64,000 bases of DNA. It comes from Cognatundibacterium griseum. Lineage in GTDB: Bacteria > Pseudomonadota > Gammaproteobacteria > Burkholderiales > Burkholderiaceae_D. The DNA lies in assembly GCF_014284195.1 (NCBI RefSeq), contig NZ_JACOGC010000004.1:186001-250000 (forward strand). The letters are read 5' to 3'. The position numbers and the translations under genes are program-made. The notes beneath the pieces were generated by a model. The model ran no database searches, had not been told where the DNA came from, and was given only the letters and a program-made list of their open reading frames with translations. Shown here one piece after another: positions 1 through 64,000 of the stretch (its first letter is position 1; the number at the start of each line of letters is the position of its first letter).

Positions 1-508
1 ACTGATGCGCGGCAGTCGATGATTTCGCTGCATGATCGTCACCTGCCACCACCAGTACGCCGCCGTGCGGGGAAGTACCGGCCAGATTCGCATGTTTAAA
101 CACGTCGCCACAACGGTCCACGCCCGGCCCTTTGCCGTACCACATCGCAAATACGCCATCGTATTTCGCACCGGGGAACATATTGACCTGCTGCGTGCCC
201 CAGACCGAGGTGGCAGCTAGGTCTTCATTCACGCCGGGGTGAAATTTAACGTGGTGTTTTTCCAGATGTTTTTTGGCTTTGGCGGCGGTCAGATCGACAT
301 TACCCAGCGGGGAACCGCGGTAGCCGCTGATGAAACCGGCGGTGTTCAGACCCGCTTTTTCATCGGCCTGACGCTGCAGCATCATCAGACGGATCAGCGC
401 CTGGGTGCCGGTCATGAAGGCGCGGCCGCGCGGGAGGGTGAATTTGTCGTCGAGCGTGACAGATGTGTCGATCAGCGCATGCTGCCCGGGTGTGAGGGGT
501 GCGTTCAT
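1..508 (-). CDS. Indolepyruvate ferredoxin oxidoreductase, N-terminal part (cut by window edge)
   Basis: An open frame runs from an ATG at 508-506 on the minus strand to the window edge, giving 169 residues with no stop. Visible motifs are GRAFMTGTQAL near residue 29, GFISGYRGSPLGNVD (about 60-75), HPGVNEDLAATSVWGTQQVN, and MWYGKGPGVDRCGDVFKHAN, followed by GTSPHGGVLVVAGDDHAAKSS. These are the thiamine-diphosphate/substrate region of the large fused IorA-IorB type enzyme of proteobacteria, which oxidatively decarboxylates indolepyruvate or other aryl/branched 2-oxoacids to acyl-CoA. The gene is divergent from the chemoreceptor to its right. GGAG (minus strand, at about 513-516) is the likely ribosome-binding site. 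Family assignment is strong; the substrate is not determined by what is visible. Confidence 0.85.
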   Translation of the reverse strand, partial: MNAPLTPGQHALIDTSVTLDDKFTLPRGRAFMTGTQALIRLMMLQRQADEKAGLNTAGFISGYRGSPLGNVDLTAAKAKKHLEKHHVKFHPGVNEDLAATSVWGTQQVNMFPGAKYDGVFAMWYGKGPGVDRCGDVFKHANLAGTSPHGGVLVVAGDDHAAKSSTAAHQ

Positions 509-932
509 GGGGTCTCCGTGTTTTTATTTGTACAGCGAGGATATTCGCTGCAAAACAGAATCACCTTGTGAGTGAATCATATACTTTTTCATTCTGGCCG
601 CACATTAACATGCGGTATGGCTCTGCCCCATGTACAGGGTTCCACAAAAATACCGGTACAGTATGACTGACACATCCTCAAAGTGTACTGGTATATTTGA
701 TAATATTTTCAGCCAATCTGCTGTTCCCGCGCCGTTCCGTCCATCCGGCGGGACTGAAAACGATTTAGTTGATTACCGACAGGAAACAAACTTGCAGGAG
801 GCTTACGCCGGTGCTAACTTGAAACGAAATTTGGAAAATTGTTGTTTTCCAATTTCATTTAGGAAAGTACCCTGCTTTTCTGGGAAAATCGTTGCTGATA
901 TTTCTTTTTCCACCGTTACCAAGACAGGAACC
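509..932. other. 424-bp divergent intergenic region with no gene
   Basis: This stretch separates the divergent oxidoreductase and chemoreceptor genes. A reading frame in phase with the chemoreceptor extends upstream to 630, but that part (rich in Cys, Tyr and Phe, with no domain) reads like non-coding DNA. The chemoreceptor start is better placed at 933. The only structure I see is the TGTAC-containing repeat set listed separately; there is no convincing terminator. Confidence 0.6.
631..693. promoter_or_regulatory. Three related TGTAC-type half sites, candidate operator
   Basis: TGTACAGGGT (631-640), TACCGGTACA (651-660, whose reverse complement is TGTACCGGTA) and TGTACTGGTA (684-693) are variants of one 10-mer. 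The last two are in inverted orientation and could form a hairpin with a 23-nt loop. The set lies about 240-300 bp upstream of the chemoreceptor start and 120-185 bp upstream of the divergent oxidoreductase. No regulator gene beside it suggests which protein would bind. Confidence 0.3.
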
Positions 933-3272
933 ATGATGTCTGTTTCCATGGATACCATCATAAAAAAACTGCTGTCGCCCAGCGCTGCCCTGATGAACCG
1001 GCTGGGGCTGCGCACCAAGCTGCTGGCGATGTTCGTGACCCTGATGCTGCCGACACTGCTGCTCGTGCTGTACATGGTTTCCCGCATGCAGGCCGATGTC
1101 AGCATGGCCGACCATGAATTGCGCGGCATACAGATCAACCGTCAGGTCATGGATGTGCTGTTACAGACGCAAAAACACCGCGGTCAGGTGAATCTGAAAC
1201 TCTCGGGCGAAAACAACGACAGTGCGCTGGAACAGACCCGGAAGGCGCTGGCCGGCCATCTCAGCCTGCTGAATCAGAATATCCGGACCAACAGCGAATT
1301 TGGACTGGAGCAGGACTGGAAAACACTGGAAGCCGATTTACAGCAGCTGACTGCCGGACAAATTGCCGCCACCGCAGCAGCCAATATGCAGCAGCACAAT
1401 GCATTGATCGCCCGCCTGCTCCGTTTTTCGCAATATGCCAGTGAGAAAACCGGATTACTGCTGGACCCGGAAGCCTCCACCTATTTTCTGATGGATGCCT
1501 CGATTTCCCGCATCCCGCACTGGACCGAACAGATCGCCCAATTACGCGGTGCCGGTGCAGGTCTGATCCGCTCCGGCACGATCAGCCCAGAAGACAAGGC
1601 AGCGATTCTGGCCCGCATAGAAATCCTGCAAGCCAGCGTTGGTGCCTTTGTGCAGACTGCCGATGCGCTGCAACGCGCCGGCGAACAGCTGCAAGGCCAG
1701 GAAACAGAAGCGCTGCAGGCAACGCAGCAGTTCGTCGCGCTGGCGCGGCAAAATCTGCTGGGCGATGCCATCAGCGGCGACGCCGGCGGCTACTTTGCAG
1801 AAGGCACGCAGGCCATCGAAAAAACTGTGGCATTGCAAAAGCGCTTGCATCAGCGTCTGACCGATATCCTCGAACAGCGTCTCAGCAGCCAGAGCTGGCA
1901 ACGCAATCTGATCGTCGCCGTCATGTCGCTGTTGTTTATCGTCAGTGCTTATCTGCTGCTGGGTTTTTACCGCGGCTTCATGCAATCCCTGATGTCAGTA
2001 CGCGAATCCGCCGTGGCGGTCGCCGCCGGCGATCTGACGCGCCAGATCCACCTGAACGGCAGCGATGAGCTGGCCGAAACCGGCAACACGCTGGAACAGA
2101 TGAATCTGAACCTGTCGAAACTGGTTGCCAATGTGCGCACCAATGCCAACATGGTGTCGCAGCTGGGGGAGAGTCTGGCCAGCGGCATCAGCGATTTATC
2201 CGAGCGGACCGAGCAGCAGGCATCCAGCCTGGAACAAACGTCGGCCAGCGTCGAGGACCTCGCTGATACCGTCCGGAAAAATGCCGATAGTGCCCGCAGC
2301 GTCAGCACGCTCGCAGGCAGCCTGAGCCAGATCGCCGAGTCCGGCGGCGTCACCATGCACGCAGCGGTGGATTCCATGCAGGGTATCCAGCAAGGTGCGC
2401 TGAAGGTGCAGGAAATCATCGGCATCATCGACGGCATTGCGTTCCAGACCAATATTCTGGCGCTGAATGCGGCGGTGGAAGCCGCGCGTGCCGGTGAACA
2501 GGGACGCGGCTTTGCCGTGGTCGCCACCGAGGTCAGAAATCTGGCGCAACGCAGCGCCGAATCGGCACGCCAGATCCGCACGCTGATCGACAATTCGGTC
2601 ACGCAGGTCCGGCACGGCGTCGGGCAAATCAATGACGTGAACCAGACTCTCGATCAGATCGTCAGCGGCATCCGTGAACTGGCAACCAGCATCCACGCCA
2701 TTTCCACCGCTTCCGATGAACAGAGCAACGGGCTGGCACAAATTTCAGAGGCGATTCATCATCTGGACCAGATCACCCAGAGCAATGGCCAGATGGCCGA
2801 TCAGGCCCGCATTACTTCCGTGAATCTGGAAGAACGCGCCAGCCATCTGACCAGGGCGGTGTCGAGCTTCAACCTGCGTCAGGGCACCGCCGACGAAGCG
2901 CATGCAATGGTCAAACAGGCGGTGGCACTGTTCCGCGCCTCCGGCCGCAGCGCGCTGTCAGCCATCACCGCCGACCGCGAGCATCGCTTCAGCAAAAAGG
3001 ATATGTATGTGTTTGCCTTTAACCGGCAAGGTCAGTATCTGGCATTCGGCGGTAATGCGGACAAGCTGAAAGTGAATCTGCTGCAGGTCAGCGGACTCAA
3101 TGGTCGCCAGCTGATCAGCGATGCGTTTGCACTGCCGGCGTCCGGCGGCTGGATAAATTATTCGATCGTCAATCCGGTATCGCACAAGGTTGAAAACAAA
3201 ACGTCTTACATTGAGGCAGTGACGGAAGACATCGTGCTCGGCTGCGGTGTCTACCGGCTCGAAGGCGCCTGA
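933..3272 (+). CDS. Methyl-accepting chemotaxis protein with C-terminal Cache-like domain
   Basis: Membrane chemoreceptor of about 779 residues feeding the CheA/CheW pathway. I place the start at ATG 933 (or 936) just after an AGGAA at 926-930; the frame is open further upstream but looks non-coding. Order: transmembrane helix about 30-50, a long mostly helical periplasmic domain, second transmembrane helix about 325-345, HAMP to about 400, then the cytoplasmic signalling helix pair with the conserved tip ([21 protein letters not shown], near residue 500). Unusually, about 120 residues follow the signalling domain (about 655-775). Their pattern [20 protein letters not shown]...GGWINYSI..P, then K..YIEAV and the final GCGVYRLEG, resembles a single-Cache sensor normally found outside the cell. 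Ligand unknown. Confidence 0.88.
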
Positions 3273-3358
3273 GACGCCGGCTTTGGAACGGCAGGCGACA
3301 GCGATGTCGCCGCCGCGTCTGACGCAATCCTGTTCACTGCGGTTTCTGTTTCCCGCGA

Positions 3359-3364
3359 TATAAT
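3359..3364 (+). promoter_or_regulatory. Candidate -10 box directly before dapF
   Basis: A perfect TATAAT ends 6 bp before the dapF ATG at 3371, so transcription would begin at or beside the start codon. No Shine-Dalgarno sequence is visible between the box and the ATG. The best -35 candidate, TTCACT at 3333-3338, is spaced 20 bp away, which is long. The box may therefore be fortuitous. Confidence 0.35.
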
Positions 3365-3370
3365 GACCAG

Positions 3371-4222
3371 ATGAAACTCAAATTCACCAAAATGCATGGC
3401 GCCGGCAATGATTTCGTCGTCATCGACGGCATACATCAGCAGGTGCAGCTGACTCCTGCGCAATGGCAGCGCATTGCCGACCGCCGCTTCGGCATCGGTG
3501 CCGACCAGATTCTGGTGGTCGAGCCATCCGAGACTGCCGGCGTTGATTTCCGCTACCGCATCTACAACGCTGATGGCGGCGAAGTCGAGCAATGCGGCAA
3601 CGGCTCGCGCGCTTTTGTCCGCTTTGTGACGGAAAAAAAACTGACCGACAAAACCGCCATCCGGGTCGAGACAATGTCCGGCATCATTGAACCGCGCATG
3701 GAAACCGATGGCAGCATCACGGTGGACATGGGCGCACCGGTGCTGGAACCTGCCCGCGTGCCGTTTGATGCCAACGGTCTGCAAGCCGTCACTGAGGGCC
3801 GCGACCAGTTGTGGCCGCTGGATATCCACGGCAGGCAAAGCCTGTTTTCCGTTGTCTCAATGGGTAATCCCCACGCCGTTCAGGTGGTGCCGGATGCAGA
3901 AGCCTTTCCGGTGCTGGCAGACGGCCCGGTGATTGAGCATCATCCGCGTTTTCCGAAACGGGTGAATGCCGGTTTCATGCAAATTATCAATCGCGGACAC
4001 ATCCGTTTGCGCGTATTTGAACGCGGTGCCGGTGAAACGCTGGCCTGCGGCACCGGCGCCTGTGCTGCCGTCGTGGCAGGCATCCGGCGCGGCCTGCTCG
4101 ACAGCCCGGTGCAAGTCAGTACCCACGGCGGTAAATTATCTATCGCGTGGCAGGGCGAAGGACAATCCGTGATGCTGACCGGCCCGGCCGTCACCGTCTT
4201 CGAAGGCGAAATTAACCTCTGA
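3371..4222 (+). CDS. dapF: Diaminopimelate epimerase
   Basis: Interconverts LL- and meso-diaminopimelate for lysine and peptidoglycan synthesis in the cytoplasm. It has 283 residues, close to the usual 275-285. The N-terminus [16 protein letters not shown] is the family signature. The two catalytic cysteines are visible in [10 protein letters not shown] (about residue 75) and [11 protein letters not shown] (about 226). It is the first gene of a dapF-DUF484-xerC cluster; the next gene begins 8 bp after the stop. This order is widespread in proteobacteria. Confidence 0.97.
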
Positions 4223-4230
4223 TCAAAGTA

Positions 4231-4890
4231 ATGAATTCCACAGACATCGCAACTTATCTGGTTCAGCATCCGCATTTTTTTGAAGAGCATGCCGAATTAC
4301 TGAGCTCCATCAAACTGACCAGTCCGGTGATGGGCCGCGCCATCTCGCTGCAGGAAAGACAAATGGAAGTGGTGCGGGAAAAATACCGTGCACTGGAACT
4401 GCGGCTGGCCGAACTGATGCGCATTGCCGAAGATAATCACATCATCACAGGCCGCTTCCAGAGCTGGACCCGTTCCCTGCTGCTGGCGCGCAATGATGTC
4501 GATCTGCCGCATATCCTGACGCAGGGTTTGCAGGATATTTTCGATCTGCCGCACGCCACGCTGCGGCTGTGGAATGTCGCTGCCGATTTTTCGCATACCT
4601 GGTTTTCCGGCTCGGTCAGCGAAGATGCCATGCTGTTTGCCAAAGGACTCAGCGCGCCGTTTTGCGGCCCGAATCAGGACTTTGAAGCTGCAGGCTGGAT
4701 CGAAGCTGCCGAACCGCTGCAATCCATCGCCATGCTGCCGTTGCGGCAGGCGCCGGGTGCCATGACCTTCGGCCTGCTGGTGCTGGGCTCTCCCGATCCG
4801 GCGCGCTACACCAAGGACATGGCAACCGACTTCCTGGTGCAGATTGCCGATACCAGCAGCGCAGCCCTGAGCTGCCTGATCGATCAGTAA
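4231..4890 (+). CDS. DUF484 family protein
   Basis: 219 residues. The N-terminus DIATYLVQHPHFFEEHAELL and the following helix with ISLQERQMEVVREKYRALE are characteristic of DUF484, whose C-terminal half has a GAF-like fold (here about residues 75-215). Function is unknown; the family almost always sits between dapF and xerC, as it does here. The gap to dapF is 8 bp and to xerC 10 bp, so co-transcription is likely. Confidence 0.9.
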   Translation: MNSTDIATYLVQHPHFFEEHAELLSSIKLTSPVMGRAISLQERQMEVVREKYRALELRLAELMRIAEDNHIITGRFQSWTRSLLLARNDVDLPHILTQGLQDIFDLPHATLRLWNVAADFSHTWFSGSVSEDAMLFAKGLSAPFCGPNQDFEAAGWIEAAEPLQSIAMLPLRQAPGAMTFGLLVLGSPDPARYTKDMATDFLVQIADTSSAALSCLIDQ

Positions 4891-4900
4891 GCGCCCCGCC

Positions 4901-5902
4901 ATGGCGCAGTCCGACACCACTTCTGCGCCCGCCACGCCGCCAGCCGCATCGGCAGGCACATTGACTAACGACCCCGCTGCGCCGGAAGCGTATCTGGCGC
5001 ATCTGCGCCACGAGCGCCGCCTGTCGGAACACACGCTCAGCGGTTATGCGCAGGACCTGAAGGAATTACAGCAGTTTGCTGCCGCGCAGTCCGGTTTGCC
5101 GCCACTGGCACAATTGACTTTCCAGCATATCCGCCGCCTGACTTCGCAGCTGCACGGGCAGGGACTCAACCCGCGCAGCATTGCCCGTAAATTGTCGAGC
5201 TGGCGCGGTTTTTATCGCTGGCTGGCAGAAATGCACGGGCTGGAGAATAATCCGGTGGAAGGCATCCGCGCACCGAAAAAATCAAAACCGCTGCCGAAAG
5301 CACTCAGCACCGATGATGCCGTCCAGCTGGTGGCCCAAAGCAGTGGTAATGCCTCTGCCGAACCGGCATTACGGGCTGACCGCGCGATGTTTGAGCTGCT
5401 GTATTCCAGTGGCTTGCGGGTCTCTGAACTGGTCGGACTGGATCTGCTGCCGGTCAGGGAAGGCGGCTATGAATCCAGCGGCTGGGTCGATCTGGAACAG
5501 AATGAAGTCCACGTCACCGGCAAAGGCAACAAGCAGCGGATTGTGCCGGTCGGGCGTCATGCAATGGCAGCGTTGCGCGACTGGCTGGCGGTGCGCGGTA
5601 GTCTGGTGAAAGCCGATCCGCATCCCTTGTTCCTGAGCGCGCGCGGCAGCCGTATTTCTGCCCGGCTGGTACAACTGCGGCTAAAGGCGCATGCCCTGAG
5701 CCTGGATATCCCGGCCAATGTGCATCCTCACATGCTGCGCCATTCCTTTGCATCACATGTGCTGCAGTCTTCCGGCGACCTGCGGGCGGTGCAGGAAATG
5801 CTGGGGCACAGCTCGGTATCCGCTACCCAGGTCTACACCGCGCTCGACTTCCAGCATCTGGCCAAAGTCTATGACCAGACCCATCCCCGCGCCAAAAAAT
5901 AG
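4901..5902 (+). CDS. xerC: Tyrosine recombinase XerC
   Basis: Site-specific recombinase that with XerD resolves chromosome dimers at dif. It has 333 residues, about 30 longer than E. coli XerC because of an Ala/Thr/Pro-rich N-terminal leader. The SAM-like core-binding domain spans about 28-110. Catalytic residues are visible: Arg in SSGLRVSEL (about 172), Lys in VTGKGNKQR (about 207), HMLRHSFASH (about 276-279), LGHSS (about 302) and the nucleophile in QVYTALD (about 311). XerC rather than XerD is assigned from its place after dapF-DUF484. Confidence 0.93.
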   Translation: MAQSDTTSAPATPPAASAGTLTNDPAAPEAYLAHLRHERRLSEHTLSGYAQDLKELQQFAAAQSGLPPLAQLTFQHIRRLTSQLHGQGLNPRSIARKLSSWRGFYRWLAEMHGLENNPVEGIRAPKKSKPLPKALSTDDAVQLVAQSSGNASAEPALRADRAMFELLYSSGLRVSELVGLDLLPVREGGYESSGWVDLEQNEVHVTGKGNKQRIVPVGRHAMAALRDWLAVRGSLVKADPHPLFLSARGSRISARLVQLRLKAHALSLDIPANVHPHMLRHSFASHVLQSSGDLRAVQEMLGHSSVSATQVYTALDFQHLAKVYDQTHPRAKK

Positions 5903-5922
5903 CATACTCCCCTGCTTTTTTT
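5894..5922 (+). terminator. Weak intrinsic terminator at the xerC stop
   Basis: A-run 5894-5899, AGCA (5901-5904), loop TACTCCCC, TGCT (5913-5916), then a T-run to 5922. The stem is short but is extended by A-T pairing. It overlaps the xerC stop codon and would end the dapF-DUF484-xerC transcript. Confidence 0.4.
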
Positions 5923-5960
5923 CATTTACCTTCTGATTCCCCTCGAAAACAAAAGGTTTC

Positions 5961-5987
5961 AAAATATACTCCCCCTCAGTATATTTT
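5961..5987. promoter_or_regulatory. Perfect 10-7-10 palindrome with C-tract spacer
   Basis: AAAATATACT (5961-5970) and AGTATATTTT (5978-5987) are exact inverted repeats around CCCCCTC. The core TACT-(C/T)7-AGTA resembles operators of RcnR/FrmR/CsoR-type repressors (a G/C tract flanked by TACT/AGTA). It lies about 180 bp upstream of the first alkaline phosphatase. A related site is found upstream of gpsA at 20823-20838. No member of that repressor family is in the window. Confidence 0.45.
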
Positions 5988-6102
5988 GAGCGCTGGCTAA
6001 AGCATATTGCGCCTGATGCCGCCCGGTCAGTCATGTCACACCCTTGCGCATCTGTTGATATCCGGTTTTCGGCATCTCAGAATTTTTTACTCCACTGAGG
6101 GA

Positions 6103-6140
6103 CGTCACTTCGTCGTCATAAACCGTTGTTACATTACGAT
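6103..6140 (+). promoter_or_regulatory. Candidate Pho box and -10 for the phosphatase pair
   Basis: CGTCAC (6103-6108) and CGTCAT (6114-6119) are direct repeats with an 11-bp period, the spacing of PhoB half sites (consensus CTGTCAT). TACGAT at 6135-6140 is a plausible -10, 15 bp after the second repeat. This fits phosphate-starvation control of the following gene, but the match to consensus is partial. Confidence 0.35.
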
Positions 6141-6166
6141 ACTTTCAACAAGTTGGATGGATGACA

Positions 6167-7612
6167 ATGAAACGTACTTCCCTCTGCGTCGCTGTGCTCG
6201 GCGCCGCCCTCTCCCTGACTGTTGCCGGGTGCAGCAATATCAGCAATCCAAGCGTGATTGCCGATGCTCCGCAAAACGTCATTTTTTTCCTAGGTGACGG
6301 CATGGGCATGACCACCATGACCGCAGCCCGCATCTACGCCGTCGGCGAAGATGGCGACCTGACCATGGATACGCTGCCGGAAACTGCCTTCGTCAAAACC
6401 TTTTCCAACGATGCGCAGGTCACCGACAGCGCTCCTTCCATGTCGGCCTACATGACCGGCGTCAAAATGAATAATGAAGTCATTTCCATGACTTCCGACA
6501 CCCAGGCGATTGATCCGGGCACAGACGCCAACGGCAACAAGCTGGTGAATAACTGCGGCAGCAAAAACGGCAGCAGCACACCGACTTTGCTGGAGCTGGC
6601 CAAAGTTAAAGGCCTCGCGACCGGCGTGGTCACCACCACCCGCGTCACCCATGCGACGCCGGCAGCCACGTATTCCCACATCTGCCACCGCGATCTGGAA
6701 AACGACATCGCCGCTGCAGCCGTTCCCGGCGGTAACGGCTACAACAGCGCGCTCGGCAGCACCGGTCTGGATGTCCTGATGGGCGGCGGCCGGCAGTTTT
6801 TCACACCATTCCAGAATGGCGGCAAGCGCTCTGATGGCCGCGACCTGATCGCTGAAATGAAAGCAAAGAACTACGCTTACGCCAGCAACGCGACCGAATT
6901 CAACGCGATCGACGGCACCAAGACCGACCGCCTGCTCGGCTTGTTCACCTCCAGCCACATGAGCTACGACCTTGACCGCGACCCGGCCAAAGAACCGAGC
7001 CTGGCCGACATGACGACCAAGGCAATGGATGTGCTGTCCAAAAATTCCAAAGGCTATTTCCTGATGGTCGAAGGCGGCCGCATCGATCACGCGCTGCATG
7101 AAACCACCGCGAAAAAAGCGCTGCAGGATACACTCGCATTCGACAATGCCATCAAGGCAGCCATTGCCAAGGCGCGTATCAGCGACCCGGACCTGAAAAA
7201 CACCCTGATCGTCGTCACTGCCGACCACGACCATACGCTGGTACTGAACGGCTATGCCAAGCGCACCGGTAAAACAGCAGCAGGCAACCCTGGTGTGCTC
7301 GGCGTCGTCAAAAACTATGTCACCGGCGCAGTGGAAAAAGACCTGGACGGCGCACCGTATTCGATTATCGGCTTCGGTACCGGTGAAAACCGCACACAGG
7401 GCAACCGCAGCAGCATGGCCAGCCTCGACGAAAACACCACCAGCGCCAACACCTATCACCAGGAAGCTGTGGTGCGGGTGGCTGCGGGCAGCGAAACCCA
7501 CGGCGGCACCGACGTGTTCCTCGGCGCGATCGGCAAAGGTTCGGAAACCTTCCTCGGCACGATCGATAACACCAAAGTATTCGGTCTGGTCAAAACAGCT
7601 GCCGGCCTGTGA
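6167..7612 (+). CDS. phoA: Alkaline phosphatase, predicted lipoprotein
   Basis: Hydrolyses phosphomonoesters outside the cytoplasm. I choose ATG 6167, with GGATGG (6155-6160) at good spacing; ATG 6161 would sit directly on it. Signal sequence with lipobox LTVAGC, so the mature protein is probably lipid-anchored. About 481 residues. Metal and nucleophile motifs: NVIFFLGDGMG, TDSAPSMSAYMTG (Ser nucleophile about 88), THATPAATYSH, GGRIDHALHE, VTADHDHT and SETHGGTDVF. His replaces E. coli Asp153 and Lys328, as in many marine bacterial and animal enzymes. The following gene is a clear paralog 27 bp downstream. Confidence 0.92.
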   Translation: MKRTSLCVAVLGAALSLTVAGCSNISNPSVIADAPQNVIFFLGDGMGMTTMTAARIYAVGEDGDLTMDTLPETAFVKTFSNDAQVTDSAPSMSAYMTGVKMNNEVISMTSDTQAIDPGTDANGNKLVNNCGSKNGSSTPTLLELAKVKGLATGVVTTTRVTHATPAATYSHICHRDLENDIAAAAVPGGNGYNSALGSTGLDVLMGGGRQFFTPFQNGGKRSDGRDLIAEMKAKNYAYASNATEFNAIDGTKTDRLLGLFTSSHMSYDLDRDPAKEPSLADMTTKAMDVLSKNSKGYFLMVEGGRIDHALHETTAKKALQDTLAFDNAIKAAIAKARISDPDLKNTLIVVTADHDHTLVLNGYAKRTGKTAAGNPGVLGVVKNYVTGAVEKDLDGAPYSIIGFGTGENRTQGNRSSMASLDENTTSANTYHQEAVVRVAAGSETHGGTDVFLGAIGKGSETFLGTIDNTKVFGLVKTAAGL

Positions 7613-7639
7613 TTGTTCAATCTTGCTGAAAACGGATAA

Positions 7640-9049
7640 ATGATGATGAAACGTACACTGTTAGCTGCCGCAATGGCACTGTCTTTCGCCCAGGCTGCCA
7701 ACGCAGCAGGCGAAGCCAAAAATATTATTTTCTTCCTGGGCGATGGCATGGGCCCTTCCACCATCACCGCTTCCCGTATCTACAAATACGGCGAAGACGG
7801 CAGCCTGAACATGGACAAGCTGGAACGCACGGCCCGCATCAAGACGTATTCCAACGATGCCCAGACCACCGACAGCGCGCCCTCCATGGCCGCCTACATG
7901 ACCGGCGTGAAGATGAACAATGAAGTCATCTCCATGTCTTCCGACACCGTCGCGACCAATCCCAGCAAAGATGCCAACGGCAATCTCGGCATCAACAACT
8001 GCGCAACAGGCAACGGCAGCAGCGTGCCGACAATTCTCGAACTCGCCAAGGCCAAAGGCAAGGCAGTCGGCTCCATCACCACCACCGAGCTGACCCATGC
8101 CACGCCGGCAGCCACCTTCTCGCACATCTGCAACCGTAATGCGCAGTATGCGATTGCAGCGCAGATCGTGCCGGGCGGCGCGGGCTATAACAGTGCGCTA
8201 AACGATGGCGTCGATGTCCTGATGGGCGGCGGCCGCAATCACTTCCTGCCTTACGATGCCACCACCAGCATCGGTAAGCTGGGTCGCGCCGATGGCCGCA
8301 ACCTGCTGACCGAAATGGCAGCCAAAGGCTATATCGTGGCAGCCACCAGATCAGACATGCTGGCAGCACCGCTGAATAAAAAATTCATCGGCCTGTACAG
8401 CAGCAAGAGTCATCTGGAATACGAACTGGACCGCACCGCCACGCCGCCTGCCGGCGAAGGCGCGACCCAGCCCAGCCTGGCCGAAATGACGACCAAGGCA
8501 ATGGATATTCTGTCGCAAAACAGCAATGGCTATTTCCTGATGGTCGAGGGTGGCCGTATTGATCATGCACTGCACGGCACCAACGCCAAGCGCGCACTGA
8601 CCGACACCATTGCCTTTGACGATGCCGTTAAAGCCGCGCTGGACAAAGCGAGAACGACAGACCCGACCCTGGCAAACACCCTGATCGTGGTTACCGCCGA
8701 CCATGACCATACGCTGGCCTTCAACGGTTACGGCAAACGCGGCAACCCGATTCTGGATATCAACCGCAGCTACCGTGACGGCAAACCAAGTCTGGATGCC
8801 GACGGCAATACCTACACCACACTGGTATTCGGCAACGGCCCTAACCGTCCTAACCTGCGTGCCAATCTGGACAGCACCGCCGTGCTGGCCGATAACTACC
8901 AGCAGGAAACCGGCGTGCGTCTGAATAGTGAGACGCACGGCGGCGGTGACGTCAAACTGTTCGCCATCGGTGCCGGTGCCAAGATATTCAAAGGCACGCT
9001 CGACAATACCAAGGTATTCGGTCTGCTGAAGTCTGCCTTCGGTTTCTGA
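7640..9049 (+). CDS. phoA: Alkaline phosphatase, soluble periplasmic paralog
   Basis: 469 residues, alignable throughout with the preceding gene (shared DSAPSMxAYMTGVKMNNEVISM, THATPAATxSHIC, FLMVEGGRIDHALH, VTADHDHT). Its leader ends AQAANAAGEA with a signal peptidase I site and no lipobox, so it should be free in the periplasm or secreted. Three consecutive ATG codons start at 7640; which one is used is uncertain. It is co-directional with its paralog, with no terminator between them, and is followed by a strong terminator, so the pair is probably one operon produced by tandem duplication. Confidence 0.92.
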   Translation: MMMKRTLLAAAMALSFAQAANAAGEAKNIIFFLGDGMGPSTITASRIYKYGEDGSLNMDKLERTARIKTYSNDAQTTDSAPSMAAYMTGVKMNNEVISMSSDTVATNPSKDANGNLGINNCATGNGSSVPTILELAKAKGKAVGSITTTELTHATPAATFSHICNRNAQYAIAAQIVPGGAGYNSALNDGVDVLMGGGRNHFLPYDATTSIGKLGRADGRNLLTEMAAKGYIVAATRSDMLAAPLNKKFIGLYSSKSHLEYELDRTATPPAGEGATQPSLAEMTTKAMDILSQNSNGYFLMVEGGRIDHALHGTNAKRALTDTIAFDDAVKAALDKARTTDPTLANTLIVVTADHDHTLAFNGYGKRGNPILDINRSYRDGKPSLDADGNTYTTLVFGNGPNRPNLRANLDSTAVLADNYQQETGVRLNSETHGGGDVKLFAIGAGAKIFKGTLDNTKVFGLLKSAFGF

Positions 9050-9077
9050 AGCACTGACCACTAAGCAACCCTGTCCG

Positions 9078-9120
9078 GATAAACCAGAGGGCATCCTCTG
9101 GTTTATCTTTTCCGTTTTTT
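9078..9120 (+). terminator. Strong intrinsic terminator after the phosphatase pair
   Basis: Perfect 13-bp stem GATAAACCAGAGG (9078-9090) / CCTCTGGTTTATC (9095-9107) with loop GCAT, followed by a T-rich tract ending in six T (9115-9120). Confidence 0.92.
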
Positions 9121-9158
9121 AAGATCTGATTTTTTGGTCGCCTGACAACCTCTTTTCA

Positions 9159-9866
9159 ATGAAAATTTTTTCTGCCCTGATTTTGCTGACTGCCATCGCC
9201 CAAACCGGCGCCGTGGCCGCACCGGCACAGAGCGCTGCTGCGGCCAGCGCGGCACCTGATCTCGATCTGCGCGTGCAGTACTACAGCAAAGTGCTGACCC
9301 CGGAAGGCGTCACGCGCGAAGCCAGCTATGAAGAAGCCCTGTCGCGCCGCCCGCGCCATGTCCTGATCGCCCGTGTGCTGCCCAAAAACGTCAGCGATAT
9401 CCACGACGACGATGCCAAGGGCACACAGCACAAGCACTTCAATCACGTACTGATTCCTCGCCATATTTTTCTGGACAATCAGAAAACGCGGATTGAATTC
9501 ATCGACACCATCCACAAAGAAGTCATCGCCATTCCTGCTTCGGAATACAACAACGTGAATTTCGACGGTTCCTGGGAAAATGCGTTTTACCTGCTGGACC
9601 CGCAACTGGTGAAAAGCATCCCGCTTTCTTCCCGCACATCTGCTGTTCCCGGCGCACGCTGGCGTGAGCGTGAAAACAATGCCAATTTCCAGCGCATTTT
9701 GTGGGATGAGCAAAAGCAGATTCCGCTGATCGTCGAAAGCGGTGACAAGGCCGGAACTTTTTTCCGGCGTATGGAAGTCCGCCTGCAAAATACACTGCGC
9801 AGCGACCTGCCGTGGCTGAATACCAAGGGCTATGCGCAGAAAGAATACGCCGACTTTTTAGACTGA
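9159..9866 (+). CDS. Secreted protein of unknown function
   Basis: 235 residues beginning with a signal peptide (MKIFSALILLTAIAQTGAVA, then Ala-rich). The mature part has no cysteine and no motif I recognise. It includes an HDDDAKGTQHKHFNH segment with several potential metal ligands and a charged C-terminal half. It follows a strong terminator, so it is expressed separately from the phosphatases. I do not assign a function; codon use and a clean signal sequence support a real gene. Confidence 0.7.
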   Translation: MKIFSALILLTAIAQTGAVAAPAQSAAAASAAPDLDLRVQYYSKVLTPEGVTREASYEEALSRRPRHVLIARVLPKNVSDIHDDDAKGTQHKHFNHVLIPRHIFLDNQKTRIEFIDTIHKEVIAIPASEYNNVNFDGSWENAFYLLDPQLVKSIPLSSRTSAVPGARWRERENNANFQRILWDEQKQIPLIVESGDKAGTFFRRMEVRLQNTLRSDLPWLNTKGYAQKEYADFLD

Positions 9867-10062
9867 CGACAGCGTTCCCGATACGCAGAAACAAGCCCGT
9901 CATCACAGGCGGACAATCTGCGGCACGGAATGTCTCACGGAAATGGCTGGTGCGCGAAATACCCGCCAGCCTGCAAAAGTGTTTTTTTCAGAACCGGTAA
10001 TGCACCGATTCGCTGATGACCAGCTTTCTCAGTATTTCTCAGTCCCCAGGTAAAACATAGTT

Positions 10063-10092
10063 TTGCAACTCAATTGCATTTTCAGGCATAAT
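10063..10092 (+). promoter_or_regulatory. zur promoter with candidate Zur box
   Basis: The 15-mer TGCAACTCAATTGCA (10064-10078) has perfect 5-bp arms TGCAA/TTGCA. It overlaps a -35-like TTGCAA (10063-10068), 18 bp before CATAAT (10087-10092). A nearly identical 15-mer lies at 12354-12368 upstream of the zinc-receptor genes. Shared position and symmetry suggest an autoregulatory Zur operator. Confidence 0.6.
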
Positions 10093-10124
10093 ACCCATTC
10101 CAGCGACTTGCTTGTGAATGATTC

Positions 10125-10598
10125 ATGCCTGCTGACTTACCTCTGTTATCTGCCGCCGACCTGCTGCGCGACGCCGGCGTGCGCCCGACCGGAGCTCGGC
10201 AAAAAGTGCTCGGCGTCCTGCTGCACAGCCAGCGCGCCCTGACGCATCTGGATGTGCAGGATGCTCTGCCGGACATGGACCGCGTCACACTGTACCGGGC
10301 GCTTGACTGCCTGACCGATGCCCGCCTGGCGCACAAGATTTCCGGTGATGACAGGGTATTTCGTTACAGCATCGGTCACGAACAGGTCAACGGTAACAAG
10401 CACGGCAGCAGCCAGCATCAGCACGGGCATTTCAAATGCACACGCTGCGCCAAAGTATTCTGCATGCAGGATACGCAGCAGCCGGCAGCGCTGCGCCGGC
10501 AATTGCAGATCAACCTGGAAAGCACGCTCGGCCAGGGTTTCCAGAGTCACGATATTGAGCTGACCATCAAGGGCTGGTGCCCGGATTGTTCCCATTAA
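10125..10598 (+). CDS. zur: Fur-family zinc uptake regulator
   Basis: 157 residues. Winged-helix domain about 1-85 (LLRDAGVRPTGARQKVLGVLL, then ALTHLDVQDAL..MDRVTLYRALDCL). The dimerisation domain follows with HQHGHFKCTRCAKVFCM and a C-terminal WCPDCSH; the two CxxC pairs form the structural zinc site. The His-rich hinge and the partners downstream (COG0523 GTPase, ZnuD-like receptor) favour Zur over Fur. The cobW-like gene starts 16 bp after the stop. Likely autoregulated through the palindrome overlapping its promoter. Confidence 0.85.
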   Translation: MPADLPLLSAADLLRDAGVRPTGARQKVLGVLLHSQRALTHLDVQDALPDMDRVTLYRALDCLTDARLAHKISGDDRVFRYSIGHEQVNGNKHGSSQHQHGHFKCTRCAKVFCMQDTQQPAALRRQLQINLESTLGQGFQSHDIELTIKGWCPDCSH

Positions 10599-10614
10599 TT
10601 TTTCCCGGATCGTT

Positions 10615-11679
10615 ATGGCATTGATACCTACCACCATCCTCACCGGCTTTCTCGGCGCAGGAAAAACCACGTTACTGAACCGCATACTGCAGGAAAATCA
10701 CGGCTATCAGATTGCGGTGATTGAAAATGAATTCGGCCAGGAAAACATCGATAATGAAATCCTGGTGCAGGACAGTAACGAGCAGATCGTCGAAATGAAT
10801 AACGGCTGCATCTGCTGTACTGTGCGCGGCGACCTGATCATCGCCCTGAGCCGGCTGATCCAGCAGAAAAATGAAGGAAAAATTCATTTTGACCGCGTCG
10901 TGATTGAAACCACCGGCCTGGCCAATCCCGGCCCGGTGGCCCAGACCTTTTTTGTGGATGAAGAAATCGGCATGCATTACATGCTGGATGCCGTCGTTAC
11001 CGTGGTGGATGCGCGGCACGCCATGCAGCAGCTGGATGAACACGAAGAAGCGCAGCGTCAGGTCGGTTTCGCCGATAAAATCCTGTTGTCCAAAACCGAT
11101 CTGGTGACGCCTGCCGAAGTAGCAGCATTGCGCACCCGCTTAAGCCGCATCAATCCCAGAGCGCCGGTGGCCATCGCCGATTTCGGCAAGATTGCCATTG
11201 CTGAAGTGCTGGATCTGAAAGGCTTTCACCTGAACGCCAAGCTGGAACTGGATCCGGATTTCCTGCAGGCGGAAGAACAGGAACAGGCCGCCCACGACCA
11301 TGACGAACACTGCGGCGAACACTGTGATCATGCACATCACACCCACGATCACAAGCACGATCATCACCATCCGCACCATTCGGATGAGATTGCCGCGTTC
11401 ACCTTCAAAAGCACACGTCCGTTCAACACCGGACAGCTGGATGAATTCCTTGGCGGGCTGGTGCAGGTATTCGGTCCGCGCATGTTGCGCTACAAAGGTG
11501 TGCTGTATATGGAAGGCGCTGACCGCAAGGTGATTTTTCAGGGTGTGCACCAGATTATGGGCACGGATATCGGCGTTGCGTGGGCAGAAAACGAAACCAG
11601 AGAAAGTAAAATGGTGTTTATTGGCAAAAATCTACCAAAAGACATATTTATTCAAGGTTTGGAGCATTGTTTGGTATAA
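10615..11679 (+). CDS. COG0523 (CobW/ZigA-type) metallochaperone GTPase
   Basis: 354 residues. Walker A GFLGAGKTTLLN (about 9-20), the metal-binding CxCC motif in NGCICCTVRGD (about 64-67), SKTDLV for guanine recognition and a C-terminal CobW_C domain. Between the domains is a very His-rich stretch (about 222-260) with repeated HDH, HxHH and two Cys, expected to bind zinc. COG0523 proteins under Zur are zinc chaperones delivering metal to client enzymes during starvation; position after zur supports that role here rather than cobalamin synthesis. Confidence 0.88.
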   Translation: MALIPTTILTGFLGAGKTTLLNRILQENHGYQIAVIENEFGQENIDNEILVQDSNEQIVEMNNGCICCTVRGDLIIALSRLIQQKNEGKIHFDRVVIETTGLANPGPVAQTFFVDEEIGMHYMLDAVVTVVDARHAMQQLDEHEEAQRQVGFADKILLSKTDLVTPAEVAALRTRLSRINPRAPVAIADFGKIAIAEVLDLKGFHLNAKLELDPDFLQAEEQEQAAHDHDEHCGEHCDHAHHTHDHKHDHHHPHHSDEIAAFTFKSTRPFNTGQLDEFLGGLVQVFGPRMLRYKGVLYMEGADRKVIFQGVHQIMGTDIGVAWAENETRESKMVFIGKNLPKDIFIQGLEHCLV

Positions 11680-11824
11680 ACTATCGGGCTACTGATATCA
11701 GGCCTATCCGTCAGGCAACCCGCCACAGATCAGCCGGTATAAGTAAGGGGAGGATCATCATCTGCGCACCAAACCGTGACGGATATTTTCTACGTATTAA
11801 CCCGTTGTATCGAAAGTAAGCGAA

Positions 11825-12280
11825 GTGGCAACTAAATCACCTAAATCGACTGCTACAGTCAGCGCCCCCGAAGCTCTGCTCACCGAGGAACAAATCCTTG
11901 CCATGAGTGAGAAGGACTATATGAACGCTGCCCAACTGGCCTTTTTCAAAGCCCGTTTGCAGCAGCTTGAAAAAGATTTGCTGAAGAATGCCGACGAAAC
12001 AACCGAGCATCTCCGTGAAACCGTGCTGGTGCCCGATCCCGCAGACCGTGCGACGATTGAGGAAGAACATGCGCTCGAATTACGTACCCGTGATCGCGAA
12101 CGGAAATTGCTGAAGAAAGTACAGCAAGCCATTATCAGTATTGATGAAGGCGACTATGGCTGGTGTGAAGAAACCGGGGAACCGATCGGCGTACCACGCC
12201 TCCTGGCCCGCCCGACAGCCACCCTGTCACTGGAAGCGCAGCAACGGCGTGAAATGAAACAGAAGCTGTACGGCGATTAA
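11825..12280 (+). CDS. dksA: DksA-family transcription factor lacking most zinc-finger cysteines
   Basis: 151 residues, GTG start. DksA modulates RNA polymerase with ppGpp through a coiled coil inserted in the secondary channel; here the coiled coil spans about 38-105 with the acidic tip at DPADRAT. The four-Cys zinc finger is degenerate: WCEETG keeps only the first Cys, and the second pair reads TLSLEAQ. This CxxT...SxxA pattern is that of zinc-independent DksA2 of Pseudomonas aeruginosa. It may also be the normal form in this lineage. It lies 145 bp after the COG0523 gene. Confidence 0.9.
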   Translation: MATKSPKSTATVSAPEALLTEEQILAMSEKDYMNAAQLAFFKARLQQLEKDLLKNADETTEHLRETVLVPDPADRATIEEEHALELRTRDRERKLLKKVQQAIISIDEGDYGWCEETGEPIGVPRLLARPTATLSLEAQQRREMKQKLYGD

Positions 12281-12314
12281 TCCGGCTGTCATATCAACGC
12301 GTTATACTGAAAAT

Positions 12315-12341
12315 GCGTGCTCATCATCTGCACGCTTTTTT
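12315..12341 (+). terminator. Intrinsic terminator after dksA
   Basis: GCGTGC (12315-12320) and GCACGC (12330-12335) with a 9-nt loop, followed by six T. It separates the zur-cobW-dksA unit from the candidate Zur box of the next operon. Confidence 0.65.
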
Positions 12342-12353
12342 CACGCCGGAAAC

Positions 12354-12368
12354 TGCAACTTTGTTGCA
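12354..12368. promoter_or_regulatory. Second candidate Zur box
   Basis: TGCAACTTTGTTGCA: perfect 6-3-6 palindrome, 12 of 15 positions identical to the site in the zur promoter. It is about 190 bp upstream of the small gene that precedes the ZnuD-like receptor; promoter elements around it are not clear. Confidence 0.55.
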
Positions 12369-12557
12369 ATTGATGGAACTTTACCATGATCATTCCGGTC
12401 AGATCGCCTGGCACCATGTCAGTCTAACCTGACCGAAATCAAATTGACGTTGGCTTTTCACCACAGTTTTTACGTACATTGCAGTGAGTCCGGCAGCATC
12501 GAGGGCGCCATCCGGTTCGCGATATAAAAAAAGATTATTCCTGACATTACCGATTTC

Positions 12558-12944
12558 ATGAGACTGTCCGCCCCGCTCCGCTCCAAACAGGCACGCCACT
12601 GGCTGCTTTGTTTGCTGCTGCCTGCGCTGTTGCTGGCGCAGTGGGTCGGCTTATCGCACAAACTGTCCCATTTCGGCTGGGCGGGCGGCAAAACCCGGAT
12701 CAGCATCAGCGCTGAGAATCCGGTTTTTTCGTTCTGGCAATCCGGTCAGGCTGACAACGACGAAAGCGTACTGCACTCATGCGCACTGTTTGATGCCACT
12801 GTCAGCGCAGATTATCTGCAGGCAGTCATCCCTGCGCTGCCAGCCGTTTCCAAAGCACGGTTTGACGCCGTCTCCGAATCCTTCCTGGTCTGGCTGGCAA
12901 AACTGATTCCGGCCTTTGCTCCGCGCGCACCACCACTTTCCTGA
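12558..12944 (+). CDS. Small membrane or secreted protein preceding the zinc receptor
   Basis: 128 residues. An N-terminal hydrophobic segment (about 14-34, HWLLCLLLPALLLAQWVGL) works as signal peptide or membrane anchor. Then follow SHKLSHFGW and LHSCALFDATVSADYL, giving three His and a Cys that could bind metal, and a hydrophobic C-terminal third ending in PRAPPLS. I cannot name a family with certainty; it recalls small DUF2946-like proteins near metal receptor genes. It sits between a candidate Zur box and the receptor (105 bp downstream), suggesting a role in zinc uptake. Confidence 0.6.
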   Translation: MRLSAPLRSKQARHWLLCLLLPALLLAQWVGLSHKLSHFGWAGGKTRISISAENPVFSFWQSGQADNDESVLHSCALFDATVSADYLQAVIPALPAVSKARFDAVSESFLVWLAKLIPAFAPRAPPLS

Positions 12945-13049
12945 ACCACAATCACCGCCGGCACGGCTGGCGCTATCTGGTATCGATGACTGCGGCAACC
13001 GCCGGTCATCGTCATCTGTGTTTGTTATTTTTGTGTTTCGGGAATTCTT

Positions 13050-15050
13050 ATGTCTTTTCAACGTACCGCGATGGCGATGGCCGTCCTCTCCGCGCTAGCC
13101 TGCGCCCATTCATCCGCCTTTGCACAGGCAATCAGCACCGTGACCGTCTCTTCCAATCCACTGGGAAATGATGAAGACATGCAGGTATTAACACCGGCAA
13201 AAATTCTGGCAGGCCCTGAGCTGCGCGCCAAAATCGGTACATCTCTGGGGGACACGCTGGGAGGCGAGCTGGGCGTCTCCGCTTCCGGCTTCGGAGCCGG
13301 CGCCTCCCGTCCGATTATCCGCGGCCTGGAAGGGCCGCGCGTCAAAATCCTGCAAAACGGCATGGGCGTGGCGGATATTTCCAGCCTATCCAATGACCAT
13401 GCGGTCGCCAGCGAAAGTGCGACTGCGCAGCAAATCGAAATCCTGCGCGGACCGGCAGCACTGCTGTATGGCAGCGGCGCCATCGGCGGACTGGTGAATG
13501 TGATTGATAACCGGATTCCGACCGTACTGAATAAGCAGTGGGGTGGTGAAGCCGAACTGCGCAGCGGCAGCGTCAATCAGGAAAAAGGCGCTTCTTTTTC
13601 GATTGACGGCTCCAGCGGTAACATCGGCCTGCATGCCGACGGCAATGCCCGTGAAACCGCGGATTATCAAATCCCCGGCCATGCCAGTCTCATCGACAGC
13701 AGCTCTGCCACCGGCAGATTGCCATCCAGCTTTACCCGTGAACACAGCCTGAGCCTGGGCGCATCCCTCATCGAACAATGGGGCTATCTGGGTGCAGCAG
13801 TGCAAAATCTGAATGACCATTACGGCATTCCCACCGCAGAAAAATCGTATATCGACCTGGAGCAAAACCGGCTGGATCTGGAAGGTCTGCTGAAATCGCC
13901 GCTGACGGGATTTGACAGCCTGCAATTCAAACTCAGCGGCACGGATTATCAACACACCGAAAAAGCCGAAAATGGCGCGCCTGCGACTTATTTCAAAAAT
14001 AAAATGCTGGAAAGCCGTCTGGTACTGAACCATCCTGCGTGGGCAGGCTGGCAGGGCAGCTGGGGATTGCAGACCGAGCAGGTGCGTTTTTCCGCCTTGT
14101 CCGCAGCCACTGGTCGCGCAGATACCGTGCCGCAAACCCGCTCCAGTTCAGTTGCCGCCTTTGTACTGGAACAGCGCCAGTTTGGCACCGTTCTCGGCAG
14201 CGCGGGCCTGCGGCTGGAAAATGTGCGCCGTACGCCGGACGCTGTCAGCAATCTGCCGGGCAGGAGTTTTAGCCTGTATTCGGCTTCCGCAGGCGGCCTG
14301 TGGGAATTTACCCCCGGCTACAGCGCCGGACTCAGCCTGTCGCTGGCGCAACGCGCCCCGGCAACGGAAGAACTGTATTCTGAAGGCCCGCATGAATCAA
14401 CCGCAACCTTCGATATCGGTAATCCGAATATGAAAAAAGAGAGTTCGCATAATCTCGAATTCAGCCTGCAAAAAACACATGGCCTGCTGCGCTGGAAAAT
14501 CAATGCCTTCCTGAATCAGATCAGCAACTATATCTACGGCCATACCGATGGCACCAAAGTCAATGCCGAAGGTATCGCGGCAGCAGACGGCGAGTTTACC
14601 CAGCGTTACTGGTCGCAGGCCTCGGCACAGATTCACGGCGGCGAGGCGGAGCTCAGTTATAACCATACGGGGGAAGGTTTTTCTGCCCGCGTCTTTGCCG
14701 ATTTGTCACGCGGCACATTGACAGACATTGGTAATCTGCCGCTGCAACCGGCAGTCCGTACCGGTATCGATCTGGGCTATAAAATGAATGGCTGGCGCAC
14801 CGGCCTGAATATCCTGCACGCCAGCCAGCAGGACCGGCTGGCCAGTTTTGAGAGCTTCGTCACACCGTCTTACACCAGGGTCGACGCCAGCCTCAGCTAC
14901 TCGCATCCGTATGCGCGCAGCCAGATGACCTGGTTCCTGATGGCCAAAAACCTGCTGAATCAGGATATCCGGCTCTCCACATCGATCCTCAGAGAAACAG
15001 TTCCGCAACCTGGAAGAAACGTGATTGCCGGGGTCAGGGTCAGTTTTTAA
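13050..15050 (+). CDS. TonB-dependent outer-membrane receptor, ZnuD-like
   Basis: 666 residues with signal peptide ending HSSAFAQA. Plug domain about 30-160 with PIIRGLEGPRVKILQNGMG, SLSNDHAVASES and EILRGPAALLYGSGAIGGLVNV, then a 22-strand barrel ending in the aromatic GVRVSF typical of outer-membrane proteins. The plug motifs closely resemble Neisseria ZnuD. The extended His-rich loop of neisserial ZnuD is not obvious. Position in a zur cluster after a candidate Zur box supports zinc (or zinc complex) import; the substrate is inferred. Confidence 0.85.
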   Translation: MSFQRTAMAMAVLSALACAHSSAFAQAISTVTVSSNPLGNDEDMQVLTPAKILAGPELRAKIGTSLGDTLGGELGVSASGFGAGASRPIIRGLEGPRVKILQNGMGVADISSLSNDHAVASESATAQQIEILRGPAALLYGSGAIGGLVNVIDNRIPTVLNKQWGGEAELRSGSVNQEKGASFSIDGSSGNIGLHADGNARETADYQIPGHASLIDSSSATGRLPSSFTREHSLSLGASLIEQWGYLGAAVQNLNDHYGIPTAEKSYIDLEQNRLDLEGLLKSPLTGFDSLQFKLSGTDYQHTEKAENGAPATYFKNKMLESRLVLNHPAWAGWQGSWGLQTEQVRFSALSAATGRADTVPQTRSSSVAAFVLEQRQFGTVLGSAGLRLENVRRTPDAVSNLPGRSFSLYSASAGGLWEFTPGYSAGLSLSLAQRAPATEELYSEGPHESTATFDIGNPNMKKESSHNLEFSLQKTHGLLRWKINAFLNQISNYIYGHTDGTKVNAEGIAAADGEFTQRYWSQASAQIHGGEAELSYNHTGEGFSARVFADLSRGTLTDIGNLPLQPAVRTGIDLGYKMNGWRTGLNILHASQQDRLASFESFVTPSYTRVDASLSYSHPYARSQMTWFLMAKNLLNQDIRLSTSILRETVPQPGRNVIAGVRVSF

Positions 15051-15107
15051 TGCAGCGAAGTTGTTACCAAATGTAATAACGAACTGGAAAGAAATATTTA
15101 CAATTCG

Positions 15108-15135
15108 AAATGGGAGGTGCAACTCCTCCCATTTT
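15108..15135 (+). terminator. Intrinsic terminator after the receptor gene
   Basis: AAATGGGAGG (15108-15117) / CCTCCCATTT (15125-15134) with a 7-nt loop; the T-tract is short because it is part of the stem. Confidence 0.7.
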
Positions 15136-15311
15136 CATTGATCTGACGCAAAATTTAGCATTTCTCCTGGCATTATCATTCAATTTGTTTTTATTTTAAG
15201 CAAAATCAGTATTACATTCTCCGGGCAGGCTCCCCATTCATCCTGAATTCAGAATATACTTAAAACCCGTAGGTGTTTGTTTGCGCATTAATGTAATTTC
15301 TTGGGAATAGC

Positions 15312-16742
15312 GTGGGGATTTTCTCTCTTTTCAACAAAAAAGGCGGCAAAAAAGAAGATCGTTCCACAGAGAAATCTTCTTCTAAGAAAACTCGTTCGCA
15401 ATCTGGGAATACCGTCATCACTGGTTTCCAGAACAGCGAGATTTTCAGCAATTCGGTTATTGCCCAACGCCATGTCGCTCGCGCCACCGAACGCAAGATT
15501 GATGCGATCGAATTCGAAATGTCGCGCGACATCGTCAAGACCCGGCCACCGGCCCGACATAAACCCGATCTCGCAACAAACACGCAACAAGAAACATCAT
15601 CTGAGCTGTCAGCAGACACTCAGCCGCTGACTGTGCATACAGATGCACCGGCCTTCGCCTCTACGATGCCGATGACCATGCCCGCAGATTACCTGCTGGG
15701 TCAGAATACAGAGATTCCCAGAGCCGCACTGGCATACAGCGAATCGGTGCCGGTACTGGAAGAGGCTGCGATCCTGTTTGCGAGCGGCCAGACAGAAGTC
15801 GCCGAACAAATGCTGGATGCGGCAGTTCATCATCAGCAACTGGGGCCAGCGACCGAAATTGGCTGGCAGATGTTATTCGATTTATACCGTATTACCAATA
15901 ACCAGTATAAATTTGAAAGCCTGTCGCTGGATTACGCCAACAAATTTGAGACCTCGCCGCCGCTCTGGCCGGAAGACCAGAATGATGAGCAGCAGGAAAA
16001 AGTTGCTGGCAATGTCGCCACGCCCAGCATTATCTTTCCCAACAGGCTCGACAATGGCATCGTCAAGGTTTTGGCGAAAATGCGCGAAGCCAGCGCAAAA
16101 ACCGATACCTTGCGGCTGGACTTTTCCCGCGTCAAGGAAGTTGATCCGGTCGGTTGCGGCCTGCTGCTGCGCTCCCTGAAAAACCTGAGGAAAACCCGGC
16201 ACGACCTGATGCTGGTCGGTGCTCAGGATCTGGCAGAAAAAATCCGCGCCATCCTGCAAGTCGGCCGTCGCGATGAAACCGAGGCGCCCTGGCTACTGTT
16301 GCTGGAAATCCTGCAATTGCTGCATTTCCAAAATGCGTTTGAAGAAGCCAGCATTGATTACTGCATTACCTTTGAAGTATCGCCACCTTCGTTTGAAGCG
16401 CCAAAAATGAATGTGACCAGCGCATTCCCAGAATTGCTCAACGCAGACGATGACTTGCCTTCAGACCGGTTCATGATGCCGGCGGTAGTTGAATCCAGCG
16501 TTGATCCGCTGATCAAAGATATTGCGGAAAAAGCAGCACATCAATCAGTGCTGATCATCGACTGCAGCAAATTGAAACGGGTTGAGTTCAGTGCGTCAGC
16601 GGAATTACTGAGCGGCCTGGCTCCGATCGTCAGCAAACCGGGCAAATCCATCCGCTTTGAAGAAGTGAATTATCTGGTGATGATGCTGTTTAATGCGATG
16701 GGTCTGAAAAATATCGCCAGCATTTCCCTGCGCAAGCACTAG
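15312..16742 (+). CDS. STAS-like domain protein upstream of hslVU
   Basis: 476 residues from a GTG start (MGIFSLFNKKGGKKEDR), with GGGAA about 8 bp upstream. The N-terminal 150 residues are polar and low in structure. Two STAS/MlaB-like regions can be seen: about 245-360 (TLRLDFSRVKEVDPVGCGLL) and about 405-476 (VLIIDCSKLKRVEFSASAELL). Between and before them are helical segments. No signal peptide, so cytoplasmic. Genes of this kind occur next to hslV in related bacteria, but I know of no established function. It lies about 250 bp before hslV with its own upstream region. Confidence 0.7.
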   Translation: MGIFSLFNKKGGKKEDRSTEKSSSKKTRSQSGNTVITGFQNSEIFSNSVIAQRHVARATERKIDAIEFEMSRDIVKTRPPARHKPDLATNTQQETSSELSADTQPLTVHTDAPAFASTMPMTMPADYLLGQNTEIPRAALAYSESVPVLEEAAILFASGQTEVAEQMLDAAVHHQQLGPATEIGWQMLFDLYRITNNQYKFESLSLDYANKFETSPPLWPEDQNDEQQEKVAGNVATPSIIFPNRLDNGIVKVLAKMREASAKTDTLRLDFSRVKEVDPVGCGLLLRSLKNLRKTRHDLMLVGAQDLAEKIRAILQVGRRDETEAPWLLLLEILQLLHFQNAFEEASIDYCITFEVSPPSFEAPKMNVTSAFPELLNADDDLPSDRFMMPAVVESSVDPLIKDIAEKAAHQSVLIIDCSKLKRVEFSASAELLSGLAPIVSKPGKSIRFEEVNYLVMMLFNAMGLKNIASISLRKH

Positions 16743-16759
16743 ACTTCTCCCCGGACCTG

Positions 16760-16787
16760 CTTGTAAATCCGGGAACACGCCCCATTT
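16760..16787 (+). promoter_or_regulatory. Sigma-32 (heat-shock) promoter for hslVU
   Basis: CTTGTAA (16760-16766) and CCCCATTT (16780-16787) with a 13-bp spacer match the RpoH consensus (CTTGAAA, N13-15, CCCCATNT). It lies just after the STAS gene and about 200 bp upstream of hslV, leaving a long 5' leader. A weaker sigma-70 pair, TTGAAT (16880-16885) and CATAAT (16901-16906), is closer to hslV. Confidence 0.7.
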
Positions 16788-16989
16788 TCTATGCCATCCG
16801 GATTCGACCTGAGTCCCTGTCTGCCGGTCAGCTTTTCACTTTGCAAAATCGAATCCATACTTCTTTATTTTTCAAAGCTTTGAATGCTAGTAAGCACTGA
16901 CATAATTCTTCTGCGCCAGCCCGTCATCCGGACCATCGCGACGACAGCGCAGAACTCAGGACATCCTTCAATTTAATACGGGATACTCT

Positions 16990-17526
16990 ATGGAACAATT
17001 TCACGGCACCACCATTCTGACCGTTCGCCGCGGCAACAGCGTCGCTTTGGGCGGAGATGGACAGGTCACGCTTGGCAATATTGTCATGAAAGGCACAGCC
17101 CGCAAAGTGCGCAAGCTGTATCACAACAAAGTGCTGGCCGGTTTTGCCGGCGGGACGGCAGATGCCTTCACGCTGATTGAACGCTTCGAATCCAAACTTG
17201 AAAAGCATCAGGGGCATCTGATGCGCGCATCGGTCGAGCTGGCCAAGGACTGGCGCACTGACCGCATGCTGCGCCGCCTCGAAGCCATGCTGCTGGTCGC
17301 TGACAAAGACAGCACGCTGGTCATCACCGGCAATGGCGATGTACTGGAACCGAATCAGGGTATCGGCGCGATCGGCTCGGGCGGGACTTATGCGCAATCC
17401 GCTGCGATTGCCCTGTTTGAGAATACCGATTTATCCCCGGTGGAGATTGTGAAAAAGTCGCTGACCATCGCCGGTGAACTGTGCATTTACACCAATCTGT
17501 CCCACACAATAGAAACACTGGAATAA
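16990..17526 (+). CDS. hslV: ATP-dependent protease proteolytic subunit HslV
   Basis: 178 residues. Threonine protease of the HslVU (ClpQY) complex; the propeptide MEQFHG is removed to expose the catalytic Thr of TTILTVRRG (residue 7). GGDGQVTLG and the C-terminal AGELCIYTN motif are family hallmarks. Degrades misfolded and regulatory proteins with HslU in the cytoplasm. Start codon fixed by the short propeptide. hslU follows by 27 bp. Confidence 0.97.
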
Positions 17527-17553
17527 AGGTAATTCGTCGCCGCATTCAACAAG

Positions 17554-18921
17554 ATGGCGATGAACCAAAGCAGAAAGAATATGATGAATATGACCCCGCA
17601 GGAAATCGTTTCCGAACTGGATAAACATGTTGTCGGCCAGGGCAAAGCCAAGCGTGCCGTCGCTATTGCCTTGCGTAACCGCTGGCGGCGCCAGCAGGTG
17701 CAGGAACCACTGCGCCATGAAATCACACCGAAAAATATTCTGATGATCGGCCCGACCGGCGTTGGTAAAACCGAAATTGCGCGCCGGCTGGCAAAGCTGG
17801 CGGATGCGCCGTTCATCAAAATCGAAGCCACCAAATTCACAGAAGTCGGCTATGTCGGCCGCGATGTCGATACAATTATCCGCGATCTGATTGACATCGG
17901 CATCAAACAAACCCGGGAAGCCGCCACCCTCAAAGTCCGCATCCGTGCGGAAGATGCGGCGGAAGACCGTATCCTCGACATCCTGCTGCCGCCGGCGCGT
18001 GATTTCGGCATTCATCCGGAAGGGGAAACCCAGCCTGCGGCCGACAATACCACCCGCCAGACGTTCCGCAAACGTCTGCGCGAAGGTGCACTGGATGACA
18101 AGGAAATTGATATCGAAGTCGCCGAAGCGTTGCCGCAGATGGAAATCATGGCGCCGCCGGGCATGGAAGAAATGACCGAACAGATCAAATCCATGTTCAG
18201 CGGCATGGGCAGCGGACGCAAAAAATCGCGCAAAATGAAAATCCGCGAAGCCTTCAAACTGCTGATCGAGGAAGAGGCCGCCAAGCTGGTGAATGAGGAA
18301 GATCTGAAGCAGGAAGCGATCCGCAATGTCGAACAGAACGGGATTGTGTTTCTGGATGAAATCGACAAGATTGCCTCACGTTCCGAAGTCGGCGGCGGCG
18401 AAGTATCGCGCGCCGGCGTGCAACGCGACCTGCTGCCGCTGGTGGAAGGCACGACCGTGAACACCAAATACGGCATGATCAAAACCGATCACATCCTGTT
18501 CATTGCTTCCGGCGCTTTCCATCTGGCGAAACCGTCGGACCTGATTCCGGAACTGCAAGGCCGCTTTCCGATCCGCGTGGAACTGGAATCGCTGTCTATT
18601 GCAGACTTTGAGCGTATTCTGACCAGCACCGATGCCTGCCTGACACGTCAATACCAGGCCTTGCTGGCAACCGAAGGAGTCGCCGTCGATTTTACGCCGG
18701 AAGGCATAGAGAAACTGGCCGGCATTGCGTTTTCGGTCAATGAAACCACCGAAAATATCGGTGCCCGCAGGCTGTACACGGTGATGGAAAAATTGCTGGA
18801 GGAAATCTCCTTCGATGCGCATCAGAACAGCGGTCATACCGTCACCATAGATGCCGCCTATGTCGATGCCCGGCTCGGCGCCTTGTCGGTGAACGAAGAT
18901 TTGTCGCGTTATGTGCTGTAA
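17554..18921 (+). CDS. hslU: ATP-dependent protease ATPase subunit HslU
   Basis: AAA+ unfoldase partner of HslV. From ATG 17554 it has 455 residues; the usual start is close to [20 protein letters not shown], so ATG 17581, 17584 or 17590 may be the true start. Walker A GPTGVGKT (about 67-74), the I domain with its acidic/Gly-rich insert (about 110-240), Walker B FLDEIDKI (about 268), sensor-2 [11 protein letters not shown] and the C-terminal EDLSRYVL that docks in HslV. Confidence 0.97.
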
Positions 18922-19190
18922 AGCCGCATAAGGATTTTCCCGGAACCGCACAAGCATCATGGCAAACAAGGCATTGGCAACCCGGCAGCGCATGCAGTTC
19001 CGTACCGAACCATCGCAGATGCCGGCACACCGGAATCAGGGCAGTAAACGGGCCACCGTCCCGCCCTTTTTCCGTTCCGCAACTGCCCGCACTGCGACCG
19101 CATCTGTACGAACGGAGCCACCGGTTGCTGAAGCAGAAAGCGGGCAATCCGTTCCGTCCGCCACATCCTCACTTCGGAGTAAAAAGCATC
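18922..19190 (+). other. 269-bp spacer between hslU and msrC, no convincing gene
   Basis: Short plus-strand frames cross this region (for example 18959-19198) but are Arg/Ser/Pro-rich with no motif, no good ribosome-binding site, and overlap the msrC start. GGGC (19039-19042) and GCCC (19063-19066) followed by TTTTT could close a poor terminator for hslVU. Nothing else is visible. Confidence 0.5.
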
Positions 19191-19697
19191 ATGTTTGATA
19201 CAGCCAGCGCCAGCGCGCATCCTGATTACGCTCTGCTGGGTAAGCAGCTCAGCAGCATTCTGGGCAATGAGCGGGGACTGATCGTCAATACGGCACAGTT
19301 TTCTGCCCTGATTTATCACAGCCTCAGCCATCTGAACTGGGCGGGATTTTATCTGACCGTGCCAGGCAGCCAGTCTGGCAGCAATCCGGTGCAAGAGTTA
19401 TTGCTGGGCCCGTTTCAGGGTAAAGTCGCCTGCACCCGCATCCCTTTCGGGCGCGGCGTCTGCGGTACGGCGGCGGCAGAAAAACGGACTGTGGTGGTAG
19501 CGGATGTCCATGCTTTTCCGGGGCATATTGCCTGCGACAGCGCTTCTAATTCGGAAATCGTGATTCCGCTGCTGAAAGACGGCGCGGTACTCGGCGTATT
19601 CGATATTGACAGCCCAGAGCTCAATCGTTTCAGTGCAGAAGACCAGCAAGGTCTGGAGTCGTTGTTGCAGATTCTGATGGCTGCCACCGATTTCTGA
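19191..19697 (+). CDS. msrC: Free methionine-(R)-sulfoxide reductase (GAF domain)
   Basis: 168 residues from ATG 19191 (MFDTASASAHPDYALL); the frame is open further upstream but this start gives the family's usual length of about 160. A single GAF domain carries the three conserved cysteines: VACTRIPFGRG (about 80), GVCGTAA (about 90) and HIACDSASNSEIVIPL (about 114). Reduces free Met-R-sulfoxide using thioredoxin. It is convergent with gpsA. Confidence 0.9.
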   Translation: MFDTASASAHPDYALLGKQLSSILGNERGLIVNTAQFSALIYHSLSHLNWAGFYLTVPGSQSGSNPVQELLLGPFQGKVACTRIPFGRGVCGTAAAEKRTVVVADVHAFPGHIACDSASNSEIVIPLLKDGAVLGVFDIDSPELNRFSAEDQQGLESLLQILMAATDF

Positions 19698-19717
19698 AAC
19701 CGGCTTTCTGCTGCCGG

Positions 19718-19735
19718 AAACAGCATTCTGTTTTT
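19718..19735 (+). terminator. Short terminator after msrC
   Basis: AAACAG (19718-19723), loop CATT, CTGTTT (19728-19733), continuing into a T-run to 19735. The stem is mostly A-T. Confidence 0.5.
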
Positions 19736-19738
19736 GAT

Positions 19739-19770
19739 GGCAGTATCCGGCGCATATATCGGATACTGCC
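19739..19770. terminator. 11-bp hairpin between convergent msrC and gpsA
   Basis: GGCAGTATCCG (19739-19749) and CGGATACTGCC (19760-19770) are exact inverted repeats around a 10-nt loop. No T-run follows on the minus strand, so it is not a textbook gpsA terminator, but its place 20 bp beyond the gpsA stop suggests 3'-end function. Confidence 0.5.
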
Positions 19771-19789
19771 GGCGACCTGCTAATGGTTT

Positions 19790-20788
19790 TTAGTGATTTT
19801 CCTGTTTGGAATCGCGTGCCAGCAGGCGCGCAATCATGTCCCGCGCCGGCACGCCGTCAAACAGAACGCCAGCCACGGCATTGGTGATCGGCATGTCCAC
19901 GCCCAGTCTGGCGGCCAGCGTCCGTACGGCCTGCGCGCAGCGCACACCTTCTGCGACATGACCGAGTTCGCTGACGATGGTATCCAGATTTTTCCCCTGC
20001 GCCAGCGCCAGTCCGACCTTGCGGTTGCGGGATAAATCTCCGGTACAGGTCAGGATCAGGTCACCCACACCGGTCAGTCCCATCAGGGTTTCCACCCGCG
20101 CACCCAGCGCCACACCGAGCCGGCTGATCTCCGCCAGGCCGCGGGTCATCAGTGCCGCACGGGCATTCAACCCCAGACCCAGACCATCGGCCACGCCGGT
20201 CGCAATCGCCAGAATGTTTTTGACTGCGCCGCCCACTTCCACGCCGACCACATCATCACTGGAATACACCCGGATCGCATTGCCATGCAGCGCCTGCACC
20301 ACACGCTGGCAGAGTTCCGGCGATGCCGAAGCCACCGTCAGCGCACAAGGCAGTCCCTGCGCCACTTCCAGCGCAAAAGACGGGCCGGACAAAGCGCCGA
20401 TCGCCGCATCCTGCCCCAGAATGTCGCGTGCGACCTGATGCGGCAACAGCTGCGTGCCTTCTTCAAATCCTTTGCACAGCCAGATCACCCGGCGCGGCTG
20501 ATACGGCAGGCAAGCCTGCAAAGTCGGACGTAAACCCGAAACCGACGTTGCAATGATTAGCAGGCTGTCGTCCGCCGCCACATGCTGCATGGCTTCAGAA
20601 AAATCGGAAGTCAGCTGTAGGTTTGCCGGTAATGGAATACCCGGCAGGTAGGCGGTATTTTGCCGCTGCAGCTGCATGCCGGCGATCGCGGCCTGATTCC
20701 GGCCCCACATCAGGACATGGTTTTTCGCGGCCAGCGCGATCGCCACTGCGGTTCCCCAGGCACCTGCGCCCAATATGCTGACATTCAT
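19790..20788 (-). CDS. gpsA: NAD(P)-dependent glycerol-3-phosphate dehydrogenase
   Basis: 332 residues. Makes sn-glycerol 3-phosphate from dihydroxyacetone phosphate for phospholipid synthesis. The N-terminal Rossmann motif is [13 protein letters not shown] (4-16). Substrate-binding [29 protein letters not shown] (catalytic Lys) and [11 protein letters not shown] are all present. Good AGGAAAG ribosome-binding site. It is last in a minus-strand run with secB and grxC, an order common in proteobacteria. Confidence 0.97.
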
Positions 20789-20820
20789 GCTGATTTCACT
20801 TTCCTGCTTTCTGGCATTAA

Positions 20821-20900
20821 ATATACTCCCCCCAGTATGCTAAAAAGCCCAGTATTGATCGGGACGATCAGGCTTTTTTCTGGTTTTCAGGGGGGAGTAT
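20821..20900 (-). promoter_or_regulatory. Composite hairpin/operator element upstream of gpsA
   Basis: ATACT-CCCCCC-AGTAT (20823-20838) is a small palindrome with a C6 spacer, ending 34 bp before the gpsA ATG and overlapping TATATT-like -10 sequence on the minus strand. GGGGGGAGTAT at 20890-20900 pairs exactly with ATACTCCCCCC at 20823-20833. Inside lie AAAAAGCC (20842-20849) / GGCTTTTT (20871-20878) and TGATCG (20856-20861) / CGATCA (20865-20870). The inner part can act as a bidirectional terminator for the upstream SH3 gene; the outer part resembles RcnR/FrmR/CsoR operators. Confidence 0.5.
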
Positions 20901-20976
20901 CCACATACAACAAGAGGACAGCATGCTGTCCTCTGTCTCTGGCAAATCTCGCTCCATGCAGTCCGGAGCAACATCG

Positions 20977-21426
20977 TCACAATCCCCAGACTTCATTGGC
21001 CTTCACATAACCCAGCTGACCGTCACGGTGCTTAACCTTGACCCAGCCGCCTGCTGCGGGTTCTGCCATTTCCAGCAGCACGAATTTGTCGGCGCTGAAA
21101 ACCAGTGCCGCACTGTCATCGGCAGCGGCGCGGATTCTGGCACCGGCAACCCGGACGATCAGTGTGCGCCGGGTAATCAGGTCTTTCGACTCGACCCAGC
21201 TCAGATCGCCCGTCATATCCCGCACCTTGCTCCAGGCGCCGGAGGTAAACACCACCTCGACCGGCATGCCGCGCGGGGCGATATACAGCTTGCCACCTTT
21301 GAGCGAGGGCGCGTCATACATGATGACCGGATTGGCACCAACGGCGCGGAATTCCAGCGCCTGCGCCGGTGCGGCAACGACCAGCGCCGGTACGCTCAGA
21401 ATGCAGGCAGAAATCAGTGTGCGCAT
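20977..21426 (-). CDS. Periplasmic SH3-domain protein
   Basis: 149 residues from ATG 21426 (MRTLISACILSVPALVVAAPAQA is a clean signal peptide; the upstream extension to 21450 adds only a polar octapeptide). Two bacterial SH3-like (SH3_3/SH3_4) repeats are visible: about 28-80 (VGANPVIMYDAPSLKGGKL, WSKVRDMTGDLSWVESKDL) and about 85-149 (RIRAAADDSAALVF, GWVKVKHRDGQLGYVKANEVWGL). Such proteins often bind peptidoglycan. It sits between secB and gpsA in the same orientation. Confidence 0.8.
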   Translation of the reverse strand: MRTLISACILSVPALVVAAPAQALEFRAVGANPVIMYDAPSLKGGKLYIAPRGMPVEVVFTSGAWSKVRDMTGDLSWVESKDLITRRTLIVRVAGARIRAAADDSAALVFSADKFVLLEMAEPAAGGWVKVKHRDGQLGYVKANEVWGL

Positions 21427-21499
21427 AATGGGATAGTTGGGATATTGCATTCAGCAGGCAGACTGTTGCGCCCGCTGAATACCGTCAAAGGACGATCAA

Positions 21500-21985
21500 T
21501 TACTGAATCGTGGCAGGTGCTTCAGCCGTTGCTTCTGCTGTTTTTGCCTGTTCCGCAGCGAGTTGCAGACGCTGTGCGTAGAACGCTTCAAAATTGATTT
21601 CGGACAGATGAATCGGCGGGAAACCGGCGCGGGTAATGGCATCTGCCACATTGGAGCGCAGGTAAGGATAGATGATGTTCGGGCAGCCGATGCCGAGCAG
21701 CGGATCGATCTGGTCTTCCGGAATATTGCGTGCCTCGAAAATACCTGCCTGTTTGCCTTCGACCAGGAATGCCACTTTGTCAGCGATTTTTGCAGTCACG
21801 GTGACTGTCACGGTTGCTTCGAAAATACCGTCAGCCAGCTTTTCAGAGCCAACATCGAGAGAAACTTCGATTGCAGGAGCTTGCTGTTCCAGGAAGATCG
21901 CTGGGGAATTTGGCTGTTCAAGCGACAAATCTTTCAGATAAACGCGTTGAATTTGGAATACGGGCTGCAGATTTTCGTCAGACAT
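21500..21985 (-). CDS. secB: Protein-export chaperone SecB
   Basis: 161 residues. Tetrameric chaperone that holds preproteins unfolded for SecA. Family features: [15 protein letters not shown]-like N-terminus ([20 protein letters not shown], about 10-29), [11 protein letters not shown], and [33 protein letters not shown], of which LxxINF is diagnostic. Its own promoter appears to lie in the 210-bp gap after grxC. Confidence 0.97.
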
Positions 21986-22123
21986 GTGAGGCTTTCTTAA
22001 TTTCTAAAAGATTAATAATGAACAGCAAGACGATCAGCGTCTGCTCTGGTCCAACGCTCCGATTGGCGCCACAGCACACGGCAGATAAGGCCGTTTCCGG
22101 TCTTTTCAAGATCGTGCGGCCAT

Positions 22124-22162
22124 ATTGTAGCAAGGACACTGCAAAAATCCTCATTTTTGCAG
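22124..22162 (-). promoter_or_regulatory. secB promoter region with perfect 10-bp hairpin
   Basis: TACAAT on the minus strand (22129-22124) is a good -10 box. Immediately upstream, covering the -35 position, CTGCAAAAAT (22139-22148) and ATTTTTGCAG (22153-22162) form a perfect inverted repeat with a 4-nt loop. It may terminate the grxC transcript or serve as an operator; no clear T-tract follows. Confidence 0.4.
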
Positions 22163-22195
22163 CAAGCCCGTATAAAATCCGGCAAAACCAGCTTT

Positions 22196-22462
22196 TTATG
22201 CGTCTGGATTCAACAAACCATCCAGCTTGCCAGCACGATCTAAGGCGGATAAATCATCAAAACCGCCTACATGCGTCTCGCCGATATAAATCTGCGGCAC
22301 GGTGCGGCGGCCGGTTTTCTGCATCATCGCTTCCCGTATCGCCGGGTCGAGATCAACACGGATTTTTTCTATCTCGTCCACACCTTTGGATTTCAGCAAA
22401 CGTTCTGCCATGGTGCAGTAAGGGCATACCGCTGTGCTGTACATCGTGACTTGAGGTTTCAT
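22196..22462 (-). CDS. grxC: Glutaredoxin 3
   Basis: 88 residues, the normal length. The redox site CPYC is in YSTAVCPYCTMAERLL (residues about 13-16), with TVPQIYIGETHVGGFDDLSALD providing the cis-Pro and glutathione-binding elements. Reduces protein and glutathione mixed disulfides in the cytoplasm. It begins 12 bp after the rhodanese gene. Confidence 0.96.
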   Translation of the reverse strand: MKPQVTMYSTAVCPYCTMAERLLKSKGVDEIEKIRVDLDPAIREAMMQKTGRRTVPQIYIGETHVGGFDDLSALDRAGKLDGLLNPDA

Positions 22463-22474
22463 AACGACTCCTGC

Positions 22475-22876
22475 TTACTTGATAACGGGCATGCCCTGTG
22501 TTTTCCAGGCATCCATGCCGCCATCCAGGCTGAACGCCTGTGCAAAACCGGCTTTGTTCAACAGGGACACCGCGCTGGCAGAGCGCACCCCTCTTGCACA
22601 TACCGCCAGCACCACGCCGGCTTTGGACTTCTCGATTTCCTTCAGGCGCGAATTCAGGTCGGCCAGAGGAATGTTCTTCGCATTCGGCAAATGACCGGTC
22701 GCAAACTCCTCCGGACTGCGCACATCCAGAATCAGCGTCTTGCCCTGATTCATGTACTGCGTTGCCTGCAACTGGGAGACTTTTGCCCCGCGCCGCTGCA
22801 ACATCGGGAACAACAGGGCACCGCCAGAAATCAGGGCAATAGCGATGAGAAAAATATTATCTAAAATGAATTTCAC
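22475..22876 (-). CDS. Membrane-anchored rhodanese-like protein
   Basis: 133 residues. An N-terminal membrane helix (about 8-28, NIFLIAIALISGGALLFPML) is followed by one rhodanese domain: LILDVRSPEEFATGHLPNAKNIPL, and the active-site loop CARGVRSAS with Cys at about 93. Single-domain rhodaneses transfer sulfane sulfur; the family member next to grxC and secB (YibN-like) is inner-membrane anchored. A TATAAT on the minus strand (22920-22915) may be its promoter. Confidence 0.9.
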   Translation of the reverse strand: MKFILDNIFLIAIALISGGALLFPMLQRRGAKVSQLQATQYMNQGKTLILDVRSPEEFATGHLPNAKNIPLADLNSRLKEIEKSKAGVVLAVCARGVRSASAVSLLNKAGFAQAFSLDGGMDAWKTQGMPVIK

Positions 22877-23057
22877 AGGTTTCCAGTAGTAAAAATGGTT
22901 ATCGTAAGCGGGTCATTATAAAATAGATGCCGTTGTTCCATATTATGCCTGATCAGAACTGACGACAGACCATTCCGGCTTCCCCGCCCAAATGCAGGAA
23001 GGCGCCGGAGAGTGATTTTTCGCCATTTCTGATTAACCACGACTCTGACTCATCATC

Positions 23058-23804
23058 ATGTACAAAATCGTTTTAATGCGCCACGGCGAATCTACCTGGA
23101 ATCTGGACAACCGCTTTACTGGCTGGACTGACGTCGATCTGACCCCGAAAGGCGTGGCCGAAGCGGCACAGGCAGGCCAGTTGCTGAAAGAAGCCGGCTT
23201 TACTTTCGACCTCGCCTACACCTCTGTGCTGAAGCGCGCGATCCGCACCTTGTGGGGCACGCTCGACGCCATGGATCTGATGTGGCTGCCGGTGATCCAT
23301 GACTGGCGTCTGAACGAGCGTCATTACGGTGCGCTGCAAGGCCTGAACAAAGCAGAAACTGCCGCCAAATATGGCGATGAGCAGGTACTGGTCTGGCGCC
23401 GCAGCTATGACACCCCGCCTAATCCGCTGGCTGAAGACGACGATCGCACCTCTTTCAATGACCCGCGCTATGCCGGGCTGGACCGCAAGCAGATTCCGCT
23501 GACCGAGTGTCTGAAGGACACCGTTGCCCGCGTCGTGCCGGCCTGGGAAGATTCGATTGCGCCGGCGATCCGCTCCGGCAAGCGCATCCTGATCTCCGCC
23601 CACGGCAACAGTCTGCGCGCGCTGATCAAAATGCTCGACGGCATCAGCGACGACGACATCGTGAACCTGAATATTCCAAATGGCCAACCACTGGTGTATG
23701 AGCTTGATGCCGATCTCAAGCCGATCCGTCACTACTATCTCGGTGATCAGTCTGCGATTGAAGCGGCGCTGAAAGCGGTCGCCAGCCAGGGCAAAGCCAA
23801 GTAA
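23058..23804 (+). CDS. gpmA: 2,3-bisphosphoglycerate-dependent phosphoglycerate mutase
   Basis: 248 residues. Interconverts 3- and 2-phosphoglycerate in glycolysis. Catalytic His in [10 protein letters not shown] (His9), second His in [13 protein letters not shown], and [17 protein letters not shown] are visible. Divergent from the rhodanese operon; envC begins 7 bp after its stop, as in many betaproteobacteria. Confidence 0.97.
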
Positions 23805-23810
23805 GCCCGG

Positions 23811-25145
23811 ATGCCGCGTCGTCTCCGTCTTTTACTGACCCCGCTGCTGTGCCTGTCTCTGGCAGGTACAGCCGGGCTGGTGACGGCTGCCAGCAACGTC
23901 CGCATACAGCAAAAATCCAAAGCAGAAGCAGAACGGGCGGAGTTGCAGCAAAAGCTCAAAGCCCTGAAAACCGATATCAGCAAAACCGAAAATGCCAAGG
24001 ATCAGGCCAGTGACGCGCTGGCTGAATCGGAAAAGGCAATTTCCGAAGCCAACCGTTCTTTGCGCGACCTGCAGCAGGAGCAGGCACAAACCGAGGATAA
24101 GCTGCGGCAACTGCTGGCACAGCAGGAAATCCTGCGCAGCAAAGTCGAACAGCAGAAAACACAGCTTTCGAAATTTCTGCAGCGGCAGTATATGCACGGT
24201 GACAGCGACCGCATCAAATTACTGCTGTCCGGCGATAATCCCAACCGGATCAACCGCGATCTGCAGTACATGGGCTATGTCTCCCAGACCCAGGCAAAAA
24301 TGATAGAAAGCCTGCGCAGCAGTCTGCGGGCCGTGGAACAAAATACCCGGGAAGCCCAGGAAGCCAAAGAAGAACTCGACGATATCGCGGCCGAGGAAAA
24401 AGATCACAAGACCGCGCTGGAAAAAGAGAAGAAAAAACATGCGACTCTGGTCAGCCAGTTGTCAGATAAATTATATGCACAAAAAAAACAGGCGGATAAT
24501 CTCCAAAAAGATGAACAAAGGCTGACAAATCTGGTCTCACGTCTGAATCAGCTGATTGAAGAACAGATCAGGGCAGACAAGCTGCGCGCGGAGCAGGAAG
24601 AAAAGCAGCGGCAGGAAAGAATCGCCGCGCAAAAGGAAAAAGCCAGACAGGCAGCGCTGGACAAAAAAGCCGGGAAAAAACCTAACCCGAATGCGATTGA
24701 CGATGACGAACCACCGAAGCAGGCCAGAGCGGAAATCCCGCCGCCCGGTGAGTTTGACAAACTCAAAGGACAGCTGCGCTTACCGGTCAAAGGCGACATC
24801 CTGGCCCGCTTCGGCACCCGCCGCGGCGATGGCCCCAGCTGGAAAGGCCTGTTCATCAAAGCCGCCGAAGGTGCCGAGGTCAGGGCGGTTGCGCCGGGCC
24901 GGGTCATCTTCGCGGATTGGTATAAAGGCTACGGAAATATGATTATTGTCGGCCATGGCGATCAGTACATGAGCATTTACGGTAATAATCAGGCAGTATT
25001 GAAGCATGTCGGCGATAACGTGAAAGCCGGCGATGTGATTGCCAGTGCCGGGAACAGCGGCGGCAATGAAGAATCAGGTTTATACTTTGAAATCCGTCAT
25101 CAGGGACGGGCATTTGATCCTTTAAACTGGATCCTTGTTAAATAG
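23811..25145 (+). CDS. envC: EnvC-type amidase activator (degenerate LytM/M23)
   Basis: 444 residues. Signal peptide ending about 25, long coiled coil (about 27-270, rich in Lys, Glu, Gln), then a LytM domain (about 310-444). The zinc ligands of active M23 peptidases are missing: WKGLFIKA replaces HxGxD, SIYGNN replaces LxHN, and GLYFEIRHQG lacks the first His of HxH. This is the EnvC pattern, a non-catalytic activator of cell-division amidases. It is located between gpmA and ctpA in one apparent operon. Confidence 0.88.
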   Translation: MPRRLRLLLTPLLCLSLAGTAGLVTAASNVRIQQKSKAEAERAELQQKLKALKTDISKTENAKDQASDALAESEKAISEANRSLRDLQQEQAQTEDKLRQLLAQQEILRSKVEQQKTQLSKFLQRQYMHGDSDRIKLLLSGDNPNRINRDLQYMGYVSQTQAKMIESLRSSLRAVEQNTREAQEAKEELDDIAAEEKDHKTALEKEKKKHATLVSQLSDKLYAQKKQADNLQKDEQRLTNLVSRLNQLIEEQIRADKLRAEQEEKQRQERIAAQKEKARQAALDKKAGKKPNPNAIDDDEPPKQARAEIPPPGEFDKLKGQLRLPVKGDILARFGTRRGDGPSWKGLFIKAAEGAEVRAVAPGRVIFADWYKGYGNMIIVGHGDQYMSIYGNNQAVLKHVGDNVKAGDVIASAGNSGGNEESGLYFEIRHQGRAFDPLNWILVK

Positions 25146-25159
25146 GCTTTAGGTGAATC

Positions 25160-26671
25160 ATGGGTAGTAAATTCAAGAATTTTGGTTTGATCGGCCTCGG
25201 CATGGTGGCAGGTATTGCCGCATCCATGCAGTTTTCGGCACTGGCACAGAAAAATGCCGGCAGCCCGCTACCCGTCGAAGAATTACGTCAGCTGGCCGAT
25301 GTCTTCGGTCTGATCAAATCCGATTATGTCGAACCAGTCGAGGACAACAAACTGCTGACCGAAGCCATTTCCGGCATGGTGGCATCGCTCGATCCGCATT
25401 CCGCCTATCTGGATAAAAAAGCGTTTAAAGAACTCAAAGAAGGCACCCAGGGCAAATTTGTCGGACTGGGTATCGAGGTCGGCATGGAAGACGGCTACGT
25501 CAAAATCGTCTCTCCGATTGAAGATTCGCCGGCCTACCGCGCCGGCCTGAAACCAGGCGACCTGATCACGCGGCTTGATTCCCAGCCGGTAAAAGGCATG
25601 ACGCTGGATGAAGCCGTGAAAAAAATGCGCGGTGAGCCGAACACCAAAATCACGCTGACGATTGCCCGCAAAAACGAAGATAAACCCATCATCGTCACCA
25701 TTACCCGTGAGCTGATCAAACAGCAGAGCGTGAAGGCAAAAATCGTCGAGCCGGGTTATGCCTGGTTGCGTATTTCCCAGTTCCAGGAACCGACTGTGGA
25801 AGACATGGCGAAAAAAGTGCAGACACTGTATGCACAAGATCCGAACATCAAAGGCCTGGTGCTGGATTTGCGCAATGATCCGGGCGGCGTCCTGCCCGGT
25901 GCGATTGGCGTGTCGGCGGCTTTCCTGCCTAAAGACGTGGCAGTGGTCTCGACCAATGGCCAGCTGGCTGACTCCAAGGCGACGTTTTATGCCAAGCGCG
26001 AATTTTATGCAGGGCGCACTTCTGGCGACCCGCTGGCCAAGCTGCCGGAAGCCATCAAAAACGTACCGATGGTCGTGCTGATCAATACCGGTTCGGCATC
26101 GGCTTCTGAAATCGTGGCCGGCGCCTTGCAGGACTACAAGCGGGCCACGATCATCGGCACCCAGAGTTTCGGCAAAGGCTCGGTACAAACCATCCGCCAG
26201 ATTTCTGCCGACACCGCCGTCAAACTCACCACTGCGCGCTATTACACGCCAAATGGCCGCTCCATCCAGGCAAAAGGCATCGTTCCTGATTTGAATGTCG
26301 AAGAAACAGCCGATGGCGATGGCTTCAACAGCTTCCGCGCCCGTGAATCCGACTTGCAGAAACATCTGGTCAACGATAAGGAAAAAGAGCCGGTCCGTCC
26401 TAAGGTCGATGAACTGGAAGAAGAGCAGCGTCTGCTGGCACTGGCAAAGAAAAGCAAACCGTTGGAATACGGCAGCAAGGAAGACTTCCAGTTAGCCCAG
26501 GCACTGAATCATCTGAAAGGTCTGCCAGTCAAAGTCACCGATCCGAAAGACAGCAAAGACGGCGACAATAAGGATAAGGCTGACAAGACTGAAAAAACGG
26601 ATAAAGCGGATAAGTCAGACAAATCCGATAAGTCCGACAAAGACGGCAAATCCGAATCCAAGAAAAAATAA
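25160..26671 (+). CDS. Carboxyl-terminal processing peptidase (S41)
   Basis: 503 residues. Periplasmic protease with signal anchor (about 10-30). S41 N-terminal helices, a PDZ domain (about 85-165: GLGIEVGMEDGYVKIVSPIEDSPA), then the catalytic domain with Ser in NTGSASASEIVAGALQ (about 313) and Lys in QSFGKGSVQ (about 339). The C-terminus ends in about 45 residues of Lys/Asp-rich repeats (KADKSDKS-type), beyond the enzyme core. It follows envC by 14 bp. Confidence 0.94.
   Translation: MGSKFKNFGLIGLGMVAGIAASMQFSALAQKNAGSPLPVEELRQLADVFGLIKSDYVEPVEDNKLLTEAISGMVASLDPHSAYLDKKAFKELKEGTQGKFVGLGIEVGMEDGYVKIVSPIEDSPAYRAGLKPGDLITRLDSQPVKGMTLDEAVKKMRGEPNTKITLTIARKNEDKPIIVTITRELIKQQSVKAKIVEPGYAWLRISQFQEPTVEDMAKKVQTLYAQDPNIKGLVLDLRNDPGGVLPGAIGVSAAFLPKDVAVVSTNGQLADSKATFYAKREFYAGRTSGDPLAKLPEAIKNVPMVVLINTGSASASEIVAGALQDYKRATIIGTQSFGKGSVQTIRQISADTAVKLTTARYYTPNGRSIQAKGIVPDLNVEETADGDGFNSFRARESDLQKHLVNDKEKEPVRPKVDELEEEQRLLALAKKSKPLEYGSKEDFQLAQALNHLKGLPVKVTDPKDSKDGDNKDKADKTEKTDKADKSDKSDKSDKDGKSESKKK
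26565..26668 (+). repeat. Low-complexity KD-rich repeat tract in the S41 gene
   Basis: Tandem short units encoding Asp-Lys-X (GACAAG, GATAAG, TCCGAC variants) make the charged C-terminal tail of the protease. Such tracts are slippage-prone and can vary in length between strains. Confidence 0.75.
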
Positions 26672-26679
26672 CACGCCAA

Positions 26680-26702
26680 GGCCGCTTCCCGCGGCCTTTT
26701 TT
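26680..26702 (+). terminator. Intrinsic terminator after the S41 gene, abutting moeB
   Basis: GGCCGC (26680-26685), loop TTCCC, GCGGCC (26691-26696), then TTTTTT to 26702. It ends only 6 bp before the moeB ATG. Confidence 0.88.
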
Positions 26703-26708
26703 CTCCTC

Positions 26709-27464
26709 ATGAACGATCAACAGCTTCTCCGTTATTCCCGCCATATCCTGCTGGACCAGATCGGCATCGAAGGCCAGCAAAAAGTGACTGAAGCCCGTGT
26801 GCTCATCATCGGTGCCGGCGGTCTGGGTTCTCCCGCAGCGCTGTATCTGGCAAGCGCCGGTGCAGGCCAGATCACGCTGGTGGATCACGATCAGGTTGAC
26901 CTGACGAATCTGCAGCGTCAGATACTGCACACCACAGAGCGGGTGGGCATGCCAAAAGTGCTGTCGGCACAGGTGGCATTACAGCAGATTAATCCTGAAA
27001 TCAGAATTATCACCGTGCAGGAAAAGGCCGATGACGCACTGCTGGCCCAGCTGGTCGCCGGGGCAGATGTGGTGCTGGATTGCTGTGATAATTTTGCCAC
27101 CCGGCACGCCGTCAATGCGGCCTGCGTCCGCCACAAAGTGCCGCTGGTCTCAGGCGCAGCCATTGGTTTTGACGGCCAGATCAGCGTGTTCAATACCCGT
27201 GATCCGCATTCACCTTGCTATGCCTGCCTGTTTCCTCCGGAACAGAAAATGGAAGAAGTCCTGTGCTCCACCATGGGGGTGTTCGCACCGCTGGTCGGCA
27301 TCATCGGCACCATGCAGGCAGCAGAAGCGCTGAAGCTGCTGATGCAGACTGGCCGCGTACTGCAGGGACGCCTGCTGATCCTGGATGCCATGACCATGGA
27401 ATGGCATCAGATCGGCATTCAGCGCAATCCACAGTGCAGTGCATGCGGCACCGCGCATCACTGA
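26709..27464 (+). CDS. MoeB/ThiF/HesA-family adenylyltransferase
   Basis: 251 residues. Activates the C-terminal Gly-Gly of MoaD/ThiS-like sulfur carriers by adenylation. N-terminus LLRYSRHILLDQIGIEGQQK, nucleotide-binding GAGGLGSPA (about 37-45), and paired zinc CxxC motifs in PCYACLFP and QCSACG. No Shine-Dalgarno sequence is visible because the start is immediately preceded by the upstream terminator. MoeB versus ThiF cannot be settled without the partner carrier, which is not in the window. Confidence 0.9.
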   Translation: MNDQQLLRYSRHILLDQIGIEGQQKVTEARVLIIGAGGLGSPAALYLASAGAGQITLVDHDQVDLTNLQRQILHTTERVGMPKVLSAQVALQQINPEIRIITVQEKADDALLAQLVAGADVVLDCCDNFATRHAVNAACVRHKVPLVSGAAIGFDGQISVFNTRDPHSPCYACLFPPEQKMEEVLCSTMGVFAPLVGIIGTMQAAEALKLLMQTGRVLQGRLLILDAMTMEWHQIGIQRNPQCSACGTAHH

Positions 27465-27533
27465 ATCAGCGAGACAACGCGATGCAGCGGCATTCCAGGC
27501 TTCAGTCCTGCCGGTGCCACCGGCACATCCGGC

Positions 27534-28319
27534 ATGAATAGTCATCTCACACCCTATTTGCACATGCAGGCTGACACACTGCCTGAAGTCACGATTTCCG
27601 AACATCTGGGTGTGCGGTCGCTGCATCTGTCGTCCGATGCCATTCAGGGATCAATGCGCATGGCGATGCCGGATCAGATCGAGCTGGAATATGTGCAACA
27701 GATGATGATGTGGCTGCTGTTTCTGCAAGAGCCCCGGCATGTGGTGCAACTCGGCCTAGGCGCGGCGGCACTGACCAAATTCTGTTACCGTCAGTTTCCC
27801 CGCAGCCGGGTCACGGCGGTGGAGCTGAACCCGCACGTCATCCACGCTTGTCATCAACATTTCCGGCTGCCGGACAATGACGAACGCTTGCAGGTACTGA
27901 ACATGGATGCACTGGATTTTGTGCACGATACGGCGCGGCAAGGCAGCATCGATGTGATGCAGGTGGATTTATACGATGCCGCGGCGGAGGCACCGGCGTT
28001 GAGCAGCCGCGCTTTTTATCAGGCTTGCGCAGACTGCCTGACGGCGGAGGGCATACTGACCGTGAATCTGTTCGGAAACGCACAGAATTATGCAGCTAAC
28101 TGCGATGCTAATCTGGCAGCGCTGCAGGACGCTTTCGATGCGGTGGTATGGCTGCCGCTGGTACATGATGCGAATACGGTGGTCATGGCATTCAAGCAGG
28201 CGCCGGTAGTGGATTTTGAAGTGCTGTATCAGCGTGCGACGGAAATCCGGCTGCAAATGAAATTGCCTGCCGCCAAATGGGTCAACGGGCTGAAAGCGTG
28301 GATGCAACAGCAATGCTGA
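27534..28319 (+). CDS. Spermidine synthase-like methyltransferase-fold protein
   Basis: 261 residues. Rossmann-type core: VVQLGLGAAALTKFCYRQFP (motif I), VTAVELNPHVI (acidic loop), RLQVLNMDALDFV and DVMQVDLYDA. This corresponds to the SpeE fold, but the N-terminal beta domain is short and the putrescine-binding residues cannot be confirmed. True aminopropyltransferase activity is therefore uncertain. It begins 69 bp after the moeB stop in the same direction. Confidence 0.75.
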   Translation: MNSHLTPYLHMQADTLPEVTISEHLGVRSLHLSSDAIQGSMRMAMPDQIELEYVQQMMMWLLFLQEPRHVVQLGLGAAALTKFCYRQFPRSRVTAVELNPHVIHACHQHFRLPDNDERLQVLNMDALDFVHDTARQGSIDVMQVDLYDAAAEAPALSSRAFYQACADCLTAEGILTVNLFGNAQNYAANCDANLAALQDAFDAVVWLPLVHDANTVVMAFKQAPVVDFEVLYQRATEIRLQMKLPAAKWVNGLKAWMQQQC

Positions 28320-28368
28320 TCACTGCGCAGCCTGCCGGCTCAACCAATAGCATCCAACGGAAAAAGTA

Positions 28369-28767
28369 TCATTCCGGTTCCGGCTGATGGCAGCAGATGC
28401 AGAGTTTGTTGCCGTCCGGATCCCGGAAATAAGCACCGTAATAATGTTCGTGATAATGCGCCCGCAGGCCGGGCGCGCCTTCGCACAGGGCGCCAGCCGC
28501 CAGCGCGCGGTCGTACACCCTGCGCACGGTAGCGCGGTCTTCTGCCAGTAACGCGGTCATCTGGCCGTTACCGGCGGTTGCAGATCCATGATCGTAAGGA
28601 GCGCCGATCAGCAACAGGGGGCGCGGCTGTTCAGGCCGCATCCAGCCAGCCCAGGGTTTATCCTGATCCACAAATTTCAGCTGCAGGCCGAGTTCCTGCA
28701 GCACCGCTGCATAAAAACCGAATGCCCGCGGAAAATCATTCACACCGATAAAAATATGCGAAATCAT
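28369..28767 (-). CDS. VOC-superfamily protein (glyoxalase/bleomycin-resistance fold)
   Basis: 132 residues. ISHIFIGVNDFPRAFGFYAAVLQELG is the usual first beta-alpha-beta unit, and HEHYYGAYFRDPDGNKLCICCH the last. The motif YFRDPDGN is typical of the superfamily. Specific substrate not inferable. It follows the ABC-transporter genes on the same strand, 12 bp after livF. Confidence 0.85.
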   Translation of the reverse strand: MISHIFIGVNDFPRAFGFYAAVLQELGLQLKFVDQDKPWAGWMRPEQPRPLLLIGAPYDHGSATAGNGQMTALLAEDRATVRRVYDRALAAGALCEGAPGLRAHYHEHYYGAYFRDPDGNKLCICCHQPEPE

Positions 28768-28779
28768 TGTGCCGGCTCC

Positions 28780-29565
28780 TTACTCTGTATGGGCTCGGCT
28801 GAGGCCGAGATAAGTATCGATGACGCGCTGGTCATGCGCCAGCTCTGCTGCCGCGCCTTCCAGCGTCACCAGCCCGCCTTCCAGCACATACGCATAAGTC
28901 GCCACCTGCAGCGCCGCACGGGCATTTTGCTCCACCAGTAAAATCGCAACACCGGTCTGCTGCAGCCGCTGGATGATGTGGAAAATCTCTTTCACAATCA
29001 GCGGTGCCAGCCCGAGACTGGGTTCATCCAGCATCAGCAATGCGGGCTTTGCCATCAGCGCCCTTCCCAGCGCCAGCATCTGACGCTCGCCGCCGGACAA
29101 AGTCCCGGTCAGCTGGGTACGGCGTTGCTTCAGGCGCGGAAACAGATCAAAAACAATACTGAGCTGATCTGCATAATGGCGCTCGCCGGCCTGATAGCGG
29201 CGGTAACTGCCCAGCAGCAGGTTATCCTCCACCTTCATGGAGGCAAACAACTCCCGCTTTTCCGGAACCAGCGACATGCCCAGCGCCACTCTTTGTTCCA
29301 CACTCAGGGTGCTGATATCCTGCCCTGCCAGCATCACGCTGCCGTGTTGCCTGCCAACCGGCGGCAAAGCGCCGGCAAGCGCATTGAGCATGGTGGATTT
29401 ACCAGCACCGTTCGGGCCGATCACCGTCACGATTTGTCCGGCACGCACCTGCATCGTCACGCTCTGCACGGCCTCGACTTTGCCATACAGAACCTGCAAT
29501 CCCTTCACATCCAGCAAAGCAGCAGTTTGTTCGTTAATGTGGTGATTGAAATTGGTCTGGCTCAT
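28780..29565 (-). CDS. livF: Branched-chain amino acid ABC transporter ATPase (LivF type)
   Basis: 261 residues. Walker [10 protein letters not shown], signature LSGGERQMLALGRAL and Walker B LLMLDEPSLGLAPL; the last two segments are characteristic of LivF. It overlaps the upstream permease-ATPase fusion gene by 4 bp (ATGA), indicating translational coupling. Energises uptake with LivG, LivM and LivH. Amino acid specificity is inferred from family only. Confidence 0.92.
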   Translation of the reverse strand: MSQTNFNHHINEQTAALLDVKGLQVLYGKVEAVQSVTMQVRAGQIVTVIGPNGAGKSTMLNALAGALPPVGRQHGSVMLAGQDISTLSVEQRVALGMSLVPEKRELFASMKVEDNLLLGSYRRYQAGERHYADQLSIVFDLFPRLKQRRTQLTGTLSGGERQMLALGRALMAKPALLMLDEPSLGLAPLIVKEIFHIIQRLQQTGVAILLVEQNARAALQVATYAYVLEGGLVTLEGAAAELAHDQRVIDTYLGLSRAHTE

Positions 29566-31373
29566 GCGTCGATCCCGCCCAGATACGCTTCCAGCACTGC
29601 CGGATGCTGCCGGATATATTGCGGCAAGCCTTCGGCAATGTTGGTGCCGAACTCCATCACAACCAGATGGTCGGTCAGATTCATGACGAAATCCATATCG
29701 TGCTCCACCAATAAGATGCTCATTCCTTCTGCCCGCAATTGCCGCAGCAGCGATGCCAGCTGCTGCTTTTCCTGATAACGCAGACCGGCAGCCGGCTCAT
29801 CGAGGAGCAGCAGTACCGGGTCCGCGCACAGGGCGCGGGCAATCTCCACGATGCGCTGCTGCCCCAGCGACAGACTGCCGGCCTCGGCACCGGCCATGTC
29901 CGCCAGACCAACACGCTGCAATTGCCGGTATGCCTCTGCCAGCAGGCGTGTTTCGATGCGCCGGTCCAGATGTAGCAAACCAGCCAGCACGGCCTGAACA
30001 TCGTTGCCCTTGTGCCGCAAATGGGCGCCGATCGCCACATTTTCCAGCACGCTCATCTCGGCCAGTAAACGGACATGCTGAAAAGTGCGTGCCATACCCA
30101 GTGCGGCAATATCCCGCGACGGCAAACCACTGATGACGCGCATCTGTCCCTGGTGATGGAAATGCACGCTGCCGGCAGTCAGTGGCAGCACACCGGTCAG
30201 CAAATTGAACATCGTCGATTTACCGGCGCCGTTAGGGCCAATCAGACCAACGATCTGCGCGGCATGCACGCTGAACGCCATATCGTTGACCGCCACCAGC
30301 CCGCCAAACTGTTTGCGCGCCTGCTGCACCTGTAACACCAGTGTGCCTGCCGCTGGCTGGCTGCGCTGCTCCAGCGGCAGGGCATCTGCCAGCTGTACCG
30401 TATGCAGAGGACGGGATGCGGGCAGCAATGGCTTCAGTATCCCGGTCAGCAGCGGCCAGACGCCGTTGCGGCTGGTTTGCAGCAGCAACACCAGCAGCAC
30501 GCCGAAAACAATCACCTCAAAATTTCCATTGCTGCCCAACAAGGCGGGCAGCAATGTCTGCAACTGGTCTTTCAGCAAGGTCAGCAGTGCCGATCCCAGC
30601 AAGGCACCCCAGATGTGCGCCACCCCGCCGACCACCGCCATGAACAGATATTCAATCCCGGCATTCAGCCCGAACGGTGTCGGATTCACCGAGCGCTGCA
30701 TATGCGCATACAGCCAGCCGGAAACGCTGGCGAGCATGGCAGCCATGACGAAAATAATCACTTTCAACCTGACGGTGTGCACCCCCATGGCTTCCGCCAT
30801 CACCACGCCACCTTTGAGCGCGCGGATGGCACGTCCCGGACGGGAGTGCAGCAAGGCGCCGAGCGCTGCCACCATCAGCAGCAGCCAGCCCCAGATCAGG
30901 AAATAGATGCTGCGGGCGCTGTCGAGACTGAAATGCCCGATACGGATCGGTGGAATGCCATTAATGCCGTCGTATTTGCCGAGCAACTCCAGATTGCCGA
31001 ACAGGAAAAACAGCGACAAACCCCAGGCAATCGTCCCCAGCGGCAGATAATGTCCGGACAAACGCATGGTGATCATGCCGATCGCCCATGCCGCCAGCAT
31101 CGTCAGCAGCACGCCGGCAAACAACCCGGCCCACGGCGAGCAGCCTTGCGCCGTGCTCAGATAAGCCGTGGCATAGGCACCGATACCGACAAAAGCAGCC
31201 TGTCCGAAAGAGGTCAGTCCGCCGACGCCGGTCAGCAGCACCAGTCCGAGCGCGACCATCGCTGACAAGCCGATGTAATTGCTCAGCGTCACCCAGAATT
31301 CCGGCACCGGCAGCAAGGGAAATGCGAGCACCAGCAGCAACAGGCTCCATGAAACAGGGGACAGACGCTTCAT
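29562..31373 (-). CDS. Fused LivM permease - LivG ATPase
   Basis: 603 residues. Residues about 1-320 are a LivM-type membrane domain with about eight to ten helices ([31 protein letters not shown] coupling loop). Residues about 345-600 are a LivG-type ATPase: [32 protein letters not shown] and [10 protein letters not shown]. Usually these are separate genes; the fusion is found in several Burkholderiales. The stop overlaps the livF start; its own start overlaps the livH stop. Confidence 0.92.
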
Positions 31374-32431
31374 GCTTCGTCCTCCTCGTCATGGGCGGCG
31401 GTATGTAAAGAACGCCACAGCAAGACCGGGATGATGAGCGTGAAAACAATCACTTCCTTGTACGCACTCGCCCAGAACGAAGAATACGATTCCAGCAATC
31501 CCACCAGCAGCGCGCCGCCAGCTGCCAGCGGATAACTGACCAGCCCGCCGACAATCGCGCCGACAAAACCTTTCAGCCCGATCAGAAATCCGCTGTCGTA
31601 ATACACGGTCGTCATCGGCGCGATCAGCACGCCGCATAATGCACCCAGCGCGGCAGCCAGCGTCAGAGCGAGCCGGCCTGCCTGGCGGGTGCCGATGCCG
31701 ACCAGTTGCGCGCCCAGCCGGTTCACCGCCGTCGCCCGCAATGCCTTGCCTTGCAGGCTGCGCTCAAAATACAGCGACAAGGCCACGATCAGCAGCAAAG
31801 CCGCCAGGATCACCACCAGACTCTGACCGGAAATCATCAGCCCGTCGATGATCTGCCATTGCGCTTCGCTGTACGCACGCGTGCGTACTCCTTCGGCACC
31901 GAACATCAGCAAACCGATTCCGCTCAGTGCCAGATGCACCCCGACCGACACAATCAGCAGCACCAGCGTACTGGCTTCCGCCAGCGGCTGATACGCCAGC
32001 CGGTACAACATCGGCCCAAGCGGAATGATCAGGACCAGCGCCAGCATCACCTGCAGCGGCAATGCCAGCGCCTGCAACGGCAGCCAGCGGCACAGCAGGA
32101 TCAGGCAAACCGGAAACAGCACCAGCCGGGCGGCATCGGACAACAGTTTTCGCCATGCGGCAGCCGTGTGCTGCGATGCCCGCCAGAATGCCGGCAACTC
32201 TTTCAGCAGGCACAGGATGCCGGCGATCAGCAACAGCATCGCCACCGGAGGAAATTGTCCGGCCTGGATATTCGCCAGACTCAGTGCGGCAAAAGCGACA
32301 AATTCCCCCTGAGGGATGAAAATAATCCGTGTTACAGAAAACACCAGTACCAGTGCCAGCGCCAGCAGCGCATACATGGCGCCGTTGGTCATACCATCCT
32401 GCGCCAGAATGGCCGCAATCGAAAAATCCAT
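31370..32431 (-). CDS. livH: LivH-type ABC transporter permease
   Basis: 353 residues, about 50 longer than E. coli LivH owing to an insertion with extra hydrophobic segments around residues 60-135. N-terminus [34 protein letters not shown] and the EAA-type loop [20 protein letters not shown] are recognisable. Overlaps the next gene by 4 bp. Expressed with the other transporter genes, but separated from livK by a terminator. Confidence 0.9.
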
Positions 32432-32553
32432 GCAATGTCACTTTCAGAAAATCGGTAAAACTCCCGGTTCGCCGCGTCGGCAGTCCACCGTTGCCTGTCT
32501 GCAGATAACAGGATCAGCCGGTGCGGGATCTGGACTCTGGAAAAAAACCGAAT

Positions 32554-32578
32554 AAAAAGGGAGCCTGCGCTCCCTTTT
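32554..32578 (-). terminator. Bidirectional terminator between livK and livH
   Basis: A-run, GGGAGC (32559-32564), loop CTGC, GCTCCC (32569-32574), TTTT; on the minus strand the A-run becomes the T-tract. It lies 17 bp after the livK stop. Partial read-through would give more binding protein than membrane components. Confidence 0.8.
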
Positions 32579-32594
32579 CAAACTTCAGACATAC

Positions 32595-33758
32595 TCAGTT
32601 TGCTTGTCCGGCCCATTTCCATTTTCCGCCAACGATCTGCACCATCACGCGCGAACGCTGATCCAGCCCGAGATGGTCATTGGCGTTCATGTTCACGATG
32701 CCATGCGATACCGGCAGATTGGTGGTGCCCTCCAGCGCGGTACGCAGCGCTGCACGGAATTCCCTGGTGCCCGGCTGGGCTTTTTTCAACGCTGTTGCTG
32801 CCGCATTTTCAAGCAGCAGACCAGCATCCCATGCATGACCGCCGAATGTGGATACCGTGCCGGCGCCATAGGCTTTTTCATAGGCGGCTGCATAACGCAG
32901 TGCCGATTTTTTCACCGGATTATCGGCGGGCAGCTGCTCGGCCACCAGCAAAGGTCCGGCGGGCAGCCAGGTGCCTTCGCAATCCTTGCCGCATACCCGC
33001 AGGAAATCATTATTGGCAACGCCGTGCGTCTGATAAATCTTGCCTTTATAGCCGCGCTCTTTCAGGGTTTTCTGAGGCAGCGCAGCAGGTGTTCCGGCAC
33101 CGGCAATGAACACCGCGTCCGGATTGGCTGCCATGATTTTCAGGATCTGTCCGGTCACAGACGTGTCGGGGCGGGCAAAACGCTCATTGGCAACGATCCT
33201 GATTTTCCGCAATTCCGCGAGTTTGGAAAATTCCTTGTACCAGCCTTCGCCATAGGCATCATTGAATCCGATGAAACCAACTGTCCTGATGCCGGCATCG
33301 CTCATGTGGCTGATAATCGCGGTCGACATATGTGAATCATTTTGCGGGGTTTTGAACACCCACTGACGGCGCGCATCCGGCGGCGCGATGATGGATGACG
33401 AGGCAGCCATCGAAATCATCGGCGTTTCGGTTTCTGCAGCCACATCAATCATGGCCAGCGATGGCGGAGTGATGGTGGAGCCGATCAGGATATCGACCTT
33501 GTCTTCGGACACCATTTTGCGGGCATTTTTGACGGCCGTCGTGGTGTCGGAGGCATCATCGAGAATGATGTATTCGACTTTTTTGCCGCCAATTTCTTTC
33601 GGCAGCAAGGCGAAGGTGTTTTTTTCCGGTATCCCCATGGAAGCACCGGCACCGGTGGCCGATACGTTCACGCCCACCCTGATCTGCGCCAGCACCGGCG
33701 CACTCAGCAGCAATGACAGCAAGGCAGGTAAAACAGCAAGGGTGTAGTTCTTTTTCAT
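32595..33758 (-). CDS. Periplasmic substrate-binding protein (LivK-like)
   Basis: 387 residues. Signal peptide ending APVLAQIR, then the type I periplasmic-binding fold: VGVNVSATGAGASMGIPEKNTF, LLPKEIGGKKVEYIILDDASD, SEDKVDILIGSTITPPSL, and AFIGFNDAYGEGW-like VGFIGFNDAYGEGWYKEF. Delivers the ligand to the LivH/LivM-G/LivF importer. The ligand may be a branched-chain amino acid but related proteins bind other amides. AGGAGA ribosome-binding site about 8 bp upstream. Confidence 0.9.
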   Translation of the reverse strand: MKKNYTLAVLPALLSLLLSAPVLAQIRVGVNVSATGAGASMGIPEKNTFALLPKEIGGKKVEYIILDDASDTTTAVKNARKMVSEDKVDILIGSTITPPSLAMIDVAAETETPMISMAASSSIIAPPDARRQWVFKTPQNDSHMSTAIISHMSDAGIRTVGFIGFNDAYGEGWYKEFSKLAELRKIRIVANERFARPDTSVTGQILKIMAANPDAVFIAGAGTPAALPQKTLKERGYKGKIYQTHGVANNDFLRVCGKDCEGTWLPAGPLLVAEQLPADNPVKKSALRYAAAYEKAYGAGTVSTFGGHAWDAGLLLENAAATALKKAQPGTREFRAALRTALEGTTNLPVSHGIVNMNANDHLGLDQRSRVMVQIVGGKWKWAGQAN

Positions 33759-33986
33759 CAGATAGTCTCCTGTGTCGGTCAGTCAATCCTGCTGGCAGCA
33801 GCCTGCGGCGCTTTCTGGTGAAACGCTGTTTCCGGGTCTTGCATCTGTATCGGACAAGGCTGCCCCGATCGGGCATGGCACGCTGACAGATTCCGGCGCA
33901 TTACTACTGCAGATTACCGAGTGTAACCCGCGCACTGTCCGTCGCACAACGTACGCACCGCTTTCCGGTGCCGCTGTTGCATCCGG

Positions 33987-35864
33987 TCACACTGGCTGCG
34001 GCAACAGACGCACGGTGAAGGCGCCGCGCAAAGCATTGCACAACATGATCTGTTCGGCCTGCAGCAGATCAGCGCGTGTCAGCGATTGTTCCTGCACCTG
34101 CAACCCGGCGTCTTCCAGCAACACCGACCGCATCACGCCCGGCAGTACGCCATCGGTCAGCGGCGGCGTCAGCCAGCGCCCCTGCCGGCGGATAAACACA
34201 TTGCTGCGTCCGCCTTCCGTCAGATGTCCCTGCTCGTTAAAAAACAGCATGTCAAATGCGCCCTGTGCTTCTGCCGCCTTCCAGGCTGCGTCGTAACGCT
34301 GGCGGATGCTGGTCTTGTGCCGCAAAAACAGGTCTGCGCTGCAAGTTGTTTCCGGCGCCAACACGACTGACGGTAAATCGGCTAAGGGGTTGAGAACACC
34401 GCTGCTGATCTGGATACTGCCTGATGGCTGCAATGCCAGCCGCAGGCGGCAGGGCGTTGCCGCCGGCAAGCCAGCGCAGGCGCGCTGCACTTCATCGTGC
34501 AGCACCGCTTCATCCCAGCAAAAACCAAAATACAGGGCCGACGCCCGCAAACGCTGCAAGTGACGCGGCCAGTGACGGCAGCCTTGTTCACGCGTTGCAT
34601 ACATGGTTTCAAACAGTTCAAATCCAGCTGTCAGCCCGGTCAAAAATCCTGCCTTTAAACGGCATTCCGCCAGCTCGTCTGCAGCAACACTGTCATACAC
34701 GATTCCGGCCCCAACGCCCATGACACCCTGCCAGAAAGGCAGTGCCGGCGCTGATGAGGAAGCCCGTTGCAATTGCAGAGTGCGTATCGGCACTGACAAA
34801 CAAAAATCGCCCGGCACATCCACCAGCTGCGGCGGATCAAACCAACCGATAGCACCGGTATACAGACCACGCAGACTGCTCTCCACTTCATGGATAATTT
34901 CCATCGTTCGCCGCTTCGGTGCACCGGTAATTGAACCGCAGGGAAACAAGGCTGTCAGGATTTCTCCCAGCCCCAGCCCGCTGCGCAAACGGGCATGAAT
35001 CGTGGAAGTCATCTGCAGCACGCTGGAAAAACGGCTGACCTCAAACAGCTGCGGCACCTGTACGCTGCCGGTTTCAGCAATGCGGCCAAGATCGTTGCGC
35101 AGAAGATCAACGATCATCAGATTTTCAGCCCGGTTTTTAGGATCGGCAGCGAGTTGCCGCGCCGTTTCACGGTCATGCTCTGCGTCACCGCTGGCAGCAG
35201 CCGTCCCCTTCATCGGTCTGGCCTGCAACTGACCGGCATGGTGACGGACAAACAGTTCCGGCGACATGGACAGCACTGCTTCATTGCTGTCGAGGCAGAT
35301 CAGCGCACCGTACGGCACCGGCTGGCGGGCGCGCAGACGGCGGTACAGCGCCACCGGATCGCCGTAAGCATCAAAATGCAGGCGGTAGGTGTAATTTACC
35401 TGATAGGTATCGCCGGCAGCGATGTAAGACTGAATGCGGGCGATGGCGCTGTGAAACTGCTGCGCATCGACACTGCTGCGCAATCCGGCAACGCCGGCTG
35501 GCGGTGTGTCGGCCGCATTGCTGTCCGCACCGGCCAGCAATGCCCCCACCTCCGTTGCTGTCAGATGATGGCAACTGCGAAACAGCGCGACACGCGAAAC
35601 TGCCGTTGCTGCTTCCACTGCGATGCCCTGGTTTTGCGCACCGCTTTCGTAGGACAGCAGCGCCAGCGCATACAGCCCATCCTGCACGGCGCGTTCCAAT
35701 CCGGCCATCCAGTCCGGCCATTCCGCAGCACTGCGGCAGACCCGTATTTCCTGCAAGTCCAGATACAGTCTGGATTGCGCCGTCGCGGCATGGGCATCAT
35801 CCAGCAAAGCAAATGCCTGGCCGGAATGCCATATTTCAGTAAGGGACAAGGAAGCAGCAGCCAT
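33987..35864 (-). CDS. Fused aminodeoxychorismate synthase component I / lyase (PabB-PabC)
   Basis: About 625 residues from ATG 35864 (MAAASLSLTEIWHSG); an ATG at 35888 and a longer frame to 36059 are possible but the extra part looks non-coding. The first 370 residues are the chorismate-binding enzyme (GDTYQVNYTYRLHFDAYGDP, PYGALICLDSNEAVLSMSPELF, RPMKGTA, NLMIVDLLRNDLGR, PCGSITGAPKRRTMEII). Residues about 395-620 are a PLP class IV lyase (FELFETMYATREQG, LTEGGRSNVFIRRQGRWLTPPL, DGVLPGVMR). Together they make 4-aminobenzoate for folate. Glutaminase PabA must come from elsewhere. Confidence 0.93.
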   Translation of the reverse strand: MAAASLSLTEIWHSGQAFALLDDAHAATAQSRLYLDLQEIRVCRSAAEWPDWMAGLERAVQDGLYALALLSYESGAQNQGIAVEAATAVSRVALFRSCHHLTATEVGALLAGADSNAADTPPAGVAGLRSSVDAQQFHSAIARIQSYIAAGDTYQVNYTYRLHFDAYGDPVALYRRLRARQPVPYGALICLDSNEAVLSMSPELFVRHHAGQLQARPMKGTAAASGDAEHDRETARQLAADPKNRAENLMIVDLLRNDLGRIAETGSVQVPQLFEVSRFSSVLQMTSTIHARLRSGLGLGEILTALFPCGSITGAPKRRTMEIIHEVESSLRGLYTGAIGWFDPPQLVDVPGDFCLSVPIRTLQLQRASSSAPALPFWQGVMGVGAGIVYDSVAADELAECRLKAGFLTGLTAGFELFETMYATREQGCRHWPRHLQRLRASALYFGFCWDEAVLHDEVQRACAGLPAATPCRLRLALQPSGSIQISSGVLNPLADLPSVVLAPETTCSADLFLRHKTSIRQRYDAAWKAAEAQGAFDMLFFNEQGHLTEGGRSNVFIRRQGRWLTPPLTDGVLPGVMRSVLLEDAGLQVQEQSLTRADLLQAEQIMLCNALRGAFTVRLLPQPV

Positions 35865-36085
35865 ATTGATACAGTGTAACCCGGACATCGGAGAGACCCG
35901 GAGTTTACTCCCGGAGACCGGATTTTGCAGCCCGCATCCGGCGCGGCATATTTCCCTGAAGCTACAGCAAAATGTAACAACAGTAGCGCAGCACGCCTGA
36001 TCCGGAGTAAAAAGGATACCGAATAGATGACAAACATGCATCATCTCGCAGAGATGCATACAATGGCACCTTTACATCAGGCTGG

Positions 36086-36115
36086 CAGGACTGTGCTAAC
36101 AGCAGCACAGTCCTG
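36086..36115 (+). other. Perfect 12-bp hairpin before the GGDEF gene
   Basis: CAGGACTGTGCT (36086-36097) and AGCACAGTCCTG (36104-36115) around loop AACAGC, 40 bp upstream of the next ATG. No T-run follows, so it is not an intrinsic terminator. It lies between divergent genes, in the likely 5' leader of the downstream gene. Confidence 0.6.
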
Positions 36116-36155
36116 ACAACGATGTTCCGATCAACGCGGTTACTTTTTCAGGCAC

Positions 36156-37457
36156 ATGGATTTACGTTTTCTTAAACAGCCTCAGGCCAGGTCTATTTTT
36201 TTGGGGCATCTGCGCCTCGTCGGTTTTTGTCTGACGGCAGGCCTGCTGCTGACGCTGGCGCTCTCTTACGTACTGTCACGCATCAGCGCCAGTCATGAGA
36301 CAGTGCTGAGAACAAGCATACTGGCACGCAATCTGTCAGACAGCCTGCTCAGCGGCGACCAGCGCGCCACGCAGAATATGATTCTCAACAGCGGTCAGGA
36401 TAAAAACCTGCGCTCACTGACCGTCTTCAACCAGCTGGGTAATGCCATCTATTCCTGGGAAAACGGTAACCTGATCAACACTGAGCATATCGCCCCGGTC
36501 GTGCCGGCAGCGCATACCTGGCAACGGTTTCATCTGAACAGCCTGGAAACCAGCGTCCCGATTCTGGACAGAGAAACGCTGAAGGGTGAAGTCATACTGC
36601 GTGAGTCACTCACCCCACTGCATGATCGCCTGCTGCTGCAATTGATGCTGGGACTGCTGGCAAGCATATTCATCGCACTACCCGCAGCGCTGGTACTGAC
36701 CCGCAGGCGTATGGCGCTTCTCGACCCGGTTCTTGAGCTGGCAACAGTGGCGGAGCAGGCAGCGACACTCGGTGATTACAGCCTGCGCGCCGCGACCGAC
36801 AGTGAAAAGCAACTGGGCAATCTGACCATGCACTTCAACCTGATGCTGGCACGTATGGAAGCATGGGAAAACGACATGCGCAGCGAATCGGTCGAACAGC
36901 GCGCCGCCGAAAGCCGCCTCAGTATTCTGGACAACCATGACAGCGTGACCAAACTCCCGAACCGGCATTACTTTCACCGCCTCATCACGCACAGTGTCGA
37001 AGATGCGGTCGAACGGCAGGAGCTGATGGCGCTGATGTTCATTGATCTGGACCATTTCCGGCGGATCAGTGACCGTTACGGCTACGATGTCTGTGACCAG
37101 CTGCTGGCCAGTCTGGCACTGCGCCTGTCCGAAGTCCTGCGCAGCACGGATACTTTATGCCGGGTCGGTGCCGATGAATTTGCGGCGGTATTGCCCGATA
37201 TCGATCATCTGGATACGGTCAGAAAGCTCGCCGAGCGCCTGATCGTGGCGATGCAGCAGCCATTCAACGCCAACGGCAGGCAGCACGCCATTACCTGCAG
37301 CATCGGCATCGCCTGCTGTCCGCTGCACACCCACGAGCAGCGTCTGCTGCTGCAACATGCAGACCAGGCGCTGAAAGCCGCCAAACTGGCAGGACGCAAT
37401 GTCTGGCGTCTGTATGACCCGAACCAGATGAGCCGGCCACAATTGCAGGCCAGCTGA
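36156..37457 (+). CDS. Membrane protein with HAMP and degenerate GGDEF domain
   Basis: 433 residues. Transmembrane helix about 23-43, a short periplasmic domain resembling CHASE8 (about 44-160), second helix about 164-186, HAMP about 187-240, GGDEF domain about 255-425. The active-site loop reads RVGADEF (about 337-342) rather than GGDEF. Other conserved positions are altered: GYDVCDQLL where G-H-x-x-G-D is usual, and ADQALKAAK where Tyr replaces the Lys. It may be an inactive or c-di-GMP/GTP-binding sensor rather than a cyclase. Confidence 0.85.
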   Translation: MDLRFLKQPQARSIFLGHLRLVGFCLTAGLLLTLALSYVLSRISASHETVLRTSILARNLSDSLLSGDQRATQNMILNSGQDKNLRSLTVFNQLGNAIYSWENGNLINTEHIAPVVPAAHTWQRFHLNSLETSVPILDRETLKGEVILRESLTPLHDRLLLQLMLGLLASIFIALPAALVLTRRRMALLDPVLELATVAEQAATLGDYSLRAATDSEKQLGNLTMHFNLMLARMEAWENDMRSESVEQRAAESRLSILDNHDSVTKLPNRHYFHRLITHSVEDAVERQELMALMFIDLDHFRRISDRYGYDVCDQLLASLALRLSEVLRSTDTLCRVGADEFAAVLPDIDHLDTVRKLAERLIVAMQQPFNANGRQHAITCSIGIACCPLHTHEQRLLLQHADQALKAAKLAGRNVWRLYDPNQMSRPQLQAS

Positions 37458-37486
37458 TCCCGGCCGGCACAAGAATCAATCCCTGT

Positions 37487-37942
37487 TCAGTAGGCCAGAT
37501 TCAGCCGCCGGTACAAAAATCCCAGCACAAACAGTGGGCCGATCAGCAGAAAGCGGATGTCATCAAAAAATGAAGGCTTCTTTCCTTCGATTTTGTGACC
37601 GATGAACTGGCCTATCCATGCCACGACAAACACGGCCAGGGCAATCTGCCAGATATGCGTCTGCGGCAGCAGCGGAAATACTGCCAGCATCGCAGCCGAC
37701 ATCAGCAGCATTCCGGCAGCGAATCTGGGCGACAGAAAAAAATAATAAATCAGGCTGGTCATCACGGCAGCATAGGCGGCCAGCGGATGGGCGCTCCAGA
37801 TCAGCCCCAGAAAAGAAAACACAATTGCAGGCACACAGACACAATGGATGATCTCATTGACCGGGTGCTGATGACTTTCCGCGTATTTGTTCAGTAAAAC
37901 GTCGATTTGCCGACGTCGTTGATGCGTCTGAATCTGTTCCAT
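37487..37942 (-). CDS. Mpo1-like (DUF962) membrane protein
   Basis: 151 residues with four predicted membrane helices. NKYAESHQHPVNEIIHCVCVPAIV (about 18-41) and FVVAWIGQFIGHKIEGKKPSFFDD carry the conserved His residues (HxxxxN...H and GH.xE) of the family, whose yeast member Mpo1 is an iron-dependent fatty-acid alpha-dioxygenase. The bacterial role is not established. Convergent with the GGDEF gene. Confidence 0.88.
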   Translation of the reverse strand: MEQIQTHQRRRQIDVLLNKYAESHQHPVNEIIHCVCVPAIVFSFLGLIWSAHPLAAYAAVMTSLIYYFFLSPRFAAGMLLMSAAMLAVFPLLPQTHIWQIALAVFVVAWIGQFIGHKIEGKKPSFFDDIRFLLIGPLFVLGFLYRRLNLAY

Positions 37943-38105
37943 ACTGTCTCCGGTATCGCTGCATCCGGGCTGGCCGGGATGACATCGTTTCCGGTCAGGC
38001 AGGTGACGCGATGATTTTTTTATGATGAATGCACCGCCCTGTTGTCAGAAGCCGGGCAGCGTCAATTATCATACTTTGGAAACGGGCGAATACCAAGTAA
38101 AAGAC

Positions 38106-38681
38106 TCAGCGCAGCAGAATGGCGATCTGCAGTTGCGCCTGATCGCCTGGCAGATATTTAAAGCTGGTCTTGGCAAAACGCAGCCAGCGACCCAGAATGA
38201 AACTGCACAGCAAAGAGGCTCTGGCCGCAGCTTCATTTTCCGGCAGATTTCCCTGACTCGCCGCCAGTCGTAAAGATTGCCGGAAAGCCATTTCCAGACG
38301 TTCCGCCAGCTGGTTCATGCGCAATTGCAGACGTTCATCCTCATTCACCAGCGCATCGCCCGTCAGCACCCGGGTCATGCCCGGATTTTTTTCTGCGAAA
38401 TTCAGCAGCATCTGGGCAATCGCCTGCGCCTGCAACAGGCCATCCGTCTGCTGTTCGCTGATCTGGTTAATCAGGCCGAATACCGAAGATTCGATGAACT
38501 CGATCAGACCCTCAAACATCTGTGCCTTGCTGGCGAAATGGCGATACAGCGCGGCTTCAGAAACCTCGACTCTGGCAGCCAGCGCAGCGGTCGTGATTTT
38601 TTCCCCTTTGGGGTTTTCCAGCATTGCGGCAAGAGTCTGCAATATCTGTAATTTACGTTCGCCGGGTTTGGTACTAGCCAT
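38106..38681 (-). CDS. slmA: Nucleoid occlusion factor SlmA (TetR family)
   Basis: 191 residues. TetR-type helix-turn-helix about 28-55 (KITTAALAARVEVSEAALYRHFASKAQMFE) with the N-terminal KPGERKLQILQTLA of SlmA. Blocks FtsZ assembly over the nucleoid when bound to its chromosomal sites. Placement downstream of argB and a HAD gene is the common betaproteobacterial context. A 217-bp gap with the palindrome TGAAGCGCTTCA (38837-38848) separates it from the HAD gene. Confidence 0.85.
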   Translation of the reverse strand: MASTKPGERKLQILQTLAAMLENPKGEKITTAALAARVEVSEAALYRHFASKAQMFEGLIEFIESSVFGLINQISEQQTDGLLQAQAIAQMLLNFAEKNPGMTRVLTGDALVNEDERLQLRMNQLAERLEMAFRQSLRLAASQGNLPENEAAARASLLCSFILGRWLRFAKTSFKYLPGDQAQLQIAILLR

Positions 38682-38898
38682 GTTCTGTGTTCTGCAGTAT
38701 TCGGTTGATGAGGGATGTGAGATGCGGCGGTGACGACCAGCGCAGGTCGGCCATAAGGCATCTCCTGAAAAACGGCTGTCCCATATCGCCAGCCATCTCC
38801 CTGAATTTCGATTCTATGTGAAACTCCGGCAGGATGTGAAGCGCTTCAGTGAACTTTATATTTCACGCAAAGACTTGACAGACTGGAAAGCAATCGGT

Positions 38899-39594
38899 TT
38901 ATGCCAGGCTGCGGTAACGCCGTACCAGCGCCGATACTGATCTGACCCGGACATCGACACTGGCAGTTCCGCGCCCGCGCTGGCTCAGCGGCAGATAGCC
39001 CCGAACCCAGACGGTACGCAAGCCTTCATGCCGGGCAGCGCGTAAATTGTCGAGACTGTCTTCCACCAGAATGCAGCGGCTGGCCGCAACGCGATGCTGC
39101 GACAGCCATTTGCGCAAAAACGGACGCGAAGGCTTGGGTTGCAACCGGCCATGCACCCGCATCTCCTCAACCGGAATATGATCGTCAAAATGCCGGTGCA
39201 GGTTCAGGTGCCGCATTACGCGGTGCGAATAATGGCGCGGCGCATTGGTCAGCAGAATTTTTTTCCCGGGCAGACGGCGCAGGATATGCGATAAGCCGCG
39301 CTCGGCGCGGATCATCGCAGGCAGGTCATCAAAAGCATGCGCCTGCTGTAAAAATTCTTCTGCCTTCACACCATGATGCCTGACCATGCCGATCATCGTC
39401 ACGCCGTAGCGCAGATAATATTCCTGCCGCACTGCATTCACCGTGGCCTCGTCCGCCGGTGTGGTGCCGTCACCGAGAATGCGCGCGATATACGCATTCA
39501 TGTTGCGGTTGATTGCCGGAAAAATCGCATGCGACGCGTTGTGCAGCGTGTTGTCCAGATCAAACAGCCAGACTGGCGCTGCGGTTTTACGCAT
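38899..39594 (-). CDS. HAD-family pyrimidine 5'-nucleotidase
   Basis: 231 residues from ATG 39594 (MRKTAAPVWLFDLDNTLHNA). HAD motif I DLDNTL (about 12-17), motif II KILLTNAPRHY, motif III Lys region KPSRPFLRKWL, motif IV VEDSLDNLRAA. Members of this subgroup near argB are annotated as pyrimidine 5'-nucleotidases (YjjG/SDT1 type); activity is inferred. Follows argB by about 65 bp on the same strand. Confidence 0.85.
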   Translation of the reverse strand: MRKTAAPVWLFDLDNTLHNASHAIFPAINRNMNAYIARILGDGTTPADEATVNAVRQEYYLRYGVTMIGMVRHHGVKAEEFLQQAHAFDDLPAMIRAERGLSHILRRLPGKKILLTNAPRHYSHRVMRHLNLHRHFDDHIPVEEMRVHGRLQPKPSRPFLRKWLSQHRVAASRCILVEDSLDNLRAARHEGLRTVWVRGYLPLSQRGRGTASVDVRVRSVSALVRRYRSLA

Positions 39595-39660
39595 CCGCAA
39601 CCACCAGAATCTGACCGCTGTGCTGCTGATGCGGCATAGTCTGCTCCGGGATAAGCAGGT

Positions 39661-40584
39661 TTAATGGCTGCGGATCATGGTGCCGAATGCCTGTTCGGTC
39701 AGCACTTCCAGCAACAGCGAATGTTCGATGCGGCCATCAATGATATGAACCGTATTCACGCCGGATTTGGCGGCATCCAGCGCAGAAGAAATCTTCGGCA
39801 GCATACCGCCGGAAATCGTGCCGTCGGCAAACATTTCATCGATTTCGCGCGCCGACAGATCCGTGACCAGATTCCCCTCTTTGTCGAGCACGCCGGGAAT
39901 ATTGGTCATCATAATCAGCTTCTCGGCTTTCAGGATTTCAGCGATCTTGCCCGCCACCAGATCGGCATTGATGTTATAGGCCTGACCATCTTCACCAAAA
40001 CCGATCGGGGAGATAATCGGGATGAAGGCATCGTCCTGCAATGCCTTGACCACCGCCGGATTGATCGCATCGATTTCACCGACAAAGCCGATATCGAGCA
40101 TTTCACCCGGATTTTCGCGGTCCGGCATCATCATTTTGCGGGCACGGATCAGGCCGCCGTCTTTGCCGGTCAGACCCACTGCCTGACCGCCATAGTGATT
40201 GATCAGCATCACGATGTCCTGCTGGACTTCACCGCCCAGCACCCATTCGACGACTTCCATCGTTTCGTCGTCCGTGATGCGCATCCCCTGCACAAACGTC
40301 CCCTGTTTTCCCATTTTCTTGAGCGCATTGTCAATCTGCGGGCCGCCGCCATGCACCACGACAGGATTCATACCGACCAGCTTGAGCAAAATCACGTCAC
40401 GGGCAAAGCCATGTTTCAGGCTTTCTTCCGTCATGGCGTTGCCGCCGTATTTGACGACGATGGTCTTACCGTGGAATTTACGGATATAGGGCAATGCCTG
40501 CGCCAGAATCTCCGCTTTGATGACAGGTTCGACACCCGCCAATTTATCTTCGCTTACTGCTGTATGGATGTTCAAATCGCTCAT
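39661..40584 (-). CDS. argB: Acetylglutamate kinase
   Basis: 307 residues. Second step of arginine synthesis. [12 protein letters not shown] (about 40-51), [10 protein letters not shown] (substrate loop), [15 protein letters not shown] and [17 protein letters not shown] are diagnostic. The N-terminal extension of about 30 residues before the kinase core is the form found in arginine-inhibited enzymes. Divergent from the ECF sigma gene. Confidence 0.97.
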
Positions 40585-40680
40585 AATGACGGTATCCTGA
40601 AGGTATCATGAAGTTTTTTCGATAAGCCGGATTTTACAGGAAACTTTCCTGAACGCCTTTGCCAATTCTGCCTTAAATTT

Positions 40681-41259
40681 ATGACATCACTGACCGATCT
40701 GCACCGGCAACTGGAAATCATGCGACCGCTTCTGCTGCGCTTTGCCCTGCTGCAATTGCGGAACAAAACCACTGCGGAAGATGCCGTGCAGGAAACCCTG
40801 CTGGCAATCCTTGAAAAGCCGGACAGTTTTGCGGGGCAATCCAGTTTCCGCACCTACGTCACCGGCATTCTGAAATACAAGATCATCGATCACCTGCGTG
40901 CGCAGAAACGCGAAACTCCGTTGACCGTGAACGACGGCGATTCCGAAGCCGAGCTGATTGATCATTTATTCACCGCCGATGGTCACACCGTCAGCCCGCC
41001 CGCCGCCTGGGGCGAGCCGGAATCTGTTTTGCAGCAAAAAGATTTTTTCCGTATCCTGCAGTTATGTCTGGAAAATCTGCCGGAAAAAACCGCACAGGTT
41101 TTCATGATGCGGGAATGGCTGGAACTCGACGCTGAAGATATCTGTAAGGAACTCGGGGTCAGCGCGTCTAATCTGTGGGTGATCCTGTACCGTGCCCGCC
41201 TGCGTTTGCGGGAATGCCTCGATATCCACTGGTTTGTTCACCGTCAGCCTGGAAAATGA
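40681..41259 (+). CDS. ECF RNA polymerase sigma factor
   Basis: 192 residues. Region 2 about 10-80 (LLLRFALLQLRNKTTAEDAVQETLLAIL, SFRTYVTGILKYKIIDHLRAQKR) and region 4 about 125-185 (CLENLPEKTAQVFMMREWLELDAEDICKELGVSASNLWVILYRARLRLRECL shortened here). An unusual acidic linker separates them. The anti-sigma gene begins 3 bp after the stop. Upstream, CAGGAAA/TTTCCTG (40637-40651) is a 7-1-7 palindrome containing a GGAAAC like ECF -35 elements, so autoregulation is possible. Confidence 0.92.
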   Translation: MTSLTDLHRQLEIMRPLLLRFALLQLRNKTTAEDAVQETLLAILEKPDSFAGQSSFRTYVTGILKYKIIDHLRAQKRETPLTVNDGDSEAELIDHLFTADGHTVSPPAAWGEPESVLQQKDFFRILQLCLENLPEKTAQVFMMREWLELDAEDICKELGVSASNLWVILYRARLRLRECLDIHWFVHRQPGK

Positions 41260-41262
41260 CTT

Positions 41263-41487
41263 ATGCGATTCTTATACACGTGCAAACAGGCACATCAGAA
41301 AATATCAGAAAACCTAGACCGGCCGCTGAATTTCAGCGAACGCGCGCATCTGAAGCTGCACCTGTCGCTGTGCGATGCCTGTTCCCGGTTCCGGCAGCAA
41401 ATGCAACTGTTACGCCATTCCATGCAGCAGATTTCCGATCTGCCCGCAGAAATGGATGAACAGACCCGGTCGGGGCCATCGACATGA
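41263..41487 (+). CDS. Zinc-binding anti-sigma factor, short soluble form
   Basis: 74 residues. The ZAS motif H-x3-C-x2-C is seen in HLSLCDAC (about 34-41), plus an early Cys/His pair (CKQAH). There is no membrane helix and no sensory C-terminal domain, so it is probably a cytoplasmic anti-sigma that senses thiol oxidation or metal. GGAAAA precedes the ATG. Its stop overlaps the next start (ATGA). Confidence 0.85.
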   Translation: MRFLYTCKQAHQKISENLDRPLNFSERAHLKLHLSLCDACSRFRQQMQLLRHSMQQISDLPAEMDEQTRSGPST

Positions 41488-41690
41488 GCCGCTGCCCACG
41501 CTGTCAGGCCGAGTTTTTGTGCGCAATGGCCGACCAGACAGGTAAGCCTTGCTGGTGCACGGCCTTGCCGCCGGTCGATTTTTCTTTATTACCGGAAGGA
41601 AAGCTGAATATGGATGCAAGTTGTTTTTGCCCGGCCTGTCTACCCGCATGGAAAGCCAGCCTAGAAGCCGGTCGCAACAAGCCGGAGTAA
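41484..41690 (+). CDS. Cysteine-rich CWC-type small protein
   Basis: 68 residues with about seven cysteines: RCPRCQAEFLCA at the start, KPCWCTALP (the C-W-C of the family name) and SCFCPACLPAW at the end. Likely binds zinc or iron; the CWC family has no established function. Translationally coupled to the anti-sigma gene by a 4-bp overlap, implying part of the same response. Confidence 0.8.
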   Translation: MSRCPRCQAEFLCAMADQTGKPCWCTALPPVDFSLLPEGKLNMDASCFCPACLPAWKASLEAGRNKPE

Positions 41691-41742
41691 TTTCGGTTAC
41701 CATACGCGACCTGATAATCAGCCTTTCTGATAGGAAATCAGT

Positions 41743-42450
41743 ATGCCGAATGATACCCCCGTCAATTACAAAGCCGTCCAGATTCCGGTTTCGCAGCGGA
41801 TTCGTGAGCGGATACAGGCAAGTCATACCCGCTTTCACGCGAACGATAACATTTCCCGCTTCATTGAAGCCGGTGAACTCGACGAACTGCAGGCGGAAGT
41901 CGAGGAGAAGTTGCGGGCAGTGCTGCAAAGTCTGGTGATCGATACCGACAGCGACCACAATACCCAGGATACCGGACGGCGCGTCGCCAAGATGTTTATC
42001 AATGAAGTATTTGGCGGGCGCTACGTTCCGATGCCGCAGGTCACCGAATTTCCGAATGCCTCGCATCTCAATGAGCTGATGATCATCGGTCCGATCACGG
42101 TGCGCAGCGCCTGTTCCCATCATTTGTGCCCGATCATCGGTAAAGTCTGGATCGGCGTCATGCCAAACGAACATTCCAATCTGATCGGCTTGTCCAAATA
42201 CGCCCGGATTGCCGAATGGATCATGAGCCGGCCGCAGATTCAGGAAGAAGCCGTGGTGCAGCTGGCAGATGCTTTACAGGAAAAAATGCAGCCGGACGGA
42301 CTCGCGGTCGTCATGGAAGCGGACCATTTCTGCATGCACTGGCGCGGTGTCAAGGATACCGAGGCTAAAATGATCAACAGCGTGATGCATGGCTCCTTTC
42401 TGAAAGACCCGAACCTGCGCCGTGAATTTCTATCCCTGATTAAACGTTAA
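41743..42450 (+). CDS. folE: GTP cyclohydrolase I
   Basis: 235 residues. Converts GTP to dihydroneopterin triphosphate, first step of folate/pterin synthesis. Zinc ligands in SACSHHLCPI (Cys, His, Cys). GKVWIGVMPNEHSNLIGLSKYARI and EADHFCMHWRGVKD are family motifs. Follows the sigma trio by 53 bp and is 18 bp from the BLUF gene, so part of either transcript. Confidence 0.97.
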   Translation: MPNDTPVNYKAVQIPVSQRIRERIQASHTRFHANDNISRFIEAGELDELQAEVEEKLRAVLQSLVIDTDSDHNTQDTGRRVAKMFINEVFGGRYVPMPQVTEFPNASHLNELMIIGPITVRSACSHHLCPIIGKVWIGVMPNEHSNLIGLSKYARIAEWIMSRPQIQEEAVVQLADALQEKMQPDGLAVVMEADHFCMHWRGVKDTEAKMINSVMHGSFLKDPNLRREFLSLIKR

Positions 42451-42468
42451 CCTGAACAGGAAAACATC

Positions 42469-42894
42469 ATGCTAGTCCGTTTGCTGTATGCCAGTCGCGT
42501 CTCCGATGGAAACATGTGCGATACCGTGCAATCCATCATGCAACAATCCCGCCAGCATAACCCGCTGCATGGCATCACCGGCGTGCTGTGCCATACCGAT
42601 GCGGTTTTCATGCAGGTGCTCGAAGGGGGGCGCAAGGCGGTCAATACGCTGTACAGCCACATCCTGCGCGACCCGCGGCATACGGATGTGATCTTGCTGG
42701 ATTACGAAGAAATCGGCGAACGCCGCTATGCCGGATGGACAATGGGGCAGGCAAACATGAATAAAATCAACCCGTCCATCCTGTTGAAATATTCACCGCT
42801 GCCGGAACTCAATCCCCATGAGATGCCGGGCAAAACCCTGCTCTCGCTGATTGATGAACTGATGGCCACAGCGTCGATTGTCGGCCGCACCTGA
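42469..42894 (+). CDS. BLUF-domain blue-light photoreceptor
   Basis: 141 residues, essentially a stand-alone BLUF domain binding FAD. Key residues appear: Tyr in RLLYASRVS (residue 7), Asn in HNPLHGITGVL (about 30), Gln in FMQVLEGG (about 48) and the Trp/Met loop YAGWTMGQ (about 88-95). There is no attached EAL, GGDEF or DNA-binding domain, so it signals through a protein partner. AGGAAAA ribosome-binding site. Confidence 0.93.
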   Translation: MLVRLLYASRVSDGNMCDTVQSIMQQSRQHNPLHGITGVLCHTDAVFMQVLEGGRKAVNTLYSHILRDPRHTDVILLDYEEIGERRYAGWTMGQANMNKINPSILLKYSPLPELNPHEMPGKTLLSLIDELMATASIVGRT

Positions 42895-42946
42895 ACCTGC
42901 TGATCAGGGCGGATCACCGCCCGTCACCGTCCTGTTATCCCGGTAT

Positions 42947-44914
42947 TCAGTGCAGGCTGGCAAGCTCCGGCACAGGCGCATCAATCGCCGCGCAAACCGC
43001 CCGCAGCAGATCAATCGTCTCATGCAGAGCCTGACCTGCATCGGGAGTAGCAGCCGCAAACAATGCCTTGATCAGAAATGGCTTTGCCAGCGGCGCCAGC
43101 TGATTGCACTTCTGCAATGCAATCCGCACATCAAAGAAATCCATATCTGCCGTGTTCTGTAAATCGCCGGGCTGCAGCTGCAGCTCTGGCAATACCCCGG
43201 CCAGTCTCAGCCATGCGGCACCGACTTCATCCTGACGCGCAAAACTATGCGCCACCAGCGATCCCAACAGGCAGACTTCACTCCGCAGCTGCCCGATCTG
43301 ACCGTAACGCACAGAAATCGCCCGGTCTGCCTGGGGGCCAAGGCGGCGCTCCAGGACGCTCTGGATCACAAACTCGGCCTGCGTCATCTGCTGGTCGGCC
43401 GCAATCAGTCTGGCACTCAGCGCCAGCAATTCTCCGCGCTGGGCGGGGGACAGTAATTTCAACGCAGGCATCGCAAGATCAAGCAAAGGCAGACGCGCAC
43501 TGTTTTGCAATGCTTCCAGTTGCAGTAAAAGTTGTTCCGCCTGCGTCACACTGCCGGCTGCGGATTGCGCCAGCAATTGTTGCTGGACGCGGTATGCATC
43601 CGGATTGCTCCTGTCCATCAGCATTGCCAGGACCAGCGCAAACGCGGACTGCGGTGCGCGGGCAGCCTCCAGTAAAGTGCTGCTGTAAGGATTTTGCCGG
43701 GAGAGTGCAGCGCTCCCGGCCGGCACGTCGGCCATCGCAAGTCCTGCCGCGGCCATTTCCGGTAAAGCGGCAGAATGCGCACCAAAACCGGCAAGATCCC
43801 CTGCCGTGCCGGCAGCATTAAATGGTGCGGATGCAACGGCGGATGTAGCGGCTGATTCAGCCGCCATACCTTCCTGTTCATCGACCGGCTCCAGAAATGC
43901 CACGTTCTTGCCATAAACGCGTTGCAAACGCTCTTCCAGCGGCGGATGAGTCGCGAATAATCCGGACAGCAGATTCGGCCGTGCAGCCCCCAGAAACAGG
44001 TGCGAAAGCTGTTCTGCCCGTGGGTTATCAATACGGGAGCCACATGCATTCGTCCGGGTCAGACCGCCGATTTTCCTTAACGCCCCGCCAATCCCGTCCG
44101 GATTACGGGTGAACTGCACCGAGCTGGCATCGGCTAAAAATTCTCGCTGACGCGATACGGCAGACTTAATCAGGCGACCAAAAAAAATACCAACATAGCC
44201 CACCACAAACAACATGACGCCCAGCGCCAGCAAAACCAGCTGTATCGGCGGGCCTTTTTCATCACGGCTGCGCGAACTGCCAAGACGTGATCCCCAGTAC
44301 ATCAGCTCCTGCCCGAGTCCGGCGATCATCTGGATGCCGAACAGGATGCCGATCAGGCGGATATTCATGCGCATGTCACCGTTCAGGATATGACTGAATT
44401 CATGCCCCACCACCCCCTGCAGCTCATCCCGGTTCAGACGCATCAGCGTGCCTCTGGTCACCGCCACTACCGCTTCGTTCTGGTGATAGCCGGCGGCAAA
44501 GGCATTGATCGCATCTTCGTTATCCAGCACATAAACCCGTGGACAGGCGATGCCGGACGCCAGTGCCATTTCCTCCACAATATTCAGCAAACGCCGTTCA
44601 TGGATGTCTTCGGAAGCCGGCAATACCAGCCGGCCGCCTGCCATTTGTGCCACGGCATCACCGCCGTCGCGCAACTGATAGATTTCAAACAGCGTACCGC
44701 CGCCGATCACTGCCAGCGTCAGCAATGACGACACCAGAAAAAATCCGGGCGGATATCCCTGCGCTAATTCAGCCCGGCTTCCCTGGCTCCAGTGCCATAC
44801 AAAAGCGAGAGAAAAATCCACCGTGACGACAATCGCCACCACCGCCAGGAAAAACAGAAACAACAGCTTCCTGCTCTGCCTGTGCGCCTGATCCTGCTGT
44901 TCAAAAAAATTCAT
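42947..44914 (-). CDS. M48-family membrane metalloprotease (HtpX-like) with long C-terminus
   Basis: 655 residues. Membrane helices at about 17-40 and 58-80, zinc motif HEFSHILNGD (about 170-178), two further helices about 222-255, and third ligand region REFLADASSVQFTRN. The C-terminal 300 residues, beyond HtpX, are Ala/Leu-rich and helical. Probably involved in inner-membrane protein quality control. Precedes (in transcription follows) lemA by 26 bp, a well-known pairing. Confidence 0.9.
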   Translation of the reverse strand: MNFFEQQDQAHRQSRKLLFLFFLAVVAIVVTVDFSLAFVWHWSQGSRAELAQGYPPGFFLVSSLLTLAVIGGGTLFEIYQLRDGGDAVAQMAGGRLVLPASEDIHERRLLNIVEEMALASGIACPRVYVLDNEDAINAFAAGYHQNEAVVAVTRGTLMRLNRDELQGVVGHEFSHILNGDMRMNIRLIGILFGIQMIAGLGQELMYWGSRLGSSRSRDEKGPPIQLVLLALGVMLFVVGYVGIFFGRLIKSAVSRQREFLADASSVQFTRNPDGIGGALRKIGGLTRTNACGSRIDNPRAEQLSHLFLGAARPNLLSGLFATHPPLEERLQRVYGKNVAFLEPVDEQEGMAAESAATSAVASAPFNAAGTAGDLAGFGAHSAALPEMAAAGLAMADVPAGSAALSRQNPYSSTLLEAARAPQSAFALVLAMLMDRSNPDAYRVQQQLLAQSAAGSVTQAEQLLLQLEALQNSARLPLLDLAMPALKLLSPAQRGELLALSARLIAADQQMTQAEFVIQSVLERRLGPQADRAISVRYGQIGQLRSEVCLLGSLVAHSFARQDEVGAAWLRLAGVLPELQLQPGDLQNTADMDFFDVRIALQKCNQLAPLAKPFLIKALFAAATPDAGQALHETIDLLRAVCAAIDAPVPELASLH

Positions 44915-44940
44915 GGAAGCCGGATACCGTGATCAGTTGT

Positions 44941-45531
44941 TCAGAATGACACTTTGACGGCCTTGCGCTCTTCTGCCGATTCGGTCGCCTGCAACAGCTC
45001 TCCGGCCTTGAATCCGAAGGTATTGGCAATCATTGAGCCGGGAAACTGCTCAATACCGATGTTGTATTGCATCACGCTGTCGTTATAGGCCTGACGTGCA
45101 AACGCAATTTTGTTTTCAGTTGCCGTCAGTTCTTCTGTCAGCTGGATCATGTTCTGATTCGCTTTCAGGTCAGGATACGCCTCAGACAGCGCAAACAGAC
45201 GGCCTAATGATGCATTGAGCGTGCCTTCCGCTGCAGCGAGCTGCTGCACCGACGCCGCATCCGCCTGAGCGCTGCCGGCATTGCTGTTCGCAGTCACTGC
45301 CTGATTGCGTGCCGAAATCACCGCTTCCAGCGTTTCCCGCTCGTGCTTCATATAACCTTTGGCCACTTCGACCAGATTCGGAATCAGGTCGTAACGCCGT
45401 TTCAGCTGCACATCAATCTGTGAAAATCCGTTCCGGAAGCGGTTACGCAAGCTGACCAGACGGTTATACACACCAATGACCCAGAACACGATCAATGCAA
45501 TCACGACTAACAAAATTATCATGGCTATCAT
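44941..45531 (-). CDS. LemA family protein
   Basis: 196 residues from ATG 45531; a membrane helix occupies residues about 2-20 (AMIILLVVIALIVFWVIGVYN), followed by the LemA core: RLVSLRNRFRNGFSQIDVQLKRRYDLIPNLVEVAKGYMKHE and AYPDLKANQNMIQLTEELTATENKI. Function unknown; LemA is commonly paired with M48 proteases, as here. Confidence 0.93.
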   Translation of the reverse strand: MIAMIILLVVIALIVFWVIGVYNRLVSLRNRFRNGFSQIDVQLKRRYDLIPNLVEVAKGYMKHERETLEAVISARNQAVTANSNAGSAQADAASVQQLAAAEGTLNASLGRLFALSEAYPDLKANQNMIQLTEELTATENKIAFARQAYNDSVMQYNIGIEQFPGSMIANTFGFKAGELLQATESAEERKAVKVSF

Positions 45532-45584
45532 AGTTACTCCGGAAAAAAACCGGTGCGGCGCACCGGTGAATTGCATGCAGTGAA

Positions 45585-46244
45585 TCAGTTATTGACCGGT
45601 GCTTTATCTGCCTTGTTCGGCTGCACCAGCATCGCTTTCAGATCTTCTTCGCTGATATATTCCAGCACTTTGACTACCTTGCGCACACCGCTGATGCCAG
45701 CGGCGACATCCGCAGCCTGCGCGCCTTCCCGCTGCGTCACGCGTCCCATCAGATAAACAACCCCGGCTTCCGTGGTGACCTTAAATGCGCTGGCATACAG
45801 ATCCTTGGTATCAACAAACGTCGCTTTGACTTTGGTGGTGATGTAAGCATCGTTCGAGCGCGCGGTGAAATTCGATGCCCCGGCAATCTGAATTTCATTC
45901 ATGACCGACACCACGCCTTCGATTGCCTTCACTTCGCGCTCTGCTGCGGCTCTGGTCTGCTCATCAGGGACTTCACCCGTCAGCAAGGCGCGACGGTTGA
46001 ATGCATTGACGTTGACATGCGCGCCCTCTCCCAGCGCATTGGCCAGCCTGACCTCGCCTTTCACCATGATGGCCTTGTCTTCGGTCTGCGCGCCGAGAGT
46101 GCGGCGGTCGGTAGCGGCAAACGTACCGACCACGGCACTGCCGACTGCCAGTTCAACGCAGCCCTGCAGACTCAGCAAGGCTGTGCAGCACAGACCTGCC
46201 ATCAGGCAACTGCGGATAATTTTTTTCTGACCTGCTTTAAACAT
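45585..46244 (-). CDS. BON-domain outer-membrane lipoprotein (DolP-like)
   Basis: 219 residues from ATG 46244. Lipobox LLSLQGC (Cys about 29). Two BON domains, about 55-125 ([38 protein letters not shown]) and about 130-205 ([38 protein letters not shown]). DolP (YraP) maintains outer-membrane integrity. It overlaps the SIS gene by 8 bp, matching the conserved diaA-dolP order. Confidence 0.92.
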
Positions 46245-46833
46245 CTGTATCACCTCCGAATAGTGCGGCATCAATCCCGTCGCACAGACAATGGATCGTC
46301 AGCAAATGCACTTCCTGAATCCGCGCGGTGCGGTCATGCGGAACACAGATATGCACATCGGCTTCCGTCAACAACTTCCCGATTTCACCACCGCCTTTCC
46401 CCGTCAGCGCAATCACCCGCATATCACGTTCTGCTGCGGCATTGATCGCATTGATCACGCTGGAGGAATTTCCCGATGTGGAAATCGCCAGCAAGATATC
46501 GCCCGACTGACCGAACGCCTGCACCTGCTTGGAAAACACTTCCTGAAAGCTGTAGTCGTTTGCCACGGCGGTCATGATCGAGCTGTCTGTCGTCAGCGCC
46601 ATGGCAGGCAAAGGCAGGCGCTCGCGTTCAAACCGGCCAACCAGTTCGGCGGCAAAATGCTGACAGTCAGCTGCCGATCCGCCATTGCCGCAGGCAAGTA
46701 TCTTGTTACCATTAGACAGCGCCAGGAACATGAGTTCCACCGCTTCTGCAATTGGTTGTGCCAGCGCTTCGGCCGCGCGCATTTTTAATTCGGCACTTTC
46801 GTGGAAGTGCGCCTGAATACGTTGATTTGTCAT
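46237..46833 (-). CDS. SIS-domain protein (DiaA/GmhA type)
   Basis: 198 residues. [21 protein letters not shown] (about 50-70) and [15 protein letters not shown] mark a phosphosugar isomerase fold. Sequence alone does not separate phosphoheptose isomerase GmhA from the DnaA-binding DiaA; the neighbourhood (rsmI-yraN-this-dolP) is that of diaA in E. coli. Confidence 0.9.
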
Positions 46834-46858
46834 AGTGTGTCAGATTATATGGCAGGAC

Positions 46859-47245
46859 TCAGCCTGTCATGACGTTTTGTAACCAGTGGATTGTACCTGC
46901 TTCAATCGCAATCACGTCAAAACGGCATGGCGGCTGGCGTTGCAGGGTCTGCAGAAAAACCTGCGCAGCGTGCAGCCACTTGCGCTGTTTGGCCGCAGTA
47001 ATGCTCGCCAGTGCACCGCCAAACTGCATTGAAGCACGTGCCCTGACTTCGACAAACACCAGGGTATTGCCATCGCGCATGACCAGATCGATTTCCCCGC
47101 CCCGGCATAAAAAATTTTTCTGCACCAGCGTCAGCCCTGCCTGCTGCAAATATTCCAGCGCCTGCTGTTCAGCGGCATCACCGCGACGGCGCTGGCTGGT
47201 ACGGCGATCAGGTGGTTCCGGGGGCTGCATCGGTTCATGTCGCAT
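46859..47245 (-). CDS. yraN: UPF0102 protein YraN
   Basis: 128 residues from ATG 47245 (MRHEPMQPPEPPDRRTSQRRR); the frame is open upstream to 47329 but that would overlap rsmI. Endonuclease-like fold: GDAAEQQALEYLQQAGL, CRGGEIDLVMRDGNTLVFVEVRAR (the D...ExK-like core). Function unproven. Divergent from rsmI as in many proteobacteria. Confidence 0.92.
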   Translation of the reverse strand: MRHEPMQPPEPPDRRTSQRRRGDAAEQQALEYLQQAGLTLVQKNFLCRGGEIDLVMRDGNTLVFVEVRARASMQFGGALASITAAKQRKWLHAAQVFLQTLQRQPPCRFDVIAIEAGTIHWLQNVMTG

Positions 47246-47285
47246 AGCGTACAATCTGGGTTTCCTTACATTGAGATCGCCAGGC

Positions 47286-48200
47286 ATGAGCACCAGTGAA
47301 TTCACCCTGTTAAACAACAGCGCTATCATGGATGCGGTGACCCGGCAGCATTATCCTGCAGGCACATTATATGTAGTCGCCACACCGATTGGAAATATCG
47401 CCGATATTTCACTACGGGCCCTGCATGTGCTGTCGCTGGCGGATGCGATCGCCTGCGAAGACACCCGCAACACTGCGCAATTACTCGGCCGCTACGGATT
47501 AAATAAACCGCTGATTGCAGCGCATCAGCACAATGAACGGGAAGCGGCCGAAAAAATCCGGACACGGCTGCAGGCCGGTGAACGTATTGCCCTGGTGTCC
47601 GATGCCGGCACACCCGGCATTTCCGATCCCGGAGCGCGCATCGTCGATCTGCTGCGCCAGTCCGGTATTCCGGTGACGCCGTTGCCCGGTGCCTCGGCGG
47701 CAATCAGCGCCTTGTCCGCCAGCGGTTTGCTGGATGATCATTTTTATTTCATCGGCTTTCTTCCCGCTAAAAACAGCCAGCGCGAAACTGCATTGCAGGG
47801 TCTGACACACATTCCGGCCACACTGATTTTCTACGAAGCGCCGCACCGCATTACTGACACTCTGAAAACCATGGCGGAGGTATTCGGTAACAGCCGTACC
47901 GTGGTGCTAGCGCGGGAAATCAGTAAATTATTCGAGGAAATTCACCGTTGCCCTTTGCAGGAAGCGCTGACCTGGGTTCAGGCAGATGCACACCGTGAAA
48001 AAGGGGAATACGTCATCCTGGTGGATGCTGCGCCGGAGCTGGCTGAAGATGACACCGAAGCCCGCAGGGTGCTCGGTATCTTGCTGGAAGCGTGTTCGGT
48101 CAAACAGGCAGCGGCACTGGCGGCGCAGCTGACGGGGATGAAAAAAAACACTCTGTACCAGCTGGCACTCAGCATGAGAGAAGAAAAAGAAGAAGACTGA
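47286..48200 (+). CDS. rsmI: 16S rRNA (cytidine(1402)-2'-O)-methyltransferase
   Basis: 304 residues from ATG 47286; a longer frame begins at 46869 but runs antisense to yraN. Tetrapyrrole-methylase fold: LYVVATPIGNIADISLRAL (about 27-45), CEDTRNT, VSDAGTPGISDPGARIV and LPGASAAISALSASGL. Methylates C1402 of 16S rRNA in the decoding centre. Convergent with rlpA. Confidence 0.95.
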   Translation: MSTSEFTLLNNSAIMDAVTRQHYPAGTLYVVATPIGNIADISLRALHVLSLADAIACEDTRNTAQLLGRYGLNKPLIAAHQHNEREAAEKIRTRLQAGERIALVSDAGTPGISDPGARIVDLLRQSGIPVTPLPGASAAISALSASGLLDDHFYFIGFLPAKNSQRETALQGLTHIPATLIFYEAPHRITDTLKTMAEVFGNSRTVVLAREISKLFEEIHRCPLQEALTWVQADAHREKGEYVILVDAAPELAEDDTEARRVLGILLEACSVKQAAALAAQLTGMKKNTLYQLALSMREEKEED

Positions 48201-49376
48201 TCAGCGCTGCACAATCAGCGGGCGGCCGATACCAAGATCACCAGCCTGAGACAATGCCGACATCGCATCCGAACGGCTGCCAAACGGTCCGCTGACCAGC
48301 CGGTACAGGCTGCCCTGCTGAACGATATTGAGATCAGGCAGGCGGCTTTCGGCCCGGTTTTTCAGATAAGACAGGATGGATTCGGCATTCGACCGGATCG
48401 CATAAGCGCCGAACTGCAGATAATAATTGCCGGCGCTGACTGCCGCCGCGAGCGTTGACTGCGCCTGAGCCGCTGACGGAGCCGCTGCGCTGGCAGCAGT
48501 GTCCGGAGCCAGTGAGGTCGAAGCGGGTGCGGGAACTGATGCCGCTGTCGTATTTGCTTTTACTGCCGGTTGCGCCAGATACCCCTGCGAAGTCAGCAGC
48601 TCGTCGAATGTCATGCTGGCCTGCTCCGGACGTGGTGTCGTGCTGCTTGCCGGCGGTGCCTCCGCCCTGACTGCGACCACCACCGGAACACTGACCGGAG
48701 ACTGATTCTGACGGTTTTCCGCCATGCGTTCTATATCTGCCGGCAACAGGCGCTCCACCTCAATCTGGCTGCTGCCTTTGCCCAGAATATCCAGTTTCAG
48801 CGCCGCGGTATAAGACAAATCGATGATGCGATTGGAATGGAATGGCCCGCGGTCATTAATACGGACGATGATCTGTTTGCCGTTCGTCAGGTTAGTGACC
48901 CTGGCATACGAAGGAATCGGCAAAGTCGGATGAGCGGCGGTAATCTTGTACATATCGTACAGTTCGCCGGAGGAGGTTTTCTGGCCATGAAATTTCTTGC
49001 CGTACCAGCTGGCGATTCCGCGCTGAACCAGCGGTGTGGTGTTGTCGGCAATCGGCGTATAGGTTTTACCGAACACCACATAAGGTTTATTGCCAGAACG
49101 GGAAAACGCTTCCTGCACCGGAATCGGATCAACTGTGAATTCCAGGCCTTCCGGCGGGTGATCGCCCGGACCGTCATCCTGGTAATAACCGCCTTTACCG
49201 GAACTGGCTTTCGGCAAAACAGGTGCGCCGGATACGGGTTTGCTGGCAGGTACGGTTCTGACCGTATCGGCAATGATGGTGGACGGCTGCTTCTGCACCG
49301 TACCGCAAGCCACCAGCAATGCCGCAGGCAGCGGCAGCAACAGCCATTTCAGAGATGCTGAATGTTTTTTGCTCAT
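48201..49376 (-). CDS. rlpA: RlpA family septal-ring lipoprotein
   Basis: 391 residues. Lipobox ALLVACG (Cys about 24). Double-psi beta-barrel about 120-205: GIASWYGKKFHGQKTSSGE, AAHPTLPIPSYARVTNL and VRINDRGPF, containing the catalytic residues of lytic transglycosylases. Ala/Ser/Pro linker, then a SPOR domain (about 315-391: YYLQFGAYAIRSNAESILSYL) that binds denuded septal glycan. Overlaps rodA by 4 bp; last gene of the cell-shape operon. Confidence 0.93.
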   Translation of the reverse strand: MSKKHSASLKWLLLPLPAALLVACGTVQKQPSTIIADTVRTVPASKPVSGAPVLPKASSGKGGYYQDDGPGDHPPEGLEFTVDPIPVQEAFSRSGNKPYVVFGKTYTPIADNTTPLVQRGIASWYGKKFHGQKTSSGELYDMYKITAAHPTLPIPSYARVTNLTNGKQIIVRINDRGPFHSNRIIDLSYTAALKLDILGKGSSQIEVERLLPADIERMAENRQNQSPVSVPVVVAVRAEAPPASSTTPRPEQASMTFDELLTSQGYLAQPAVKANTTAASVPAPASTSLAPDTAASAAAPSAAQAQSTLAAAVSAGNYYLQFGAYAIRSNAESILSYLKNRAESRLPDLNIVQQGSLYRLVSGPFGSRSDAMSALSQAGDLGIGRPLIVQR

Positions 49377-50485
49377 GTTTGCACCAGTTTACGATTCCGC
49401 TGCACACTCATCATGATGCCGGTTGCCATCCCCAGCGTCACCAGTGCCGTGCCGCCATAACTTAAAAATGGCAGCGGTACACCAACCACCGGCAAAATGC
49501 CGCTGACCATCCCCATATTCACGAAGGCATAGGTAAAGAATATCATGGTCACCGACCCTGCCATCAGGCGCGCAAACAAGGTGGGGGCGTTCGCGGCAAT
49601 CATCAGGCAACGGATAATCAACAGGAAATATAGACTGACCAGCAGCAGATTACCAATAAATCCGAATTCTTCCGAAAATACGGCAAAGATAAAATCCGTG
49701 GTGCGCTCCGGAATAAACTCCAGATGCGCCTGCGTTCCCTTGAGCCAGCCCTTGCCATGCAGACCGCCGGAACCGACCGCGATCGTTGACTGAATGATGT
49801 GAAAACCTTTACCCAGCGGATCGCGGGTCGGGTCCAGCATGGTCAGCACCCGGTCGCGCTGATAATCATGCAGCATGTACGGCCAGATCAGCGTCGGCGT
49901 GACAATCGCGACAAAAGAAATCAGGGTCAGCAATACCCTCCACGACAAACCCGCCAGAAAAATCACCGTAAAACCGGCTGCCACCACCAGCAAAGCCGTT
50001 CCCAGATCCGGCTGTTTGGCGATCAGTCCGACCGGAATGGCGAGAATCACCGTCGCGATCACAAAATCCTTGACCCGCAAGGCGCCTTCCCGCTTCTGGA
50101 AATACCAGGCCAGCATCAGCGGCGTCGCAATTTTCATAATTTCAGACGGCTGAATCGGGGTACCGACATTCAGCCAGCGACGGGCACCTTTTTTCACCAT
50201 GCCGAAAGCCGCCACCGCAATCAGCAGCGCCACGCCGAAACTGTAGATAGGGATCGCAAAACGCATCAGCGTCTGCGGCGGGATATTGGCAAAAATCCAC
50301 ATAATGACAAAAGACACCAGGATATTGCGCAGCTGGTCTTCGACACGTCCCGGAAAATCAATGCCTGCCGAATACAGCGTCACAATTCCCAGCGACAAAA
50401 TCAGGAAAATCAGTATCGCCAGCGGTGCGTCAAACACCATGATGTGAGAGCGGATTGCACGCCAGTTGAACGATCGGTTTTGCAT
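49373..50485 (-). CDS. rodA: Peptidoglycan glycosyltransferase RodA
   Basis: 370 residues, SEDS family with about ten membrane helices. WLNVGTPIQPSEIMKIATPL, KQPDLGTALLV, IQSTIAVGSGGLHGKGWLKG and the C-terminal GVPLPFLSYGGTALVTL are signatures. Polymerises lateral-wall glycan with PBP2, whose gene ends 2 bp before the start. Confidence 0.96.
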   Translation of the reverse strand: MQNRSFNWRAIRSHIMVFDAPLAILIFLILSLGIVTLYSAGIDFPGRVEDQLRNILVSFVIMWIFANIPPQTLMRFAIPIYSFGVALLIAVAAFGMVKKGARRWLNVGTPIQPSEIMKIATPLMLAWYFQKREGALRVKDFVIATVILAIPVGLIAKQPDLGTALLVVAAGFTVIFLAGLSWRVLLTLISFVAIVTPTLIWPYMLHDYQRDRVLTMLDPTRDPLGKGFHIIQSTIAVGSGGLHGKGWLKGTQAHLEFIPERTTDFIFAVFSEEFGFIGNLLLVSLYFLLIIRCLMIAANAPTLFARLMAGSVTMIFFTYAFVNMGMVSGILPVVGVPLPFLSYGGTALVTLGMATGIMMSVQRNRKLVQT

Positions 50486-50487
50486 GA

Positions 50488-52473
50488 TTAATCCTTATTC
50501 CCTTTGGTCTGCTCACCGGGCTTGGGACCGCCTTCTGAATCGGCATCGGCGCGGACTTCGGATTCAGCTTTGGTTGCCAGCACATCGCTTTTCGGTGCCG
50601 GGCTCTTATCCTTTTCGGCAGGTCGCTTGCCGAGCAAATAGTAATCTAGCGCTTTTCTGGCGATCGGTGCGGCGAACTCAGCACCGAAACCCACGTTTTC
50701 CACCACCAGCGCCAGCGCAATTTTCGGCTTGTCTGCCGGCGCAAAAGCGATATACAACGCGTTATCACGATGTTTTTCCAGGGTATGCTTGGCATCATAT
50801 TTACCGCCATTCAGGCCGACCACCTGCGCGGTTCCGGTCTTGCCTCCAGAAGCATATTCGGCTCCGGCGAAAGCGCGCACACCGGTGCCGCCCGCCACCG
50901 AAGTCACACCCACCATCGCATTTTTGATGAAATCTATATTTTCCTGTTTCAGCGGAATACGGTAACTCTCTTTCGGCACCGTCAGCGTGCGGGCTCTGGT
51001 CTGCGGGTCTTCGGTCGATTTGACCAGATGCGGCTTCATCACGATGCCGTTATTCGCCAGTGTCGCCATGGCATGCGCCATCTGCAGCGGCGTGAAGGTG
51101 TTATAGCCTTGTCCGATACCCAGGGAAATGGTTTCACCGGCATACCATTTCTGCTGTGCCGCTTTTTTATACACGCTGCGTTTCCAGGCAGTGGAAGGCA
51201 GCACGCCCTGTTTCTCATGCTCCAGATCAATCCCGGTTTTTTGCCCAAAGCCAAACGGCTTCATAAAGTCATGGATCGCATCGACACCCAGATCGTTGGC
51301 CAGAATGTAGTAGTAAGGATCACAGGACACCACGATCGACTTGTACATATCAACCATGCCATGTCCGCCGGGTTTATCATCGTTAAAACGGTGACCGCCA
51401 AACATAAAGAAACCCTGATCGGCAATGGCCTGTTGCGGCGTGCGCTTGCCCAGCTCCAGCGCTGCCAGCGCCATGTAAGGTTTGTAGGTCGAGCCCGGCG
51501 GGTAGCTGCCGGACAAAGGACGGTTCAGCAGGGGGCGGTCTTCCGAAGTATTGAGTTCGGTCCAGCTTTGCTGGTCAATGCCCTCCACAAACAGATTCGG
51601 ATCGTAGGTCGGCTTGGAGACAAACGCCAGCACGTCGCCGGTATCCGGCTCAATCGCCACCAGGGCGCCCCGGCGTTCGCCAAACGCTTCTTCAATCACT
51701 TTCTGCAATTCGATGTCGATGGACAGGATCAGGTTTTTACCGGAAGTCGGAGGCGTTCTCGACAATGTACGCACGGCACGGCCGCCGGCTGACACTTCCA
51801 CCTCTTCAAACCCGGTATTGCCGTGCAATACTTTTTCGTAACTCTTTTCCAGTCCTTCCTTACCGATATAGTCAGTGCCGTTGTAATTGGCGGCGTCTTC
51901 CATGTCGTCAATCATTTCTGCGTCTTTCTGACTGATACGGCCGATATAGCCAATCACATGGGAAGCGATATCCCCTTGCGGATACTGGCGGAATAAGCGC
52001 GCCTGAATATCGACGCCGGGAAAACGGAAACGCTGCGCCGTAAAACGCGCCACTTCCTCATCGGTCAGGCGGGTACGGATCGGCAGGCTTTCAAAGCTCT
52101 TGGAGTCTTCCAGCAGCTTACGAAAACGCTTGCGGTGCTTGGGCTGAATATCCACCAGTTCGGCCAGCTGATCGATCAGCACATCCATATCCTGCGTAAT
52201 TTTGGATGGTGTGATTTCGAGTGTGTAGGCAGAATAATTTCTCGCCAGAATCACACCATGACGATCCAGAATCAGGCCGCGGTTAGGCACCACGGGAACG
52301 ATATCAATCCGGTTTTCATCTGCCAGCAGGACATAGTCATCATGTTTCACAATCTGCAGCCAGACGAAGCGGGAGACCAGCGCGAAAAAACAGGCGAACA
52401 CAAAAATGCCGATGAAAATCAGCCGCATACGGAAAAAATATAATTCGCGTTCCGTGTTCTTCAGTTCATTCAT
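50488..52473 (-). CDS. mrdA: Penicillin-binding protein 2
   Basis: 661 residues. Transmembrane anchor about 17-37, PBP dimerisation domain about 50-230, transpeptidase about 255-610 with SxxK Ser in PPGSTYKPYMA (about 329) and KTG motif in SGGKTGTAQVV. Cross-links elongating cell wall with RodA. The C-terminal 45 residues form a charged Lys/Glu/Asp/Pro-rich tail. Confidence 0.96.
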   Translation of the reverse strand: MNELKNTERELYFFRMRLIFIGIFVFACFFALVSRFVWLQIVKHDDYVLLADENRIDIVPVVPNRGLILDRHGVILARNYSAYTLEITPSKITQDMDVLIDQLAELVDIQPKHRKRFRKLLEDSKSFESLPIRTRLTDEEVARFTAQRFRFPGVDIQARLFRQYPQGDIASHVIGYIGRISQKDAEMIDDMEDAANYNGTDYIGKEGLEKSYEKVLHGNTGFEEVEVSAGGRAVRTLSRTPPTSGKNLILSIDIELQKVIEEAFGERRGALVAIEPDTGDVLAFVSKPTYDPNLFVEGIDQQSWTELNTSEDRPLLNRPLSGSYPPGSTYKPYMALAALELGKRTPQQAIADQGFFMFGGHRFNDDKPGGHGMVDMYKSIVVSCDPYYYILANDLGVDAIHDFMKPFGFGQKTGIDLEHEKQGVLPSTAWKRSVYKKAAQQKWYAGETISLGIGQGYNTFTPLQMAHAMATLANNGIVMKPHLVKSTEDPQTRARTLTVPKESYRIPLKQENIDFIKNAMVGVTSVAGGTGVRAFAGAEYASGGKTGTAQVVGLNGGKYDAKHTLEKHRDNALYIAFAPADKPKIALALVVENVGFGAEFAAPIARKALDYYLLGKRPAEKDKSPAPKSDVLATKAESEVRADADSEGGPKPGEQTKGNKD

Positions 52474-52551
52474 GATGAGGTCAGTCGGTTCGGGCAGATA
52501 TCACGACGCGCATAATACGTAAGAGTTTGCATGTCGGTTTGCTTCAGCAAT

Positions 52552-53070
52552 TCAGATCGGACGGGTATGGTCTTTATCGATCGCCCGTTTTTGCGGCGCC
52601 AGTAAAACCACTGTCGCCACTGGCCATAGCAGAGTCGTCACCACACTCTCGGAAAAATACAGCCAGCCGGGAAAATGCGCGTCCGGCGCGACCAGCAGGC
52701 GCACCACGATCTGCAGACCCTGCACAAACAAAAACAGGGGAAATACATGCAGCGACTGCGTCAGCGGATGAAACCACAATACCCGGCGGTGAATGGTGAT
52801 CGCAAAGTACGACAGCAGGGTATATGCCAGCGCATTCTCGCCCAGATGAATCGCATCATGCACGTCCATCAGTAATCCCATTGCAAAGGCAATACCGATG
52901 CCGACTTTGCGCGGCTGGTGGATACTCCAGAAAACAATCACCAGTGCCACAAAATCAGGCACGATCACAAAGCCACCCCAGGGCAGGAAATTGAGCAGGA
53001 ACGCCACCGCAAAACTCAGCGCGATAAACAGCGGATTGACCGGTAGTAAGATGTAATGTGGCTGGTTCAT
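52552..53070 (-). CDS. mreD: Rod shape-determining protein MreD
   Basis: 172 residues with five or six membrane helices (FIALSFAVAFLLNFLPW, FAMGLLMDVHDAIHLGENALAYTLLSYFAI). GLLMDxxxxxxLGxxALxY is the family signature. Overlaps mreC by 4 bp. Confidence 0.93.
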   Translation of the reverse strand: MNQPHYILLPVNPLFIALSFAVAFLLNFLPWGGFVIVPDFVALVIVFWSIHQPRKVGIGIAFAMGLLMDVHDAIHLGENALAYTLLSYFAITIHRRVLWFHPLTQSLHVFPLFLFVQGLQIVVRLLVAPDAHFPGWLYFSESVVTTLLWPVATVVLLAPQKRAIDKDHTRPI

Positions 53071-54125
53071 TTCGCTGGCTCCTTCACCGCCGGACTTGGG
53101 CTGTCTTTTCCGGGCTCTTTGATACCCTGTTTTTGTTCGGCGTTGCTGCCTACTGCTTTCGGATCAGCAGGCGGTACGGCAGGCGGCTCCGCCGGTCTGA
53201 CTTCAGCCGATGGCAATGCCGCATCACGGGTGACTTTCCGGTTGATCTTTTCTTTTTTAGCGCGGATGTCTTCGGTATCAGGACGCGGCAGATTGGCCGT
53301 CGAAACCTGCAGGATCAGCACCTGACGGTTTTTATCGATACCGGCAGCGGGAACGCAGAGAATATTTTCAAATGTGGTGGTGGCTTTGTTTTCCACCTGC
53401 ACGACTTTCGCAACCGCCAGCCCCGGCGGATAAATGCCGTCAATTCCCGACGTCACCAGCTGATCGCCAGCCTGCACATCGGCATTGCTGGTCATGCGCA
53501 TGTCCAGATAAGCGGACTGGCCCCGTCCATACGCCACACTGCGCAGGCCATTGCGCAAAATCTGCACCGGAATCGCCTGACTCTTATCGGTCAGCAAAGT
53601 CACTTCCGCGGTCAGCGGAAACACCCGCGTGACCTGGCCTGTCACACCAAAATCGTCAATCACCGGCTGTCCTTGGACGATGCCGTCTTTCAGTCCGCGG
53701 TCAACGATGACTTTCCGCGTTGAAGGATCGCGTGCATCGTAAATAATTTCTGCCAGCACCGACTTCACCGGCAAGCGTTCGCGGGCATTCAGCAGATTGC
53801 GCAGATGGGTATTTTCCGACTGCAGCTGTCCGGTCTGCTGCAACAAGTTGGCGTTTTGCGTCTGCTGCCGCTTTAAGCGGATATTTTCTTTTTCCAGATC
53901 GGACAAGGCCACAAAATAGTGCGACGCCTGCCGGACTGCATCCCCAGGCATCACGGCCAGCATCTGCACCGGATACAACACGGTTCCCAGTACCTGACGC
54001 ACCAAAGTCAGCGATTTCAGGCGGGCATCCACAACCAGCAGGAAGATCGCCAGAATAGTGAAAAAGATCGCCCTGGCACGTGCTGAAGCGCCTTGCTTGA
54101 AGAGTGGTGGCGGACTGTAATCCAT
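53067..54125 (-). CDS. mreC: Rod shape-determining protein MreC
   Basis: 352 residues. N-terminal membrane helix about 17-35, coiled coil about 65-110 (LSDLEKENIRLKRQQ), beta-rich domain about 115-270 (VIVDRGLKDGIVQGQPVIDDFGVTGQVTRV). The last 70 residues are Pro/Lys/Glu-rich and probably disordered. Scaffold between MreB and PBP2. Confidence 0.94.
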   Translation of the reverse strand: MDYSPPPLFKQGASARARAIFFTILAIFLLVVDARLKSLTLVRQVLGTVLYPVQMLAVMPGDAVRQASHYFVALSDLEKENIRLKRQQTQNANLLQQTGQLQSENTHLRNLLNARERLPVKSVLAEIIYDARDPSTRKVIVDRGLKDGIVQGQPVIDDFGVTGQVTRVFPLTAEVTLLTDKSQAIPVQILRNGLRSVAYGRGQSAYLDMRMTSNADVQAGDQLVTSGIDGIYPPGLAVAKVVQVENKATTTFENILCVPAAGIDKNRQVLILQVSTANLPRPDTEDIRAKKEKINRKVTRDAALPSAEVRPAEPPAVPPADPKAVGSNAEQKQGIKEPGKDSPSPAVKEPAK

Positions 54126-54192
54126 ATCAATTTATCGTCAGAAACGGCTGCTGATCCGTCATCAGGACAGCTCGCCCGGTCGCCCGAAAAGC

Positions 54193-54214
54193 AAAAAGCC
54201 GACAGCAGCCGGCT
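54193..54214 (-). terminator. Intrinsic terminator between mreB and mreC
   Basis: On the minus strand AGCCG (54214-54210 read as the complement of CGGCT) and CGGCT (complement of 54197-54201) pair, followed by TTTTT. It would release most transcripts after mreB, giving more MreB than MreC/MreD. Confidence 0.6.
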
Positions 54215-54280
54215 CTCCAACAAGCACATGCAAAACCGGCGGGAATCGTGACATACCTGCCCCCGCCTTTTCAGCCAGTT

Positions 54281-55480
<1,200 letters not shown>

Positions 55481-55612
55481 TCATTCTACCTTATAATCTT
55501 CTTAAATTTATTTGATACCGATACCTAAAAGTGTCGTGCTGGTTATTCGGTATTTTCATATTCTTTTTGACACATTTTTGCTTTCACTTTTGCGTTTCCA
55601 CGCACCTTCACT

Positions 55613-55915
55613 ATGTCACTGACTCTCAACGACGTTAATCGCATTGCCAACCTGGCAAAGCTGAATATTTCCGCTGCCGAGGCTGATTCCACGCTGGATA
55701 AGCTCAATGGCATTTTCGCACTGGCCGAGCAACTGAAAGCGGTCGATACGACTGGCGTCGCACCACTCAGCCATCCTATCGCGGCACTGTTGCCGGAGCT
55801 GGCATTGCGCCTGCGCGAAGACATCGTGACAGAAACCAATCAGCGTGATGCCTACCAGCAGCCTGCTCCCGCCACTCAGGACGGTCTGTATCTGGTCCCT
55901 AAGGTCATCGAATAA
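55613..55915 (+). CDS. gatC: Asp-tRNA(Asn)/Glu-tRNA(Gln) amidotransferase subunit C
   Basis: 100 residues. [20 protein letters not shown] and the C-terminal [12 protein letters not shown] are conserved. Small scaffold wrapping GatA-GatB. First gene of gatCAB; gatA starts 19 bp after its stop. Confidence 0.95.
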
Positions 55916-55933
55916 GCCATCCGGAATTTGATT

Positions 55934-57394
55934 ATGCATACAAAAACTCTCGCCCAATTATCTGCCATGCTGCAAAGCAAGCAGGTTTCCGCCACGGAAC
56001 TCGCACAGCACTTTCTGAGCCGCATTCAGGGCAGTGATCTGAATGCCTTTCTGCATGTCGATCCCGCCCTGACGCTGGAACAGGCTGCAGCTGCCGATGC
56101 CCGCATCGCTGCAGGCACAGCGACCGCCCTGACCGGCATTCCGGTGGCGCACAAGGATATTTTCGTGACCCGCCGCCTGCGTTCCACTGCCGGTTCCCAC
56201 ATGCTGGAAAATTATGTCAGCCCATTCGATGCCACCGTGGTCGAAAAACTGGCGCAGGCAGGCATGGTGACACTGGGCAAACTCAATTGCGATGAATTCG
56301 CCATGGGTTCCTCCAATGAAAACTCGTATTTCGGCGCTGTGAAAAATCCGTGGGATAAAACGGCGGTTCCCGGCGGCTCCTCCGGTGGCTCGGCAGCTGC
56401 GATTGCCGCCCGTCTGGCACCGGCCGTGACCGGAACCGATACCGGCGGCTCGATCCGCCAGCCTGCCTCTTTCTGCGGCGTGACCGGCATCAAGCCGACC
56501 TATGGCAGCGTATCCCGTTACGGCATGATTGCCTTTGCCTCTTCGCTGGATCAGGGTGGACCAATGGCGCAAACAGCACAAGACTGCGGCCTGCTGCTCA
56601 ATGCCATGGTCGGCTTTGACGCAAAAGATTCCACCTCGCTGGAACGTCAGCCTGAAGATTTCAACCGCGACCTGAACCAGTCGCTGCAAGGCTTGCGCAT
56701 TGGCGTGCCGAAAGAATTTTTTGGTGACGGACTGGCGAAGGATGTGGAGCAGGCGGTGCGTGCCGCGCTGGACCAGTATGTAAAACTGGGCGCAACGCTG
56801 GTGGAGATTTCTCTGCCGAAAACCGAATTATCGATCCCCGTGTATTACGTGATCGCTCCTGCCGAAGCCTCGTCCAACCTGTCCCGCTTCGACGGCGTGC
56901 GCTACGGACACCGTGCAGCCAGCTATACCGATCTGAACGACATGTACCGCCAGTCCCGTACAGAAGGCTTCGGCGCGGAAGTGAAACGTCGCATCCTGGT
57001 CGGCGCTTACGTCCTGTCGCACGGTTACTATGACGCTTACTATCTGCAAGCCCAGAAAATCCGCCGCCTGATCGCTCAGGATTTCGCCGCTGCATTCGAG
57101 AAATGCGACGTCATCATGGGGCCGGTCGCGCCGACCGTGGCCTGGGATCTCGGTGCGCAATCGGATGACCCGGTTGCCAACTACCTGGCCGATATTTTCA
57201 CACTGTCCACCAGCCTTGCAGGATTGCCGGGAATGTCGATTCCCTGCGGCTTTGGTCAGGGCGACAAAAATGCCAAGCGCCCTGTGGGTTTGCAGCTGAT
57301 CGGTAATTATTTCACTGAAGCCAGATTGCTCAATATTGCGCATCAGTATCAGCAGGTGACCGACTGGCACCAGCGCACGCCGGATGCTATCTGA
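55934..57394 (+). CDS. gatA: Asp-tRNA(Asn)/Glu-tRNA(Gln) amidotransferase subunit A
   Basis: 486 residues from ATG 55934. Amidase-signature family: Lys in [10 protein letters not shown] (about 77), [11 protein letters not shown] (about 151-161) and Ser in [16 protein letters not shown] (about 176). Generates ammonia from glutamine for GatB. Overlaps the upstream extension of gatB only in unused frame. Confidence 0.97.
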
Positions 57395-57431
57395 ACCCGG
57401 GCCAGCGACAGTCAATCACAAAGGAATAACT

Positions 57432-58892
57432 ATGCAATGGGAAGTCGTTATCGGTTTTGAGACGCATGTGCAGCTTAAAACACACTCCAAAATTTTCAGT
57501 GGTTCATCCACCCAGTTCGGCGCAGAGCCAAACACCCAGGCCAGCCCGGTCGATCTGGCGTTGCCCGGCGTGCTGCCGGTCATGAACAAAGGCGCCGTTG
57601 AAAAAGCGATTCAGTTCGGTCTCGCCGTTGGCGCGAAGATTGCCCCTGAATCGATCTTTGCCCGTAAAAATTATTTTTATCCCGATTTGCCGAAAGGCTA
57701 TCAGATCAGCCAGTTTGAAATTCCTGTGGTGCAGGGTGGTCAAGTTTCCTGCGTCGTCGAACGCGACGGCAAGCAGGAAGTCAAACACATTGAACTGACC
57801 CGCGCCCATCTCGAAGAAGATGCCGGCAAATCGCTGCACGAAGATTATCAGGGTATGACCGGCATCGACCTGAACCGCGCCGGCACACCTTTGCTGGAAA
57901 TCGTCACCGAACCTGTGATGCGCAGCGCTGCTGAAGCAGTAGCCTACGCGAAGGCGCTGCACTCGCTGGTCATGTGGCTCGATATCTGCGACGGCAATAT
58001 GCAGGAAGGCTCATTCCGCTGCGACGCCAACGTTTCTGTGCGCCCTGTCGGGCAACAGGAATTCGGCACACGCTGCGAAATCAAAAACCTGAACTCTTTC
58101 CGCTTCCTCGAAGAAGCGATTAACTACGAAGTACGCCGCCAGATCGAGCTGATCGAAGATGGCGGCAAAGTCGTGCAGGAAACCCGGCTGTACGATCCGG
58201 ATAAAAAAGTCACCCGCTCCATGCGCAGCAAGGAAGATTCACAGGATTACCGCTATTTTCCCGACCCTGACCTGCCACCGCTGCGTATCTCGCAGGAGTG
58301 GGTGGAACAGGTACGCGGCACGATGCCCGAGCTGCCAGCCGCCATGCGCAGCCGTTTCGTCGAGCAGTTTGGCCTGCCGGAATACGATGCCGCTGTGCTG
58401 ACGCAGTCCAAAGGCATGGCGACTTATTATGAAGCCGTGGTCAATGCTGCCGGCCCGGCACTGGCGAAATCTGCCGCCAACTTCATGATGGGCGATGTTG
58501 CCTCCACGCTGAACCGCGAAGGGATCGACATCAGCGCCGTTCCTGTCACTGCGGCTCAGCTGGCATTGCTGTTGCAGCGGATTGCCGATGGCACCATTTC
58601 CAACAAAATCGCGAAAGAAGTCTTCGCCGGTATGTGGGAAGCACCTGCCGCTGCCGACAACCTCGCCGATCAGGTGATTGAAGCCAAAGGTCTGAAGCAG
58701 ATTTCCGATGTGGGTGCGCTGGAAAAAATCATCGACGAAGTCATGGCTGCCAACCAGCAATCCGTGGACGAATACCGTTCCGGCAAAGAAAAAGCATTCA
58801 ACGCGCTGGTCGGTCAGGCAATGAAAGCCACCAAAGGCAAAGGCAATCCGGCGCAGGTCAATGAATTGCTGAAGAAAAAACTGGCCGGCTAA
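57432..58892 (+). CDS. gatB: Asp-tRNA(Asn)/Glu-tRNA(Gln) amidotransferase subunit B
   Basis: 486 residues from ATG 57432 ([17 protein letters not shown]); AAAGGAAT precedes it. Kinase/amidotransferase core includes [28 protein letters not shown]-like [30 protein letters not shown] and [11 protein letters not shown]-terminal YqeY-like tail domain about 340-486. Converts misacylated Glu-tRNA(Gln)/Asp-tRNA(Asn). Confidence 0.97.
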
Positions 58893-58904
58893 CGGATCGC
58901 ACTG

Positions 58905-59561
58905 ATGCACGCTGATTCCCCTTCTGTATTTGGCCTGCCGCCGCTAGTCGACACCATCGACGGCATTGATCAGCTCGGCAGCGACTGCAGAGTGTCGCCG
59001 AGCGTGACCCTGCTGCGGCATGGCAGCCGCGCCGGCTGCCTGATCCGGCTGGGGGATGGCGTGAGCCTGTTTGACCATAACCGCCTGGTCGTGGGCGATG
59101 TCTCGATCAACACCGGTGCCTGCATCACGATCGGCGACCGCAGCATCGTCAATGTGGGCGGTTATCTGTCCGGCGAAGGTGGCCTACTCATTGGCAAGGA
59201 AGTGCTGATCGGCCCGCATGTACGCATCTTCAGCGCCGGCCATGCTATTCATGGTGGCGAGGAATCGATCTACCGCAATCCATTGACGTACAACAGTGTC
59301 CGGATTGAAGATGGCGCCTGGATCGGCGGTGGCGCCACCATCCTGCCCGGCGTGACCGTCGGTCGCGGTGCCGTTGTGGGCGCTGGCAGCATCGTCACCG
59401 AAAACGTGCCCGACTTCGGCATTGCCGTCGGTAACCCGGCGCGGCTGATACGCTACCGGGAGCAGCATGCCCCGGCAGGCTGGCAGGATACCGGCAACAT
59501 TGCCACAACATCTGCCTGGGGAACCTTGGTGCGCTGGTGGAAGAGCATATCATCGGGTTGA
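58905..59561 (+). CDS. Hexapeptide-repeat acyltransferase (LbetaH)
   Basis: 218 residues. Left-handed beta-helix repeats from about 50 to 185 (VVGDVSINTGACITIGDRSIVNVGG, GGGATILPGVTVGRGAVVGAGSIVTENVPDFGIAVGNPARLIRYR). GHAIHGGEE provides the likely catalytic His, and VGNPARLIR is the coenzyme-A-proximal ending of sugar O-acetyltransferases. Starts 13 bp after gatB. The final residues (TLVRWWKSISSG) are duplicated downstream at 60331-60414, see that entry. Acceptor unknown. Confidence 0.85.
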   Translation: MHADSPSVFGLPPLVDTIDGIDQLGSDCRVSPSVTLLRHGSRAGCLIRLGDGVSLFDHNRLVVGDVSINTGACITIGDRSIVNVGGYLSGEGGLLIGKEVLIGPHVRIFSAGHAIHGGEESIYRNPLTYNSVRIEDGAWIGGGATILPGVTVGRGAVVGAGSIVTENVPDFGIAVGNPARLIRYREQHAPAGWQDTGNIATTSAWGTLVRWWKSISSG

Positions 59562-59666
59562 ATCAACACAGAAGATGAAGTGGGAAGAACAGACTGGCTT
59601 TGCATCCACCGCATGTTCGCGTAGCATGGCCCCTGTTTTCAACGGACTTAATTGAGGGAGCAGCAC

Positions 59667-59957
59667 TTGAAACCTTCTGAAGCACTGCAACGTAACCGGG
59701 TAGCCATTCGCTTTGTGGTTGAGTCTCATCGCGCCCGGAATGCCCGCGTGTTTGGTTCCGTCTTGCATCAACAGGACACCGACAGCAGCGATCTTGACAT
59801 TCTCATTGATCCGACGCCAGAAACGACACTGTTTGATATAGGCGCAATTCGCCACGAACTCATCCAGCTATTAGGCGTGCCGGTTGATGTGCTGACACCG
59901 AACGCCTTGCCTGACAAATTCCGTGCTGCAGTGATTGCAGAGGCGCTACCGATATGA
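59667..59957 (+). CDS. mntA: MntA-type nucleotidyltransferase antitoxin
   Basis: 96 residues from a TTG at 59667 with a strong GAGGGAG (59654-59660) six bases upstream; no ATG is available. The minimal nucleotidyltransferase motif GSx10DxD is seen as GSVLHQQDTDSSDLD (about 29-43), followed by ILIDPTPETTLFD and VDVLTPNALPDKF. MntA antitoxins AMPylate the HepT toxin. The stop overlaps an ATG (ATGA, 59954-59957). Confidence 0.88.
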   Translation: MKPSEALQRNRVAIRFVVESHRARNARVFGSVLHQQDTDSSDLDILIDPTPETTLFDIGAIRHELIQLLGVPVDVLTPNALPDKFRAAVIAEALPI

Positions 59958-59960
59958 GCC

Positions 59961-60344
59961 TTGATCAGCCAACGGTTTGCCGATTATCTGCAGCACATTC
60001 TCGAAGCCATCAAGCGCATCACTGACTATACCGAGGGCATGGACGAACTGATGTTTCTGGAGAATCTGCTGGTACAGGATGCCGTCATCCGCAATATCGA
60101 AATCATCGGAGAAGCCAGCAACAACATTGGAAAACACTTTACAGAATTTGCTGCGAACCATCCCGAGTTACCGCTGGCCTTCGCATACCAGATGCGCAAT
60201 GTCGTAGCACATGGCTACTTTAAAGTTGATTATGAAATCGTATGGAAAACAATCCACAGTGACTTACCGTTGTTTTACGATGCCATTCGTCAGATATGCA
60301 TCACACTCAATACTGACAATGATGAAAAACAAGGCTCCCGCTAA
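59961..60344 (+). CDS. hepT: HepT-type HEPN RNase toxin, start possibly frameshifted
   Basis: 127 residues if begun at TTG 59961 (MISQRFADYLQHILEAIKRI). The HEPN catalytic motif Rx4H is intact in QMRNVVAHGYFKVDY, including the Tyr two residues after His that MntA modifies. An ATG overlapping the mntA stop (59954) would encode M-S-L-D-Q and then run out of frame; deleting one of the two C at 59969-59970 would join it to QRFADYL. The gene is therefore either started at a weak TTG or carries a recent 1-bp insertion. Without the toxin's normal start, expression may be low. Confidence 0.85.
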   Translation: MISQRFADYLQHILEAIKRITDYTEGMDELMFLENLLVQDAVIRNIEIIGEASNNIGKHFTEFAANHPELPLAFAYQMRNVVAHGYFKVDYEIVWKTIHSDLPLFYDAIRQICITLNTDNDEKQGSR

Positions 60345-60414
60345 GGATCAGCAACACCTAGGCACCGATCAGTCAATCTTGGTGCGCTGGTGGCGCAGCA
60401 AACGGTCGCCATAA
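60331..60414 (+). pseudogene. Diverged second copy of the acyltransferase C-terminus
   Basis: In one frame this encodes KAPAKDQQHLGTDQSILVRWWRSKRSP then a stop, in parts matching the acyltransferase end (HAPAGWQDTG...GTLVRWWKSISSG, 59466-59561). At DNA level, CTTGGTGCGCTGGTGG is identical at 59525-59540 and 60378-60393. A terminator follows 30 bp later. It appears to be the original or a duplicated 3' end of the acyltransferase gene, now separated from it by mntA-hepT. Confidence 0.55.
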
Positions 60415-60444
60415 CATTCAGCAATACACCATATTTAACTCAAG

Positions 60445-60464
60445 GCGGCGCAAGCCGCTTTTTT
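60445..60464 (+). terminator. Intrinsic terminator downstream of hepT and the tail remnant
   Basis: GCGGC (60445-60449), loop GCAA, GCCGC (60454-60458), then six T. Confidence 0.75.
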
Positions 60465-60528
60465 ATTGCCGGATGTGAGATGCGTCTGTGCATATCACCC
60501 CATCAGAAATCCCATATCAAAAGACCGT

Positions 60529-60557
60529 AAAAAAAGGCGGCTTGCGCCGCCTTTTTT
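60529..60557 (-). terminator. Bidirectional terminator at the end of the surface-protein gene
   Basis: A-run to 60535, GGCGGC (60536-60541), loop TTGC, GCCGCC (60546-60551), TTTTTT (60552-60557). It serves the minus-strand gene ending at 60580 and is almost an inverted copy of the hairpin at 60445. Confidence 0.88.
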
Positions 60558-60579
60558 CATCAACAATTAACTAATCAGA

Positions 60580-62112
60580 TTAGTTAGCAGTTGCTGCGTT
60601 GTTGCCACCGTTCACCGCGGACAGGTTAGTGATCACGCCAGCTGGGTTAACCAGCAGAGGCTGAACAGCCAACTTGGATGTGTTACCTGTTACCAACAAT
60701 GTGTTCCAGCTGTTCGCTGTCAGACCCAGTGCTGTAGACACTGTGTTTGTATCCAACATTGCAGAACCACCAGATGGCAATTGAGATACCAGCTTGGACG
60801 CTGTACCAACAACACCTGTTGTGGAGTTGTAAGCAGCAACGTAGATGTCAGAAGTCAGGTTACCAGTGTTGATCACGCGCAGGTATGTGTTGTAACCATT
60901 ACCAGCTGTACCAGTCGATGGAACGAATGCTGGAACAACAACGGATGCACCGTTAGATGTCAACAGGTAAACGTTACCGGCTGTACCAGTAGAAGCGATT
61001 GTATTAGGTGCAGCTGCGGTCTGAGCAGCAACAGATGCTGCGCCGATTGCGTACTGAACATTGTAAGGAATCACTTTAGTGCCTGGAACAGAGTAGCACA
61101 GGTAGTTCACTGCAGTCGCAACTGCTGGAGTTACTGCTGCGAAACTGACAGATTTACCATCTGTAGAGATAGTACCAGCTGCAGTTGTGTTTGCAGCCAA
61201 GCAGTCAGATGTAGAAGCCAGGTATGCAGTTGCAGTAGCAACAGAGAAATCACCAGTTGCAGCAAATGTTACGTTACCGAAGTCAGCAGCAGCAGCAGTA
61301 CCGCCAGCTGGGCGTGCCAAGGCTGTGTTCACAGCCAGTTTAGTTGCACCCAAGTTGATCAGTGTTGTGCTGCCAGTTGCAGCAGTTGCAGCACTTGCTG
61401 CTGTAGTTGCAGTCAAAGACTTCAGGGAAGTATTGACGTTAACTTGGGATGTTTCAGCCGCTGTATAGTAACCAGTTGCTGTTGCACCGGAAGATTTCAC
61501 TGCTTGCGACAATGCTTTTGCGGAAGTCAGGATAGTAGCAGTTGTAGGAGCTTCAACCCATGTAGAAACACCGGAGAAATCACCAGCTGTTGTTGTGTAA
61601 CCAACGGAACCAGTCACTGTACCACCAGCACCCAGAGCGGATGTCAGGCTAGCGATTTTTGCATTGCCTGTGAGGATGTTTACAACTGTATTAGCAGGGA
61701 TACCGCCTGTGCCAGCAACAGAAGAAACTGTGAAATAGTAACCCAGACCATCTGTGTCTGCTGTAGAAGCAGATACAGAGTAGTTAGCAACTGCAGTTGC
61801 TGTGCCATTCAGATACAGAACTACGTCAGCAGCAGCAGCACCAGCAGCTTTTGCAGATGTTGGAACTACACCACCGTCAGCTGCTTTCATGGAACCAGCA
61901 GAGAAGCGTACGTGATATACAACAGATGCACCGTCATTGATCAGGTTAGCTGTTTGGAAAGTGATAGTTGGCTGGTTAACAACTACTGCAGAAGTAATGT
62001 ATTCAGCAGCCAGTGTCGCGCCAACGTTCACACCGATTTGACCAGCGTTTGCAGCCAACGCCGACAAACCCAGCGTAGCAGCAACAGCAACACGCATCAT
62101 AGAATGTTTCAT
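60580..62112 (-). CDS. Large Ala/Thr-rich secreted protein, S-layer-like
   Basis: 510 residues from ATG 62112 (MKHSMMRVAVAATLGLSALAANA is a signal peptide); a 14-codon extension to 62154 lacks support. The mature protein is dominated by Ala, Thr, Ser, Val, Gly and Asn with very few charged residues and only two cysteines (STSDCLAA, NYLCYSV). Beta-rich composition, a strong promoter, a 5' leader hairpin and biased codon use (GTT, GCT, ACA, CAG) all suggest an abundant extracellular or surface-layer protein. I recognise no family. The T2SS secretin gene is just upstream on the same strand. Confidence 0.75.
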   Translation of the reverse strand: MKHSMMRVAVAATLGLSALAANAGQIGVNVGATLAAEYITSAVVVNQPTITFQTANLINDGASVVYHVRFSAGSMKAADGGVVPTSAKAAGAAAADVVLYLNGTATAVANYSVSASTADTDGLGYYFTVSSVAGTGGIPANTVVNILTGNAKIASLTSALGAGGTVTGSVGYTTTAGDFSGVSTWVEAPTTATILTSAKALSQAVKSSGATATGYYTAAETSQVNVNTSLKSLTATTAASAATAATGSTTLINLGATKLAVNTALARPAGGTAAAADFGNVTFAATGDFSVATATAYLASTSDCLAANTTAAGTISTDGKSVSFAAVTPAVATAVNYLCYSVPGTKVIPYNVQYAIGAASVAAQTAAAPNTIASTGTAGNVYLLTSNGASVVVPAFVPSTGTAGNGYNTYLRVINTGNLTSDIYVAAYNSTTGVVGTASKLVSQLPSGGSAMLDTNTVSTALGLTANSWNTLLVTGNTSKLAVQPLLVNPAGVITNLSAVNGGNNAATAN

Positions 62113-62180
62113 ATTTTTATTTCCTTGTATACAAAAGTTAATTTGCAATTGCAATTGCGTCTTTCTTTAAAGACCGACGT

Positions 62181-62208
62181 AGCATATCAAAAAATATTGT
62201 TATGTCAA
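62181..62208 (-). promoter_or_regulatory. Strong sigma-70 promoter of the surface-protein gene
   Basis: On the minus strand TTGACA (62208-62203), 16-bp spacer, TATGCT (62186-62181). The leader of about 60 nt contains GTCTTT/AAAGAC arms and AAGGAAA about 8 bases before the ATG. Confidence 0.75.
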
Positions 62209-62362
62209 AGTAATTCATTATGACGGAACGATGACAAACAGGTTCTCACTAAGAATTACCCCCTTTGGCGATGGCGTACTGCTGCCTTCAAAGCGGAATT
62301 TAACTCAGTTTCCAGATAAAAATCAATGTATACCTGTGTGTCTGCGTCAAACATTTCACAAA

Positions 62363-64000
62363 TTATTGTTTCACCCCTTTCTGTAAAGCACGTATTTGCT
62401 CAATAATCTTCGGATCGGTCACAATATTGACCTGTTTTTGTTCGGTTACCGGCGGTTTTTCTGAAGTTGTTTTTATCGCAATATAAGATTCATTTTCGGA
62501 TACTTGTTTTTGCTGATCCACCTCGTCAATAGCAGAAGAGTAATCCTTCTGTTTTTCGCCGGTTTGTGTCTCTTTTTTGCCACTCAGCTTGCTGACCGAT
62601 GCTTTTTTAGCTGGCAATACAACCTGATTCACCGGGGCAGCCGCTGCCCAGCTGCCTAACTGACTGCGGAAAGCCTGGGTGACTGACTGGGCGGTCTGGT
62701 CGTCATCCACAATATAAGGGGTGATCAGGACGATCAGCTCGGTCTTGTCATTGGTATCGGTCTGGGAGCGAAATAATGAGCCGAGGATGGGAATATCTTT
62801 TGCCAGCGGCACGCCCGTGTTATTGCGCTGATTGTTACCGGAAATCAACCCGGCCAGCATGACGGTGGCGCCATCCTGAATCGAGAGCTTGGTTTCAATC
62901 TTGCGGTTGCTGAAAGTGGGGGAGCTGCTGACGCCGGTATCGGTCACACCGGCAGAGCTGACCTCCTGAGAGACATCGACATCGATCCTGCCGCCGGCAT
63001 GAATCACGGGCTTTACCTTCAGGATGATGCCGGTATCTTTATACTGAATGGTCTGGGTGATGCCGCTGGCGCCCGGCGTAATCGACGCGGTGGTCTGCTG
63101 ACTGGTCAGGATCGGTACCTGTTGTCCGACGGAGATCGTGGCGCTTTCGCCATTGCGCGCCATGATGCGCGGACTGGACAGGATCTGGGCCCGCTTGTTG
63201 CCTGCCAGCGCATTAATGGCGGCCTTGATATTGCCATTGACGAGACTGAAGGTCATACCGCCGGATTTGAGTCCCAGATTGCCGAGCGTGCCGCCGACGA
63301 CATTCGAGGTCGTGCTGCCATTGTTCAGCGCCCATTCGACGCCGAGATTCATGCTGTCGGTCAGAGCGACTTCTGCGACCGTCATTTCGATCAGCGCCGA
63401 ACGCGCAGGCTTGTCGAGTTCGCGCAGCAGGCCTATCCATTGCGAATACTGGTCTGCGGTTCCCTGAATGATCAGGGTATTGGTTGCCTTGTGCACCACC
63501 ACACGCGCATTTTTCGCTGTGCTGGCAGTGGTATTACCCACTGCCGCCGTGGCCGGTGCGGTGCCGCCGATCAGGTCACTGACGGTTTTGGCGAGGTCTT
63601 CTGCATCGAGATTCAGTACGGCATAGGTGAAATAACCGTTATTACCGCGTGCCTTGGTCGGCTGGTCGAGGTCGTTTACCCATTCTGTCACGTGCTTCAG
63701 GATGCTGTCATCGCCGGCAAAAACAATCAGGCTGTTATTGGCAGAAATCGGCAGCAGCATGATCGGCATGCTGACAGCGCCCGGCCCCATGCCAACCTGT
63801 GAAGTGTAGCCTTCGGCGGCAAGAATTTCGGTGAGTTTTTTCGCCAGATCATCGACCGTCCAGTACACCGGATTGACACGCTGGCTGGTGCGGCCGCGCA
63901 TGGTCGGCTGATCCAGTATGCGCACCACTTCCAGCGCTGCGCGGACATCTTCTGTTTCACCGGAGATCATCAGGGCGTTGTATTGCGCGCTTTCGGTCAG
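62363..64000 (-). CDS. gspD: Type II secretion secretin GspD, 3' part (cut by window edge)
   Basis: 545 residues visible, in frame to the window edge; the N-terminus is beyond it. Ring-forming N domains of the secretin (NALMISGETEDVRAALEVVRILD; SLIVFAGDDSILKHVTEWV; TNTLIIQGTADQYSQWIGLLRELD) precede the secretin barrel: VEWALNNGS, ATISVGQQVPILTSQQ, IQYKDTGIILKVKPVI, TVMLAGLISGNNQRNNTGVPLAKDIPILGSLFR and ELIVLITPYIVDD. A Lys/Glu/Gln-rich tail of about 100 residues follows. Outer-membrane channel of the type II pathway. A pilus or other secretin is less likely given the N-domain arrangement. Confidence 0.85.
   Translation of the reverse strand: MTESAQYNALMISGETEDVRAALEVVRILDQPTMRGRTSQRVNPVYWTVDDLAKKLTEILAAEGYTSQVGMGPGAVSMPIMLLPISANNSLIVFAGDDSILKHVTEWVNDLDQPTKARGNNGYFTYAVLNLDAEDLAKTVSDLIGGTAPATAAVGNTTASTAKNARVVVHKATNTLIIQGTADQYSQWIGLLRELDKPARSALIEMTVAEVALTDSMNLGVEWALNNGSTTSNVVGGTLGNLGLKSGGMTFSLVNGNIKAAINALAGNKRAQILSSPRIMARNGESATISVGQQVPILTSQQTTASITPGASGITQTIQYKDTGIILKVKPVIHAGGRIDVDVSQEVSSAGVTDTGVSSSPTFSNRKIETKLSIQDGATVMLAGLISGNNQRNNTGVPLAKDIPILGSLFRSQTDTNDKTELIVLITPYIVDDDQTAQSVTQAFRSQLGSWAAAAPVNQVVLPAKKASVSKLSGKKETQTGEKQKDYSSAIDEVDQQKQVSENESYIAIKTTSEKPPVTEQKQVNIVTDPKIIEQIRALQKGVKQ

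Follow-up and report, generated by a model that had tools for sequence, protein, structure and literature searches.

The 15-bp palindrome TGCAAC-N3-(G/A)TTGCA is, very probably, a zinc-dependent Zur operator, predicted from sequence, that would repress zur-cobW, a gene pair for a small protein and a ZnuD-like receptor, and the only ZIP gene of the genome. Two copies lie within the window (the whole 64-kb stretch of DNA that was analysed), and they are regarded as putative Zur operators because of comparison with relatives. That Zur binds the DNA, that it represses in response to zinc, and where the promoters lie are inferences from these comparisons and from the sequence. The operator is a known kind of switch, and its sequence has already been proposed for another bacterial group; for Undibacterium and its betaproteobacterial relatives, the analysis provides a candidate regulon of Zur together with its operator.

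Gene cluster and palindromes within the window

The host is a relative of the freshwater genus Undibacterium. All features described here lie on the forward strand. Operator A (TGCAACTCAATTGCA, 10064..10078) precedes zur-cobW and ends 46 bp before the ATG of zur (10125..10598), which encodes a 157-aa Fur-family regulator. The gene cobW (10615..11679) starts 16 bp downstream of zur and encodes a COG0523 GTPase of 354 aa with a His-rich middle (PF02492 and CobW_C PF07683), and dksA (11825..12280) follows 145 bp further downstream. Operator B (TGCAACTTTGTTGCA, 12354..12368) precedes a 128-aa ORF (12558..12944), whose start lies 189 bp beyond the operator, and the gene of a 666-aa TonB-dependent receptor (13050..15050; PF00593 and PF07715). 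The two 15-mers reported in the initial annotation were thus confirmed, together with their 12/15 identity and their positions ahead of zinc-related genes; all mismatches between them are confined to positions 8–10. Both had been called symmetrical, which holds for operator B, a perfect 6-3-6 palindrome, whereas operator A pairs at only five of six arm positions, with C6 facing A10.

Exact TGCAACNNNRTTGCA gives three strand-matches in the window, at two places, against a mean of 0.05 in shuffled windows (n = 100), and none of the 100 shuffles reached three; the 64-kb scan returned no place besides operators A and B. In a scan of the window allowing three mismatches, there were 140 matches against 156.8 expected. 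This lack of excess would fit two short palindromes that are alike by chance, as would a reversed-sequence control that yields three loose places in the genome, where the palindrome itself has six loose places, half of them not at recognised zinc genes. However, the exact form is well above the window expectation and is conserved in relatives, and coincidence has a negligible probability.

Operator A overlaps the −35-like hexamer of a promoter candidate (TTGCAA-18 bp-CATAAT, 10063..10092), which a pattern scan matched at 9/12 positions, a score no commoner in the window than in shuffles. A CATAAT-like block downstream of operator A is visible in relatives as well. Similarly, the right arm of operator B forms the −35 element of a possible promoter recognised by eye (TTGCAA-18 bp-GATCAT, 12364..12393), for which the pattern scan gave no match. 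Between dksA and operator B lies a terminator-like hairpin (GCGTGC...GCACGC) followed by T6 (12315..12341; fold z-score −2.9). This hairpin was missed by a pattern scan with a loop limit of 8, and stems resembling it are seen by eye in most of 25 aligned rows.

Conservation of the site and identity of the regulator

To compare relatives, 80 named zur loci were divided into 45 linked loci, which have a dksA match and a cobW gene no further than 1.5 kb away, and 35 unlinked loci, a few of which end soon past zur. The exact site stands ahead of zur in 41 of the 45 linked loci versus none of the 35 unlinked ones, and in two of the latter when one mismatch is allowed; eight control palindromes gave no exact match at zur in the named loci. 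The linked loci without site A are L089, L115, L117, and L101, the last of which is covered for no more than some 215 bp upstream. Additionally, TGCAACTnnATTGCA is found within 400 bp of zur in 27 of 30 family loci, and the three family loci without it all belong to genus g24. Genus g27 carries zur, and the one genome examined has no site at zur. Conservation upstream of orthologous zur genes, to which the initial annotation had looked, is borne out by both sets. Among the 33 linked loci that have the receptor, 20 contain operator B in its exact form and 24 contain it with at most one mismatch; of the 12 linked loci that lack the receptor, one has the exact site. Eight of the nine receptor loci without site B are from Collimonas.

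In an alignment of sites with their flanks, the flanks are near random beyond a short A/T and CATAAT zone. Since these sites were picked by pattern, the invariance of the arms is partly by construction, and the unselected figure is that of the 41/45 linked loci. The C6/A10 imperfection is common to all 41 zur sites of the named loci, and perfect palindromes predominate at the receptor and ZIP genes. Retention of the site with no regulatory role, either because it belongs to a promoter or because it was inherited from a common ancestor, would agree with the overlap of operator A with a −35-like hexamer and with DNA that neighbouring species share by descent. Nevertheless, the site is kept amid near-random flanks, unlinked zur genes are without it, and it recurs ahead of unrelated promoters, which together make such retention very improbable.

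Outside the window, a third site was found at the genome's only ZIP gene. A one-mismatch genome scan gave 25 forward and 33 reverse strand-matches versus 7 and 9 for the control; the one-mismatch sites among them are not used as evidence here. Among the matches listed, 20 regions of the genus were picked because they bear sites, and in 19 of these regions the sites are at ZIP (15), COG0523 (3), or TonB-receptor (1) genes. The other-genus set, likewise among the matches listed, comprises 17 regions, with one further 1-kb stretch (L227) left out; 13 of the 17 are at ZIP, COG0523, ZrgA-like, TonB, or ABC-transport genes and four are off recognised zinc genes. Genes in the GC-rich stretches of this set were assigned by similarity, as longest-ORF calling is unreliable there. 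One stretch (L214) that had seemed receptor-like was rejected because Pfam identified a prolyl oligopeptidase, and it was tallied as non-zinc. In some relatives, three sites lie ahead of COG0523/QueD/FolE2 or COG0523/MerC/ZrgA genes.

Across genomes, 68 of 69 with a strong Zur match contain a perfect palindrome versus 15 of 94 with no Zur match, in counts that ignore relatedness. The palindromes number 185 (control 17) in the former group and 17 (control 5) in the latter. Moreover, seven of seven stretches from genomes with no Zur match retain cobW and dksA and have no site; they document loci that lack both zur and its operators but still have target genes.

The zur product is a Fur-family protein by sequence (PF01475, 33.5 bits; threshold 23.1). 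It falls short of the curated Zur model PRK11639 (26 bits; cutoff 167), and Fur models and structures score above Zur ones, so that the name Zur is given because of gene context and the sites, with no curated Zur cutoff passed. This generic score, the comparative basis of the predicted Zur binding, and the 15 of 94 genomes with no Zur match that retain at least one perfect palindrome would suit another regulator, either canonical Fur or an unrelated factor, controlling the same genes through the palindrome. In contrast, the site tracks the presence of the window-type zur in loci, genomes, and stretches. Furthermore, the genome has one other Fur-family gene, which matches Fur strongly (153.8 bits); Fur is described as having another type of box (GATAATGAT...), and the same palindrome is proposed for Desulfovibrio Zur (PMC545781). 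Control by another regulator is therefore unlikely, and we prefer Zur.

As a Zur operator, the palindrome would be bound by zinc-loaded Zur dimers when zinc is plentiful. The dimers would cover the −35 region and silence three targets: zur-cobW, the genes of the small protein and the ZnuD-like receptor, and the single gene for a ZIP importer. Under zinc shortage, Zur would be released, and all three would be switched on. Because a genome search gave no ZnuA match, the ZIP importer and the receptor are the likely route of zinc entry.

Receptor, small partner, and DksA

The best NCBIfam model for the receptor is ZnuD, at 390 bits against a cutoff of 950; hence, it is named ZnuD-like only. The small partner has no Pfam family match. 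Its invariant residues are Q28, W29, H34, H38, H73, S74, C75, D79, W112, F120, and R123–P126. A DUF2946 scan of the window protein and six relatives left the window protein without a match, and one relative (L088) spans nearly the whole model at 12.3 bits (gathering score 23.7; E 0.31). Membership in DUF2946 is not supported, as none of the proteins scanned reaches the gathering score. A Pseudomonas DUF2946 gene, PA0433, adjoins the TonB receptor gene PA0434 by number (PMC9431628). Among 50 small-partner stretches (30 best-scoring and 20 hand-picked), 47 have a ZnuD-like match, and the pairing was confirmed in 35 by a strict signature on the same strand. These stretches bring to attention the small protein as a conserved but uncharacterised companion of receptors of the ZnuD-like kind.

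A tentative extension, which we consider quite possible without favouring it, is that differences in operator design grade the response of the regulon and that the small partner handles zinc in the service of the ZnuD-like receptor. With imperfect sites at zur and perfect or triple sites elsewhere, zur-cobW would be induced early, and the emergency genes would follow last. The small partner might take zinc from the receptor or help to assemble it, with invariant H34, H38, H73, C75, and D79 possibly involved.

The dksA product (DksA_N PF21157 and zf-dskA_traR PF01258) scores 141.6 bits against TIGR02420 (cutoff 115.5) and is a one-cysteine form (CEETG). In 44 of 45 related loci, the C-terminal part has a single Cys and thus no C4 finger, and the remaining locus (L130) is truncated at a contig end; on this basis, the protein appears to be the ordinary DksA of the group. 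The other zf-dksA gene of the genome encodes a shorter C4 protein of 125 aa. No palindrome of its own accompanies dksA, and across the 45 loci the cobW-dksA gap is 146–766 bp versus 6–230 bp for zur-cobW. The initial annotation had proposed a zinc-sparing DksA under Zur; with such wide gaps and a single Cys as the group norm, the proposal is unsupported. The idea of a Zur-controlled zinc-saving spare was set aside. Of the coordinated set first suggested, comparison upholds zur, cobW, and the small-gene/receptor pair, while dksA is a doubtful member. For Cupriavidus metallidurans, a proteome comparison found no regulation of the DksA whose gene lies between cobW2 and cobW3 (PMC13192273), although a review table places dksA1 inside the Zur regulon (PMC6103462).

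Relation to known Zur systems

A literature search found no printed TGCAAC box for this betaproteobacterial group, with figures, supplements, and the primary Cupriavidus papers outside its scope. In 2004, ATGCAAC-N3-GTTGCAT (ATGCAACNNNGTTGCAT) was proposed to serve as Zur box in two species of Desulfovibrio (PMC545781). The palindrome had been presented as the Zur operator of this lineage; the operator reading is supported by comparison, but its lineage-specificity is not, as ATGCAACNNNGTTGCAT was already proposed for Desulfovibrio. The arms and the 3-bp spacer are alike in the two groups, and in both the box lies ahead of zinc genes that adjoin zur. However, the Desulfovibrio box precedes znuABC-zur, whereas the sites here precede zur-cobW, the ZnuD-like receptor, and ZIP. 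The TGCAAC-N3-GTTGCA type therefore extends well beyond Desulfovibrio. It is unlike the GTTAT/ATAAC type of Caulobacter Zur sites (PMC4176598).

RegPrecise contains a Burkholderia Zur box (PMC10563805); it comes from a related betaproteobacterium and, like operator A, precedes zur. The receptor has its best PDB match in ZnuD of Neisseria (4rdr, E 1.3e-79), whose function is putative for the window receptor, which lies below the NCBIfam cutoff. In Cupriavidus metallidurans, the Zur regulon comprises zur, cobW1-3, and zupT. There, cobW3 follows dksA, whereas here the ZnuD-like receptor and small partner do so. The likenesses comprise the order of zur, a COG0523 gene with a His-rich middle, and dksA; a ZIP importer within the Zur regulon; and multiple boxes ahead of the starvation operon, a trait that recurs in some of the relatives analysed here.

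Palindromic sites in the window and its genome

Operator A (TGCAACTCAATTGCA, 10064–10078) lies before the Fur-family gene zur, and operator B (TGCAACTTTGTTGCA, 12354–12368) precedes a small ORF and the TonB receptor gene that comes next. As the initial annotation reported, the two are identical at 12/15 positions and each lies ahead of zinc-related genes. They had also both been described as symmetrical; operator B is indeed a perfect palindrome, whereas operator A has one unmatched arm pair. TGCAACNNNRTTGCA gave three strand-matches at two places in the window, compared with 0.05 expected, and is absent elsewhere in it; with three mismatches allowed, no excess of matches was found in the window.

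In the 3.6 Mb genome, where the window spans C14:186001–250000, TGCAA-N5-TTGCA occurs at six places, whereas its reversed control has three. Of these six, three adjoin zinc genes: operators A and B, and a site at the start of a ZIP gene, the only ZIP gene found in this genome, in which no ZnuA family match was found. By eye, no recognised zinc gene adjoins the remaining three (L002, L005, and L006). In the ZIP stretch (L001, contig C10), the palindrome sits at the very beginning of the reading frame (approximately 1373–1516, minus strand). This gene has no clear ATG at the conserved start and its first ATG is internal, so it may have an atypical start codon or be read from a leaderless transcript.

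The window genes encode a Fur-family regulator, a COG0523 GTPase (CobW) whose middle part is His-rich, DksA, a ZnuD-like receptor, and, ahead of the receptor, a 128-aa protein that fits no family. The regulator is 96–97% identical to its counterpart from Undibacterium oligocarboniphilum EM 1 (L066), which places the organism in Undibacterium or very close to it. It passes no curated Zur model, and its PDB matches are Fur proteins only. However, the genome holds just two Fur-family genes, and since the other is a strong Fur match (153.8 bits), the window gene is the Zur candidate. Additionally, an exported-looking 235-aa protein (9159–9866) is encoded after an alkaline phosphatase gene; it has no Pfam or NCBIfam match and occurs near zur in just a few close relatives.

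Sites before zur and the receptor in relatives

The window regulator has a match in 101/195 family genomes. Among the best 30 family loci, TGCAAC-N3-ATTGCA lies within 400 bp before zur in 27, and the three without it all belong to one genus (g24). In 45 of the named zur loci (best 80 of 83 found), zur stands beside cobW, with dksA. TGCAA-N5-TTGCA is present at zur in 41 of these 45 linked loci and in 0/35 unlinked loci (2/35 with one mismatch), while eight control palindromes gave no exact match at zur and 0–2 each with one mismatch. The motif proposed as the Zur operator is thus conserved upstream of zur in relatives. Position 6 is C and position 10 is A in all 41 sites. In 32 non-redundant promoters, picked by the site itself so that the arms are fixed by that choice, the information content of the middle positions is 1.80, 1.00, and 1.36 bits. 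Outside the site, the sequence is nearly random except for adjacent A/T and a block resembling CATAAT. Among more distant genera, the zur promoters of L149, L155, and L154 carry perfect or near sites (TGCAACCGAGTTGCA, CGCAACTTTGTTGCA, and CGCAACAGGGTTGCA, respectively); the remaining ones inspected showed no recognisable site.

A −35-like TTGCAA, spaced 18 bp from a CATAAT, overlaps operator A, and by eye the right arm of operator B can likewise be read as a −35; matches of this −35-like/CATAAT type are no commoner than in shuffles. In the simplest account, zinc-loaded Zur on an operator over the −35 would block polymerase, and PMC6103462 describes such blocking for Zur in general. We infer that Zur binds the palindrome, senses zinc, and represses.

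The receptor is present in 33/45 linked loci. Between dksA and the next gene, the site is exact in 20 of these 33 and has at most one mismatch in 24; it occurs in 1/12 linked loci without the receptor (L101), and one control palindrome had one exact match at this position. Nine receptor loci, eight of Collimonas and L089, lack the site, and palindrome control of the receptor is therefore not universal. By eye, most of 25 aligned rows have a terminator-like stem and a run of T immediately upstream of the site. Because such a stem (fold z −2.9) also lies just before operator B, the receptor should have its own promoter.

Other targets and co-occurrence with Zur

Among the matches listed, TGCAACNNNRTTGCA occurs in at least 38/39 genomes of the window's genus. 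In 15 of 20 genus regions chosen for having sites outside the zur cluster, the site lies 127–137 bp upstream of the matched segment of a ZIP gene; three of the ZIP proteins were also checked with Pfam. Triple sites precede a COG0523 gene in L172 (then QueD and FolE2), L175, and L185 (MerC between, ZrgA after), and a TonB receptor in L169; in L178, an imperfect site lies inside a gene. Opposite triple sites in L185 (4338–6769) and L037, two genes (435 and 376 aa) run away from the site without Pfam matches; the first may resemble the periplasmic zinc chaperone AztD.

In 17 regions from other genera, the site accompanies ZIP (L215, L223, L225), COG0523 (L212, with FolE2; L217), ZrgA-like proteins (L211, L213, L221; 24–27% identity), TonB receptors (L210, L216, L218), an ABC-3 transporter (L219), and an ABC ATPase (L226), although a general TonB or ABC label by itself is no proof of involvement with zinc. 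In L214, L220, L222, and L224, no zinc gene was recognised at the site. The palindromes of L214 and L220 are perfect and lie near prolyl oligopeptidase and proteasome-type genes, respectively, for which a zinc role gives no explanation as far as seen. Furthermore, a Rhodocyclaceae MAG (L137) has a perfect site 181 bp before its cobW match.

A perfect palindrome is found in 68/69 genomes whose Zur match is strong (E up to 1e-30; 185 sites vs 17 for the reversed control), 17/29 with a diverged Zur (23 vs 10), 1/3 with a weak Zur (1 vs 0), and 15/94 without a Zur match (17 vs 5); Fisher's p is 9e-30, but the test assumes independent genomes, and these are related. Seven stretches from genomes without a Zur match keep cobW and dksA. 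None has the site, the same genomes have no perfect palindrome, and a receptor match is present in six. In the five whose cobW upstream region was inspected, cobW is directly preceded, with no intervening zur, by a gene product that by eye is tyrosine-recombinase-like. Genera keeping cobW-dksA without zur and palindrome were observed in L258–L261 and L269, as well as L271 and L276. Genomes of genus g27 have Zur and 2–5 palindromes each, and the single zur promoter examined there (L159) has no site.

The small partner, dksA, and known Zur systems

The small partner (12558–12944) belongs to no family. Its homologues have 116–135 aa with a C-terminal RAPP, and a profile search found it in 108/195 family genomes and 26/44 genera, including genera without the window-type Zur, where it is next to ZnuD-like receptors. 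A ZnuD-like match is present in 47/50 small-partner stretches, and in 35 it was verified to lie at most 1.2 kb away on the same strand. Q28, W29, H34, H38, H73, S74, C75, D79, W112, F120, and RAPP are invariant in 32 aligned members, and the His/Cys/Asp set suggests a role in metal handling.

The DksA finger region has one cysteine in 44/45 related loci (the 45th is incomplete), and the window protein passes the DksA equivalog model; the other zf-dksA protein of the genome (G000:C13:207305–207397, L187) is of the DksA/TraR type, shorter at 125 aa, and its finger is complete, with four cysteines. In related loci, dksA lies 146–766 bp from cobW, compared with 6–230 bp between zur and cobW. In Cupriavidus metallidurans, a proteome comparison detected no regulation of the DksA whose gene lies between cobW2 and cobW3 (PMC13192273), although dksA1 appears in a review's table of that Zur regulon (PMC6103462). 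Zur control of a zinc-sparing DksA, as initially annotated, is thus rather doubtful.

Sites downstream of zur are C6/G10 in 17/23 cases (the rest 4 TG, 1 AC, and 1 CC) and those of the genus regions in 25/28 (the rest 3 CA). Because the zur sites are constantly imperfect while the others are mostly C6/G10, their sequences suggest graded control. In Cupriavidus, a two-box operon is reported to be expressed only under strict starvation. The zur-cobW-dksA order, as in the window, is also already known there, together with a Zur-controlled ZIP importer; here, the palindrome is at ZIP. RegPrecise contains a Burkholderia Zur box, according to PMC10563805. The palindrome had been regarded as the Zur operator of this lineage, but Table 5 of PMC545781 had already put it forward as a Zur box, for two species of Desulfovibrio. 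Collectively, the window palindrome is well supported as a fresh instance of an already known type of Zur box, and the most interesting new detail, together with the small partner, is that the zur site is always imperfect.
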